From Bacteroidota bacterium (lineage in GTDB: Bacteria; Bacteroidota; Bacteroidia; UKL13-3), in assembly GCA_947485745.1 (NCBI GenBank), contig CANKQY010000012.1, forward strand, positions 1-42,238: a stretch of DNA of 42,238 nucleotides. Reading direction: 5' to 3'. A model generated the notes under the pieces. That model saw only the letters and a list, made by a program, of their open reading frames with translations. It ran no database searches and was not told where the DNA came from. The translations under genes and the position numbers were made by a program. Positions 1 to 42,238 of the stretch are shown here, one piece after another. The stretch's first letter is position 1. Each line of letters starts with the position of its first letter.

Positions 1-149
1 CTAGAAGTTTCGGTTTGATCCAAAGAAAACAAGATGATTGGCAAACTGCCGTTGAACTTACCAATGTCCTCAAACAATTCGACCCCAAAGACCCGGTAAA
101 ATACGATTTCGCCCTATTCGGCATGGGCGTAGAACACGAATCATTGTAG
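1..149 (+). CDS. TIGR02757 (DUF2400) family protein, C-terminal end only
   Basis: The reading frame enters from the left edge (first full codon at base 3) and gives 48 residues before a TAG stop at 147-149. The readable end contains FGLIQRKQDDW, then LKQFDPKDPVKYDFALFGMG. This matches my memory of the C-terminus of the TIGR02757 family, where an RK-DW element and a DP-DPVKYDFALFG-GV ending are characteristic. The family is widespread in Bacteroidota and has no established biochemical role that I know of. The N-terminal part lies outside the window. The stop codon is followed with no gap by the first REP palindrome, and the G-TAG at 146-149 doubles as the tetranucleotide in front of that palindrome. 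Confidence 0.8.
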   Translation, partial: RSFGLIQRKQDDWQTAVELTNVLKQFDPKDPVKYDFALFGMGVEHESL

Positions 150-378
150 GGGCGAAAAATCTTTCGCCCTTATGCCCCAAGGAAAATTTGTGGGTGTAGC
201 AAAATGGCGAAAAATCTTTCGCCCTTATGCTCCAAGGAAAATTTGCGGGTATTGCAAAAGGGCGAAAGATTTTTCGCCCCAAGAAAAATTTGTGGTTACA
301 CTTACAGGGCGAAAGATTTTTCGCCCCTACATATGCTTTCCCGGGGATTTCGTTGTATGGGCGAAAAATTTTTCGCCC
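150..378. repeat. Tandem array of five REP palindromes
   Basis: Five copies of a 20-bp palindrome with consensus GGGCGAAARATYTTTCGCCC lie at 150-169, 206-224 (lacking the first G), 260-279, 307-326 and 359-378. The first three spacers are related to one another: each has an AGGAAAATTTG-type core followed by GGGT or GGTT and a short A-rich end. The region therefore looks like four tandem units of about 47-56 bp plus a fifth palindrome. The fifth copy is preceded by CCCGGG (340-345), nine bases and GTAT, the same arrangement seen beside the RAYT gene. Open reading frames through the array encode repeated RKIFRPY-like peptides and are not genes. Confidence 0.9.
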
Positions 379-401
379 TTTCCCCCTAAGAAATATATCC
401 C

Positions 402-409
402 TACCTTTG
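402..409 (+). promoter_or_regulatory. Putative -7 promoter box for the structured RNA
   Basis: TACCTTTG fits the Bacteroidota -7 consensus TAnnTTTG exactly. It ends six bases before the first base of the long closing stem at 415, which is the expected distance to a transcription start. No good -33 TTG is seen 17-23 bases upstream, so the promoter call rests on the -7 box and its position. Confidence 0.45.
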
Positions 410-414
410 CCTTT

Positions 415-608
415 GAAAGGTCGGTGTAATATTTGAAAAAATTAATACTAATTTTAAAATAGCTCAACCGCTTTGCTAAAACCAGGCTTCTTTACCCTTG
501 TGGGATTTTTGGTAACTTGTTGCCAAAGACGTTAGAAGGTTGCAGCTCCTGTGGAGGCTAAATCCTATTCATTTACGGATTTTTATCAAAAGCCGACCTT
601 TCTTTTTT
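415..608 (+). ncRNA. Structured RNA candidate, 6S-like
   Basis: I see a nested set of helices. P1 pairs GAAAGGTCGG (415-424) with CCGACCTTTC (593-602), ten perfect pairs. P1' pairs 432-442 with 579-590, eleven pairs with one bulge. P2 pairs AGCTCAACC (461-469) with 538-547, nine pairs with one bulge. A terminal hairpin pairs TTTGGTAA (508-515) with TTGCCAAA (520-527) around CTTG. Small hairpins CCC-TTGT-GGG (495-504) and CTCC-TGT-GGAG (546-556) lie in the unpaired regions, the latter competing slightly with P2. A T-run (599-608) follows P1, and a TAnnTTTG box lies just upstream. A closing stem, a large asymmetric bubble and a terminal stem over about 190 nt are the architecture of 6S RNA, the RNA polymerase regulator. 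The helices are read directly from the sequence; the 6S assignment is inference. No gene on this strand begins within 470 bases, which argues against a riboswitch. Confidence 0.55.
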
Positions 609-639
609 GATTATTAAATCCTTTAAATTTGATCATGCG

Positions 640-730
640 GCTAATGTTTGACCCCTTCGGGGTCACATGTTTATAGCATGCCAATTACCCTATAAACATG
701 CGACCCCGAAGGGGTCGAATAGGGATTAGC
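640..730. repeat. 91-bp palindromic element (MITE/REP-like)
   Basis: Two 15-bp near-palindromes, GACCCCTTCGGGGTC (650-664) and GACCCCGAAGGGGTC (702-716), are arms of a larger inverted repeat. ATGTTTATAG (667-676) pairs with CTATAAACAT (690-699), so the 27-base arms match with a single difference around a 13-base loop. GCTAAT (640-645) and ATTAGC (725-730) extend the symmetry outwards. The element is not related in sequence to the GGGCGA-type REPs and occurs once in the window. It carries no coding sequence. A short mobile palindromic element or a strong bidirectional hairpin terminator are both possible. Confidence 0.7.
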
Positions 731-821
731 GAAACAATAATACACTCACTTTTTGAGAGCTTTTTAAGCCTTACAATATTTTAGTATACAAGAACTAATT
801 TGAATTTAATTACTTACTCCA

Positions 822-1067
822 TCAAAGCATTCTATACAACTCCCTTACTTTAATGATCACATGAATAAATAGCAAGGCAGGCCAAACTAGCGCGCTCTGA
901 CTAGCATAATTCACAATGATGATGCTTACTAAAATGCCAATATTAAATGTGGCAACTACAATATACAGGAGTTGAAAGCGCGGACTATTGGCATTTGTAA
1001 ACGATAAAACGGCAAATACCAATAAAAGTAATACCGAAATAATGGAAACTATATAGGCAATGTTCAT
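822..1067 (-). CDS. Small hypothetical membrane protein
   Basis: The 81-residue product is very hydrophobic. Stretches at about residues 3-23, 33-53 and 60-72 could form two or three membrane-spanning helices, separated by a short polar loop containing NSPRFQ. It ends in a basic tail, KVRELYRML. I do not recognise a family. The ATG is only 15 bases from the divergent ATG of the M61 peptidase gene, and both start codons sit inside one inverted repeat (1065-1085). The gene is plausible from length, membrane character and position, but no homology supports it. Confidence 0.55.
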   Translation of the reverse strand: MNIAYIVSIISVLLLLVFAVLSFTNANSPRFQLLYIVVATFNIGILVSIIIVNYASQSALVWPALLFIHVIIKVRELYRML

Positions 1068-1074
1068 ATTTTTG
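1067..1074 (+). promoter_or_regulatory. -7 box of the M61 peptidase gene
   Basis: TATTTTTG matches TAnnTTTG and ends eight bases before the ATG at 1083, predicting a 5' leader of only a few bases. It overlaps the start codon of the divergent small membrane protein. Confidence 0.5.
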
Positions 1075-1082
1075 TAACAAAT

Positions 1083-2549
1083 ATGAACTACAAAATTGGC
1101 ATTTCAAACTCTACGGATCATTTTATCCGCATCAACGCTTGGGTCAGCAACCCAAATGAAAATAATTTTAACTTACAGTTGCCTGCTTGGCGCCCCGGAA
1201 GATATGAGTTGGCAAATTATGCCAAGAATATTAGGTGCTTTGAAGTAAGCAATGAAAAGGGTGAATTGGTGCCCTTTAAAAAGCTAAACAAAGACCTTTG
1301 GGAGGTATTTGCAAATGGATTTAATAAGGTGCATATTTCTTATGAATACTATGCCAACCAGGCAGATGCTGGAGCCAGTTTTGTAGGTGAGCAATTATTA
1401 TATTTGAACCCAGTAAATTGTTTTATGTACGTTGAAGGTAGAATGAATGATGCCTTTGAAATCACTTTAGATATACCCAATGATTGGCAAATTGCTTGCC
1501 AACTAAAACACCAAGATAAAACCTTATTTGCTCCGCATTTTGATGCTTTAGCAGATAGCCCGTTTTTTGCTTCACCCAATTTGGTTCACCATAGTTTTGG
1601 TTTGAACCAAACCAATATTCACTTTTGGTTTGAGGGTGGCACTACCAATAACATGGATAAGTTGGAGGCTGACACGCGGGCATACGCGCAGGCACAAATC
1701 AATATTTTTGGCGAGTTGCCGCTCAGTGATTATCATTTTTTATACCTGCTTACTCCACAAAAATTTAGGCATGGCGTTGAGCATGCAGATTCCACTGTAA
1801 TCGCAATGGGACCAGCAGCAGAGTTGGATCAGCCCGAATTCTATAATGATTTTATAGCCATTAGCTCGCATGAGTTGTTTCATTTGTGGAATATCAAAAG
1901 AATTAGGCCTTCAGAAATGTTGCCTTACGATTTTACTAAAGAGAATTACTCAGAATTGGGCTATGTATATGAAGGAATTACTACCTATTACGGCGATTTA
2001 ATGTTGTTGCGCAGTGGCGTTTGGGATTTTGAACAATACGCATCAAGTTTAGAAAGTGATTTAGATAGGCATTACAACAATGCTGGCCGTTTTAATTATT
2101 CTGTGGCACAATCTAGTTTTGATACTTGGTTAGATGGTTATGTTCCTGGGGTAAAGGGAAGAAAAGTATCTATTTATATGGAAGGTTTAATTGCTGCAAT
2201 GGTTGCCGATATAATGATTGTTGAGCATACCGCTGGTAGGTTTAGATTAGATGATGTTTTACGAAGGCTTTACCAAGAAACATATAAAAAGGGAAAGGGC
2301 TATTCCAAACAATTATACCAAGAACTTTTGCAGGAGATTTCTGGGTTAAGCTTTGAAGATTATTTTTTCGATTTAATTGATGGGAAAGGAAAGTGGGATG
2401 AATATGTGCAGAAAATGCTTGAGGCCATTGGCTTAGAGTTGATTGTGACGAATGATGGAGATGGCTTATCTGTTTGTAAGGTTCAGAAATGTTCAAATTT
2501 AACTCCAAATCAAAAAGTGTGTTTTGAAATGTGGGTTAAAAAGTGTTAA
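1083..2549 (+). CDS. M61 family metallopeptidase
   Basis: Predicted zinc-dependent aminopeptidase of family M61 (glycyl aminopeptidase type), 488 residues. The N-terminal beta-rich domain contains LPAWRPGRYEL near residue 33, typical of M61. The zinc motif HELFH is at residues 263-267, so H263 and H267 are ligands and E264 is the general base. The third ligand is probably E297 in YVYEGITTYYG. RHGVEHADS upstream matches the conserved element before the zinc site. Many M61 proteins carry a C-terminal PDZ domain, but this one ends soon after the catalytic domain, so it belongs to the shorter form. No signal peptide is visible, suggesting a cytoplasmic enzyme acting on small peptides. The downstream Crp/Fnr gene begins 37 bases later. 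Confidence 0.9.
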   Translation: MNYKIGISNSTDHFIRINAWVSNPNENNFNLQLPAWRPGRYELANYAKNIRCFEVSNEKGELVPFKKLNKDLWEVFANGFNKVHISYEYYANQADAGASFVGEQLLYLNPVNCFMYVEGRMNDAFEITLDIPNDWQIACQLKHQDKTLFAPHFDALADSPFFASPNLVHHSFGLNQTNIHFWFEGGTTNNMDKLEADTRAYAQAQINIFGELPLSDYHFLYLLTPQKFRHGVEHADSTVIAMGPAAELDQPEFYNDFIAISSHELFHLWNIKRIRPSEMLPYDFTKENYSELGYVYEGITTYYGDLMLLRSGVWDFEQYASSLESDLDRHYNNAGRFNYSVAQSSFDTWLDGYVPGVKGRKVSIYMEGLIAAMVADIMIVEHTAGRFRLDDVLRRLYQETYKKGKGYSKQLYQELLQEISGLSFEDYFFDLIDGKGKWDEYVQKMLEAIGLELIVTNDGDGLSVCKVQKCSNLTPNQKVCFEMWVKKC

Positions 2550-2586
2550 TTTACAATACTTACTCACTCAAAAAATTGAATTCACA

Positions 2587-3297
2587 ATGCAAAAAACTCA
2601 CTTAGAATGCATAAATTGTGATGCAAAATCAATTTCTTTTCTTTCATATTGCAATGAAGAAGAAATTGGTATGGTTGCAGCGGCAAAGTCATGCAGTCAT
2701 TATAAAAAAGGGCAATCTATTTTTTATGAAAACAATTTGCCAATGGGTATTTATTGCTTAAGCCATGGTTCTATTAAACTATCAAGATCAAACAAATATG
2801 GCAAGGAGCAGATTATTCGCTTTGCAAAAGAGGGTGAATTTTTGGGCTATAGGTCGGTTATTGCCGAAGAACCGCTAATTGTTACTGCCACTTGCATTGA
2901 AGACAGCACTTGTTGCTTTATACCTAAGGCTGTTTTTTTAGATTTATTGGACAAGAATTCACAGATTAATAAATTCATGTTAAAGTCTCTTTGCCATGAT
3001 TTAGGAATTGCCGATGAAAAGATTCAAAGTCTAGCACAAAAAAATGTTAGAGAACGTTTGGCAGAGACATTGTTATTTCTGCAAAAAACATTTAAAGAGC
3101 ATGATGACGTGGATGATAACCTTATTTCTGTCACCCTGCCTAGAGAAGATATAGCAAATATTGTAGGCACTGCAACTGAAACGGTAATTCGTTTGCTTTC
3201 TGAGTTTAAGGCAGATAAATTAATTGATTTGGAAGGTAAAAAAATCCGCATCATGAATAAAATGGCTCTCGAAATGATTTCTCAAAACTCTGTTTAA
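2587..3297 (+). CDS. Crp/Fnr family transcriptional regulator
   Basis: The 236-residue protein has a cyclic-nucleotide-binding-like beta barrel (about residues 20-140), with GIYCLSHGSIKLS and GEFLGYRSVIAEEPL typical of the fold. A long dimerisation helix follows, then a winged helix with DIANIVGTATETVIRLLSEF as the recognition region. The N-terminus carries CINC (C8, C11) and C22, and CIEDSTCC is further in. Such an N-terminal CxxC is common in Bacteroidota Fnr-like proteins and could hold a redox cofactor, but this cannot be decided here. An ATG at 2587 is preferred because the longer frame from 2524 overlaps the M61 gene and adds residues unlike the family. The target genes are unknown. Confidence 0.88.
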   Translation: MQKTHLECINCDAKSISFLSYCNEEEIGMVAAAKSCSHYKKGQSIFYENNLPMGIYCLSHGSIKLSRSNKYGKEQIIRFAKEGEFLGYRSVIAEEPLIVTATCIEDSTCCFIPKAVFLDLLDKNSQINKFMLKSLCHDLGIADEKIQSLAQKNVRERLAETLLFLQKTFKEHDDVDDNLISVTLPREDIANIVGTATETVIRLLSEFKADKLIDLEGKKIRIMNKMALEMISQNSV

Positions 3298-3642
3298 ATT
3301 TCGGTTTGAACCCAAAAATAGTAATCGTTCTTTCGGAACGTGGTGTGCGAGGATTCGCTCATGTAAATCCTGTTCTTCCAGAGCAAACTTCAAAAGGAAC
3401 TAGAAATTATTTCGATAGAATAGTAATGTGTTTGCCATCATAATTGCCGCTATTTTCATTTTGCGAGGACTGAATTTAGGGGTGTCTTATATAAGCCCTA
3501 AAATTGCAAATTCTGGCGAGAAAATAGAAAATTGCGAATATGAATTATTGCTTTAAATAAGCATTTTCATTGCTCTTTAAATAAAATATTTGCCATTTCC
3601 ATCAACTTGAATTAACTATGCCATTATTTTTTTTAGCAAGCA
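3298..3642. other. 345-bp intergenic region with small inverted repeats
   Basis: No coding sequence is seen. The GGTTTGAACC decamer lies at 3303-3312, directly after the Crp/Fnr stop. A small hairpin CGTTC-TTTCG-GAACG is at 3326-3340. TTTAGGG (3475-3481) and CCCTAAA (3496-3502) flank a loop containing the palindrome CTTATATAAG. ATTGCTTTAAATAAG and a close copy with CT inserted lie at about 3547-3588. TATTTTTT before the GT9 gene resembles a -7 box. Confidence 0.5.
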
Positions 3643-4800
3643 ATGGGCATCAAGTGGAAAAGGTATTTTAGGTTAAAAAGATGGGTAAATTGTTTTCGAT
3701 TTGCTGTTTTGGATACTTTAGTGAAATCGGTAAAGCCCAAATCAGAGGAAACTAAACGCCTGTTAATTATTAAAACTGAAGCCATTGGAGATTATATCCT
3801 TTTTAGAAATTTTTTACAGTATATCAGAAACAGTGATAACTATAAACATTACCATATTACTTTGGTAGGTAATGAAATATGGCAAACATTATCTCAAAAA
3901 TTGGATGCTTCTTTTTACAATGAAGGCATTTTTTTAAACCGTAAAAAATTTCAAGAAGACGCCACCTATAGAGCACAAAAATTACAGGAGATATCAAGTA
4001 AAACCTATGATGTAGCTATTAATGCAACATTTTCTAGAGAATTTTTATTAGGCGATTCTATCATTAAAAAGGTAACAGCAAAAGAGAAGATTGGCATGGA
4101 GGGCGATAGCGCTAGCGAAATTCCTACCATACATTTTTTTACGCAAGGAATTTATACAAATCTTATTCAAAATTCCCCAAATGAGCATGTTGAATTTAAC
4201 CGCAACAAACATTTTTTTGAAAGTATTTTAAAACGGAGAATGCTCTTAATTTCTCCTCTAATTGAAATTGTGCCAGATAGAAAACCTGTTGCATACCTTT
4301 TTCCCGGTGCCCAAGATGCCAGTAGAAAATGGCCAATTGAAAACTATAAAGAAATTGCCAAGTATATACACGAGCAGTTTAATTTTGAAATTGTTGTATC
4401 AGGCTCACAGGATGATTACACACATGCAGAGAAAATATTGGATCAAACCAATAGAACATATATCAGTAATAACTGTGGCAAAAATGCATTAGAAGATTTG
4501 CCCCAATTATTAAGTGAAGCCAGCATAGCAATTTGCAATGATTCTGGAACTTTACATTTAGCAGCAGCGTTAAATACCCCAAGCGTTTGCATTTCAAATG
4601 GCAACCACTATGGCCGGTTTACACCATACCCTAGCTTGGGTTTGCGACCTTTAGTTTTTTTATATCCTCCTTCCTTTTTGAACCAATACCAAAGTGAAGC
4701 AAGTAGAAGAATGGCCATGGCTTTTGGTTCAAATTATAACATCAATGAAATAACAATAAGGCAGGTTGAACAAAGTATTGAAAGGGTTTTATATGGATAA
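3643..4800 (+). CDS. Glycosyltransferase family 9 (heptosyltransferase-like)
   Basis: A 385-residue member of glycosyltransferase family 9, the family of ADP-heptose:LPS heptosyltransferases. Family signs include the N-terminal KTEAIGDYILFRNFLQ nucleotide-binding-fold start, FPGAQDASRKWPIENYKEIA in the middle (the usual P-G-A/S-KRWP element) and NDSGTLHLAAALNTPSVCIS near the end, which corresponds to the donor-site D-S-G-HLAAA motif. The acceptor is unknown; lipopolysaccharide core or another surface glycan is likely. There is no signal peptide, so it should act at the inner face of the cytoplasmic membrane. Its last eight bases overlap the pabA-like gene, implying translational coupling although the functions differ. 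Confidence 0.85.
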   Translation: MGIKWKRYFRLKRWVNCFRFAVLDTLVKSVKPKSEETKRLLIIKTEAIGDYILFRNFLQYIRNSDNYKHYHITLVGNEIWQTLSQKLDASFYNEGIFLNRKKFQEDATYRAQKLQEISSKTYDVAINATFSREFLLGDSIIKKVTAKEKIGMEGDSASEIPTIHFFTQGIYTNLIQNSPNEHVEFNRNKHFFESILKRRMLLISPLIEIVPDRKPVAYLFPGAQDASRKWPIENYKEIAKYIHEQFNFEIVVSGSQDDYTHAEKILDQTNRTYISNNCGKNALEDLPQLLSEASIAICNDSGTLHLAAALNTPSVCISNGNHYGRFTPYPSLGLRPLVFLYPPSFLNQYQSEASRRMAMAFGSNYNINEITIRQVEQSIERVLYG

Positions 4801-5377
4801 GCCAGTTTTATTAATTGATAATTTTGATAGCTTTACATACATGCTCGCCGATTATATTAAGCAATGTGGCGTTGATTGTTTTATTTTGAGAAATGATGAC
4901 GATGAATTGCCTAGGCTTGATCCAAAGAGTTTTTCGGCTTTGGTAATTTCGCCCGGACCAGAAACGCCTCAATTGGCGGGACAATTGATGCAGGTTATTC
5001 CTGCTTTTTTAACGGCCATCCCTGTATTGGGGATTTGTTTAGGGCATCAAGCCATCGGATTGCATTTTGGCGCTGAGTTGGTTCAAGCCGATAACCCTAG
5101 GCACGGCAAGGTAGACCAGCACCATCATTTTGGTAATCAATTATTTTTTGGAGTAAATGAATTTTTTTTGGCAACAAGGTATCACTCCTTAATTTTACAA
5201 AATTTACCCAGCGTATTAAACGTCATTTGTCTCTGTAATAATGATATTATGGGGCTTGCGCACAGTAGTTTACCTGTTTATGGATTGCAGTTTCACCCTG
5301 AGAGCTGCCAAACCGAAGGTGGCTTTCAAATGGTAAAAAACTTTATTGATGAGGCAAAAAGAATGGCTCAAATCTAA
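4793..5377 (+). CDS. pabA: Aminodeoxychorismate/anthranilate synthase component II (glutamine amidotransferase)
   Basis: Class I glutamine amidotransferase of 194 residues that supplies ammonia to chorismate for 4-amino-4-deoxychorismate (folate) or anthranilate (tryptophan). It starts with LLIDNFDSFTYMLADY, the family's opening. The oxyanion SPGPETP is at 53-59, the nucleophile C82 is in GICLGHQ, and the catalytic His-Glu pair is in QFHPES. The ATG at 4793 is chosen over the upstream one at 4766 because MDKPVLLIDNFDSF is the normal N-terminus. No pabB or trpE lies nearby, so the partner subunit is encoded elsewhere. PabA and TrpG cannot be separated by sequence alone, and one protein may serve both pathways. 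Confidence 0.85.
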   Translation: MDKPVLLIDNFDSFTYMLADYIKQCGVDCFILRNDDDELPRLDPKSFSALVISPGPETPQLAGQLMQVIPAFLTAIPVLGICLGHQAIGLHFGAELVQADNPRHGKVDQHHHFGNQLFFGVNEFFLATRYHSLILQNLPSVLNVICLCNNDIMGLAHSSLPVYGLQFHPESCQTEGGFQMVKNFIDEAKRMAQI

Positions 5378-5384
5378 AAATGTT

Positions 5385-5392
5385 TATATTTG
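5385..5392 (+). promoter_or_regulatory. -7 box upstream of the hydrolase-CBS-nadK operon
   Basis: TATATTTG matches TAnnTTTG and ends 17 bases before the hydrolase ATG, in the only real gap between pabA and the following tightly packed genes. No clear -33 TTG is visible. Confidence 0.45.
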
Positions 5393-5409
5393 ACTAGATT
5401 ATTTATTGA

Positions 5410-6174
5410 ATGGATTACCAAACTCACAAAGAAGGCAAATTTAATTATGTAGATCAAGGTGAGGGCGAAGTGCTCATTTTGCTTCATGGATTGTTCGGTG
5501 CGCTGAGCAATTGGAAGGATGTTTTGGATCATTTTAGCAAGAATTATAGAGTGGTTATTCCTATTATGCCTATTTTTGAAATGAATATTTTAAAATTAAG
5601 CGTTGAGGGTTTGGCCAATTATATTAATGATTTTATTGAACATAAAGGATATTCCAAGGTTCACATTCTTGGTAATTCATTGGGCGGTCATGTGGCTTTG
5701 GTTTATATAAAAAAATACCCGCAAAAGGTAGCTACCTTATTGCTTACTGGTAGTTCTGGTTTATATGAAAATGCATTTGGTGCTTCCTACCCTAGAAAAG
5801 GCGATAAACAATATTTGAGAGAACGTATTAGCCTAACTTTTTATGATCCATCTTCTACCACCGATGAACTGGTTGAAGAGGTTTATGAAACCATACAAGA
5901 CAAAGGCAAATTGCTACGCATTTTAACTATGGCTAAATCTGCCATTAGGCATAATATGCGAAAAGATATTCCAAATTTTAAAATGCCTGTTTGCCTCATT
6001 TGGGGTAAGCAAGACACCATTACACCTCCAGAAGTTTGTGAAGAATTCCACTCACTATTTCCAAATTCTGAAATGCATGTCCTTGATAAATGTGGTCACG
6101 CGCCAATGATGGAACAGCCAGAGGCGTTCAATCTTTTGGCCGATGCATTTTATAAAAAACACATACCAGTATAA
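5410..6174 (+). CDS. Alpha/beta hydrolase
   Basis: A 254-residue alpha/beta-hydrolase. The oxyanion-hole region LLHGLFGALSNW has H26-G27. The nucleophile elbow is GNSLGG with S90. The catalytic acid is probably D202 in IWGKQDTITP, and the base is H230 in KCGHAPMMEQPE. These features and the length match the single-domain hydrolases that precede the CBS-nadK pair in many Bacteroidota. The substrate cannot be deduced. No signal peptide is present, so it is cytoplasmic. The stop codon is one base before the ATG of the CBS gene, so the two are very likely co-transcribed. Confidence 0.85.
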   Translation: MDYQTHKEGKFNYVDQGEGEVLILLHGLFGALSNWKDVLDHFSKNYRVVIPIMPIFEMNILKLSVEGLANYINDFIEHKGYSKVHILGNSLGGHVALVYIKKYPQKVATLLLTGSSGLYENAFGASYPRKGDKQYLRERISLTFYDPSSTTDELVEEVYETIQDKGKLLRILTMAKSAIRHNMRKDIPNFKMPVCLIWGKQDTITPPEVCEEFHSLFPNSEMHVLDKCGHAPMMEQPEAFNLLADAFYKKHIPV

Positions 6175-6175
6175 A

Positions 6176-6838
6176 ATGTTTGCAATTCAATTCCTTTCAA
6201 ACGAAACCTTTCCGCTTAAGAAATCTGATAGCGCAGAAACAGCATTGCTTTTTATGAGTGATTGGAAAATAAATGAATTGCCAGTTGTAGAGGGTGGAAA
6301 AGTAATAGGTTTTGTAAGAGAAAGTTTGTTGCTAGATAAGGAAGATAAGCGGGTAGAATTGTGCATGGATATCAATACAGAAATTTATTGTACTTCTGAA
6401 CACATGCATGTATTTGAAATTATTAGTAGAATGCAACAATACCAGCTCAATTCACTGGCTGTTATCAATGCAGATGAAGTTTTCTTAGGTATTATTTGTG
6501 CCAAAGATATTTCTGCTAAAACCTATGAAAACTCTTCTTTAACTCAAATGGGTTCTATATTAGTATTAGAGGTAGCTGCTATACAATATTCTTTGGCAGA
6601 AATTTCAAGAATATGTGAAAGTAATGATGCCAAAATTATTCACCTCATGATTGAATCATTGAAGGATGAAAATAATACACTTCATGTTTCTTTAAAATTG
6701 AATAAAGAGTATCTCAATTTCCTGATGTCGAGCCTTGAGCGATATGGTTACAAAATAATATTTACTAATTCTCCGGTTGATCCAAACCAATCTTTTGACG
6801 ACAGGTATAATTGGTTAATTAAATATTTAAATTCTTAA
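6176..6838 (+). CDS. CBS-domain protein
   Basis: The 220-residue protein carries two CBS motifs in its first 125 residues: MSDWKINELPVVEGGKVIGFV and MQQYQLNSLAVINADEVFLGI. CBS pairs usually bind adenine nucleotides and act as energy or nucleotide sensors. The last 80 residues, from about ISRICESNDAKIIHL onward, resemble an ACT-like fold but have no clear motif. The ATG at 6176 is preferred to an upstream one inside the hydrolase gene, because it leaves one base between genes and starts the domain cleanly. It lies two bases before nadK, a conserved pairing in Bacteroidota, so a role in sensing nucleotide state alongside NAD kinase is a reasonable inference. Confidence 0.8.
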   Translation: MFAIQFLSNETFPLKKSDSAETALLFMSDWKINELPVVEGGKVIGFVRESLLLDKEDKRVELCMDINTEIYCTSEHMHVFEIISRMQQYQLNSLAVINADEVFLGIICAKDISAKTYENSSLTQMGSILVLEVAAIQYSLAEISRICESNDAKIIHLMIESLKDENNTLHVSLKLNKEYLNFLMSSLERYGYKIIFTNSPVDPNQSFDDRYNWLIKYLNS

Positions 6839-6840
6839 GC

Positions 6841-7734
6841 ATGAGACTAGCCATTTTTGGAAAGTATTTAAAAGAAGAGCGTTTTACTGATATTCAGATT
6901 TTCTTTGATGCTCTTTTGGCAAAGAAAATTGAGTTTAGTATTTACAGAAGATACTACGATGATTGCATAAGATATGGTTTGCATTTGCCTCATGATTTAA
7001 AAACATTTGAGGATGTAAATGATTTTAATCCTGAGCTTTTTGACTTTTTTGTTTGTATTGGCGGTGATGGTACTATTTTAAGTAGCTTAGAACTAATTAG
7101 AGACGCTCCATTGCCCGTGGTGGGCATCAATACAGGTAGATTAGGATTTTTAGCATGTGTTCTGGCGAAAGATGGAACCAGTTTAATTGATGAATTAGAA
7201 AAAGGTCATTTTTCATTAGACAAGAGAACCATTCTAGAGTTATCATCAAATAAACGAATGTTTGGGGGCGTTAAATATGCTTTGAACGATTTTGTGCTGC
7301 ATAAAAAAGACAGTTCAAGCATGATCACCATTCATACATACATCAATGGCGAATTTCTCAACTCTTATTGGAGTGATGGTTTGATTATTTCAACACCAAC
7401 GGGCTCCACTGGTTATAATTTAAGTTGTGGTGGACCAATTTTATACCCTGCATCACAAAGTTTTGTTATTACACCAATTGCACCTCATAATTTAAATGTT
7501 AGGCCAATGATTATTTCCGATTCAAATGTTATTTCATTTGAAGTGGAAGGGAGGAGCAGCACTTTTTTAGCAACTTTAGATTCAAGGTCAGAAAGTATCA
7601 ATAATCAAACCCAATTGGCAATTAAAAAGGCTGATTTCTGTTTAAATTTAGTTCGTTTAAACGGCGATAATTACCTCAAAACGCTTCGTGAAAAATTAAT
7701 GTGGGGTTACGATAACAGAAATTTCAGGAATTAA
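6841..7734 (+). CDS. nadK: NAD kinase
   Basis: ATP-dependent (or polyphosphate-dependent) NAD kinase making NADP, 297 residues and normal for the family. The GGDGT motif is at residues 74-78 (D76 catalytic), followed by PVVGINTGRLGFLA. The second signature, SDGLIISTPTGSTGYNLSCGG, and PIAPHNLNVRPMII near the C-terminus complete the standard set. It acts in the cytoplasm. The start is two bases after the CBS gene stop, so it belongs to the same operon. A weak inverted repeat CCTTA-C-TAAGG after the stop may slow transcription but is not a convincing terminator. Confidence 0.95.
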   Translation: MRLAIFGKYLKEERFTDIQIFFDALLAKKIEFSIYRRYYDDCIRYGLHLPHDLKTFEDVNDFNPELFDFFVCIGGDGTILSSLELIRDAPLPVVGINTGRLGFLACVLAKDGTSLIDELEKGHFSLDKRTILELSSNKRMFGGVKYALNDFVLHKKDSSSMITIHTYINGEFLNSYWSDGLIISTPTGSTGYNLSCGGPILYPASQSFVITPIAPHNLNVRPMIISDSNVISFEVEGRSSTFLATLDSRSESINNQTQLAIKKADFCLNLVRLNGDNYLKTLREKLMWGYDNRNFRN

Positions 7735-7806
7735 GGCAATTAGCTCCTTACTAAGGTATTTATTTCCACTTTTTTTATACCATTTTCACAAACAAACACG
7801 TTAAAG

Positions 7807-7836
7807 TTGTCTGTTTCCTATTTTTCAGTATTTTTG
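7807..7836 (+). promoter_or_regulatory. Promoter of the DUF6089-uppS-bamA cluster
   Basis: TTG (7807-7809), 19 bases and TATTTTTG (7829-7836) match the Bacteroidota TTG-N17-23-TAnnTTTG promoter well. The -7 box ends five bases before the ATG at 7842, so transcription is predicted to begin at or beside the start codon. Confidence 0.65.
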
Positions 7837-7841
7837 CTATT

Positions 7842-8771
7842 ATGGACAAATTTAAAAGTCAGTATATTTTAGTTGTTTTCATCCTTATTGGCTTGATAGC
7901 CAATGCGCAACGCGTTGAGGTAGGTTTAATGATTGGTGGTTCAAATTATTTGGGCGATCTAAGTAATGAGAAAATATTGATGAAAGAGACCCATTTCTCT
8001 GGTTCTATATTCGGACGATATAACTTTTCGCCCAAATTTGCCATGAAAGGATATTTTGGTTACGGAAAGGTATCTGGCGACGATAAAAATTTAATCAGTG
8101 AAAAGCGCGATTATTTATTAAAAGGGGTTAAAATGACTGGCTTTGAATTCAATAAATACCGCAATTTGAATTTCTATTCAGATATTTATGAATTTTCATT
8201 ACATGCAGAATATAATTTCCTTAAAAACGAACTAAGTACTTACAAAGCCAGACCCTTTCTACCATATGTTTTTATCGGATTGGGTATTTTTAATTTCAAT
8301 CCAAAATCTAATTTTGGCAACAACACTGTTGAATTGCAACCATTAGCAACTGAAGGTCAAGGTTCAACCACCTACAATGAAATGAAGAAATATTCTCTCA
8401 CGGCAGTTTGTTTGCCAATGGGCATTGGGTTTAGGCAAAAAATTGGGGATGATTTTTTTATCGGAGTGGAAGGTGGTGTAAGGTTCACCAATACTAATTA
8501 TTTAGATGATGTGGGCGGAAAGTATGGTAGTGGTTCAGTTATTTTTGGTGCATCAGGTAAAACAGGTGTTTTAATGGCAGACCGTTCATGGGAGTTAAAT
8601 CCCAATTCAAATCCAAGTACCGAAAATCCTTTAGCTACAGAGACTTTTATTTTCAATGAAGATGATAAAAGAAGTGACCGCACTTTAAATAAAACCGATA
8701 TGTATTTTATGGCTGGGATTACCTTGTCATATACCATACGTTTTAGGGGCCAAGGATGCCCAACTTTCTAA
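7842..8771 (+). CDS. DUF6089 family outer-membrane beta-barrel protein (copy 1)
   Basis: A 309-residue protein with an N-terminal signal peptide (ILVVFILIGLIANAQ, cleavage likely after NAQ). Alternating hydrophobic beta-strands follow, consistent with an outer-membrane barrel. RVEVGLMIGGSNYLGDLS just after the signal and the aromatic C-terminal region are typical of the DUF6089 family, found next to uppS-bamA in Bacteroidota. Its function is not established. The neighbouring gene is a paralogue: it opens with RVELGLLGGVCNYWGDLS and shares several blocks, such as FNKxRNLxFxSDI and YLDDV. Copy 1 contains an extra segment of about 40-50 residues near PNSNPSTENPLATE. The two genes are six bases apart and should be co-expressed. 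Confidence 0.8.
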   Translation: MDKFKSQYILVVFILIGLIANAQRVEVGLMIGGSNYLGDLSNEKILMKETHFSGSIFGRYNFSPKFAMKGYFGYGKVSGDDKNLISEKRDYLLKGVKMTGFEFNKYRNLNFYSDIYEFSLHAEYNFLKNELSTYKARPFLPYVFIGLGIFNFNPKSNFGNNTVELQPLATEGQGSTTYNEMKKYSLTAVCLPMGIGFRQKIGDDFFIGVEGGVRFTNTNYLDDVGGKYGSGSVIFGASGKTGVLMADRSWELNPNSNPSTENPLATETFIFNEDDKRSDRTLNKTDMYFMAGITLSYTIRFRGQGCPTF

Positions 8772-8777
8772 ATTTTC

Positions 8778-9566
8778 ATGAGAAATTGGTTCCTCATTGT
8801 TATTCTTTGCCTAGCAGTTAATGGTTTTGCCCAGCGTGTTGAATTGGGTCTTCTTGGCGGTGTCTGCAATTATTGGGGCGATTTGTCACCTACTATGGTA
8901 TCAAATGAAACCCAACCAACTTTTGGTTTTTTTACAAGATTAAATTTAAATCATACTTGGGCTATAAAAGCAGAATTAAATAGGCTAACAGTTTCTGGTG
9001 CTGATGCCAATTTTGATTTTAACAAAACTAGAAATTTGAGTTTCAAATCAGATATCAATGAAGCAGCTGTTATTTTTGAATTTAATTACCTAAAATACAG
9101 CACACACGTGCTTGATGAAAATTTCACCTCTTATTTGTTTTTGGGTGTTGGTGCATTTCAATTTAACCCCCAAGCACAACTAAATGGCACATGGTATGAT
9201 TTAAGTGATTATAAAACTGAAGGAGTAGATTATAAAAAATTGTCGGTAGCGGTTCCCTTTGGAATAGGCATTAAATGGATGCTGAGTAAGAAATTTGCTT
9301 TTGAGAGCCAATTGAATTTCAGGAAAACCTATACCGATTATTTGGATGATGTAAGCAATGTTTACCCCGATGTGACTTCGAGGTTTAATGATGGTGGACT
9401 AATCAGCGCTACTTTAACTGACAGGTCCGTTGAATTATATGGTATCCCGCAGTTTAAAAATGGTTATAAAAGAGGTGATCCAAGTCACAAAGATTGGTAT
9501 ATGGGTTTAACAATGGGTTTTTCTATGAGGTTAAACACCCGGTCTAAGTGTCCAAGATTTTTTTAA
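8778..9566 (+). CDS. DUF6089 family outer-membrane beta-barrel protein (copy 2)
   Basis: The 262-residue paralogue of the preceding gene. It has a signal peptide (WFLIVILCLAVNGFAQ), the block RVELGLLGGVCNYWGDLS, and predicted beta-strands. It lacks the longer insertion before the C-terminus seen in copy 1. The last residues, MRLNTRSKCPRFF, end in phenylalanine, compatible with a barrel signal recognised by the BAM complex whose BamA gene lies downstream. The role is unknown, but conserved linkage to bamA, ompH and murI suggests envelope biogenesis. The stop codon overlaps a TAAATTTG box (9564-9571) that may be an internal promoter for uppS. Confidence 0.8.
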   Translation: MRNWFLIVILCLAVNGFAQRVELGLLGGVCNYWGDLSPTMVSNETQPTFGFFTRLNLNHTWAIKAELNRLTVSGADANFDFNKTRNLSFKSDINEAAVIFEFNYLKYSTHVLDENFTSYLFLGVGAFQFNPQAQLNGTWYDLSDYKTEGVDYKKLSVAVPFGIGIKWMLSKKFAFESQLNFRKTYTDYLDDVSNVYPDVTSRFNDGGLISATLTDRSVELYGIPQFKNGYKRGDPSHKDWYMGLTMGFSMRLNTRSKCPRFF

Positions 9567-9571
9567 ATTTG
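9564..9571 (+). promoter_or_regulatory. Possible internal -7 box before uppS
   Basis: TAAATTTG fits TAnnTTTG and overlaps the stop codon of the second DUF6089 gene. It would give uppS a leader of about 30 bases. No good -33 element is visible, so this is tentative. Confidence 0.3.
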
Positions 9572-9607
9572 CCAATCAAAAAGTATTGGTAAAGTATAGT
9601 TGATAAA

Positions 9608-10351
9608 ATGAGTTTGAAGGAAAACATAGACCCTGCTAAAATGCCCAAGCATATTGCCATCATTATGGATGGGAATGGCAGATGGGCAAAGGGTAAAGGT
9701 AAGTTTAGAATATTTGGTCATGAAACGGGCGTTTCTACTGTTAAGTCAATTACCGAGGCGGCAGCAGAAATTGGTGTGAAATATTTAACGCTTTATGCCT
9801 TCTCCACGGAAAATTGGAATAGACCACCGCTTGAGGTAAGGGCATTAATGGAGTTGCTAGTTAGCACTATGCGCAAAGAGTTGCCTACCCTCATGAAAAA
9901 CAATATTCGTTTGTCTTTTATTGGGAATAAAGAAGACCTTCCTGCTAGTTGCCAAAAACAATTGGAGGCAACAATGGAAGAAACCAAAAACAACAATAGG
10001 ATGGATTTGGTACTTGCACTGAGCTATAGTGCTAAATGGGATTTGGTTCAGGCCATACAAAAAATTGCCACCGACACCTTAAGTGGTAAAATTAAACAAG
10101 ACGACATCAACGATCAATTAATAGATAGCTATTTATCCACTCACTGGATGCCGCACCCTGAGTTAATGATAAGAACCAGCGGTGAAAAAAGAATTAGTAA
10201 CTTTTTGCTATGGGAAATCGCTTATAGTGAATTATACTTTACTGATAAGCTTTGGCCCGATTTCACTAAAGAAGATCTTTTTCATGCAATTTTTGATTAC
10301 CAAAATCGCGAACGTAGATTTGGAAAAACCAGCGAGCAATTAAACAGTTGA
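9608..10351 (+). CDS. uppS: Isoprenyl transferase (undecaprenyl diphosphate synthase)
   Basis: Cis-prenyltransferase of 247 residues that makes undecaprenyl diphosphate, the lipid carrier for peptidoglycan and surface glycans. The family signature IAIIMDGNGRWA places catalytic D21 and the diphosphate-binding R25-W26 at the N-terminus. YAFSTENWNRP follows at about 62-72. The second signature, LMIRTSGEKRISNFLLWEIAYSEL, binds isopentenyl diphosphate. WPDF and the C-terminal RRFG complete the set. It is cytosolic or peripheral on the membrane. It sits between the DUF6089 pair and bamA, the normal Bacteroidota arrangement, and is two bases from bamA. Confidence 0.95.
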   Translation: MSLKENIDPAKMPKHIAIIMDGNGRWAKGKGKFRIFGHETGVSTVKSITEAAAEIGVKYLTLYAFSTENWNRPPLEVRALMELLVSTMRKELPTLMKNNIRLSFIGNKEDLPASCQKQLEATMEETKNNNRMDLVLALSYSAKWDLVQAIQKIATDTLSGKIKQDDINDQLIDSYLSTHWMPHPELMIRTSGEKRISNFLLWEIAYSELYFTDKLWPDFTKEDLFHAIFDYQNRERRFGKTSEQLNS

Positions 10352-10353
10352 GG

Positions 10354-12900
10354 ATGAACAAAAGATATTATTTTATTTTATTATCCATCTGTTTATTGGG
10401 TGGTTTTAGAGTTATAGCACAAGATACAACTGGGGCTGCAACTAAGCCACCTGCCTATTTTAACCTAAATTATAATAGCCCACAACAATATATTTTAGGA
10501 GGTATTGAGATTGTTGGCACCGAATATTACGATAAGGCTGTATTAGCAGTTTTGAGTGGCTTAACAATTGGGCAAAAGATTCGCATTCCCTCTGAAGATA
10601 TTTCTAAAGCAATTTCCAATTTATGGCGCCAGAAATTATTCGAAGACGTTAAATTATCAGTCGCAAAAATTGAGGATGATAAAATATACCTCCAAATTTA
10701 TTTAAAGGAGAAACCTCGTTTATCAACCTTCACAATTAAGGGCTTGAAGAAAAGTAAGGCAGAAGAATTGAGAGAAGTTTTAACCATTAAAACGGGCCAA
10801 ATTATAACCGAAAATGTGTTAAACGGAACCAATAGATCTATCAAGAATTTTTACGAAGAAAAAGGATACTTGGATGCACATGCAACGTTTGAACAAATTC
10901 CAGATGACCCAAAAAGGAATACGATTAAGTTGAAAATAAATGTTGATAGAGGTAAAAAAATTAGCATATCAGGACTGTCATTCACTGGAAATAAAAGTGT
11001 GCCTAGTGAAAAGTTGCGCAAGGTGATGAAAGACACCAAACCTAAAGCCTTCTTCTTTACAAAATCAAAGTATATTGAAGATAAATATGTTGAAGACAAA
11101 CAAAAGGTTGTAAATAAATACTTAAGCTTGGGCTACAGAGATATGCAAATTATTTCTGATTCTATTTGGAGAGATGATAAAGGCATTAGAATTAACATAA
11201 ATTTGTTTGAAGGAAATAAGTACTATTTTAGAAACATCGATTTTATAGGAAATTCAAAATACAAATCAGAAGACTTATACAAAATTTTGCGCATCAAAAA
11301 TGGTGATGTTTACGATCAATCTATTTTGGATCAACGATTAAACATGAGTCAAGATGGCAATGACATCAGTACCTTATACATGGATGATGGTTATTTATTT
11401 TTTAGGATCGAACCCATAGAAGTTTTAATTGAAAACGATTCAATTGATATTGAAATTAGAATGTCGGAGGGTAATCAGGCCTACATTAATAATGTTACGG
11501 TTAAAGGAAATTCTAAAACGAGCGACCATGTTGTTTTACGAGAGTTAAGAACTAAACCTGGTATGCTTTTTAGTCGGTCTGATATTACGCGCTCTTTGCA
11601 AGGTCTATCTCAAATTGGCTATTTTAATCCCGAAGCCTTAAATGTAAATCCTGTGCCTAACCCAATTACTGGAACGGTTGATATTGAATACAAAGTTGAA
11701 GAAAGACCCAATGACCAAATTGAGTTAAGTGGCGGTTGGGGAGCTGGTTTTGTTGTGGGCACCCTTGGATTAACACTTAATAATTTCTCTGTTAGAAAAG
11801 CTTTGGATGCAAAAAATTGGGCGCCAATTCCTTCTGGTGATGGACAAAGAGTTTCGTTAAGGGCGCAAACCAATGGAAGTTTTTTTCAATCTTATAATGC
11901 CTCATTTACTGAACCTTGGTTAGGTGGCAAAAAGCCAAATGCACTTACTGTTTCCGTTTATCATTCAATACAATCGAATGGAAAGCAAGGCGAATTAAGA
12001 TCTGGTTTATACACTACTGGTGCCATGATAGGTTTAGGAAAAAGACTCAAATGGCCTGATGACTTTTTTACCTTACAATACCAATTGGGTTACCAATTAT
12101 ATAACAATGACCCCGATTTTTTGGGGAATGTATATTGGACTACTATTCCTTCTGGCAAAACCAATAGTTTAAGTTTGAAAATTATTTTAGGAAGGAATTC
12201 TACAGACCAACCAATTTACCCTAGGTCTGGCTCAAACATAGCATTGAGTTTACAATTTACCCCACCCTTCTCTATCTTTGGAAATACTGATAAAGAAAAA
12301 ACAAGCGAACTCCCCGGAAAAAATTGGCTAGAGTTTTATAAATGGAAATTTGACGCCTCTTGGTTTGTAAAACTTGCAGGCACAAAACGCCCTTTGGTGC
12401 TAATGACGCGTGTTAATTTTGGATTCATAGGTTCCTATAATATCAATAAGGGAATTACTCCTTTTGAACGCTTTTGGGTAGGGGGTTCGGGCCTTACGGG
12501 ATTTAGTTTGGATGGTCGTGAGTTGGTTTCATTGAGAGGTTACCAAGATAATTCGCTCACACCATATACCATCAATCCCTTAACTGGTAATTACCAACAA
12601 ACCGGTGCCACAATTTATAATAGGTATACCATGGAATTGCGTTACCCAATTTCATTAAACCCTCAGGCTACAGTATTTCCATTGCTATTTGCAGAAGCCG
12701 GCGGTACCTGGTTAGATGCTAAAAAGTTTAATCCTTTTGAAGTTGTTAGGTCTTATGGAATGGGTGTAAGGATTTTTCTACCCATGTTTGGTATGATAGG
12801 TCTGGATTATGGTTGGGGCATAGATTTACCGCCAAATAATCCAAATGCAGCTAGGGTAAATGGAGGTAATTTCCACTTTTTATTGGGTCAACAATTTTAA
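10354..12900 (+). CDS. bamA: BamA, outer-membrane protein assembly factor
   Basis: Omp85-family core of the BAM complex that folds beta-barrel proteins into the outer membrane; 848 residues. A signal peptide ends near VIAQ (residue 23). Five POTRA domains follow, seen as repeats starting near YILGGIEIVGTEY, LSTFTIKGLKK, ISISGLSFTGNKS, YYFRNIDFIGNSK and AYINNVTVKGNSK. The 16-strand barrel begins around residue 450. The loop-6 motif appears as RGYQDN after GGSGLTGFSLDGRELV. The protein ends in phenylalanine (HFLLGQQF). The ATG at 10354 is preferred to a TTG at 10348 that overlaps the uppS stop. The two downstream OmpH genes encode periplasmic chaperones that deliver substrates to BamA. Confidence 0.95.
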   Translation: MNKRYYFILLSICLLGGFRVIAQDTTGAATKPPAYFNLNYNSPQQYILGGIEIVGTEYYDKAVLAVLSGLTIGQKIRIPSEDISKAISNLWRQKLFEDVKLSVAKIEDDKIYLQIYLKEKPRLSTFTIKGLKKSKAEELREVLTIKTGQIITENVLNGTNRSIKNFYEEKGYLDAHATFEQIPDDPKRNTIKLKINVDRGKKISISGLSFTGNKSVPSEKLRKVMKDTKPKAFFFTKSKYIEDKYVEDKQKVVNKYLSLGYRDMQIISDSIWRDDKGIRININLFEGNKYYFRNIDFIGNSKYKSEDLYKILRIKNGDVYDQSILDQRLNMSQDGNDISTLYMDDGYLFFRIEPIEVLIENDSIDIEIRMSEGNQAYINNVTVKGNSKTSDHVVLRELRTKPGMLFSRSDITRSLQGLSQIGYFNPEALNVNPVPNPITGTVDIEYKVEERPNDQIELSGGWGAGFVVGTLGLTLNNFSVRKALDAKNWAPIPSGDGQRVSLRAQTNGSFFQSYNASFTEPWLGGKKPNALTVSVYHSIQSNGKQGELRSGLYTTGAMIGLGKRLKWPDDFFTLQYQLGYQLYNNDPDFLGNVYWTTIPSGKTNSLSLKIILGRNSTDQPIYPRSGSNIALSLQFTPPFSIFGNTDKEKTSELPGKNWLEFYKWKFDASWFVKLAGTKRPLVLMTRVNFGFIGSYNINKGITPFERFWVGGSGLTGFSLDGRELVSLRGYQDNSLTPYTINPLTGNYQQTGATIYNRYTMELRYPISLNPQATVFPLLFAEAGGTWLDAKKFNPFEVVRSYGMGVRIFLPMFGMIGLDYGWGIDLPPNNPNAARVNGGNFHFLLGQQF

Positions 12901-12910
12901 TATTACTAGT

Positions 12911-13480
12911 ATGAAAAAAATAGTATTTGGTTTATTAGTTTTTCTTTTTTTCGGTCTGAACACAAGCAAAGCCCAACGATTTGCCTATGTGGATACCGAG
13001 TATATTTTGGATATGTTACCCGAATATAAATCGGCTCAAAAGCAATTAGACCTTATAGCAGAAACATGGCAAAAGGAGGCTGAGGAGAAAAAAACCGAAA
13101 TTGATAAGTTACAGAAAGATTTTCAGGCCGAACAAATTCTTTTAACAGAGGAGCTCAAGAAAAAGAAGGAGGCAGATATTAAGGCAAAAGAAACTGATTT
13201 AAAGGAGTTTATGAATAAGAAGTTTGGCTATGAAGGAGATTTGTTTAAAAAGAGACAAGAATTAGTTAAGCCTTTGCAAGATAAAGTTTTTGATGCTTGC
13301 CAAAAAATAGCAAAACAAAGTGCATTAGACTTTATATTTGCCAAAGGTGGAGAGATGATAATGATGTACAGCAATGCCAAATACGATAAAAGCGATGAAG
13401 TTTTAATTGAATTGGGTGTGAATGTTACAAAGAACAAAGGAAATTCAGCTGAACCAACCAAAACGCTTGATGGCAGATAA
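12911..13480 (+). CDS. OmpH/Skp family periplasmic chaperone (copy 1)
   Basis: The 189-residue product has a signal peptide (KKIVFGLLVFLFFGLNTSKAQ) followed by RFAYVDTEYILDMLPEYKSA, the standard OmpH/Skp opening. A long charged helical arm (about residues 45-125, rich in K and E) is the coiled-coil tentacle that grips unfolded outer-membrane proteins. The end returns to a short beta segment (FIFAKGGEMIMMYSNAKYD). The ATG at 12911 directly precedes the signal peptide; the longer frame from 12860 overlaps bamA and is rejected. Skp proteins act as trimers in the periplasm. The second copy follows 46 bases later. Confidence 0.9.
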   Translation: MKKIVFGLLVFLFFGLNTSKAQRFAYVDTEYILDMLPEYKSAQKQLDLIAETWQKEAEEKKTEIDKLQKDFQAEQILLTEELKKKKEADIKAKETDLKEFMNKKFGYEGDLFKKRQELVKPLQDKVFDACQKIAKQSALDFIFAKGGEMIMMYSNAKYDKSDEVLIELGVNVTKNKGNSAEPTKTLDGR

Positions 13481-13526
13481 TTGGCACGATATTAGATAAT
13501 AAATAATTAATAAATAAAAAAGAACA

Positions 13527-14039
13527 ATGAAGAACATGTTAAGATCCCTAGTTGCTTTATTTGCCATTTTAGTGTTGGCAGGTAGCAGCGCTCAAGCACA
13601 AAAAATCGGTTATGTAGATTTGCAAGAATTAATGCAATTAATGCCCGAGTACAAAAAAGCAAATACCGATATGGAAGCTTTTGGAAAATCATTAGAAGAT
13701 GAATTGAAAAAAATGAGCGATGAGTTTCAAAAAAAGGTAGCAGATTATCAAAAAATTGAAAAAACCTTGTCTGAACCCATCAAAGATGTTAAACAAAAAG
13801 AATTGCAAGACATGCAAAGCCGTATCCAAGATTTTCAGCAATCAGCTCAAGAAAATATTCGTAAAAAAGAAGCCGAATTGTTGAAGCCAATCATTGAAAA
13901 AGCTAAAACTTCTATTGCAGCAGTTGCAAAAGAAGGTGGTTATAGCTACGTATTTGATAGCAGTGTTGCTGGTTTCTTATACAAACCTGATGGCGATAAC
14001 GTTATTGGAAAAGTAAAATTGAAATTAGGTATATTATAA
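13527..14039 (+). CDS. OmpH/Skp family periplasmic chaperone (copy 2)
   Basis: A second OmpH/Skp protein of 170 residues, with signal peptide (SLVALFAILVLAGSSAQAQ) and KIGYVDLQELMQLMPEYKKA after the cleavage site. The helical arm spans about residues 45-120 and ends with KEAELLKPIIEKAKTSI. The C-terminus, YSYVFDSSVAGFLYKPDG, is the short beta region typical of the family. It is clearly paralogous to copy 1 but shorter. Two ompH genes in a row after bamA is a common Bacteroidota arrangement, probably giving periplasmic holdases of differing client preference. A strong terminator follows at 14059-14097, so this ends the bamA transcription unit. Confidence 0.92.
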   Translation: MKNMLRSLVALFAILVLAGSSAQAQKIGYVDLQELMQLMPEYKKANTDMEAFGKSLEDELKKMSDEFQKKVADYQKIEKTLSEPIKDVKQKELQDMQSRIQDFQQSAQENIRKKEAELLKPIIEKAKTSIAAVAKEGGYSYVFDSSVAGFLYKPDGDNVIGKVKLKLGIL

Positions 14040-14058
14040 GAATATTAATTTTATCATT

Positions 14059-14097
14059 AAAGGTCGGTACTATATGGTAGTATCGACCTTTTTTTTT
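14059..14097 (+). terminator. Rho-independent terminator after ompH copy 2
   Basis: AAAGGTCGGTACTA (14059-14072) pairs with TAGTATCGACCTTT (14078-14091) through one G-T wobble around a five-base loop, and nine T residues follow (14089-14097). It separates the bamA-ompH unit from murI. Confidence 0.9.
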
Positions 14098-14110
14098 ACC
14101 TTGCTTTGGT

Positions 14111-14950
14111 ATGACTACCACAATTAAGCAAACACAACCAATTGGAATTTTTGATTCGGGTATTGGCGGACTTACAGTAGCAAGAGCTATAACCAAGTTA
14201 TTGCCTAATGAGCAGATTATTTATTTTGGAGATACAGCTCACATGCCTTACGGCGAAAAAAGTGCGGAAGCAATTAAAAATTTCTCCGTAAAAATAGCTG
14301 AGTTTTTAAAGTTTAAAAATTGTAAAATGATTGTGATTGCCTGTAATACGGCATCTGCAGCTGGCTATAAGGCAGTAGTTAAATCCACTGGCATGAAGGA
14401 TTTAATTGTGAATGTTATTGATCCTGCTGCACAATATGTGGTAAAGAACCATTACCGCCAAAAGATTGGCGTTATTGGCACCAAACGTACCGTTAGTTCA
14501 AATGTATATGCCAAAAGAATTGAGGCCCTAGATCCGCTTGCAAATTTGGTACAATTGGCCACTCCTTTATTGGCTCCTATGATTGAGGAAGGATTTTATA
14601 ATAACAAAATATCTCAAACAATCATCAATAATTACCTCAGTAAATCAAAGTTGAGCAAAATTGATGCACTCATTTTAGGATGTACACATTACCCTTTGGT
14701 AAAAGCCGAGATTCAAAAGTTTTATGGGAAGTCGGTTGAAGTAATTGATAGTAGCGAGATTGTTGCTTTGCATGTTAAAAGTGTGCTAGAAAAGCATCAA
14801 TTGTTGAATTCTACTGTCCCAAGTAAATTTAGTTTCGGCAAAAAAGCACAGCAGTTTATAGTAAGTGATTATACCCAAAGCTTTGAAGAAACCAGCAAAA
14901 TTTTCTTTGATGAAAAAGTGAAATTGAAACAGTTTAATATTTGGGAGTAG
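14111..14950 (+). CDS. murI: Glutamate racemase
   Basis: Cofactor-independent racemase of 279 residues that makes D-glutamate for peptidoglycan. The N-terminal IGIFDSGIGGLTVARAI contains the conserved Asp-Ser (D15-S16). The two catalytic cysteines are C78 in VIACNTASA and C191 in LGCTHYPLV. FGDTAHMPYG and VIGTKRTV are also family landmarks. Length and motifs are complete, so the enzyme should be active in the cytoplasm. It follows the ompH terminator by only 13 bases, so it may use its own promoter near the terminator or depend on read-through. The next gene starts two bases after the stop. Confidence 0.95.
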   Translation: MTTTIKQTQPIGIFDSGIGGLTVARAITKLLPNEQIIYFGDTAHMPYGEKSAEAIKNFSVKIAEFLKFKNCKMIVIACNTASAAGYKAVVKSTGMKDLIVNVIDPAAQYVVKNHYRQKIGVIGTKRTVSSNVYAKRIEALDPLANLVQLATPLLAPMIEEGFYNNKISQTIINNYLSKSKLSKIDALILGCTHYPLVKAEIQKFYGKSVEVIDSSEIVALHVKSVLEKHQLLNSTVPSKFSFGKKAQQFIVSDYTQSFEETSKIFFDEKVKLKQFNIWE

Positions 14951-14952
14951 GA

Positions 14953-15600
14953 ATGAATACGCTTCAACTAAAATTGATTTTTATTGGGTTTGTTTTATTT
15001 TCAACTGCTTGTAATTGTGATGAAAATGTAACCTTGAAAGAGTTTACCCCCCAACAAAAAATGTGGCTTGATTCTGTACCAATGGGTAATACTTCTTTTA
15101 TTGCGATTTCTTCTTTTGGTGAAACAGATTCAAGTATTATTGATAAAGAAAATGGTATTGGCGAATATTCAGAATCTCGAACCGTAAATTGCGATAGAAC
15201 GATTAAATATGATACCAGAAGTATATTTTACTTTGTTGAGAAATATTTAATTCGGTTTGAATTTAGTTCAGAAAACACACCTGAAATTTTAGAATTAAAT
15301 ATTGATAATTATGGGGCGTCATCTTTAGGTATTGGTCGTACTACTTTATATTTTGATCAATCCTTAGTAGTTCGTTCAAATTTTTATTTTCCTTTTCAAT
15401 CAATCCCAATTCCTCAAAATATGCAAATCACAGGTGATACGCTTATTAAAGGTACTACTTATTCCGATTTGAATAGGATTTTTTATGAGTTGCCTTCAAA
15501 CGCAAATCCAAGTTTTTTAAATAAGCTATGGATTTCTAAAGCGCATGGTCTCATTGCGTTTCAATTACTAAATGGCAAAATTTGGTACATCAAACCGTAA
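14953..15600 (+). CDS. Hypothetical lipoprotein
   Basis: The 215-residue product begins with a hydrophobic segment (LIFIGFVLFSTAC) that ends in a credible lipobox cysteine, giving a predicted lipid-anchored protein starting CNCDEN. The rest is a soluble mix of beta-strand-like stretches with no motif I recognise. The ATG at 14953 is preferred to an upstream TTG overlapping the murI stop. Co-transcription with murI is likely from the two-base spacing, but this is probably positional rather than functional. The following gene shares a similar layout, with a lipoprotein-like start and a W-L dipeptide about 25-35 residues after the cysteine, so the two could be diverged relatives. Confidence 0.7.
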   Translation: MNTLQLKLIFIGFVLFSTACNCDENVTLKEFTPQQKMWLDSVPMGNTSFIAISSFGETDSSIIDKENGIGEYSESRTVNCDRTIKYDTRSIFYFVEKYLIRFEFSSENTPEILELNIDNYGASSLGIGRTTLYFDQSLVVRSNFYFPFQSIPIPQNMQITGDTLIKGTTYSDLNRIFYELPSNANPSFLNKLWISKAHGLIAFQLLNGKIWYIKP

Positions 15601-15604
15601 GCGA

Positions 15605-15811
15605 ATGAAGATAAAAAGTCCATTTTTTTTAATCACTTTTGCTTTTTACTTTTTACAATTCTCATGTAATAGGGGAAAGGGTTGTGAAATTCAATACGAC
15701 AATTCTAAAAGCTTAGGAACTATTTATCTCGAACCTGAAAGTGCCAATTGGTTGAAAAAATCCAATAAACATGATTTATTCTATTTTGAAATTTGTTTAA
15801 GGTTAGAATGA
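15605..15811 (+). pseudogene. Short lipoprotein-like gene, probably truncated
   Basis: A 68-residue frame starts four bases after the previous gene and opens with a hydrophobic signal (FFLITFAFYFLQFSC) and a possible lipid-attached cysteine. About 45 residues of mature protein (CNRGKGCEIQYDN onward, with SANWLKKSN) follow before a TGA at 15809-15811. This is short for a secreted lipoprotein. The RAYT gene begins 36 bases beyond the stop, so loss of the 3' part during insertion of the RAYT region is a plausible explanation. A genuine small lipoprotein remains possible. No function can be suggested. Confidence 0.5.
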
Positions 15812-15847
15812 ATTTTACTTTTGATTATTCCTAAATGAAAATACCCC

Positions 15848-16402
15848 ATGACCTACATACCCCGAATTCATAACCGCAAATCTATTCGATTAAAGACTTT
15901 TGATTATTCTAATGGAGGAAGCTTTTTTGTTACTTTAAATGCAAAAAATAGCAAGCCACTATTTGGAGAAATCATTAAGCAAAATATACCATTTCAAACC
16001 CAAATCATGGAATTGAATGAGGCAGGAATTTATGCTAAAAAATGCTGGGAGGAAATTCCTATACATTTTCCAAATGCCTCAATTCATGAATTTATCATTA
16101 TGCCAAATCATGTTCATGGAATAATAGAGGTAATGTTTGATCCAAATTTTGCAATGAATAATAAATTCGGCAAATTTCAATCACCTGCGCGTACCATTGG
16201 GTCCATCATTCGTGGATTCAAAACAGGTGTAACAATTTGGTTCAGGCAAAATTATCCAAATCAATATCCAAAGGAAAAACCAATTTGGCATAGAAACTAT
16301 TACGAAAAAATCATCCGTAATAAAACCGACTTCGAAACCTACACGAAATACATCATGAATAACCCATCCAAATACCGAATTCTCCCGGGTAAACAAATGT
16401 AA
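15848..16402 (+). CDS. REP-associated tyrosine transposase (RAYT), Y1/HUH family
   Basis: The 184-residue protein is a single-domain HUH nuclease of the IS200-like Y1 superfamily, RAYT branch. Family signs are the N-terminal RKSIRLKTFDYSNGGSFFVT, the HUH motif H88-V89-H90 in IIMPNHVHGIIEV, and the catalytic tyrosine region WHRNYYEKIIRN with Y151 or Y152. KYIMNNPSKY, typical of the C-terminal helix, follows. RAYTs cut single-stranded REP hairpins and are usually single-copy, domesticated enzymes rather than free transposons. Here the stop codon (16400-16402) is followed at once by a GGGCGAAAAATCTTTCGCCC palindrome, and further copies lie downstream and at 150-378. This genomic pairing supports the assignment. 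All visible motifs are intact, so it may be active. Confidence 0.9.
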   Translation: MTYIPRIHNRKSIRLKTFDYSNGGSFFVTLNAKNSKPLFGEIIKQNIPFQTQIMELNEAGIYAKKCWEEIPIHFPNASIHEFIIMPNHVHGIIEVMFDPNFAMNNKFGKFQSPARTIGSIIRGFKTGVTIWFRQNYPNQYPKEKPIWHRNYYEKIIRNKTDFETYTKYIMNNPSKYRILPGKQM

Positions 16403-16638
16403 GGGCGAAAAATCTTTCGCCCTTCTGCCAAACCGCAAAATAATCTTAAAGAAAAAGAATATTTTGCCTCAAATGTTTGCGGGCGTCCGCCAGCTGGCGG
16501 ATTCGCCCCAACGCGATTGCACCCGGGCAACCTCACGTAAGGGCGAAAAATCTTTCGCCCTTCTGCCAAACCGCAAAATATTCTAAAAGAAAAAAAACAT
16601 TTTGCCTCAAATTTTTACGGGCGAAAAATTTTTCGCCC
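16384..16638. repeat. RAYT-linked REP cluster with a duplicated REP-spacer-REP unit
   Basis: REP palindromes lie at 16403-16422, 16541-16560 and 16619-16638. The segment 16403-16508 is duplicated at 16541-16638: palindrome, a spacer of about 58 bp starting TTCTGCCAAACCGCAAAATA, then a second palindrome. In the first copy, the second palindrome has its loop replaced by TCCGCCAGCTGGCGGA (16486-16501) between GGGCG and TTCGCCC. Both units are preceded by CCCGGG-N9-GTAA (16384-16402 and 16522-16540), so the duplication includes the last bases of the RAYT gene. The cluster fills the gap between the convergent RAYT and fhs genes and may also serve as a two-way terminator. Confidence 0.9.
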
Positions 16639-16647
16639 ATACGAAAA

Positions 16648-18312
16648 TTACGATAAATTCACAATTTCGCCATTTACAAAATCAATGATATTTGCTGCGG
16701 GTTCTTTTGGTAGGCCCGGCATACGCATGATTTCGCCGGCAACCGCAACCACAAAGCCCGCACCGTTATTGAGCACGAGGTTTTCAATATGAATGTTGAA
16801 TCCCTCGGCAGCCCCAACAAGCGAGGCATTATCGGTGAAACTGAATTGCGTTTTTGCAATACATACCGGCATTTGATCGCCACCTAATTCCTTGATTTTC
16901 TTTAAAGCTGTTTTGGCATTTTTGCCATATGTAACACTTGCTCCTTTGTATACCTTAGTTACAATCTTATTGATTTTGTCCTCAATCGTATCATCCATTT
17001 CGTAGGTATGAATGATTGGTTTTGATGGATGGTTCTCTACAATTTCAACTACCTTTTTTGCCAAGGCAACTGCACCATCACCACCAGCCGCAAAGCCTTC
17101 GTTGACGGCAAAATGAGCACCTTTTTCTTTGCACCAATTTTCAATGAAGTTGATTTCTTCCTCGGTATCAAAACCAAATTTATTCAAGGCAAGTATTACT
17201 GTTTGTCCAAATTGTTGCAAGCTTTCAATGTGGCGTTCAACATTTTTGATACCTGCTTTTAAGCCTTCGAGGTTTGGTTGTTTGATGAGCTTTTCATCAA
17301 CCTTTCCATGCAACTTAATAGATTGCGTTGTGGTAACCAAAACGCAAGCCTTGGGAGCAATTCCGGCTACTCTGCATTTTATATTCAAGAATTTTTCACC
17401 ACCTAAATCGCTACCGAAGCCAGCTTCTGTTACCGCGTATTCGCCAAATTGCAAAGCTGCTTTTGTGGCCATAATACTGTTGCAACCATGTGCAATATTA
17501 GCAAATGGTCCGCCATGTATAAATGCTGCTCCGCCTTCTATGGTTTGAACCAAATTTGGGTTCAGGGCATCTTTTAATAAAGTAACTATTGCACCTGCTA
17601 CGCCCAAATCGCGCACATAAAATGGCGTGCCATCGTATTGGTAACCTACCAAAATATTTTCAATGCGTTTTCTTAAATCATCCATAGATGTGGCCAAACA
17701 GAAGATGGCCATAATCTCGCTTGCTGGTGTTATATCGAAACCAGTTTCTGTAGGAATGCCGTTTGTTGAACCATTTAAACCGCTTAACATGTACCTTAAT
17801 GATCGGTCGTTTACATCAAGCACTCTACGCCATAGAATTTGCTTTAAACCTTTAGGATTGTTTTTATTAAAATATTGGTAGTTGTCTATTAAGGCTGCTA
17901 AAGTATTATTCGCAGAAGTTATTGCATGAAAATCGCCTGTGAAATGTAGGTTGATATCTTCCATTGGTAACACTTGACTATAGCCTCCACCTGCAGCGCC
18001 ACCTTTCATGCCAAAAACCGGACCTAAGCTTGGTTCACGTAAAGCAACAATGGCTTTTTTGCCAATTTTGTTGAGTCCTTGAGCTAAGGCAACAGAGGTA
18101 GTTGTTTTTCCTGAACCACTTTTATTGGGAGTAGTTGCGGTAACTAAGATTAAATTACTTTTCGCAATTTTTGCATCGTCTATTACAAAACTAATTTTGG
18201 CCTTATATTTACCATATTGCTCAATTTGATCTTCCTCAATACCAATATTGGCTGCTATTTTTTGAATGGCTTGTAATTTTACTTCCCTTGCAATTTCAAT
18301 GTCCGATTTCAT
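16648..18312 (-). CDS. fhs: Formate-tetrahydrofolate ligase
   Basis: Converts formate, tetrahydrofolate and ATP to 10-formyl-tetrahydrofolate, feeding one-carbon metabolism. The 554-residue length is normal for the family. The P-loop is at about 61-73 (TPNKSGSGKTTTS). ALREPSLGPVFGMKGGAAGGGYSQVLPMEDINLHFTGD is the strongly conserved core, given here in separate parts: ALREPSLGPVFGMKGG, GGYSQVLPMED and NLHFTGD. VAGEIMRMPGLPKEPAA near the C-terminus is also typical. It is cytoplasmic. Transcription runs left, and the stop lies nine bases from a REP palindrome that could help terminate it. The antisense frames in this region are shadows. Confidence 0.95.
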   Translation of the reverse strand: MKSDIEIAREVKLQAIQKIAANIGIEEDQIEQYGKYKAKISFVIDDAKIAKSNLILVTATTPNKSGSGKTTTSVALAQGLNKIGKKAIVALREPSLGPVFGMKGGAAGGGYSQVLPMEDINLHFTGDFHAITSANNTLAALIDNYQYFNKNNPKGLKQILWRRVLDVNDRSLRYMLSGLNGSTNGIPTETGFDITPASEIMAIFCLATSMDDLRKRIENILVGYQYDGTPFYVRDLGVAGAIVTLLKDALNPNLVQTIEGGAAFIHGGPFANIAHGCNSIMATKAALQFGEYAVTEAGFGSDLGGEKFLNIKCRVAGIAPKACVLVTTTQSIKLHGKVDEKLIKQPNLEGLKAGIKNVERHIESLQQFGQTVILALNKFGFDTEEEINFIENWCKEKGAHFAVNEGFAAGGDGAVALAKKVVEIVENHPSKPIIHTYEMDDTIEDKINKIVTKVYKGASVTYGKNAKTALKKIKELGGDQMPVCIAKTQFSFTDNASLVGAAEGFNIHIENLVLNNGAGFVVAVAGEIMRMPGLPKEPAANIIDFVNGEIVNLS

Positions 18313-18419
18313 AATTATTTATATCTAGTTATTTTCAAAGTAATGAGGAAAATTCTAGAATAACAAAGCTTATTTAGCCACTAGTTATGATAATTGGCAG
18401 GCATGAATAGGATGGGTGA

Positions 18420-18444
18420 GCTTTAAATAAGTTTTATTTAAGCC
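18420..18444 (-). terminator. Weak hairpin downstream of rocD
   Basis: TTAAATAA and TTATTTAA flank a three-base loop, with GC pairs at the base. It lies 30-54 bases beyond the rocD stop on that strand. There is no strong T-run, so termination is uncertain. Confidence 0.3.
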
Positions 18445-18473
18445 TCAGAAGAATTAATTTAATAAAAGCTAAA

Positions 18474-19718
18474 CTAAGCCTTGAGTGATAATATGGTTTT
18501 CTCAATGATATCGCAAGCTTGATGTATTTGTTCCTCGTTGATCACCAATGGTGGCGCAAATCGAATGATATCGCCATGAGTTTGTTTTGCTAATAGGCCA
18601 TTCTCCTTTAATAATTTGCAAACATCATAAGCAGTTTTTCCATTTCCAAATGGCTTAATGATGATGGCATTGAGCAAGCCTTTTCCTCTAACCAATGAAA
18701 CCAAGCTAGTTTTCCCCATTAATTGGGTCATTCTTTCCCTAAAAATAATGCCCATTGCTTCTGCATTTTCTGCAAGGTCTTCATCTACTAGTACTTTTAA
18801 CGATTCCATTGCAACTGCACATGCAAGAGGATTTCCACCATAAGTAGAACCATGTTCACCTGGTTTTATGGTTAGCATCACTTCATCATCTGCTAATATT
18901 GCTGCAACAGGCATGGTTCCACCAGATAATGCCTTACCTAAAATAACTATATCTGGCCTAACTTTTTCGTGATCGCAGGCTAGCATTTTGCCTGTTCTAC
19001 ACAAGCCTGTTTGCACCTCATCTGCAATCATCAATACATTGTGTTTGTTGCAAAGTGCCCTTATTCCTTTCAAGTAACCTTCGTCTGGAACCAATACTCC
19101 TGCCTCACCTTGGATAGGTTCAAACATAAAACCTGCAATATTTGGATTTGCCTTAAATGCAGCTTCCAGTGCTGCTAAATTATTGTAAGGTATTAAACTA
19201 AAACCAGGCATAAATGGGCCGAACCTATCAAAACTACTGGGATCACTACTTGAGCTAATTGCAGCCATTGTTCTTCCCCAGAAATTTCCTTCTGCAAATA
19301 AAATATGAGCCTGATTTTCTGGAATTTTCTTTACATCATAGCCCCATCTGCGAGCCAATTTAATAGCAGTTTCTCCTCCTTCAACACCAGTGTTCATAGG
19401 TAATACTTTGTCGTACCCAAAATAATTAGTGATGTATTTTTCATATTCACCCAAAAGATTGTTGTGGAATGCCCTGCTGGTTAAGGTTAATTTGGAAGCT
19501 TGATTAATTAAGGCATTCACAATCCTAGGGTGGCAATGCCCTTGATTAACCGCGCTGTAAGCAGATAAAAAGTCGAGGTACTGCTTGCCTTCAACATCCC
19601 AAACAAAAACACCTTCACCGCGCTCTAAGACGGCGGCAATTGGTTGGTAATTATGGGCTCCAAACTGACTTTCCAAATCAATGTAGTACTGACTATTCTT
19701 GTTATCTGTGCTAATCAT
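18474..19718 (-). CDS. rocD: Ornithine aminotransferase
   Basis: PLP-dependent class III aminotransferase of 414 residues that converts ornithine and 2-oxoglutarate to glutamate semialdehyde and glutamate. [17 protein letters not shown]-type opening motifs ([19 protein letters not shown]), [20 protein letters not shown] and [13 protein letters not shown] are characteristic of ornithine rather than acetylornithine transaminases. The PLP lysine is K262 in ILGKALSGG, after the conserved IADEVQTG. It is cytoplasmic. TACCTTCG (imperfect TAnnTTTG) ends four bases before the ATG with a TTTG 16 bases upstream, suggesting a promoter that yields a leaderless message. It joins arginine/ornithine breakdown to proline and glutamate pools. 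Confidence 0.93.
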
Positions 19719-19750
19719 TTGGCGAAGGTAAGCAAAATAAAATGAGCAAA

Positions 19751-19785
19751 AAAAAGGCGCTCCAATGGTGTTGGAACGCCTTTTT
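19751..19785 (-). terminator. Terminator of the T9SS cargo gene
   Basis: Arms 19751-19765 and 19771-19785 pair with one mismatch around TGGTG. The stem is flanked by A and T runs; on the minus strand a T-run follows it. It lies 15 bases downstream of the minus-strand gene ending at 19801. Confidence 0.8.
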
Positions 19786-19800
19786 GATAAGTTTATCTAA

Positions 19801-21078
19801 TTAGTTTTTGATAATTCGTTTTACAATAACTTTTTCGCCATTGTTTATGCGAATAAAGTAAATGCCTTGGCTTAATTCGCGGGTATCAATGTTTACCATA
19901 CCGCTATCACTTGCGTTTAGTTTTACTTTGCCACTTAAATCCATCACTTCTGCACTTATTACCTGATCTGCATTAGAAGCATTGATGGTAATTTGATCCG
20001 CAAATGGGTTAGGAGTGATGTCAAAGTTTATTTCATCGCTGTTTAAAGTCAATGTTTCAGAATAGCTAAATTTGCCATCAAAATCAACTTGTTTTAAACG
20101 GTAATAAGCTATTGTAGCATTTACACTTCCATCTATAAATGAATAATTGATTAATTTATTACTATTGCCAGCTCCGGCTACAAAACCAATGTTTTCAAAA
20201 TCAACTCCGTTGTTGCTTCTTTCGATTTCAAAACCTTTGTTATTGCTTTCGCTTGAGGTACTCCAGTTAAGTGTTGCTGCATTCTTTAAAAGGTTACCTT
20301 TAAATGAATTCATGCTAACTGGCAATGGACCATTTGCCCAAGAATTTGAAACTCTAATGGCATCTACAACTAGCGTAGCAGCATTTGTTGCCGATCCTTG
20401 TCTTAATGCAACACGTGCCACATTAGCTAAATCTGGAGTAGTTCCACCTAGAGCAGAACAAGTGGCATTTGTTGGTTCAGTTGCAGGTATTCCTGAACTA
20501 ATTACATACAAACGAACAGAATCATCAACAGCAGAAACTGTGTTAAAAGTATATTTTGCAACAAATAAATAGGTTGTATTTAATGCAAATGAATCGGCTG
20601 AGTATGAAATAGTTTCTGAAGTGCCTATTGAACCTCTTGAAATTGCCACTTTATAATAGCCAGCGGAGCTAAGTTTGATAAATGTTCTTGCCGAAAATAA
20701 TGTAGTAGAACCTGAAGGTAGCAAGCCAAAGAAATAATCACCTGCTGCTTGCGCTGCACTTACATTTACCAATAACGAGGTATAAACTGAGCCACTTGTG
20801 TAAGTTTGTGAGTTTTTTAAATTCTTACAAGCGTCTTGTCCATTGTTTTGCATTGGAACCGCATTGCCAACACCTGACCCGGCGTAACCAGTATAACTTA
20901 AGCCAGTTGCGGTGGCACGAAATGGATTTACTGTAGAACTTACCAATAACCATCCATTGTTGTAATTTACCCCAATAAGACTATCATTTGCCCCATAATT
21001 AAAATTATCCATTAGCAAGGTTTGGCTAAATCCATTTAGAGTCAGTCCAATTAGGATAAAAGTAAAAAGTTTTTTCAT
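19801..21078 (-). CDS. Secreted T9SS-sorted protein
   Basis: A 425-residue secreted protein with signal peptide (KLFTFILIGLTLNGFSQ). Residues of about 20-245 form a beta-rich module beginning LLMDNFNYGA, with GLSYTGYAGSGVGNAV and ADYFFGLL-like strands (AAGDYFFGLLPSG). A short stretch (LNWSTSSESNNKGFEIERSNNG...YYRLKQVDFDGKFSYS) is a common linker element in Bacteroidota secreted proteins. The last 75 residues (FDITPNPFADQITINA ... GIYFIRINNGEKVIVKRIIKN) are a type A T9SS C-terminal sorting domain, which directs export and attachment to the outer surface. The N-terminal module is repeated in the gene at 24285, on the other side of the TonB-dependent receptor. The biological role is unknown. Confidence 0.85.
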   Translation of the reverse strand: MKKLFTFILIGLTLNGFSQTLLMDNFNYGANDSLIGVNYNNGWLLVSSTVNPFRATATGLSYTGYAGSGVGNAVPMQNNGQDACKNLKNSQTYTSGSVYTSLLVNVSAAQAAGDYFFGLLPSGSTTLFSARTFIKLSSAGYYKVAISRGSIGTSETISYSADSFALNTTYLFVAKYTFNTVSAVDDSVRLYVISSGIPATEPTNATCSALGGTTPDLANVARVALRQGSATNAATLVVDAIRVSNSWANGPLPVSMNSFKGNLLKNAATLNWSTSSESNNKGFEIERSNNGVDFENIGFVAGAGNSNKLINYSFIDGSVNATIAYYRLKQVDFDGKFSYSETLTLNSDEINFDITPNPFADQITINASNADQVISAEVMDLSGKVKLNASDSGMVNIDTRELSQGIYFIRINNGEKVIVKRIIKN

Positions 21079-21149
21079 GTTTTAAATCAATTTTATTGTA
21101 ATACAAAATAAAGCTAAATAGCTCGATTTTTTAGTTATTTTTTTGTTCA

Positions 21150-24011
21150 TCAAAACTTAACATTCAAACCAACCATAATGTGCCTTTGCTCCAAAAATCT
21201 TGCAGGATTTGAGGGCGGAGGGCCTGAGGTTCCGAGTCTTGGATCAACATATCTTGGGTCAACCCAAGTATCAGGCACATTGTCGCCTGTTGCATAAGCC
21301 CTTCCTGTAACTGGGTTAATGATGGAGGCGTTTTTATTATTGAATAAATTGGTGATTTGTAGGTTCAAACCGATTGTATTGCTTTTAACTTTCCACCATT
21401 TGCTGATGGTAAAATCTGCCCAAAACCATGAAGTGCCAATCCTACTCCAACGAGCATTTGGATCTGTATTTTCTACAAAAATTGGCCTGCCAGTATTGGG
21501 ATCATTATTAGAGAAAACATAAGGCGTGTACCTAACTCCAGAGCGCCAAACGGTTTCAAAATAAAAGCTCATGTTGTTTAACCAAGGTCTTCCAAATAGC
21601 CCACCTTTTTTGTCTATTTTAAATATATGATTGGTTTTAAAATCAAATGGAACATCCCAAGGGAGGTAGTATTCTTTGGTATCTTCAACTGCCCCTGTTG
21701 CCAAAATTGATTTTAAAGCTTCATTGGCGGAGGCAGATTGGCCAGTACTAACCATGTAGGTAAAAGAGGCCTGACCTTGATACCAATTTTTGATACGCTT
21801 GATGTAATTCAATTCAATACCACGGGTGCGCGCATAATCTGAATTAATGCGCATGGTTCTTGAAACTTCTCTACCAGTAACATCTTTGATGATGACTGAT
21901 GTGGTGGTTACAAAATCGTATTTGTCTTTGAAATAGGCGGCAAAACTTAAAGCATCATTGCTGGTAATTTGAAACTTCAGTCCTAGTTCATAACTAATAT
22001 CCACCTCTGGGTTTAGGTTAGGATTACCAACCCTAGATAAAGTAGATCTGTCTTGGTAATATGGGTTCAAACCGGGATAAATAAAACTTGGGTGTGGCAA
22101 TATAGTTGTATGGCCATAATTAAAATACAACATCTTATTTTCTGCTATTGGAAAAGTAGCATTGATCTTTGGCAAAAACCTAAATTTATAGCGCAGGTTG
22201 CCTAATTTCAGGGTATTTTTTAAATAATCTTGTCTTACTTCTTTTAATATTGGTGTAGAAGGATTGGCAACCGCATCATCAATGTATTTACCTGGAGCCC
22301 AATACTCAAACCTGCCTCCAATACTTGCTACTAAGCCTTTGTATTTAATTTGATCTGTCACAAAAAAACCACCGCGGCGGGGGCTAACTTGCCAAATATC
22401 GCTTTGCTGACCCAACCTAAAAGTTTGAGAATAGGTGCCATCTGCTAATTGAATAGGTGCACCAATCCACGGACGCACAATGTCTATCCAAAGCATTTCT
22501 TGGAACTTTAACTCAAATCCAAAGGTGAGTTTGTTTAATGAGTTCTTGCTAAAATAATTACCTGTTGCCTTTGCAACATATTCCTCCAAATAATGGTGAT
22601 GCCATAAACTCGCAATTCCATTATTATTGATAAAACCAGAAGGTGGATTCATAAACACCACGCTATCCATTGCCGTTTTTGGAAATACGCCAACAGGAAA
22701 TTCATTGATAGAAGCCGCATCAAATATTTGGTCCACATTTTTTGGTCGCCATTCTCTGCCATTGGCATCTGCTCTTAGCTGAACCAATAACCTTGAGGCG
22801 GTAGCATTATAACTTAAGCGCCTATTAATGGAATGCTTAAAATTAACCATTTGCAAATAAGATTCGTGCGTAAATGAATTGGCATTGTCCATTTGCTGAC
22901 TAAAATTGTATTGAAAGCCCGGTTGGAATGGCGCATCGTTCCCAAAAATACGCAACATATTTACGTCTTGGTTCACGGTAATGCTTCTAAGCATGGTGGC
23001 AGTTAGTATTTTGCCCTTTTTAAAATCGTAACTTAATTTAAAGGTGCCACTCCACCTATTGTCTTGGTAGGGAGTCCAATTGGGCGATTTAAAATTATGT
23101 TCCTCTAAAAGTGAAGAGCTAATTTGATTGGCTGGGTTACGGTAAAATTCATCGGTAAATGCAGCTCTAGCTGATATGTTTAATTTTAGCCTGCTGCCTA
23201 ATTTTTCTTTAAACAAGGGAGTGCCCATATTCACTTCAATCAGCCGGCTATTCCAATTGCTGATCCAATCTTTGTTGAACCCAAAATTATCGCGCTTGTA
23301 GTTAATACCTAAATCGAATTTATTGCCAGCAGTTTTTGTTTTAGCACTTACAACCCCTGCAGTTGCATCGCCAATCTCAGCACCAATTCCTCCTGTGGTA
23401 ATTTCAATTTCACCAATGGCATTGGCACCTATATCTAATCCAAAACCAGTACCTGCCATAGGATCAGTAACAGATACACCATCAATATAAGTTCCAGTTT
23501 CGTAGGTTCGGCTACCTCTAATACTAACGCCTGCAGGCGATTGAATAACTCCTGGTTGTGTGTTAATTATTTTTTGTAATTGTCTTGCTGGCGCTAACTC
23601 AATGTTCTCTTGTGAAATGGAATTAACACTTTGGCCTTTTTCAATGTCAATCAGAGGTTTTTTGCCCAATACCACCACCTCATCAATATTTGCAGAAGCT
23701 TCTTGCATTTGAAAGGTATTTAATGTAATGGTTTCATTTGCCTTCAGCCTGATGCCTGTTTGAATAATTTTTTTGTAACCTATATAAGTTAGTTCCAAGG
23801 TATATTCGCCTGGTTTAATTCCCTTTAATATAAACTTTCCTGAGGCATCTGTGGCCGTACCAAAGGAAGTGCCCTTCAGTAAAATAGTAACACCAATAAG
23901 TTCACTTTGATCTTTTTTATCATTAACTGTTCCCTTTATGGTGGCAGTGTTTTGAGCATGGATACCAAATGAGATAAAAAGTAAGACAAGTAAAATGTAA
24001 TTTTTGTTCAT
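21150..24011 (-). CDS. TonB-dependent receptor with CarboxypepD_reg-like domain
   Basis: A 953-residue outer-membrane receptor. A signal peptide (YILLVLLFISFGIHAQ) precedes a CarboxypepD_reg-like domain (TIKGTVNDKKDQSELIGVTI ... IGYKKI, about residues 20-105). The plug follows (VVLGKKPLIDIEKGQSV ... PGVIQSPAGVSIRGSRTYETG, ending near residue 240), then a 22-strand barrel ending in VGLNVKF with terminal phenylalanine. It imports a ligand using TonB energy. No SusD-like gene is adjacent, so it is not a standard polysaccharide-utilisation pair. The start at 24011 is chosen because MNKNYILL begins a proper signal peptide; the longer frame from 24089 does not. The neighbours are two T9SS proteins that share a module. 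Confidence 0.9.
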   Translation of the reverse strand: MNKNYILLVLLFISFGIHAQNTATIKGTVNDKKDQSELIGVTILLKGTSFGTATDASGKFILKGIKPGEYTLELTYIGYKKIIQTGIRLKANETITLNTFQMQEASANIDEVVVLGKKPLIDIEKGQSVNSISQENIELAPARQLQKIINTQPGVIQSPAGVSIRGSRTYETGTYIDGVSVTDPMAGTGFGLDIGANAIGEIEITTGGIGAEIGDATAGVVSAKTKTAGNKFDLGINYKRDNFGFNKDWISNWNSRLIEVNMGTPLFKEKLGSRLKLNISARAAFTDEFYRNPANQISSSLLEEHNFKSPNWTPYQDNRWSGTFKLSYDFKKGKILTATMLRSITVNQDVNMLRIFGNDAPFQPGFQYNFSQQMDNANSFTHESYLQMVNFKHSINRRLSYNATASRLLVQLRADANGREWRPKNVDQIFDAASINEFPVGVFPKTAMDSVVFMNPPSGFINNNGIASLWHHHYLEEYVAKATGNYFSKNSLNKLTFGFELKFQEMLWIDIVRPWIGAPIQLADGTYSQTFRLGQQSDIWQVSPRRGGFFVTDQIKYKGLVASIGGRFEYWAPGKYIDDAVANPSTPILKEVRQDYLKNTLKLGNLRYKFRFLPKINATFPIAENKMLYFNYGHTTILPHPSFIYPGLNPYYQDRSTLSRVGNPNLNPEVDISYELGLKFQITSNDALSFAAYFKDKYDFVTTTSVIIKDVTGREVSRTMRINSDYARTRGIELNYIKRIKNWYQGQASFTYMVSTGQSASANEALKSILATGAVEDTKEYYLPWDVPFDFKTNHIFKIDKKGGLFGRPWLNNMSFYFETVWRSGVRYTPYVFSNNDPNTGRPIFVENTDPNARWSRIGTSWFWADFTISKWWKVKSNTIGLNLQITNLFNNKNASIINPVTGRAYATGDNVPDTWVDPRYVDPRLGTSGPPPSNPARFLEQRHIMVGLNVKF

Positions 24012-24284
24012 AGTAACAATGCAAATTGATGCGGCATTTACGGCACCAATTCGATGGCTAAAATACATCAAATGAATCCAATTAAACAAAATTTAGCAAT
24101 GAAATAACATTGGCTAAAATTTGTAAAATTTCATATTACAGTCATAAATTTTTTAACGATTTACTTAATGTGTTAGTAATCAATTTTTTATACATTAAAA
24201 TAGAATAAAAATACATTATTCAAATTTATTAAGAATTAGATATGTGTCAAATTCATAAATTGCATTGTAAAATAAATATTATTT
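24012..24284. other. Divergent intergenic region, very AT-rich
   Basis: This 273-bp stretch separates the receptor gene (leftward) from the fibronectin-III T9SS gene (rightward), so it must hold both promoters. I see only imperfect -7-like sequences such as TAAATTG (about 24255) and no inverted repeat strong enough to name as an operator. Confidence 0.4.
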
Positions 24285-27200
24285 ATGAAAAGAATTTGTT
24301 TACTATCAATAATTTTTCTTGGTGTTTTTCATTCGTATGGGCAGCAAATGCTCACCGATAATTTTGAATATACCGCTGGAACAGCATTAACAGCTAATAC
24401 TTGGACCTTAAATGGTTTTCCGCCAACAAATCCAATCAATGTAACTTCGAGCGGACTTACATTTTCAGGGTACATTAATTCGGGTTTAGGTAATGCTGCT
24501 TATTTGATGAGTACTGGTAGTGATGTTTACAAAACAGGAACAAATACCATTAATTCTGCATCGGTATATGCAGCCTTTATGTATAAGGTTGATACAGTAG
24601 GAACAGGAGATTATTTTTTCGGTTTTTTCAATACATTGAATACAACTGTTTACCTAGGAAAAGTATACCTTAGATCTGCTGGTGCTGGTTTTTATCGCAT
24701 TGGACTTTCTAAAACTACTGAGGGGCCGCTTTATTCGGCAGATTCATTTCCTGTAGGAACAACTTCTATGATTGTTTTAAAATATACTTTTGCTGCTGGA
24801 ACCAATAACGATACAGCTACTTTATATAACATCACAGGTAGTTTCCCTACAAATGAACCAAGTACACCAACAATTATAACCAATGGAAATGGTTCTCCAG
24901 ATGCCACAAACATAGCAAGAATTGGTTTGCGTCAAGGAGCAGTTCTACAAGGTTCTTCTTTGGTTTTTGATGGTGTTAGGATGGGGCAAAAATGGGTTGA
25001 TTTAAATGCACCTACTACTTTTAACCCAGGTCCTTTGCCTTTTGTTTTCGTAAATAATATAACTGCCAACACCGCTAGAATTAATTGGACTAAGCCAAGC
25101 AATTACAATCCTGCTTATCATAAGATTTTAATATTCTTGAAAAAAGGAAGTGCAATATCTCCAGGAGCACCTACCAAGGGATTGAATCATTATAATGCTG
25201 ATAGCAATTTTGCAGGTATTGGCACCCCATATGAATTTGATACCGCCGTTTGCGTTTATAAAGGCGATACCACTTTCGTAAATGTTGTTGGTTTAACGCC
25301 CTCAACAAGGTATATAGCTTTAGGGTATGCAGTTTCAATTGGAGATTCTATTTATGCCACCGCAACAATCTCCACTTCGTTCCTAACTCCTACAACAGCG
25401 CCAGGTAATATGTTTGGAGCTAGCTTTACAGCTACTTCCAAGAATTCGGCTCGTATTAATTGGAACAAAGGAGGTAATTATAGCAATGCAAACCATACTA
25501 CCTTAGTTTTTGTGCGCGAGTTAAACGCGGTAGCAACTGGACCAAACAACGGAGATCCCAATTTCATTATTGCAGACACCAATTTTTTAAGTACTACTAG
25601 TTCCAAATATCAAAATGACCCATTGGCTAAATGTGTGTACAACGGAGATTTAACTACAGTTGAAATTTCTGGCTTAAAAGCAGGTACGCGCTATTATGTA
25701 ATGATTATTGGTGTGAATGTTTTTGATTCAAATTATGCCACAACGCCAACTACGGCAAATGGCATAACACCTACTGCAGGTCCAGGTGCCATAACCACAT
25801 TTAGGTTTACTGGTAGGGCCGAAAATAATTCAACCGTTTCTTGGAACAAGCCAATAGGTTATGTTGATTCATTGCATACGATTTTAATATTCATGAGAAA
25901 AGATACTACCAATTTATCATTTCCAGCTGCATCAGCCCTGCTTTCCTCTTATGTAGCAGATTCAAATCTTTTGGGCAGTGGTTCTCCATTTGAACATGAC
26001 CCATTGGCAAAATGTATCTATAAGGGTGATGGTAATTCTGTTGGCGTTACAAATCTATTGATGAATACACGTTATTACTTAATTGGGTATGCGGTTAAAA
26101 CGGATTCAAGTTTGTATTCTATTCCCAATATCATAAACAATAGAACTATGGTTGATTCGGCAACCAATATTATTGGCGTTGGCACCTCCGCAACTTCTGC
26201 AACCTTAACTTGGACTAGTCCGCCAAACTTTGTAAATGGAACCCACCAATATTTAGTTTTTGTGAAAGCAGACGCTCCAATGACAGTGGGCACACCAACC
26301 CGTGCAGCCAACAGGTATACCGCAAATGCAAATTTTGGCACGGGTACCAAATACCAAAATGATGGAAATGCTTCTTGCGTTTATCGCAATGGTTTCAATA
26401 GTGTTACTGTAAATAATTTAGTTTATGGCGTTACTTATTATGCAACTGTTCTGGTTATTAGGGTTGCAGATTCAGTTTATGCCAAAGCAAATACAGGAAC
26501 TATGAAGTCTTTTGGTTTGCCTCCAGCCGCTAAGATTGGTCCATTGGTAAAAACAAATATGACCACTGGTGTGGTTGATTCTGCTAACAAGCGCGCAACA
26601 GTTAGAGGAATTGTTTATACCCCTAACTTTAGAACTGGTGCCGGTTTCTTATTTGTTGTGAGAGATGAAACAGGCGGTATTTCAATTTCTAGTACCACCA
26701 AAACATTTGGTTATACGCCTAAGGAAGGAGATAGCATAGAGGCAACCGGTACTGTTACTCAAGTAAATGGTTTGGCTACTTTATCTATCTTAGATACTGT
26801 ATTTTTATTTTATGGTGGTTACAATACTGCCAAACCTAAAGTATATACCAAGCCAGATGAAAACTCAGAAAATGATTTAGTTGTCTATAATAGATTGGTA
26901 TTACCAGTTAAAATAGCCAATTGGCCAACAACTGGAACTGTTATTGCTTTGAATACTTACACCGGCGATACCGTAAGAATTAGAATCTATCAAATTACGG
27001 CATTTGGCGGTGGACCAGCTCCTCAAGCTGAATTCACATTAACAGGAGTAGGTGGGCAGGTAAGTACCTCATTTGTCGCGCCATTTGCATTCAATGGATA
27101 CCAAGTTATTCCGAGAAGAACTAGTGATTATACGCAAAATACTGGAGATAGTATTTCAAATTTCCCATTATTGAGTCCGGCTGCGCTTACCTCTTATACC

Positions 27201-27767
27201 ATTACAGATACTGCTGCTTTATTCAACATGACTTCAGGTTCGGCGAAAGTAATTAAAGGAATTGGTACGGTTAAATATGTGATGATGTTCGATGAATCTA
27301 ATGGCGATTTTTCTTTACCAATGTTTGGTAAAGCTACCAATAACGATGGTTTAGACACAGTTGGAACTACAAGTTTTGGTTCATTGTTGAGCTCATTGCC
27401 AATGTTAAAACCTGGAGATAGTATCATTTTTAAAATTACCATGATGGCTTATTTAAACTCTTACTCAATATATGCCAATCAACAAAGATTGATTGTGTTT
27501 AAACTGCCTCCTGCACCAGTAGGATTATCAACTACTGGCGGTGGTATTGATTTTAGATTATATCCAAACCCAGCAAATAACTTGGTAAATATTGAAGCAA
27601 ATTTGCCAATAGCCCGCATTCAGTTATTTGATATGCAAGGAAAATTGGTGGTGGATTTAAGCAATCAAAATACCATTGATACAGAAAATTTAACGAATGG
27701 GATGTATATCATTTCTGTGGAAACCGAACAGGGTAGATCCTTAAAACGATTACAAATACAACATTAA
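24285..27767 (+). CDS. Large secreted fibronectin-III T9SS protein
   Basis: An 1160-residue secreted protein. A signal peptide (ICLLSIIFLGVFHSYGQ) is followed by a module (about 20-245) that starts MLTDNFEYTAG and is clearly related to the N-terminus of the gene at 19801. Four fibronectin-III-like repeats of about 115-125 residues follow. Each has an ARINWTKPSNY-like strand, a LIFLKKG-like strand and a CVYKGD...V.GL.P.TRYY element. Near residues 765-870 is an OB-fold-like domain (ATVRGIVYTPNFRTG ... GDSIEATGTVTQVNGLATL), then further beta segments. The last 75 residues (FRLYPNPANNLVNIEA ... GMYIISVETEQGRSLKRLQIQ) are a type A T9SS sorting domain. It is likely attached to the cell surface. No catalytic motif is visible. 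Confidence 0.85.
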   Translation: MKRICLLSIIFLGVFHSYGQQMLTDNFEYTAGTALTANTWTLNGFPPTNPINVTSSGLTFSGYINSGLGNAAYLMSTGSDVYKTGTNTINSASVYAAFMYKVDTVGTGDYFFGFFNTLNTTVYLGKVYLRSAGAGFYRIGLSKTTEGPLYSADSFPVGTTSMIVLKYTFAAGTNNDTATLYNITGSFPTNEPSTPTIITNGNGSPDATNIARIGLRQGAVLQGSSLVFDGVRMGQKWVDLNAPTTFNPGPLPFVFVNNITANTARINWTKPSNYNPAYHKILIFLKKGSAISPGAPTKGLNHYNADSNFAGIGTPYEFDTAVCVYKGDTTFVNVVGLTPSTRYIALGYAVSIGDSIYATATISTSFLTPTTAPGNMFGASFTATSKNSARINWNKGGNYSNANHTTLVFVRELNAVATGPNNGDPNFIIADTNFLSTTSSKYQNDPLAKCVYNGDLTTVEISGLKAGTRYYVMIIGVNVFDSNYATTPTTANGITPTAGPGAITTFRFTGRAENNSTVSWNKPIGYVDSLHTILIFMRKDTTNLSFPAASALLSSYVADSNLLGSGSPFEHDPLAKCIYKGDGNSVGVTNLLMNTRYYLIGYAVKTDSSLYSIPNIINNRTMVDSATNIIGVGTSATSATLTWTSPPNFVNGTHQYLVFVKADAPMTVGTPTRAANRYTANANFGTGTKYQNDGNASCVYRNGFNSVTVNNLVYGVTYYATVLVIRVADSVYAKANTGTMKSFGLPPAAKIGPLVKTNMTTGVVDSANKRATVRGIVYTPNFRTGAGFLFVVRDETGGISISSTTKTFGYTPKEGDSIEATGTVTQVNGLATLSILDTVFLFYGGYNTAKPKVYTKPDENSENDLVVYNRLVLPVKIANWPTTGTVIALNTYTGDTVRIRIYQITAFGGGPAPQAEFTLTGVGGQVSTSFVAPFAFNGYQVIPRRTSDYTQNTGDSISNFPLLSPAALTSYTITDTAALFNMTSGSAKVIKGIGTVKYVMMFDESNGDFSLPMFGKATNNDGLDTVGTTSFGSLLSSLPMLKPGDSIIFKITMMAYLNSYSIYANQQRLIVFKLPPAPVGLSTTGGGIDFRLYPNPANNLVNIEANLPIARIQLFDMQGKLVVDLSNQNTIDTENLTNGMYIISVETEQGRSLKRLQIQH

Positions 27768-27807
27768 AAAAAAGCCCCGTTAGTTGATAACTAACGGGGC
27801 TTTTTTT
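27767..27807. terminator. Bidirectional terminator between convergent genes
   Basis: AGCCCCGTTAGTT (27773-27785) and AACTAACGGGGCT (27789-27801) pair perfectly around GAT. A-runs on the left and T-runs on the right let it act on both strands, ending the T9SS gene and the E1 gene. Confidence 0.95.
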
Positions 27808-27821
27808 ATGCATTTTTTTTG

Positions 27822-30218
27822 CTATTGAAACCTAGCAGGATCATTATCAAGGATCAATTGGAAAATTTGGTCGTATATTTCTTCCACATTAGGTTTGCTA
27901 AAATAATCGCCATCTGTTCCATAAGCTGGCCTATGTGCCTTGGCAGTAATGGTTATAGGCGCTGCATCCAATTGGAAATAGCCATTTTGTTGTTCTAATA
28001 TTTGTTGCAAAATATAGGCACTGGCTCCTCCTGGTACATCTTCATCTACCACTATTAGTTTATTGGTTTTCTTTAATGATTCTTCTATGGTATGGTTTAT
28101 ATCAAAAGGAAGCAAAGTTTGTGGGTCTATTAACTCAATATTTATACCAAGCTCTTTTAAAAGTTTTGAGGCTTCTTGAACCAATCTTAAAGTTGATCCA
28201 TAAGAAACAACGGTAACATCTGCACCTTCTTCAATAATTTCTGGAATACCCAATGGTACAGTATACGTGCCAATATTATCAGGCATTTTTTCCTTTAATC
28301 TGTAACCATTCAAGCATTCGATGATAATAGCTGGCTCATCACTTTGCATCAATGTTTGGTACATACCTGCCGCCTGAACCATGTTTCTTGGAGTAAGCAA
28401 ATGCATTCCTCTAATTGCACCTAGTATCATTCCCATTGGGGAGCCTGAATGCCAAATACCTTCTAACCTATGTCCTCTTGTGCGTAAAATAAGCGGGGCC
28501 TTCTGACCACCTTTAGTTCTGTATTGCAAGGTTGCTAAATCATCGCTTAATGGTTGTATGGCATACAGTAAATAATCCAAGTACTGAATTTCTGCAATCG
28601 GCCTCAAGCCACGCAATGCAGTGCCAATTCCCTGTCCAATAATAGTTAGTTCTCTAATTCCAGTATCAAAAACCCTGCTTTCGCCATGTTTCTCTTGCAA
28701 ACCAGCAAAGCCTTGGTTCACATCTCCAATTTTACCCACGTCTTCTCCAAAAGCCAATACCCTCGGGTCTTTGGTCAATAATTGATCAAAATAAGCAACC
28801 AATACCTCTCTGCCATCTACTATTTTTGACTCATCAGAATACTCGGGTTTTATTTCCTTTACTTTAAATACGCTTTGGGCAGAATCACTAAAAAGACTGG
28901 AGTTATACCTTTCAGCGTTCAATTGTTCAAATTCTTTTCTCCATAAAGCCAGCTGGTTTTTTTCTTCCAAATTTTCTTTACGTGTTAGGCGCAACGCCGC
29001 GTGAATGGCAATCCCTATATCCTTTCTAATAGGTTCAGCAATAGTCAATAATTGGTCTTTTATTTGGTTCAAACCGCTAGAAAAATTACTGGTTTGAGCA
29101 AGGTTTGAAATTAAATCAACACAATTATTTAGTTCTATTTTAATAGGATTGAGGTAAGCCTCCCAAGCATTCTTTTTTGAAACATTTACTTGAATCTTGG
29201 CCTCGTTTTCTAGTGCTTCTAATTCATGCTCAGTTGCAATTTTATTGCTAACAATCCACTCTTTAAAACGCTTGTTACAATCATTTTCGATTTCCCAATT
29301 TAAACGCTCTTTACTTTTATATCTTTCGTGTGAGCCAGAGGTAGAGTGACCCTGAGGTTGTGTTAGTTCGGTAACATGAATCAAACAAGGTATGTGCCTT
29401 TCTCTAGCTAGTTTTCCGGCTTCTTCATAGGCGGCACACAATGCAGGGTAGTCCCAACCTTTTACCGTAAAAATCTGGTAGCCTTCTCCTTTTTCATCGC
29501 GTTGAAATCCTTTTAAAATCTCCGAAATATTTTCTTTGGTAGTCTGGTATTTGGCGTGAACCGAAATGCCATAAGAATCGTCCCAAACAGAAACCACCAT
29601 AGGAATTTGTAAAACACCCCCCGCATTGATGGCTTCAAAAAAGTGACCTTCACTGCTGCTTGCGTTGCCAATAGTGCCCCAAGCTACTTCATTGCCATTT
29701 ACAGAGAATTGGTTTTCACCAATGATTGCCTGGTTTTCTCTATAATATTTTGAGGCATGCGCCAAACCTACCAATCTGAGCATTTGTCCTGCTGTGGGCG
29801 AAATATCTGAAGAAGAATTTTTTAAATTTTTCAAATCTTTCCATTGGCCCTGTTCATCAATTGTTCTGGTGCCATAATGTCCATTCATCATTCTACCAGC
29901 ACTAGCAGGTTCTGCTGTTACATCGGTATGGGCATATAATTGTGCAAAGAATTCTTGTATGCTTAGCAAGCCGCTGGCCATCATAAAAGTTTGGTCTCTG
30001 TAATAGCCACTTCTAAAGTCCCCGTTCTTGAAAGCCTTCGCCATCGCTAGCTGTGGCAGCTCTTTGCCATCACCAAAGATGCCAAATTTAGCCTTGCCCG
30101 TTAGCACTTCTTTTCTTCCTAATAAACTCGTTAATCTGCTTAAGTAAGCTATGCGGTAATCCTCTAAAATTACCGCTTTATATTTAAGTTCGGCTTGAGC
30201 CAAAGATGCTTCAGTCAT
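27822..30218 (-). CDS. Fused alpha/beta E1 component of a 2-oxoacid dehydrogenase complex
   Basis: A 798-residue thiamine-diphosphate enzyme in which the E1 alpha (about residues 1-350) and E1 beta (about 460-798) subunits are fused; separate in most bacteria, fused in many Bacteroidota. The alpha part shows SGYYRDQTFMMASG, SAGRMMNGHYG and the cofactor region GNASSSEGHFFEAIN ... VVSVWDDSYGISV. The beta part shows VLAFGEDVGKIGDVNQGFAGL, GIRELTIIGQGIG, EIQYLDYLLYAIQ and LIDPQTLLPFD. The product is most like the branched-chain 2-oxoacid (2-oxoisovalerate) dehydrogenase type. The usual GDG...NN thiamine motif reads GNA...DD here, which I believe is normal for this fused subfamily. E2 and E3 are not in the window. 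Confidence 0.85.
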   Translation of the reverse strand: MTEASLAQAELKYKAVILEDYRIAYLSRLTSLLGRKEVLTGKAKFGIFGDGKELPQLAMAKAFKNGDFRSGYYRDQTFMMASGLLSIQEFFAQLYAHTDVTAEPASAGRMMNGHYGTRTIDEQGQWKDLKNLKNSSSDISPTAGQMLRLVGLAHASKYYRENQAIIGENQFSVNGNEVAWGTIGNASSSEGHFFEAINAGGVLQIPMVVSVWDDSYGISVHAKYQTTKENISEILKGFQRDEKGEGYQIFTVKGWDYPALCAAYEEAGKLARERHIPCLIHVTELTQPQGHSTSGSHERYKSKERLNWEIENDCNKRFKEWIVSNKIATEHELEALENEAKIQVNVSKKNAWEAYLNPIKIELNNCVDLISNLAQTSNFSSGLNQIKDQLLTIAEPIRKDIGIAIHAALRLTRKENLEEKNQLALWRKEFEQLNAERYNSSLFSDSAQSVFKVKEIKPEYSDESKIVDGREVLVAYFDQLLTKDPRVLAFGEDVGKIGDVNQGFAGLQEKHGESRVFDTGIRELTIIGQGIGTALRGLRPIAEIQYLDYLLYAIQPLSDDLATLQYRTKGGQKAPLILRTRGHRLEGIWHSGSPMGMILGAIRGMHLLTPRNMVQAAGMYQTLMQSDEPAIIIECLNGYRLKEKMPDNIGTYTVPLGIPEIIEEGADVTVVSYGSTLRLVQEASKLLKELGINIELIDPQTLLPFDINHTIEESLKKTNKLIVVDEDVPGGASAYILQQILEQQNGYFQLDAAPITITAKAHRPAYGTDGDYFSKPNVEEIYDQIFQLILDNDPARFQ

Positions 30219-30240
30219 GTTTCAAAAATTTCTTAACCTC

Positions 30241-30271
30241 CAAACCTAAAGATTTTTGATTATTATACAAA
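30241..30271 (-). promoter_or_regulatory. Promoter of the fused E1 gene
   Basis: On the minus strand, TTTG (30271-30268), 19 bases and TAGGTTTG (30248-30241) match the Bacteroidota promoter exactly, giving a leader of about 17-20 bases before the ATG at 30218. Confidence 0.7.
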
Positions 30272-30326
30272 ACAAACAGAAGATTATCTTCTAATTAGTA
30301 TTTAACAATTTTTTAAATGAGAACTA

Positions 30327-30357
30327 TTGCTATTATTTGTGAAGTAAAGTAATTTTG
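30327..30357 (+). promoter_or_regulatory. Promoter of the DUF1573 pair
   Basis: TTG (30327-30329), 20 bases and TAATTTTG (30350-30357) fit TTG-N17-23-TAnnTTTG. The ATG is at 30405, leaving a leader of about 40 bases. Confidence 0.65.
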
Positions 30358-30404
30358 GTCCGGATATTGTAAGAAATTAAAAAGAAAATTAAACCCAATA
30401 AAAA

Positions 30405-30827
30405 ATGAAAAAAGTAATTTTATCAGTAATGATCGCGTTTGGTGGCTTAATAACAGCTTCAGCGCAAACTCCAGATGTACAACCAGGCGCTCCAGTTGAT
30501 CCTAAAGCTGCCGAAGTAAAATTTGAAAAAGAAACGCATGATTTCGGAAGTATACCTCAAGGTACCCCTGCAACTTATGAATTCGTATTTAAAAACACTG
30601 GTAAATCTCCTTTAATTATTACCAATGCTGCTGCAAGTTGCGGTTGTACTACTCCAGATTGGACTAGAGAGCCAATTAAACCTGGTAAAACTGGTACAGT
30701 TAAGGCTACATACAACGCGGCCTCTCCTGGCCCTTTCACCAAAAGTGTAACAGTTATTAGCAATGCTAAAAATTCAACTGTAATTTTATACTTAAAAGGT
30801 GATGTTAAGCCTTCAGAAGCAAAGTAA
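30405..30827 (+). CDS. DUF1573 domain protein (copy 1)
   Basis: A 140-residue exported protein with signal peptide (VILSVMIAFGGLITASAQ) and one DUF1573 domain. The domain reads VKFEKETHDFGSIPQGTPATYEF, then FKNTGKSPLIITNAAASCGCTTPDW, then VKATYNAASPGPFTKSVTVISN. DUF1573 is an immunoglobulin-like fold seen in many Bacteroidota secreted or periplasmic proteins, characterised by a DFG element and the SCGCTTP motif with two cysteines (possible disulfide). The exact function is unknown. A terminator-like hairpin lies between it and the second copy, which suggests it is made in larger amounts than the second. Confidence 0.85.
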   Translation: MKKVILSVMIAFGGLITASAQTPDVQPGAPVDPKAAEVKFEKETHDFGSIPQGTPATYEFVFKNTGKSPLIITNAAASCGCTTPDWTREPIKPGKTGTVKATYNAASPGPFTKSVTVISNAKNSTVILYLKGDVKPSEAK

Positions 30828-30844
30828 TATTATTATCTAAAAAT

Positions 30845-30880
30845 AAACCTGCATAAATGTTTAATTTGTGCAGGTTTTTT
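30845..30880 (+). terminator. Terminator or attenuator between the DUF1573 genes
   Basis: AAACCTGCA (30845-30853) pairs with TGCAGGTTT (30869-30877), followed by a six-base T-run. It lies between two likely co-regulated genes, so it may act as partial termination. Confidence 0.75.
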
Positions 30881-30891
30881 ATTGAATACAT

Positions 30892-31338
30892 ATGAAGAAA
30901 TATATTTTAGTATGCTTAATAGCATTTAGTACCCTATCTGCTTTTGCCCAAACCACCAAACAAGATGCTGAGCCAAAACCAGTAATCGAATTTGAGACAG
31001 TGTCTCATGATTTTGGAAAAATTTACGATGGTCGTCCTGCCGAATTTGAATTTAAATTTACCAATAAAGGTAAAGTCCCTTTGATATTGAGTAATGTTCA
31101 ACCTGGCTGTGGCTGCACCACCCCTGAATGGCCAAGAGAACCAATTATGCCCGGGCAAAAGGCTAAAATTAAAGCAATTTATAATCCTGGTACCTTCAGG
31201 GGGTCCTTTTCAAAAGGAATTACTGTTACCTCTAATGCAAGTAACAATAGCATTCAATTAACCTTTAAAGGAATTGCAGAAGATACACCCAAAGAACCCC
31301 AATCTCCTGTGAAATTAGACGTTGGCGGAGGTTTCTAA
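30892..31338 (+). CDS. DUF1573 domain protein (copy 2)
   Basis: A 148-residue paralogue of the previous gene, with signal peptide (YILVCLIAFSTLSAFAQ) and the same DUF1573 signature: VSHDFGKIYDGRPAEFEF, FTNKGKVPLILSNVQPGCGCTTPEW, and FSKGITVTSNASNNSIQL. The C-terminus has a short proline-rich tail (DTPKEPQSPVKLDVGGGF). It ends convergently with lolA with a four-base overlap of stop codons. Two tandem copies imply a local duplication. Periplasmic or outer-membrane-associated location is likely from the signal peptide. Confidence 0.85.
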   Translation: MKKYILVCLIAFSTLSAFAQTTKQDAEPKPVIEFETVSHDFGKIYDGRPAEFEFKFTNKGKVPLILSNVQPGCGCTTPEWPREPIMPGQKAKIKAIYNPGTFRGSFSKGITVTSNASNNSIQLTFKGIAEDTPKEPQSPVKLDVGGGF

Positions 31339-31982
31339 CGTAAGTCAATAATTTCTACGCCTGGATATTTTTTGCTATCAAAAACAAACTGGTTATCGTC
31401 GAATTTTAAATTTGGCACTTGGTTGCTAACTAAATAAGTATGGGTAGTGCCAGTTTTATCAAAAACTTGAGAACTAACTATGCTTTGATTGGTTTTATCA
31501 ACCGTTACTTTAATCTTAAAAAATTTCTTTTTCTTGTCTTTAGGAGTTAATTCAATGATGCTGAGCTCCTTGCCATTTTCCTTTTTGTTTTCTAATGTTT
31601 TGTATATAAAACCTTTGCCATACATGGTAAAAATATCATCCATTCTAATGGCACCTTCCTTAGGCGAATAATTGGTTACTTGTACCTCATTTACCTCCCT
31701 GCTATAGGTCCACATAGTTTTATTATCGCAAATAATTAATTGGTTGGCTATGTCTAATTTAAACTTATTGCCCTTAACCAAAATATTTCCTTTTTGCTTT
31801 TCCTGACTCTTCTGCTGTTTGTTTTCAATGGTATAAACAAAATCTGCCTTCATGCTTTTAAAGGCTTTGTATCTCTTACTGATGCGCTCCATCAGCTTTT
31901 CTGCTTCATTTGCTTTAGGCGTTTGGGCTTGTAGGCTGCTAAGGAATAAAACAGCGGATAGTAGTATTAATATTTTTTTCAC
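31335..31982 (-). CDS. lolA: LolA-like outer-membrane lipoprotein carrier protein
   Basis: A 215-residue periplasmic protein with signal peptide (KILILLSAVLFLSSLQAQ). After it, the sequence reads KLMERISKRYKAFKSMKADFVYTIENK, then GNILVKGNKFKLDIANQLIICDNKTMWTYSREVNEVQVTNY, in the usual LolA order: N-terminal helix, then antiparallel beta strands with the W-Y/N-V-Q element. LolA carries lipoproteins from the inner to the outer membrane. The start is GTG (31980-31982), chosen because it begins the signal peptide and no ATG fits better. It lies downstream of ftsK on the same strand, a common Bacteroidota pairing, with 93 bases between. Confidence 0.85.
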   Translation of the reverse strand: MKKILILLSAVLFLSSLQAQTPKANEAEKLMERISKRYKAFKSMKADFVYTIENKQQKSQEKQKGNILVKGNKFKLDIANQLIICDNKTMWTYSREVNEVQVTNYSPKEGAIRMDDIFTMYGKGFIYKTLENKKENGKELSIIELTPKDKKKKFFKIKVTVDKTNQSIVSSQVFDKTGTTHTYLVSNQVPNLKFDDNQFVFDSKKYPGVEIIDLR

Positions 31983-32075
31983 ACTGCAAATATTTAAATA
32001 ATAATCTGAATTTTAAGAAATTTATTAAAATGGAATTATTTAAAGAATCAAATTCATCACAATTTCCATTTCAAA

Positions 32076-34640
32076 TTAAAAGCTCTTCAATAATTCCATC
32101 AACTCAGCTTCGGAATGTACAAGCACTTCCCTGGCTTTACTTCCTTTAAACGGACCAACAATTCCGGCTTTTTCTAATTGATCTATCAGCCTGCCAGCTC
32201 GGTTATAGCCCAGGTTTAACCTTCTTTGAATCAATGAGGTTGATCCCTGTTGGTGTATCACAATTAATTTGGCTGCTTCTTCAAATAAGTCATCTCTATT
32301 CTGACTTTCAAAGCCTTCATTGCCAATAGGCTCTTCATTTTCGGTTTGAACCAAAGGCAACTCATATGGTTCTCTGCCCTGCTGACTTCCTATAAATTCC
32401 GTTATTTTTTCAACTTCTGGCGTATCTACAAATGCGCATTGTAGTCGGATTAAATCGTTACCATTACTAAATAACATATCTCCTTTGCCTATCAATTGAT
32501 CTGCACCATTTGCATCCAAAATGGTTCTTGAGTCAATTTTTTGTGAAACCCTAAATGCCAAACGAGCAGGGAAATTGGCTTTGATTGTTCCTGTTATAAT
32601 ATTCACACTTGGCCTTTGTGTAGCCAATATTAAATGTATGCCAATGGCTCTTGCTAACTGAGCCAAACGAGCTATTGGAAATTCCACTTCCTTGCCTGCT
32701 GTCATCATTAAATCTGCTAATTCATCTATTACCACTACAATATACGGCAAATAACGGTGCTTAATTTTATCGGTAGGAGGCAAGCGCCTACTCACAAACT
32801 TGGCATTGTATTCTTTTAAGTTTCTTACTTGTGCATCCTTTAACAAATCATACCTGTCATCCATCTCCTTGCAGAGAGAATTAAGGGTATGTATTACCAA
32901 TTTGGTATCTGTTAAAATAGCGTCTTGATCGCCAGGAATTTTAGCCAAGAAATGGCGCTCTATGGTTTTGTAGATATTTAACTCCACCTTTTTAGGATCA
33001 ACCAAAACAAACTTAATTTGCGAAGGATGCTTCTTATATAATAAAGAAGCTAAAACACAATTTAGTCCAACTGATTTACCCTGACCAGTAGCTCCAGCCA
33101 TGAGTAAATGTGGCATTTTGGCTAAATCAGTTACAAACACTTCATTACTAATGGTTTTACCAAAAGCAATTGGTAAATCCATTTCGGCATTGATGAATTT
33201 AGGAGAAGCCAAAACCGATCGCATGCTCACAATGGCAGGTGTTAAATTAGGAACTTCAATGCCAATAGTTCCTCGGCCAGGTATTGGTGCAATGATCCTT
33301 ATGCCTAATGCTGCTAAACTCAGCGCTATATCGTCTTCGAGATTTTTAATTTTGGCAATTCTTACCCCATCTTGAGGTATAATTTCATATAAAGTTACTG
33401 TTGGCCCAATGGTGGCTGATATCTTTTTTATACCTATTCCGTAATTTTTCAAGGTATCTTCAATCATCCTTGTTTTTTCACTTAACTCCGCTGTTTCAAC
33501 CTTGGCTTTATTGTCGCCATAATCATTCAATAAATCTAAGGTAGGAAATTGGTAATGACTAAAATCCAATGTTGGGTCGTAGGGTTGATCAAACCCTGTA
33601 TGCTGCAAAGTATTAGGAGCCATGCTGAGGTCTTCCTCAGTACGTTGCACCTCCAAAATCAAACCACTATCGGTAACAAACGGTGTTTCATTTTTATTTG
33701 ATTGAGGCAAAATCTCTTCTATGACCAAATTTTCTTCTTCTGGTAAATCTTCTGTAGTTACTTCAACTTCTAATTCTTTTTCCTCAGATGCTGGCAAATC
33801 TTCCTCACCAATTAATTCCTCCGTTGGCGCCTCTATGGCCTCATCATCTGTTGGTAAATCAACCTGAGTTAAAACAAAATCAAAGCTATCAATAGGTAAC
33901 TCTTCTATTGGAATTTCCGGGATAATATTAGTTGGTAATGGATTTATAGCAATATCCTCTGTAGGCACATTGGCTTTTGGCGAATAAAATTTGATGTTAA
34001 AAATGGTAACTAAAAAAATAAGGGCATAGGCAATTAAGGCAAATCCTGTTCCCACTGTTCCAATGAGGCCTTTTAAATAGTAAAAACCAAAATGACCAAA
34101 TGAGCCGGCCAAAACGGGGAGGTGCTCATGAAATAAAAAACCCATAGCCAATGAAACCCAAATACCGCCAAAGAAACTATACCTCAAGGTTTTTAGGATG
34201 GGTATAGGTTGCAAATTGGTGAGTAACAAAACCCCCAATAAAAAGAATATTAATACAAAGGCAAACGAGGCTATGCCAAATCCCTTATAAATAAAAAAGT
34301 AACTGAGCCAAGCACCCAAAAGTCCTAGGGTATTTTCTGCAATTTGTGGTTGTGTTTCGGCAAGCATTCCCCATGAAATTGATTTAATTAAACTTTGATC
34401 TATTTCCCATGATGTGAAGAAGGAAAGGCAAGCTATAAATAGTAAAACAGCAAATAAAACAAAAAGGATACCTACTGATTTAATGAATCTTTCATCAGCT
34501 AAAAATTTTAAATACTTTTTAGATTCAACCTTTTCTTTTGATTTGTGGGGGGCAGTCTTTTCCTCCTTAACCACATCTTTTTCTGGAAACTCCTGTAAAT
34601 CACCAAAAATTAGTTTATTTTCTTTTGCCTTCTTTGCCAT
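32076..34640 (-). CDS. ftsK: FtsK/SpoIIIE-type DNA translocase
   Basis: An 854-residue motor that pumps chromosomal DNA through the division septum and activates Xer recombination at dif. Four membrane segments lie in about residues 48-215. An acidic linker rich in E and D (about 235-330) follows, then the RecA-like motor with Walker A GATGQGKS near 515-522 and Walker B VVVIDELADL near 640. FVLVDPKKVELN and LATQRPSVNIITGTIKANF are FtsK landmarks. The C-terminal winged helix (about 785-850) with RRLNLGYNRAGRLIDQLE is the gamma domain that reads polar DNA motifs. The linker is shorter than in E. coli FtsK, as is usual in Bacteroidota. Confidence 0.95.
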   Translation of the reverse strand: MAKKAKENKLIFGDLQEFPEKDVVKEEKTAPHKSKEKVESKKYLKFLADERFIKSVGILFVLFAVLLFIACLSFFTSWEIDQSLIKSISWGMLAETQPQIAENTLGLLGAWLSYFFIYKGFGIASFAFVLIFFLLGVLLLTNLQPIPILKTLRYSFFGGIWVSLAMGFLFHEHLPVLAGSFGHFGFYYLKGLIGTVGTGFALIAYALIFLVTIFNIKFYSPKANVPTEDIAINPLPTNIIPEIPIEELPIDSFDFVLTQVDLPTDDEAIEAPTEELIGEEDLPASEEKELEVEVTTEDLPEEENLVIEEILPQSNKNETPFVTDSGLILEVQRTEEDLSMAPNTLQHTGFDQPYDPTLDFSHYQFPTLDLLNDYGDNKAKVETAELSEKTRMIEDTLKNYGIGIKKISATIGPTVTLYEIIPQDGVRIAKIKNLEDDIALSLAALGIRIIAPIPGRGTIGIEVPNLTPAIVSMRSVLASPKFINAEMDLPIAFGKTISNEVFVTDLAKMPHLLMAGATGQGKSVGLNCVLASLLYKKHPSQIKFVLVDPKKVELNIYKTIERHFLAKIPGDQDAILTDTKLVIHTLNSLCKEMDDRYDLLKDAQVRNLKEYNAKFVSRRLPPTDKIKHRYLPYIVVVIDELADLMMTAGKEVEFPIARLAQLARAIGIHLILATQRPSVNIITGTIKANFPARLAFRVSQKIDSRTILDANGADQLIGKGDMLFSNGNDLIRLQCAFVDTPEVEKITEFIGSQQGREPYELPLVQTENEEPIGNEGFESQNRDDLFEEAAKLIVIHQQGSTSLIQRRLNLGYNRAGRLIDQLEKAGIVGPFKGSKAREVLVHSEAELMELLKSF

Positions 34641-34652
34641 TTTCTAATTTTA

Positions 34653-34684
34653 CAAATCTAACGTCTTCTGTCTCCTTTCTGCAA
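34653..34684 (-). promoter_or_regulatory. Promoter of ftsK
   Basis: On the minus strand, TTG (34684-34682), 21 bases and TAGATTTG (34660-34653) match the phylum's promoter. The ATG is 12 bases further on. Confidence 0.6.
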
Positions 34685-34755
34685 TAATTATATAAACCAA
34701 TTCACACTCTTTTTTAAATTGTTCTAATTAAGAAAACAAATTTCAAAAAAAGCCT

Positions 34756-34763
34756 TATTTTTG
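34756..34763 (+). promoter_or_regulatory. -7 box of the membrane-anchored protein gene
   Basis: TATTTTTG matches TAnnTTTG and lies 15 bases before the ATG at 34779. No -33 TTG is found at the right distance. Confidence 0.4.
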
Positions 34764-34778
34764 GGCAAACTTAAACGC

Positions 34779-35315
34779 ATGAACGAAATCGCAATTCTAT
34801 TTCTTGAAATTACCAAATACCTAATTCCAGCTCTCATTGTTTTTGTAATTACCTATTACCAGTTTAAAATATTTTTTGATACTGAGTATGAAAAGCGGAT
34901 GATGGATCTTAAATCGGAACAACTTAAAACTATGCAACCACTTCGTTTACAAGCTTATGAACGTTGCATTTTATTGATGGAAAGAATGAGTCCAGAGAGT
35001 TTAGTTATCAGAACCCACAAACCCGGCATCAGTGCTTCTCAGTTAAAAGTTGATTTAATTGCCGATATCAATTCGGAATATAACCACAACCTTTCGCAAC
35101 AATTATATGTTTCTTCGCAAGCTTGGCAAGTTATTAGGGTAGTGAAGGAAGAAATGATAAACCTCATCAATACTGCTTATTCAGATTTGGGTCCTAACTC
35201 AGTGGGCTTAGATTTAAGTAAAACTATTTTCGAATATTTAATCAAAATTGAAACTTTGCCAACTCACAAGGCATTAACCTTTTTGAAAAAGGAATTTGAT
35301 TTGGTATTCGGTTAA
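34779..35315 (+). CDS. Conserved-type membrane-anchored protein of unknown function
   Basis: A 178-residue protein with one N-terminal membrane segment ([19 protein letters not shown], about residues 14-32) followed by a mainly helical cytoplasmic part. [20 protein letters not shown] and [25 protein letters not shown] are the most structured-looking stretches. I recognise the general layout from Bacteroidota genomes but not a named function. An ATG at 34779 is preferred to a TTG at 34761 that overlaps the -7 box. The mutase gene starts 16 bases after its stop, so the two are probably co-transcribed; whether that means shared function is not known. Confidence 0.65.
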
Positions 35316-35331
35316 TAAAATCAAGGTTGGC

Positions 35332-36882
35332 ATGAGCGATAGAAAATTTATAACTGATTCTGAAATAACAATCAAAGAATTATATACTGGCAATGCCAAT
35401 ACAGAATTGCCGGGCGAATTCCCCTATACACGCGGCGTTCAAAAAGACATGTATCGCGGTCGCTTATGGACTATGAGGCAGTACGCAGGTTTTAGTACTG
35501 CCGAAGAAAGTAACAAACGTTATAAGTATTTATTGGCAAACGGAACCATGGGATTAAGTGTGGCATTTGACCTACCCACACAAATTGGGTACGACAGTGA
35601 CCATGCCATGAGCGAGGGGGAAGTAGGGAAAGTAGGTGTGGCCATTGATTCCTTAAAAGACATTGAAACTTTGTTTGATGGCATTGAATTGGAAAAAATT
35701 ACAACTTCCATGACTATCAATGCAACTGCTTCTACTTTATTAGGTTTTTATATTGCCTTGGCAAAAAAGCAAGGAGCAGATATCAAAAAAATTAGTGGTA
35801 CCATTCAAAACGATATCTTAAAAGAATACGCTGCAAGAGGGACTTACATTTATCCCCCTAAGCCAAGTATGCGTATTATCACAGACATCTTTGAATATTG
35901 CAGCAATGAGGTCCCTAAGTGGAATACCATTTCCATTTCTGGTTATCATATAAGAGAAGCTGGGTCTACCGCGGTGCAAGAAATTGCTTTTACTTTAGCC
36001 AATGCAAAATCATATTTGCAAGCAGCTATTGCCAAAGGATTGGACATTGATGTGTTTGGACAAAGACTCTCGTTTTTCTTTAATGCACACAACAACTTTT
36101 TTGAGGAGATTGCAAAATTTAGAGCAGCCCGCAGAATGTGGGCTAAGATGGCAAAGGATATGGGTGCCAAAAATCCTAAAGCAATGATGTTGCGTTTTCA
36201 TACCCAAACAGGTGGTGCCACTCTACAAGCACAGCAACCAGAAAATAATATCATGCGTGTTACGCTGCAAGCAATGGCAGCAGTGATGGGCGGCACCCAA
36301 AGTTTGCATACCAATGGATTTGATGAGGCATTGAGTTTGCCAACAGAAGCTGCTGCAAGAACCGCTTTAAGAACACAGCAAATTATTGCCTATGAAAGTG
36401 GGGTTGTAGATACGGTTGACCCAATGGGTGGTTCTTATTTTGTGGAGGAACTTACCAATCAAATAGAGGCTGCTGCTTGGGAGTATATTGCTAAAATTGA
36501 TGCCTTGGGAGGCTCTGTTGATGCCATTGAACAAGGATACATGCAAAAGGAAATTGCAGATGCTTCGTACCGTTATCAAATTGATATTGAAAGAGAAGAT
36601 AAAATTATTGTTGGCGTTAATAAATTTGGTTCAGACCAAGATATTATGCCACCCATTATGAGAGTAGATGATAGCATTAGAATTGGCCAAATGGAAAAGT
36701 TAAAACAATTGCGCTCAGATAGAGATAATGAAAAGGTAAATGCCGGTTTGAACCAATTAAAAGAAGCAGCTACTAATGGAAATAATGTGATGCCAATTAT
36801 AGTTGAAGCCGTTGAAAATTATGCCACCCTTGGCGAAATAGCTGATACCTTTAGAGGTGTTTTTGGTGAATACCGCGCTTAA
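35332..36882 (+). CDS. Methylmalonyl-CoA mutase family protein, catalytic subunit without B12 domain
   Basis: A 516-residue acyl-CoA mutase large subunit. It holds the TIM-barrel part: [67 protein letters not shown], and [20 protein letters not shown]. The tyrosine in RQYAGFST and the arginine in [10 protein letters not shown] correspond to the methylmalonyl-specific Y89 and R207 of the Propionibacterium enzyme, favouring methylmalonyl-CoA over isobutyryl-CoA as substrate. The C-terminal cobalamin-binding domain (DxHxxG) is absent, so a separate small subunit must exist elsewhere. The ATG at 35332 is preferred over 35296, which overlaps the preceding gene. A loose hairpin with a T-run follows at 36880-36912. 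Confidence 0.85.
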
Positions 36883-36912
36883 GGTTCAATTTTTTATGTA
36901 ACCTTATTTTTT
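36880..36912 (+). terminator. Possible terminator after the mutase gene
   Basis: TAAGGTT (36880-36886, includes the stop codon) pairs with AACCTTA (36900-36906), followed by six T. The loop is long (13 bases) and T-rich, so the strength is uncertain. Confidence 0.5.
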
Positions 36913-36989
36913 AATTGTTGTTTATCCAGCGTAGCAAATTGTAGTTACTTTCTCTTGATTTTCAAACTAATCAATAAATTTCTTACTGC

Positions 36990-37018
36990 TTGTTTTGAAC
37001 CAAGATACCCTATATTTG
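36990..37018 (+). promoter_or_regulatory. Promoter of the split 5'-nucleotidase operon
   Basis: TTG (36990-36992), 18 bases and TATATTTG (37011-37018) match the Bacteroidota promoter. The -7 box ends six bases before the ATG at 37025, predicting almost no leader. Confidence 0.6.
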
Positions 37019-37024
37019 AGGTGC

Positions 37025-37765
37025 ATGAAAAATAGGATACTTATAGCTTTATTAGTTGCTTTTTCTGCTTGTAATACCCAACTACAGGTTAAAGACAAAC
37101 AAATACACAATACTCGCATCAAGTCAGATTCCATTGGAGGGGAAGATGCGCGATCAAAAGCTTTGATTGCTCCCTATAAATTGAAATTGGATAGCTTAAT
37201 GAATATCCGCATCATGGTGGCAAGCGCAGATATTAAAAAAGAACAACCAGAAGGAGCATTGGGTAATATGGTTTGCGATTTGTTGATGCGAAACGTTATC
37301 AAAAATGGCCATAAACCAGATTTCTGTGTTTTAAATAATGGTGGCTTGCGCATTCCCACTATTTATGCTGGCAATGTATATATAAGAACCGTTTACGAAT
37401 TAATGCCATTCGATAACCAACTGGTGATGCTAAAATTAAAAGGGAGCAAATGTGCGGAATTGTTAGAATTAATTGCTCAAAATAATGGTGTACCCGTTTC
37501 TGGGTTAAGATTAGTTATTCAAAACAACCAAGCAACTGCTATTCAAGTTCAAGGGGCAGCTTTTGATTTGAATAAAGATTATTGGATCCTCACCAGCGAT
37601 TATTTGGCCAACGGAGGCGATAAGGCAGATGCGCTAAAAAATCCTATTGAAACAATCAACTTAAATCAGAAAATTAGGGATGTGCTGATTGCGCAAATGA
37701 AAGAGATGTATTATGAGGGCGAAACCTTACAATCAATAAAGGATGGAAGAATTACAAAGAATTAA
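37025..37765 (+). CDS. Lipoprotein with 5'-nucleotidase C-terminal domain
   Basis: A 246-residue lipoprotein (signal ILIALLVAFSAC, lipid cysteine in SACNT). The mature part is the substrate-binding domain that normally forms the C-terminal half of 5'-nucleotidase/UshA enzymes: EGALGNMVCDLLMRN, DFCVLNNGGLRIPTIYAGNV, RTVYELMPFDNQLVMLKLKG and the SDYLANGGD element that stacks the nucleotide base. It lacks the metal site, which is on the next gene. The two should form a nucleotidase or 2',3'-cyclic phosphodiesterase in the cell envelope. The ATG at 37025 is chosen because it begins the signal peptide. The next ATG lies 23 bases inside its end. Confidence 0.85.
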   Translation: MKNRILIALLVAFSACNTQLQVKDKQIHNTRIKSDSIGGEDARSKALIAPYKLKLDSLMNIRIMVASADIKKEQPEGALGNMVCDLLMRNVIKNGHKPDFCVLNNGGLRIPTIYAGNVYIRTVYELMPFDNQLVMLKLKGSKCAELLELIAQNNGVPVSGLRLVIQNNQATAIQVQGAAFDLNKDYWILTSDYLANGGDKADALKNPIETINLNQKIRDVLIAQMKEMYYEGETLQSIKDGRITKN

Positions 37766-38693
37766 ACGCAAAGATTTTATTAAGCAAACCTTGTATTTGG
37801 TGGGCTTTGGCGCTTTGGCCAATTCTCCTGTTCGCGTTTTGGCTCAGGCAAAACCCAAAACCTTATGTGTATTGCACACCAATGATTGGCATAGTAGAAT
37901 TGAACCTTTTCCATTATCTGATAAAAATTTAGGCGGACAAGGAGGAGCGGCAGTTCGGGCAACCTTAATAAATAGGATCAGACAGGAAGAAGGAGAATTA
38001 TTGCTGTTAGATGCAGGTGATATTTTTCAAGGTACACCCTATTTTAATTTTTATGGCGGAGAATTGGAATACAAATTAATGAGTGAAATGGGTTACGATT
38101 GCGTAACTTTAGGAAATCATGATTTTGATAATGGCATTGATGGCTTAATAAAACAAATGCCTCATGCAAAATTTGATTTTGTAAATGCCAATTATGATTT
38201 TTCAAAAACGGTGCTCAAAGAGAAAATTCAACCATATAAAATCTACCGTAAAAAAGGTTTAAAAATTGGCGTGTTTGGCTTAGGGATTGAACTCAGTGGT
38301 TTAGTGCCAGAAAATCTTTGTAAAGGTATAATTTATAATGATCCAATTAAGGTAGCAAACAGCATTGCCGAAGAATTAAAATTAAAGAAAAAATGCGATT
38401 TGGTGATTTGCCTCTCTCATTTGGGTTATAAATACAAAGAGAATAAGGTAAGCGATGAAGTACTTGCCACTCAAACAAAGAATATCGACCTAATTTTGGG
38501 CGGACATACGCATACATTTTTGCCTGAACCCATATTTTATGAGAATCTTATGCACCAAAAAGTAATTGTGAACCAAGTGGGATGGGCAGGTTTACAATTA
38601 GGCAAGTTGAATTTTACTTTTGAGCCCTTTGTTAAAACTGTTGCGCAGGTAAGTAGTCAATTGATTTCGCTAACAAACATTCAGAATGGGTGA
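37743..38693 (+). CDS. Metallophosphatase (5'-nucleotidase N-terminal domain)
   Basis: A 316-residue calcineurin-like metallophosphatase. The N-terminus (RIKRKDFIKQTLYLVGFGALANSPVRVLAQ) is a long signal of Tat-like character, although the pair of arginines is split (R-I-K-R-K). The metal site is complete: LHTNDWHSRI (D, H), LLDAGDIFQG (D), TLGNHDFDNG (N, H), ICLSHLGY (H) and LILGGHTHTF (H, H). It is the catalytic half of a UshA-like enzyme; the missing C-terminal domain is encoded by the preceding gene, which it overlaps by 23 bases. The order is thus reversed compared with the fused enzyme. It likely acts on nucleotides in the periplasm. Confidence 0.87.
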   Translation: MEELQRIKRKDFIKQTLYLVGFGALANSPVRVLAQAKPKTLCVLHTNDWHSRIEPFPLSDKNLGGQGGAAVRATLINRIRQEEGELLLLDAGDIFQGTPYFNFYGGELEYKLMSEMGYDCVTLGNHDFDNGIDGLIKQMPHAKFDFVNANYDFSKTVLKEKIQPYKIYRKKGLKIGVFGLGIELSGLVPENLCKGIIYNDPIKVANSIAEELKLKKKCDLVICLSHLGYKYKENKVSDEVLATQTKNIDLILGGHTHTFLPEPIFYENLMHQKVIVNQVGWAGLQLGKLNFTFEPFVKTVAQVSSQLISLTNIQNG

Positions 38694-38811
38694 AATGTTA
38701 ATTTAGTGTTAATCCTTGTTTCTATTGATAAATATAGTAGTTTCATCCAATGTTAAGAATAGATGAATAAATTCTATAGTAACAAATTTTGAAATAGAAA
38801 AATTTATTTTC

Positions 38812-38918
38812 AAAGATTTTTTATTTGTGTTATAAATCAGTGGGTAAATTTTTTTAGTCACTTTTTTTTCAAAAAGATGTTGAAAAGATTTTTTAGTGTG
38901 AACTTTTTTAGTCACTTT
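38812..38918 (+). promoter_or_regulatory. Direct repeats upstream of dnaA
   Basis: TTTTTTAGTCACTTT occurs at 38850-38864 and 38904-38918, and AAAGATTTTTTA followed by TTTGTG or GTGTG occurs at about 38812 and 38885. The two segments therefore look like a 54-73 bp imperfect duplication. They may be binding sites controlling dnaA. No TTATCCACA-type DnaA box is seen, so this is not called an origin. Confidence 0.45.
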
Positions 38919-38929
38919 CACGGATACAA

Positions 38930-40381
38930 ATGAAGGAAATGATTATGATAGAAAAAACCTGTGAAGATGTTTGGAATGGCATCCTCAAACTGATACAAGA
39001 TAATGTACCAGCTCAAAGTTTCAGAACTTGGTTTGAACCTATTAAACCCATAAAATTAGATAACAAAGTATTAACCATACAAGTTCCTAGTCAATTCTTT
39101 TACGAATGGCTTGAAGAACACTATGTAAGTTTACTAAAAAAGACCCTAAAACAAGAATTAGGTATTGGCGCACGTTTAGAATATAATATTATAGTGGAAA
39201 ACGGAACTGGTAATGCTAGTCCTTATGTAGTTAATATACCTGGTAGCACAAGTTCAAAAGCAGATTTGCAACAAAGCAGCGTTGGTATTAACTTGAACCC
39301 AAGTATTAAAAACCCATTTATTATTCCCGGTATTAAAAAGGTAAACATTGATAGTAACTTAAATCCAAGTTTAACTTTTGATAACTTTATAGAAGGAGAT
39401 TGCAACCGCTTAGCACGCAGTGCAGGTATTGCAGTTGCCAACAAACCTGGTGGCACTTCTTTTAACCCTTTAATGATTTTTAGCGAAACTGGTTTAGGAA
39501 AAACTCACTTAGTTCACGCAATTGGTAATTTAATTAAACAGAATAGCCGCAATAAAATTGTGGTTTATGTTCCTGTAGAAAAATTCATGAACCAATTTGT
39601 TGATGCAATCAGAAATAATTCTAACCAAGATTTTATTAATTACTACCAACAAATTGATGTATTAATAGTAGATGATGTTCAGTTTTTGGAAAACAAACAA
39701 AAAACACAAGAAATATTCTTTACTATTTTCAACCACCTACACCAACAAGGTAAGCAAATCATTTTAACCAGTGACCGTGCGCCTAAAGATTTAAAAGGTA
39801 TGGATGAGCGCTTGTTGAGTAGGTTTAAATGGGGCTTATCTGCAGATTTGCAAACTCCAGATTTTGAAACCCGCCAAGCAATACTTGAATACATGATGTA
39901 CAATGATGGCATTACCCTCAGCCGCGAGGTGGTAGAGTATGTGAGTCATAATATCAATACCAATATTCGCGAATTACAGGGTGCTTTAGTAAGTTTATTG
40001 GCTCAGGCTAGTATGAACCGAAAAGAAGTAAACATAGATTTAGCAAAACAGATTTTGAAGAATTTTGTGAAAAACAATACCCGCGAAATTTCTATCGAAT
40101 ACATTCAAAAATTGGTTTGCGATTATTTTACTATCCCTGTTGAACAAGTTAAATCTAAAACGCGTAAACGTGAAATAGTGCAAGCTCGTCAAATCTCTAT
40201 GTTTTATGCAAAAGACTTAACCAAATCGTCGCTTAAAACCATTGGAATGCACTTTGGCGGAAGAGACCATTCTACGGTTATTCACGCTTGCCAAACGGTG
40301 AACGACTTAATGGAAACCGACAAGAAGTTCAAAGCAGATATAGACGAAATAGGAAAAAGAATTAAAATGAACTTAGTATAA
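38930..40381 (+). CDS. dnaA: Chromosomal replication initiator DnaA
   Basis: A 483-residue initiator that binds origin boxes and melts DNA. Domain I (about 1-85) has IQDNVPAQSFRTWFEPIKP. A variable domain II precedes the AAA+ domain III with Walker A SETGLGKTH near 184-192 and Walker B VLIVDDVQFL near 243. SRFKWGLSADLQTPDFETR is the sensor region. Domain IV has the DnaA signature GGRDHSTVIHACQTV. The start could be ATG at 38930, 38939 or 38945; the third has an AAGGA (38933-38937) at seven bases spacing, unusual for this phylum, so it is a real alternative. dnaN and other usual origin neighbours are absent. Confidence 0.95.
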   Translation: MKEMIMIEKTCEDVWNGILKLIQDNVPAQSFRTWFEPIKPIKLDNKVLTIQVPSQFFYEWLEEHYVSLLKKTLKQELGIGARLEYNIIVENGTGNASPYVVNIPGSTSSKADLQQSSVGINLNPSIKNPFIIPGIKKVNIDSNLNPSLTFDNFIEGDCNRLARSAGIAVANKPGGTSFNPLMIFSETGLGKTHLVHAIGNLIKQNSRNKIVVYVPVEKFMNQFVDAIRNNSNQDFINYYQQIDVLIVDDVQFLENKQKTQEIFFTIFNHLHQQGKQIILTSDRAPKDLKGMDERLLSRFKWGLSADLQTPDFETRQAILEYMMYNDGITLSREVVEYVSHNINTNIRELQGALVSLLAQASMNRKEVNIDLAKQILKNFVKNNTREISIEYIQKLVCDYFTIPVEQVKSKTRKREIVQARQISMFYAKDLTKSSLKTIGMHFGGRDHSTVIHACQTVNDLMETDKKFKADIDEIGKRIKMNLV

Positions 40382-40385
40382 CAGT

Positions 40386-40418
40386 AAGGCCCCGCAGCAA
40401 TGTGGGGCCTTCTTTATT
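40386..40418 (+). terminator. Terminator after dnaA
   Basis: AAGGCCCCGCA (40386-40396) pairs with TGTGGGGCCTT (40401-40411) through one G-T wobble around a GCAA tetraloop, and a T-rich tail (TCTTTATTT) follows. Confidence 0.85.
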
Positions 40419-40429
40419 TAAATTGATAT

Positions 40430-40921
40430 ATGATTGAAATAGCTTTTGTAGTTGCTGCCGACGAAAATAATGGCATTGGAAAAAACAATGAATTGCTTTG
40501 TTATTTGCCAAACGATTTAAAATTTTTCAAAAGAATTACCACTGGTTATGCCGTGCTCATGGGCAGAAAAACCTACGATTCAATTGGCAAACCATTGCCT
40601 AACAGAATTAACCTTATTGTTTCCAGAAAAATTGCCTTTGTTGATGGTTGCGAAGTTTTTTCAGATATTGAATCGGCAATTGAATATGCCGTGGAACAAG
40701 GCTTAACCCATTTGTTTGTTATTGGTGGCGACAGTGTTTATAAGCAATCGTTACAATTTTGTCACAAAATATATTTAACAAGAATTCACCACACTTTTGA
40801 AGCCGATAGCTTTATGGTACCCTTGCCAGAAAATGAATGGAAATTGGAAAGTTCTGAGCTTCAATTGGCAGATGAGAAAAACCCTTATGCCCATACTTTT
40901 GAAGTATACACAAGAGCATGA
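40430..40921 (+). CDS. folA: Dihydrofolate reductase
   Basis: A 163-residue NADPH-dependent enzyme that regenerates tetrahydrofolate. It opens with VVAADENNGIGKNNELLCYLPNDLKFFK, where D29 is the substrate-protonating acid. VLMGRKTYDSIGKPLPNRINLIVSRK (given in parts: VLMGRKTYDSIG, LPNRINLIVSRK) and FVIGGDSVYKQSL are the NADPH-binding elements. The position usually occupied by the conserved tryptophan next to the acid (W22 in E. coli) is C24 here, which may be a lineage trait. The gene lies between dnaA's terminator and purD. Folate enzymes fhs and pabA are elsewhere in this window but not linked. Confidence 0.92.
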   Translation: MIEIAFVVAADENNGIGKNNELLCYLPNDLKFFKRITTGYAVLMGRKTYDSIGKPLPNRINLIVSRKIAFVDGCEVFSDIESAIEYAVEQGLTHLFVIGGDSVYKQSLQFCHKIYLTRIHHTFEADSFMVPLPENEWKLESSELQLADEKNPYAHTFEVYTRA

Positions 40922-40938
40922 GTTCACTCAGATAGTTT

Positions 40939-40946
40939 TATATTTG
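40939..40946 (+). promoter_or_regulatory. -7 box of purD
   Basis: TATATTTG matches TAnnTTTG and ends four bases before the ATG at 40951, so a leaderless message is predicted. A -33 TTG is not evident. Confidence 0.5.
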
Positions 40947-40950
40947 CCCT

Positions 40951-42231
40951 ATGATTAATATTCTGCTAATAGGTTCTGGAGGAAGGGAGCACGCTTTTTC
41001 TATGCAACTCGCCAAAAGTACATTATGTGAGCAATTGTTTATTATGCCTGGCAATGCCGGAACAGCAGACTTAGGAATAAACGTTGATATCAATCCATTA
41101 GATTTTCCAACTGTTGGGCAGTTTTGTGTTAGCAACAATATTGAGCTACTGATTGTTGGCCCAGAAGACCCTTTGGTTAACGGCATACGCAACTTTTTTG
41201 AAGCAGATCCTCTACTTAAAAACATCGCATTTGTTGGTCCAGATAAAACAGGTGCCCAAATGGAAGGTAGCAAAGACTGGAGCAAAATATTCATGCAAAA
41301 GCATGGCGTACCCACTGCAGCTTATAAAACTTTTACACAAGATAATTTAAGTGAGGGCATTGCCTATTTACAAAACCATAGTTTACCAATAGTTTTAAAG
41401 GCCGATGGTTTGGCAGCTGGCAAAGGTGTTTTAATTTGTGAAACCAAAGAAGAGGCTGTAGCAGAATTACAATTAATGATTGCCGAAAAGAAGTTTGGTT
41501 CAGCCAGTGCAAAAGTAGTTGTTGAAGAATTTTTAAAAGGCATTGAGCTTTCTGTGTTTGTGTTAACAGATGGAAAAAACTACCAAATTTTACCCTCAGC
41601 AAAAGATTACAAAAGAATTGGAGAAGGAGATGCCGGACTCAATACAGGTGGCATGGGAGCTATTAGTCCGCTGCCGTTTGCCAATGAAGCTTATATAAAG
41701 AAAGTAGAAGAGCGCATTATTATTCCAACCATCAACGGCTTACAAAAAGATGGCATTCATTATGTAGGATTTATTTTTATTGGCTTAATGAATGTAAATG
41801 AAGAGCCTTTTGTAATAGAATACAATTGCCGCATGGGCGATCCAGAAACAGAAGTAGTTTTGCCACGCATTCAAAACGATTTAGTAGAACTAATGTTAGC
41901 CACCGCTCAAGGTAATTTAAATACCATCAATTTACGGGTTGATCCAAGAACTGCTACAACCATTATGTTGGTTTCGGAAGGTTATCCTGAGGCCTATGAA
42001 AAAGGAAAAGTAATGACTCAATTAGATGGAGTGAAAGACTCTATTTTGTTTCATGCAGGCACCAAAAGAAATGAGCAAGGCGAGCTAATTAGCAATGGTG
42101 GCAGGGTATTGGCCGTAACATCCTTTGGCAGCAATATTGCAGAAGCACTCGAAATCAGCAAGCGCAATGCGGCCATTATACAGTTTGATAATAAGTATTA
42201 CCGCAAGGATATTGGGTATGAGTTTATTTAA
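40951..42231 (+). CDS. purD: Phosphoribosylamine-glycine ligase
   Basis: ATP-grasp enzyme of 426 residues joining glycine to phosphoribosylamine, the second step of purine synthesis. The N-terminal NILLIGSGGREHAFSMQLA is the family's opening. LIVGPEDPLVNGI, MEGSKDWSKIFMQKHGVPTA and VLKADGLAAGKGVLIC are ATP-grasp landmarks. EEFLKGIELSVFVLTDG, GDAGLNTGGMGAISP and EYNCRMGDPETEVVLPR complete the set, and the length is normal. The C-terminal domain ends with AIIQFDNKYYRKDIGYEFI. It is cytoplasmic. The stop at 42229-42231 is seven bases from the window edge, so the downstream context is not visible. Confidence 0.96.
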   Translation: MINILLIGSGGREHAFSMQLAKSTLCEQLFIMPGNAGTADLGINVDINPLDFPTVGQFCVSNNIELLIVGPEDPLVNGIRNFFEADPLLKNIAFVGPDKTGAQMEGSKDWSKIFMQKHGVPTAAYKTFTQDNLSEGIAYLQNHSLPIVLKADGLAAGKGVLICETKEEAVAELQLMIAEKKFGSASAKVVVEEFLKGIELSVFVLTDGKNYQILPSAKDYKRIGEGDAGLNTGGMGAISPLPFANEAYIKKVEERIIIPTINGLQKDGIHYVGFIFIGLMNVNEEPFVIEYNCRMGDPETEVVLPRIQNDLVELMLATAQGNLNTINLRVDPRTATTIMLVSEGYPEAYEKGKVMTQLDGVKDSILFHAGTKRNEQGELISNGGRVLAVTSFGSNIAEALEISKRNAAIIQFDNKYYRKDIGYEFI

Positions 42232-42238
42232 AAATTTA

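Follow-up and report, generated by a model that had tools for sequence, protein, structure and literature searches.

A RAYT-type transposase gene and its probable cognate REP palindrome family in a Bacteroidota genome

In a REPtron, a single chromosomal RAYT (TnpAREP) gene is paired with a cognate family of REP palindromes. RAYT genes have been described as delimited by two REPs, and in many cases REPs stand immediately downstream of, or very near, the rayt stop codon (PMC2817692). The supply of stop codons by REPs is already in print as well; GTAG termini often give the flanking ORFs their stop codon (PMC3733652). Enzyme work covers RAYT groups 2 and 3. The enzymes of E. coli and of group 3 bind REPs in single-stranded form and depend on the GTAG foot, though not equally; cleavage occurs at CT (or CA) on the 5′ or 3′ side of the hairpin, and the foot probably serves as a guide (PMC8266576). 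Subclass 2.4, abundant in Cyanobacteria and Bacteroidetes and equated in a table with Bertels group 4, is described as having the motifs NH[IFV]H, WQ and YIxNNP, canonical long or double-foot REPs, and in-frame REPs inside the gene (PMC6006769).

The window, that is, the whole 42,238-nt stretch of DNA analysed here, contains a transposase-like gene, designated RAYT-A, and a recurrent 20-nt palindrome, designated REP-A (Table 1). The two very probably constitute a cognate REPtron, a reading to which we assign a probability of about 0.87, and the pair is an ordinary, well-supported RAYT-REP pair of a kind already known. The sequence-only reading had described an HUH tyrosine transposase-like gene ending at 16402 with a palindrome starting at the next base, and this was confirmed: GGGCGAAAAATCTTTCGCCC begins at 16403, right after the TAA stop of RAYT-A, and the TAA itself belongs to the GTAA foot of the palindrome. 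It had also counted the palindrome at least eight times, in agreement with the eight places found at up to 3 mismatches (150, 205, 260, 307, 359, 16403, 16541 and 16619), which gave 16 strand matches in the window versus 0 in 100 shuffles. The first REP-A copy with its flanks is predicted to fold as a DNA hairpin at -10.8 kcal/mol (shuffle mean -1.65), and a copy similar to the variant palindrome at 16481..16508 is present in an array on contig C10. An Rfam search over the window gave no family at gathering score. A different palindromic element, an inverted 30-nt pair at 647-719 (GACCCC...GGGGTC hairpins, 13 nt apart, 93% complementary), is also present in the window; of 317 fetched loci, 5 matched an exact 20-nt pattern taken from it, and each of these overlaps window 647-719. 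Upstream of RAYT-A, about 800 bp (14951-15761) with an ORF at 14941-15600 is absent in the sister genome G014, which has about 100 nt at that place.

Table 1. Coordinates of the RAYT-A gene, REP-A copies and adjoining features in the window
Feature	Position	Strand	Remarks
RAYT-A gene, HUH/Y1 tyrosine transposase of TnpAREP kind, 184 aa	15848..16402	+	Open ORF, motifs, profiles, predicted fold
REP foot GTAA	16399..16402	+	TAA is the RAYT-A stop codon
REP-A copy	16403..16422	+	8-bp stem, 4-nt loop
Variant palindrome	16481..16508	.	Same base (GGGCG...CGCCC), longer apical stem; far side of first REP pair
REP foot GTAA	16537..16540	+	
REP-A copy	16541..16560	+	
REP-A copy, symmetric variant	16619..16638	-	Outward foot ATAC 16639-16642, GTAT on minus strand
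Gene that we take to be formate-tetrahydrofolate ligase-like	16648..18312	-	Convergent with RAYT-A; stop 9 bases from array
Gene 3′ end (complete on contig C52, 266 aa)	1..149	+	Stop TAG is foot of next REP
REP foot GTAG	146..149	+	
REP-A copy	150..169	+	
REP-A copy	205..224	+	One mismatch
REP-A copy	260..279	-	
REP-A copy	307..326	-	Foot GTAG on minus strand (CTAC 327-330)
REP-A copy, symmetric variant	359..378	.	GTAT to its left

RAYT-A carries both features that mark a family member, the HUH motif (NHVH, residues 87-90) and a single Tyr (Y168, in YIMNNP, residues 168-173), together with W147. Residues M85, P86, H88, H90, W147, Y168, N172 and P173 are invariant across 11 aligned RAYT sequences. 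The NCBIfam model REP_Tyr_transpos (NF047646) matched RAYT-A at E 2.6e-13 with 50.1 bits, short of its curated cut-off of 80, and matched 11 of the 11 members of the RAYT-A alignment (A1) at E <= 0.001. A sequence search of the PDB returned E. coli TnpAREP as the sole match, a weak one (E 0.12) covering the W and its surrounding region, and the PHROGs search gave one weak match of unknown function (E 0.0021). The AlphaFold model of RAYT-A, built from 11 aligned sequences (pLDDT 79.3, pTM 0.75), resembled in Foldseek the ISDra2 transposase (2xm3, E 1.6e-6), the complex of TnpAREP with a REP hairpin (4er8, E 3.0e-6), and also the IS608 transposase. The predicted fold is that of a Y1 transposase, with TnpAREP and IS200/IS605 TnpA as the nearest solved structures. 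Placement of the protein in the RAYT branch, as had been anticipated, is supported by fold and family, though below the NCBI score cut-off.

The shared fold, and the Pfam family Y1_Tnp ('Transposase IS200 like'), which matched RAYT-A at 24.8 bits, just above its cut-off of 23, would also suit an ordinary IS200/IS605 transposase with the palindromes as its ends or leftovers. This is extremely unlikely, as the NCBIfam IS200/IS605 model scored 16 bits (cut-off 55) against the 50.1 bits of the RAYT model, and the REP arrays lie far from the gene, which has no hairpin on its 5′ side within 1 kb. Multiple mobile copies were not found either: RAYT-A is single-copy in the genome, its sole other match being 33% identical, and it is flanked, on the 3′ side only, by a paired REP repeated genome-wide. 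The missing 5′ REP also counts against the main reading, as RAYT genes are described with REPs on both sides (PMC2817692). RAYT-A is under constraint, because dN/dS was 0.34 between the two orthologues compared, those of the source genome and its sister; the constraint is weaker than for the ligase-like neighbour (0.018) and for the array-flanking gene C1b (0.028). The dS of RAYT-A (0.29) was also below those of the same two genes (0.53 and 0.58). At W147-H148 (window 16286-16291), RAYT-A has WH, while the 10 other aligned RAYTs, including the sister, have WQ. Q95 of the E. coli enzyme has been counted among the residues of the foot-recognising region (PMC6006769).

The source genome (2.75 Mb in 139 contigs) was scanned with GGGCGAAARATYTTTCGCCC, a 20-nt pattern that is 2-fold degenerate at just two positions and that occurred 36 times compared with 0 for a reversed-pattern control. 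A few of these copies are double-counted, as the contig pairs C12/C52 and C5/C75 each show one locus twice; REP copies are probably also under-counted, since MAG contigs break at REP arrays. The contigs that do so at their starts are C5, C12, C52 and C75. With up to 4 mismatches counted and doubled loci merged, 8 distinct arrays are obtained, each with 3 to 9 units. Among 30 oriented exact copies (doubly assembled loci counted twice), GTA stood directly 5′ of the hairpin in 25 and on the other side in none; the feet were GTAG in 9, GTAA in 8, GTAC in 6, GTAT in 2 and others in 5. GTA was likewise 5′ of REP-A in 9 of 12 copies in the sister genome G014, and on the other side in 3 of 12. Because 11 of 16 array ends carried an outward-pointing GTA foot in a by-eye reading, the REP-A unit looks like a REP pair (REPIN). 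On contig C28, one REP pair is predicted to fold as a single long hairpin with its feet paired. In the C10 array (L022, contig C10 28649-29134), units are spaced 61 or 86 nt and the left flank is constant while the orientation of the REP core flips between units, a hairpin inversion within the array.

A RAYT homologue was detected at E 1e-10 in 31 of the 64 genomes analysed for the order. REP-A was present in two of the 64, the source genome (36 copies) and G014 (12 copies), which share close RAYT orthologues; the other 62 had none. The RAYT of G014 was 80% identical to RAYT-A, and in G014, too, a REP directly follows the RAYT stop. As G014 is a sister, with about 91% DNA identity over the array flanks, this co-occurrence represents one lineage, not two independent cases; it rests on a single sister pair, and shared descent alone could explain it. 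The genome_contigs collection gave only 2 loci of close relatives.

The source genome also encodes a second, diverged RAYT, 33% identical to RAYT-A, on contig C81 (L029, 442-1574), with its own palindrome AAACGCGATTCATCGCGTTT upstream, and so offers a natural within-genome control for specificity. Three of the seven genomic copies of AAACGCGATTCATCGCGTTT stand 247-548 nt upstream of this gene, whose REP is of the AAACGCGAT type, unlike REP-A. Within the 64 order genomes, AAACGCGATKMATCGCGTTT was restricted to the source genome (7) and G014 (2). Two further REP families were followed in the order. GGACAGGTCGCGACCTGTCC with a GTAN foot was present in 5 of 64 genomes, all five with a RAYT match at E 1e-10, although the match in G016 is interrupted by an internal stop. 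The second family, AGACGT...ACGTCT, likewise with GTAN as its foot, was present in 16 of 64 genomes, 4 of which (G035, G037, G051 and G052) had no RAYT at E 1e-10, which counts against strict pairing; the enzyme there may be lost, diverged, or missing from incomplete bins. These four genomes have 1 to 25 forward AGACGT REP matches each.

Of the eight REP-A arrays, the seven other than C79 were sought and located in G014, and all seven carry REPs or degenerate REPs there; thus no recent movement of REP-A between the sisters was seen at these 7 of 8 arrays. Copy numbers within arrays differ between the source genome and G014 (9 vs 5 for C10, 8 vs 3 for C28). These observations, together with the 25 forward AGACGT matches in G037 where a RAYT was undetected, would fit arrays that are old relics of a once-active pair and undergo only tandem expansion and contraction today. 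We regard this as possible but somewhat unlikely, given that the REP-A cores are nearly identical (36 copies fit the 20-nt pattern) and that RAYT-A is open and, by its dN/dS, constrained.

In a sample of 395 genomes of the phylum, 16 carried the REP-A palindrome: the source genome plus 15 more, which had 1 to 11 copies each. The idea that the palindrome is unique to the source lineage was therefore rejected. A RAYT search at E 1e-8 took in 45 genomes: the 15 palindrome carriers besides the source genome, and 30 non-carriers hand-picked for spread. It gave a match in 11 of 15 and 12 of 30, respectively; in G336, G417, G068 and G346, a RAYT was not found at this threshold despite the palindrome. 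Both these four carriers and the general frequency of RAYTs (31 of 64 genomes in the order, 12 of 30 non-carriers here) weigh against the pairing. The palindrome lies inside a RAYT or within about 100 nt of it in six genomes (G288, G304, G231, G315, G377 and G268), so that RAYTs of other Bacteroidota families also have it, and G122 carries it downstream of a stop-interrupted RAYT copy. The sequence-only reading had suggested a separate lineage of the system, which overstates the case in view of this distribution and the resemblance of its features to subclass 2.4. RAYTs of relatives at L041, L042, L231, L239, L240 and L248 contain in-frame REPs inside the gene, which give repeated peptides between the HUH and Tyr motifs.

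The relationship between REP type and RAYT phylogeny was analysed using hairpins listed within 1 kb (order) or 600 nt (phylum) of each RAYT locus, with REP classes labelled by eye from the stem base and some loci carrying two types. The trees cover loci returned by the searches, namely 31 of the 50 order matches listed and 30 of the 45 phylum matches listed, plus L212. From the order tree (30 rows, with L053 dropped for having 15 aa before a stop), the 18 rows in five classes with two or more members were tested; REP type required 4 changes, the minimum, whereas shuffled labels averaged 9.9 and never went below 7 (0 of 500 as low). The phylum tree comprised 53 RAYTs from the order and phylum loci after removal of short rows (L052, L053 and L061 of the order; L230 and L250), L212, and rows in which the same gene was picked twice (L253, L256 and L257), of which L055 and L255 had no usable REP label; it has many weak deep branches and gave long-branch warnings. 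On this tree, 25 changes (minimum 22) accounted for the 23 types of the 51 labelled rows, whereas 300 shuffles averaged 37.6 and never fell below 34. Taken by itself, REP-A required 4 changes versus a mean of 7.65 (0 of 500 shuffles as low). L237 and L238 carry two REP types each and were both labelled REP-A; when given their other label, all types together still required 25 changes (0 of 300 as low) and REP-A 3 changes versus a mean of 5.8 (0 of 500), and with the sister left out as well, REP-A required 3 versus a mean of 4.9 (5 of 500 as low). REP type therefore follows the RAYT tree across Bacteroidota far better than shuffled labels do, at both the order and the phylum level; this is the co-variation that the sequence-only reading had proposed as a check. 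The pairing it proposed draws support from the fold and family of the protein, the co-occurrence in 2 of 64 genomes, and this tracking of the RAYT tree by REP type.

In the source genome, nine ORFs of at least 150 aa have their stop no more than 150 nt from an array, and for six the distance is at most 3 nt. The stop-to-array distance is 0 for C1a, C1b, the C52/C12 gene and RAYT-A, where the stop codon is the foot itself, and 3 for C10a and C111a (TAGTAG); the remaining three ORFs end at 9, 19 and 129 nt. Such placement at gene ends, and one terminator-like match on the minus strand covering the first REP near RAYT-A, could point to host-kept terminators or mRNA-stabilising hairpins, with the RAYT as a bystander or neighbour. 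This explanation is very improbable: the region 15500-16700 showed no enrichment of terminator-like sites (1 versus a shuffle mean of 1.2), terminators need no one-sided GTA foot (25 of 30 versus 0 of 30), and near-identical cores, arrays of up to 9 units and co-variation with a transposase tree are not required of them.

Native stops were read from fetched genus relatives, which represent part of the matches. The same stop codon was used in 10 of 10 fetched relatives besides G014 for C1b, in 12 of 12 for C10a, and in 8 of 8 for C111a. In the 11 relatives fetched for C1a, the stop falls 0 to 2 codons further downstream, coinciding in 3 of them, and for the C52 gene it lies one codon upstream in 6 of 6, so the REP may have supplied the stop there. 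C1a and C1b are convergent, and their stops are -4 to +2 bases apart in 7 relatives without the C1 array, whereas exactly 201 bases of REP array separate them in the source genome and G014, and other DNA of 239 and 719 bases does so in G009 and G008, respectively; in G010, G012 and G013, the stretch held only one of the two genes. Because the gap is that small, purifying selection alone would force the exact position of the C1 array, which thus shows a harmless insertion rather than a choice of target.

Counting ORFs of at least 70 codons, 4 of 19 REP-A feet doubled as a stop codon, compared with 22 of 1066 other GTAR sites (p 0.0008), in a small sample and for a pattern that had been noticed before testing. 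Among the four, the case at the C10 array involves a spurious antisense ORF; de-duplication, conversely, removed the genuine C52 case, so that the true number is also 4. For the AGACGT and GGACAGG families, loci were the best 30 per search plus 60 stretches hand-picked among the matches listed, in G037, G036, G028, G029 and G035, and feet less than 250 nt from the locus start were dropped. The foot was a stop in 7 of 135 GTAR feet versus 58 of 2112 elsewhere for AGACGT (Fisher p 0.11) and in 2 of 24 versus 15 of 694 for GGACAGG (Fisher p 0.11); the stop-to-foot distance peaked at 0 in both (7 of 83 and 2 of 16), a weak effect. Stop-codon targeting as a general rule was rejected, since the excess was not significant in these two families. 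We consider it doubtful that the RAYT-A clade inserts REP pairs at existing GTAR sites, with native stops (TAG or TAA after G) as landing sites, the foot donated by or shared with the target, and stops acting as safe harbours for dispersal. Such landing would be akin to that of IS200/IS605 elements, in which the target tetranucleotide flanks the left end of the element.

If RAYT-A works like its E. coli and Stenotrophomonas counterparts, it would bind the single-stranded REP-A hairpin via its stem and GTAN foot and would cut beside it through the HUH/Tyr168 centre; REP-A would be rejoined elsewhere, mostly as REP pairs with outward feet (REPIN-like), and the arrays would then expand and shrink locally. 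The fourth foot base is free in REP-A, and the cut site would shift with it if the guide model holds. It is from these characterised enzymes that we infer binding, cleavage and mobility of REP-A. The locus offers a compact Bacteroidota test case, with two RAYTs and two unlike REPs in one genome, a relaxed foot, a sister species and empty-site relatives, and with it the mode and sites of REP insertion, including stop codons as targets, become directly testable. The parts most worth bench work are the placement at stop codons and the presence of two RAYTs with two REPs in one genome.

No study of the RAYT-A/REP-A pair was found, judged by titles, in the literature searched, and none of the main texts searched contains the exact REP-A palindrome. 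Provisionally, RAYT-A may be regarded as a RAYT resembling subclass 2.4, with which it was compared on the published description. RAYT-A shares with the published account of this subclass the NHVH and YIxNNP motifs, the lack of a C-terminal extension and the Bacteroidetes host phylum; its length is 184 aa versus 194 in the table, and its HUH-Y distance about 80 versus a median of 88 (PMC6006769). REP-A has the three G-C pairs at the base described for REPs of subclass 2.4 (PMC6006769), and relatives of RAYT-A have the double feet and in-gene, in-frame REPs. RAYT-A differs in having WH for WQ and no REP inside the gene, and REP-A in being a short single-foot hairpin rather than a long or double-foot one, with a GTAN rather than a GTAG foot.

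E. coli TnpAREP (subclass 2.2; 4er8) resembles RAYT-A in predicted fold and, weakly (E 0.12), in the W and the region around it, and E. coli REPs resemble REP-A in their GTAG-type foot 5′ of the hairpin, inverted pairs and arrays. E. coli REPs, as described, contain a bulge, and their GTAG admits no variation (PMC8266576), in contrast to the perfect stem and variable fourth foot base of REP-A (G 9, A 8, C 6 and T 2 among 25 GTA feet). The Stenotrophomonas REPtron Sm (group 3) is like REP-A in its perfect 8-bp stem and small loop, which is 3 nt rather than 4 nt (PMC8266576), whereas its protein motifs, given for subclass 2.5 as DH[LF]H and YI[VI]ANP (PMC6006769), differ from those of RAYT-A. 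The main text of PMC3733652 names Bacteroidetes once, for CGTC repeats. The GTAG-tagged REP families described there agree with REP-A in the one-sided tag, the dimers in opposite orientation and the location at gene 3′ ends, and the tetranucleotide at one hairpin end that marks the GTAG superfamily was GTAG in 9 of 30 oriented REP-A copies and began with GTA in 25 of 30.
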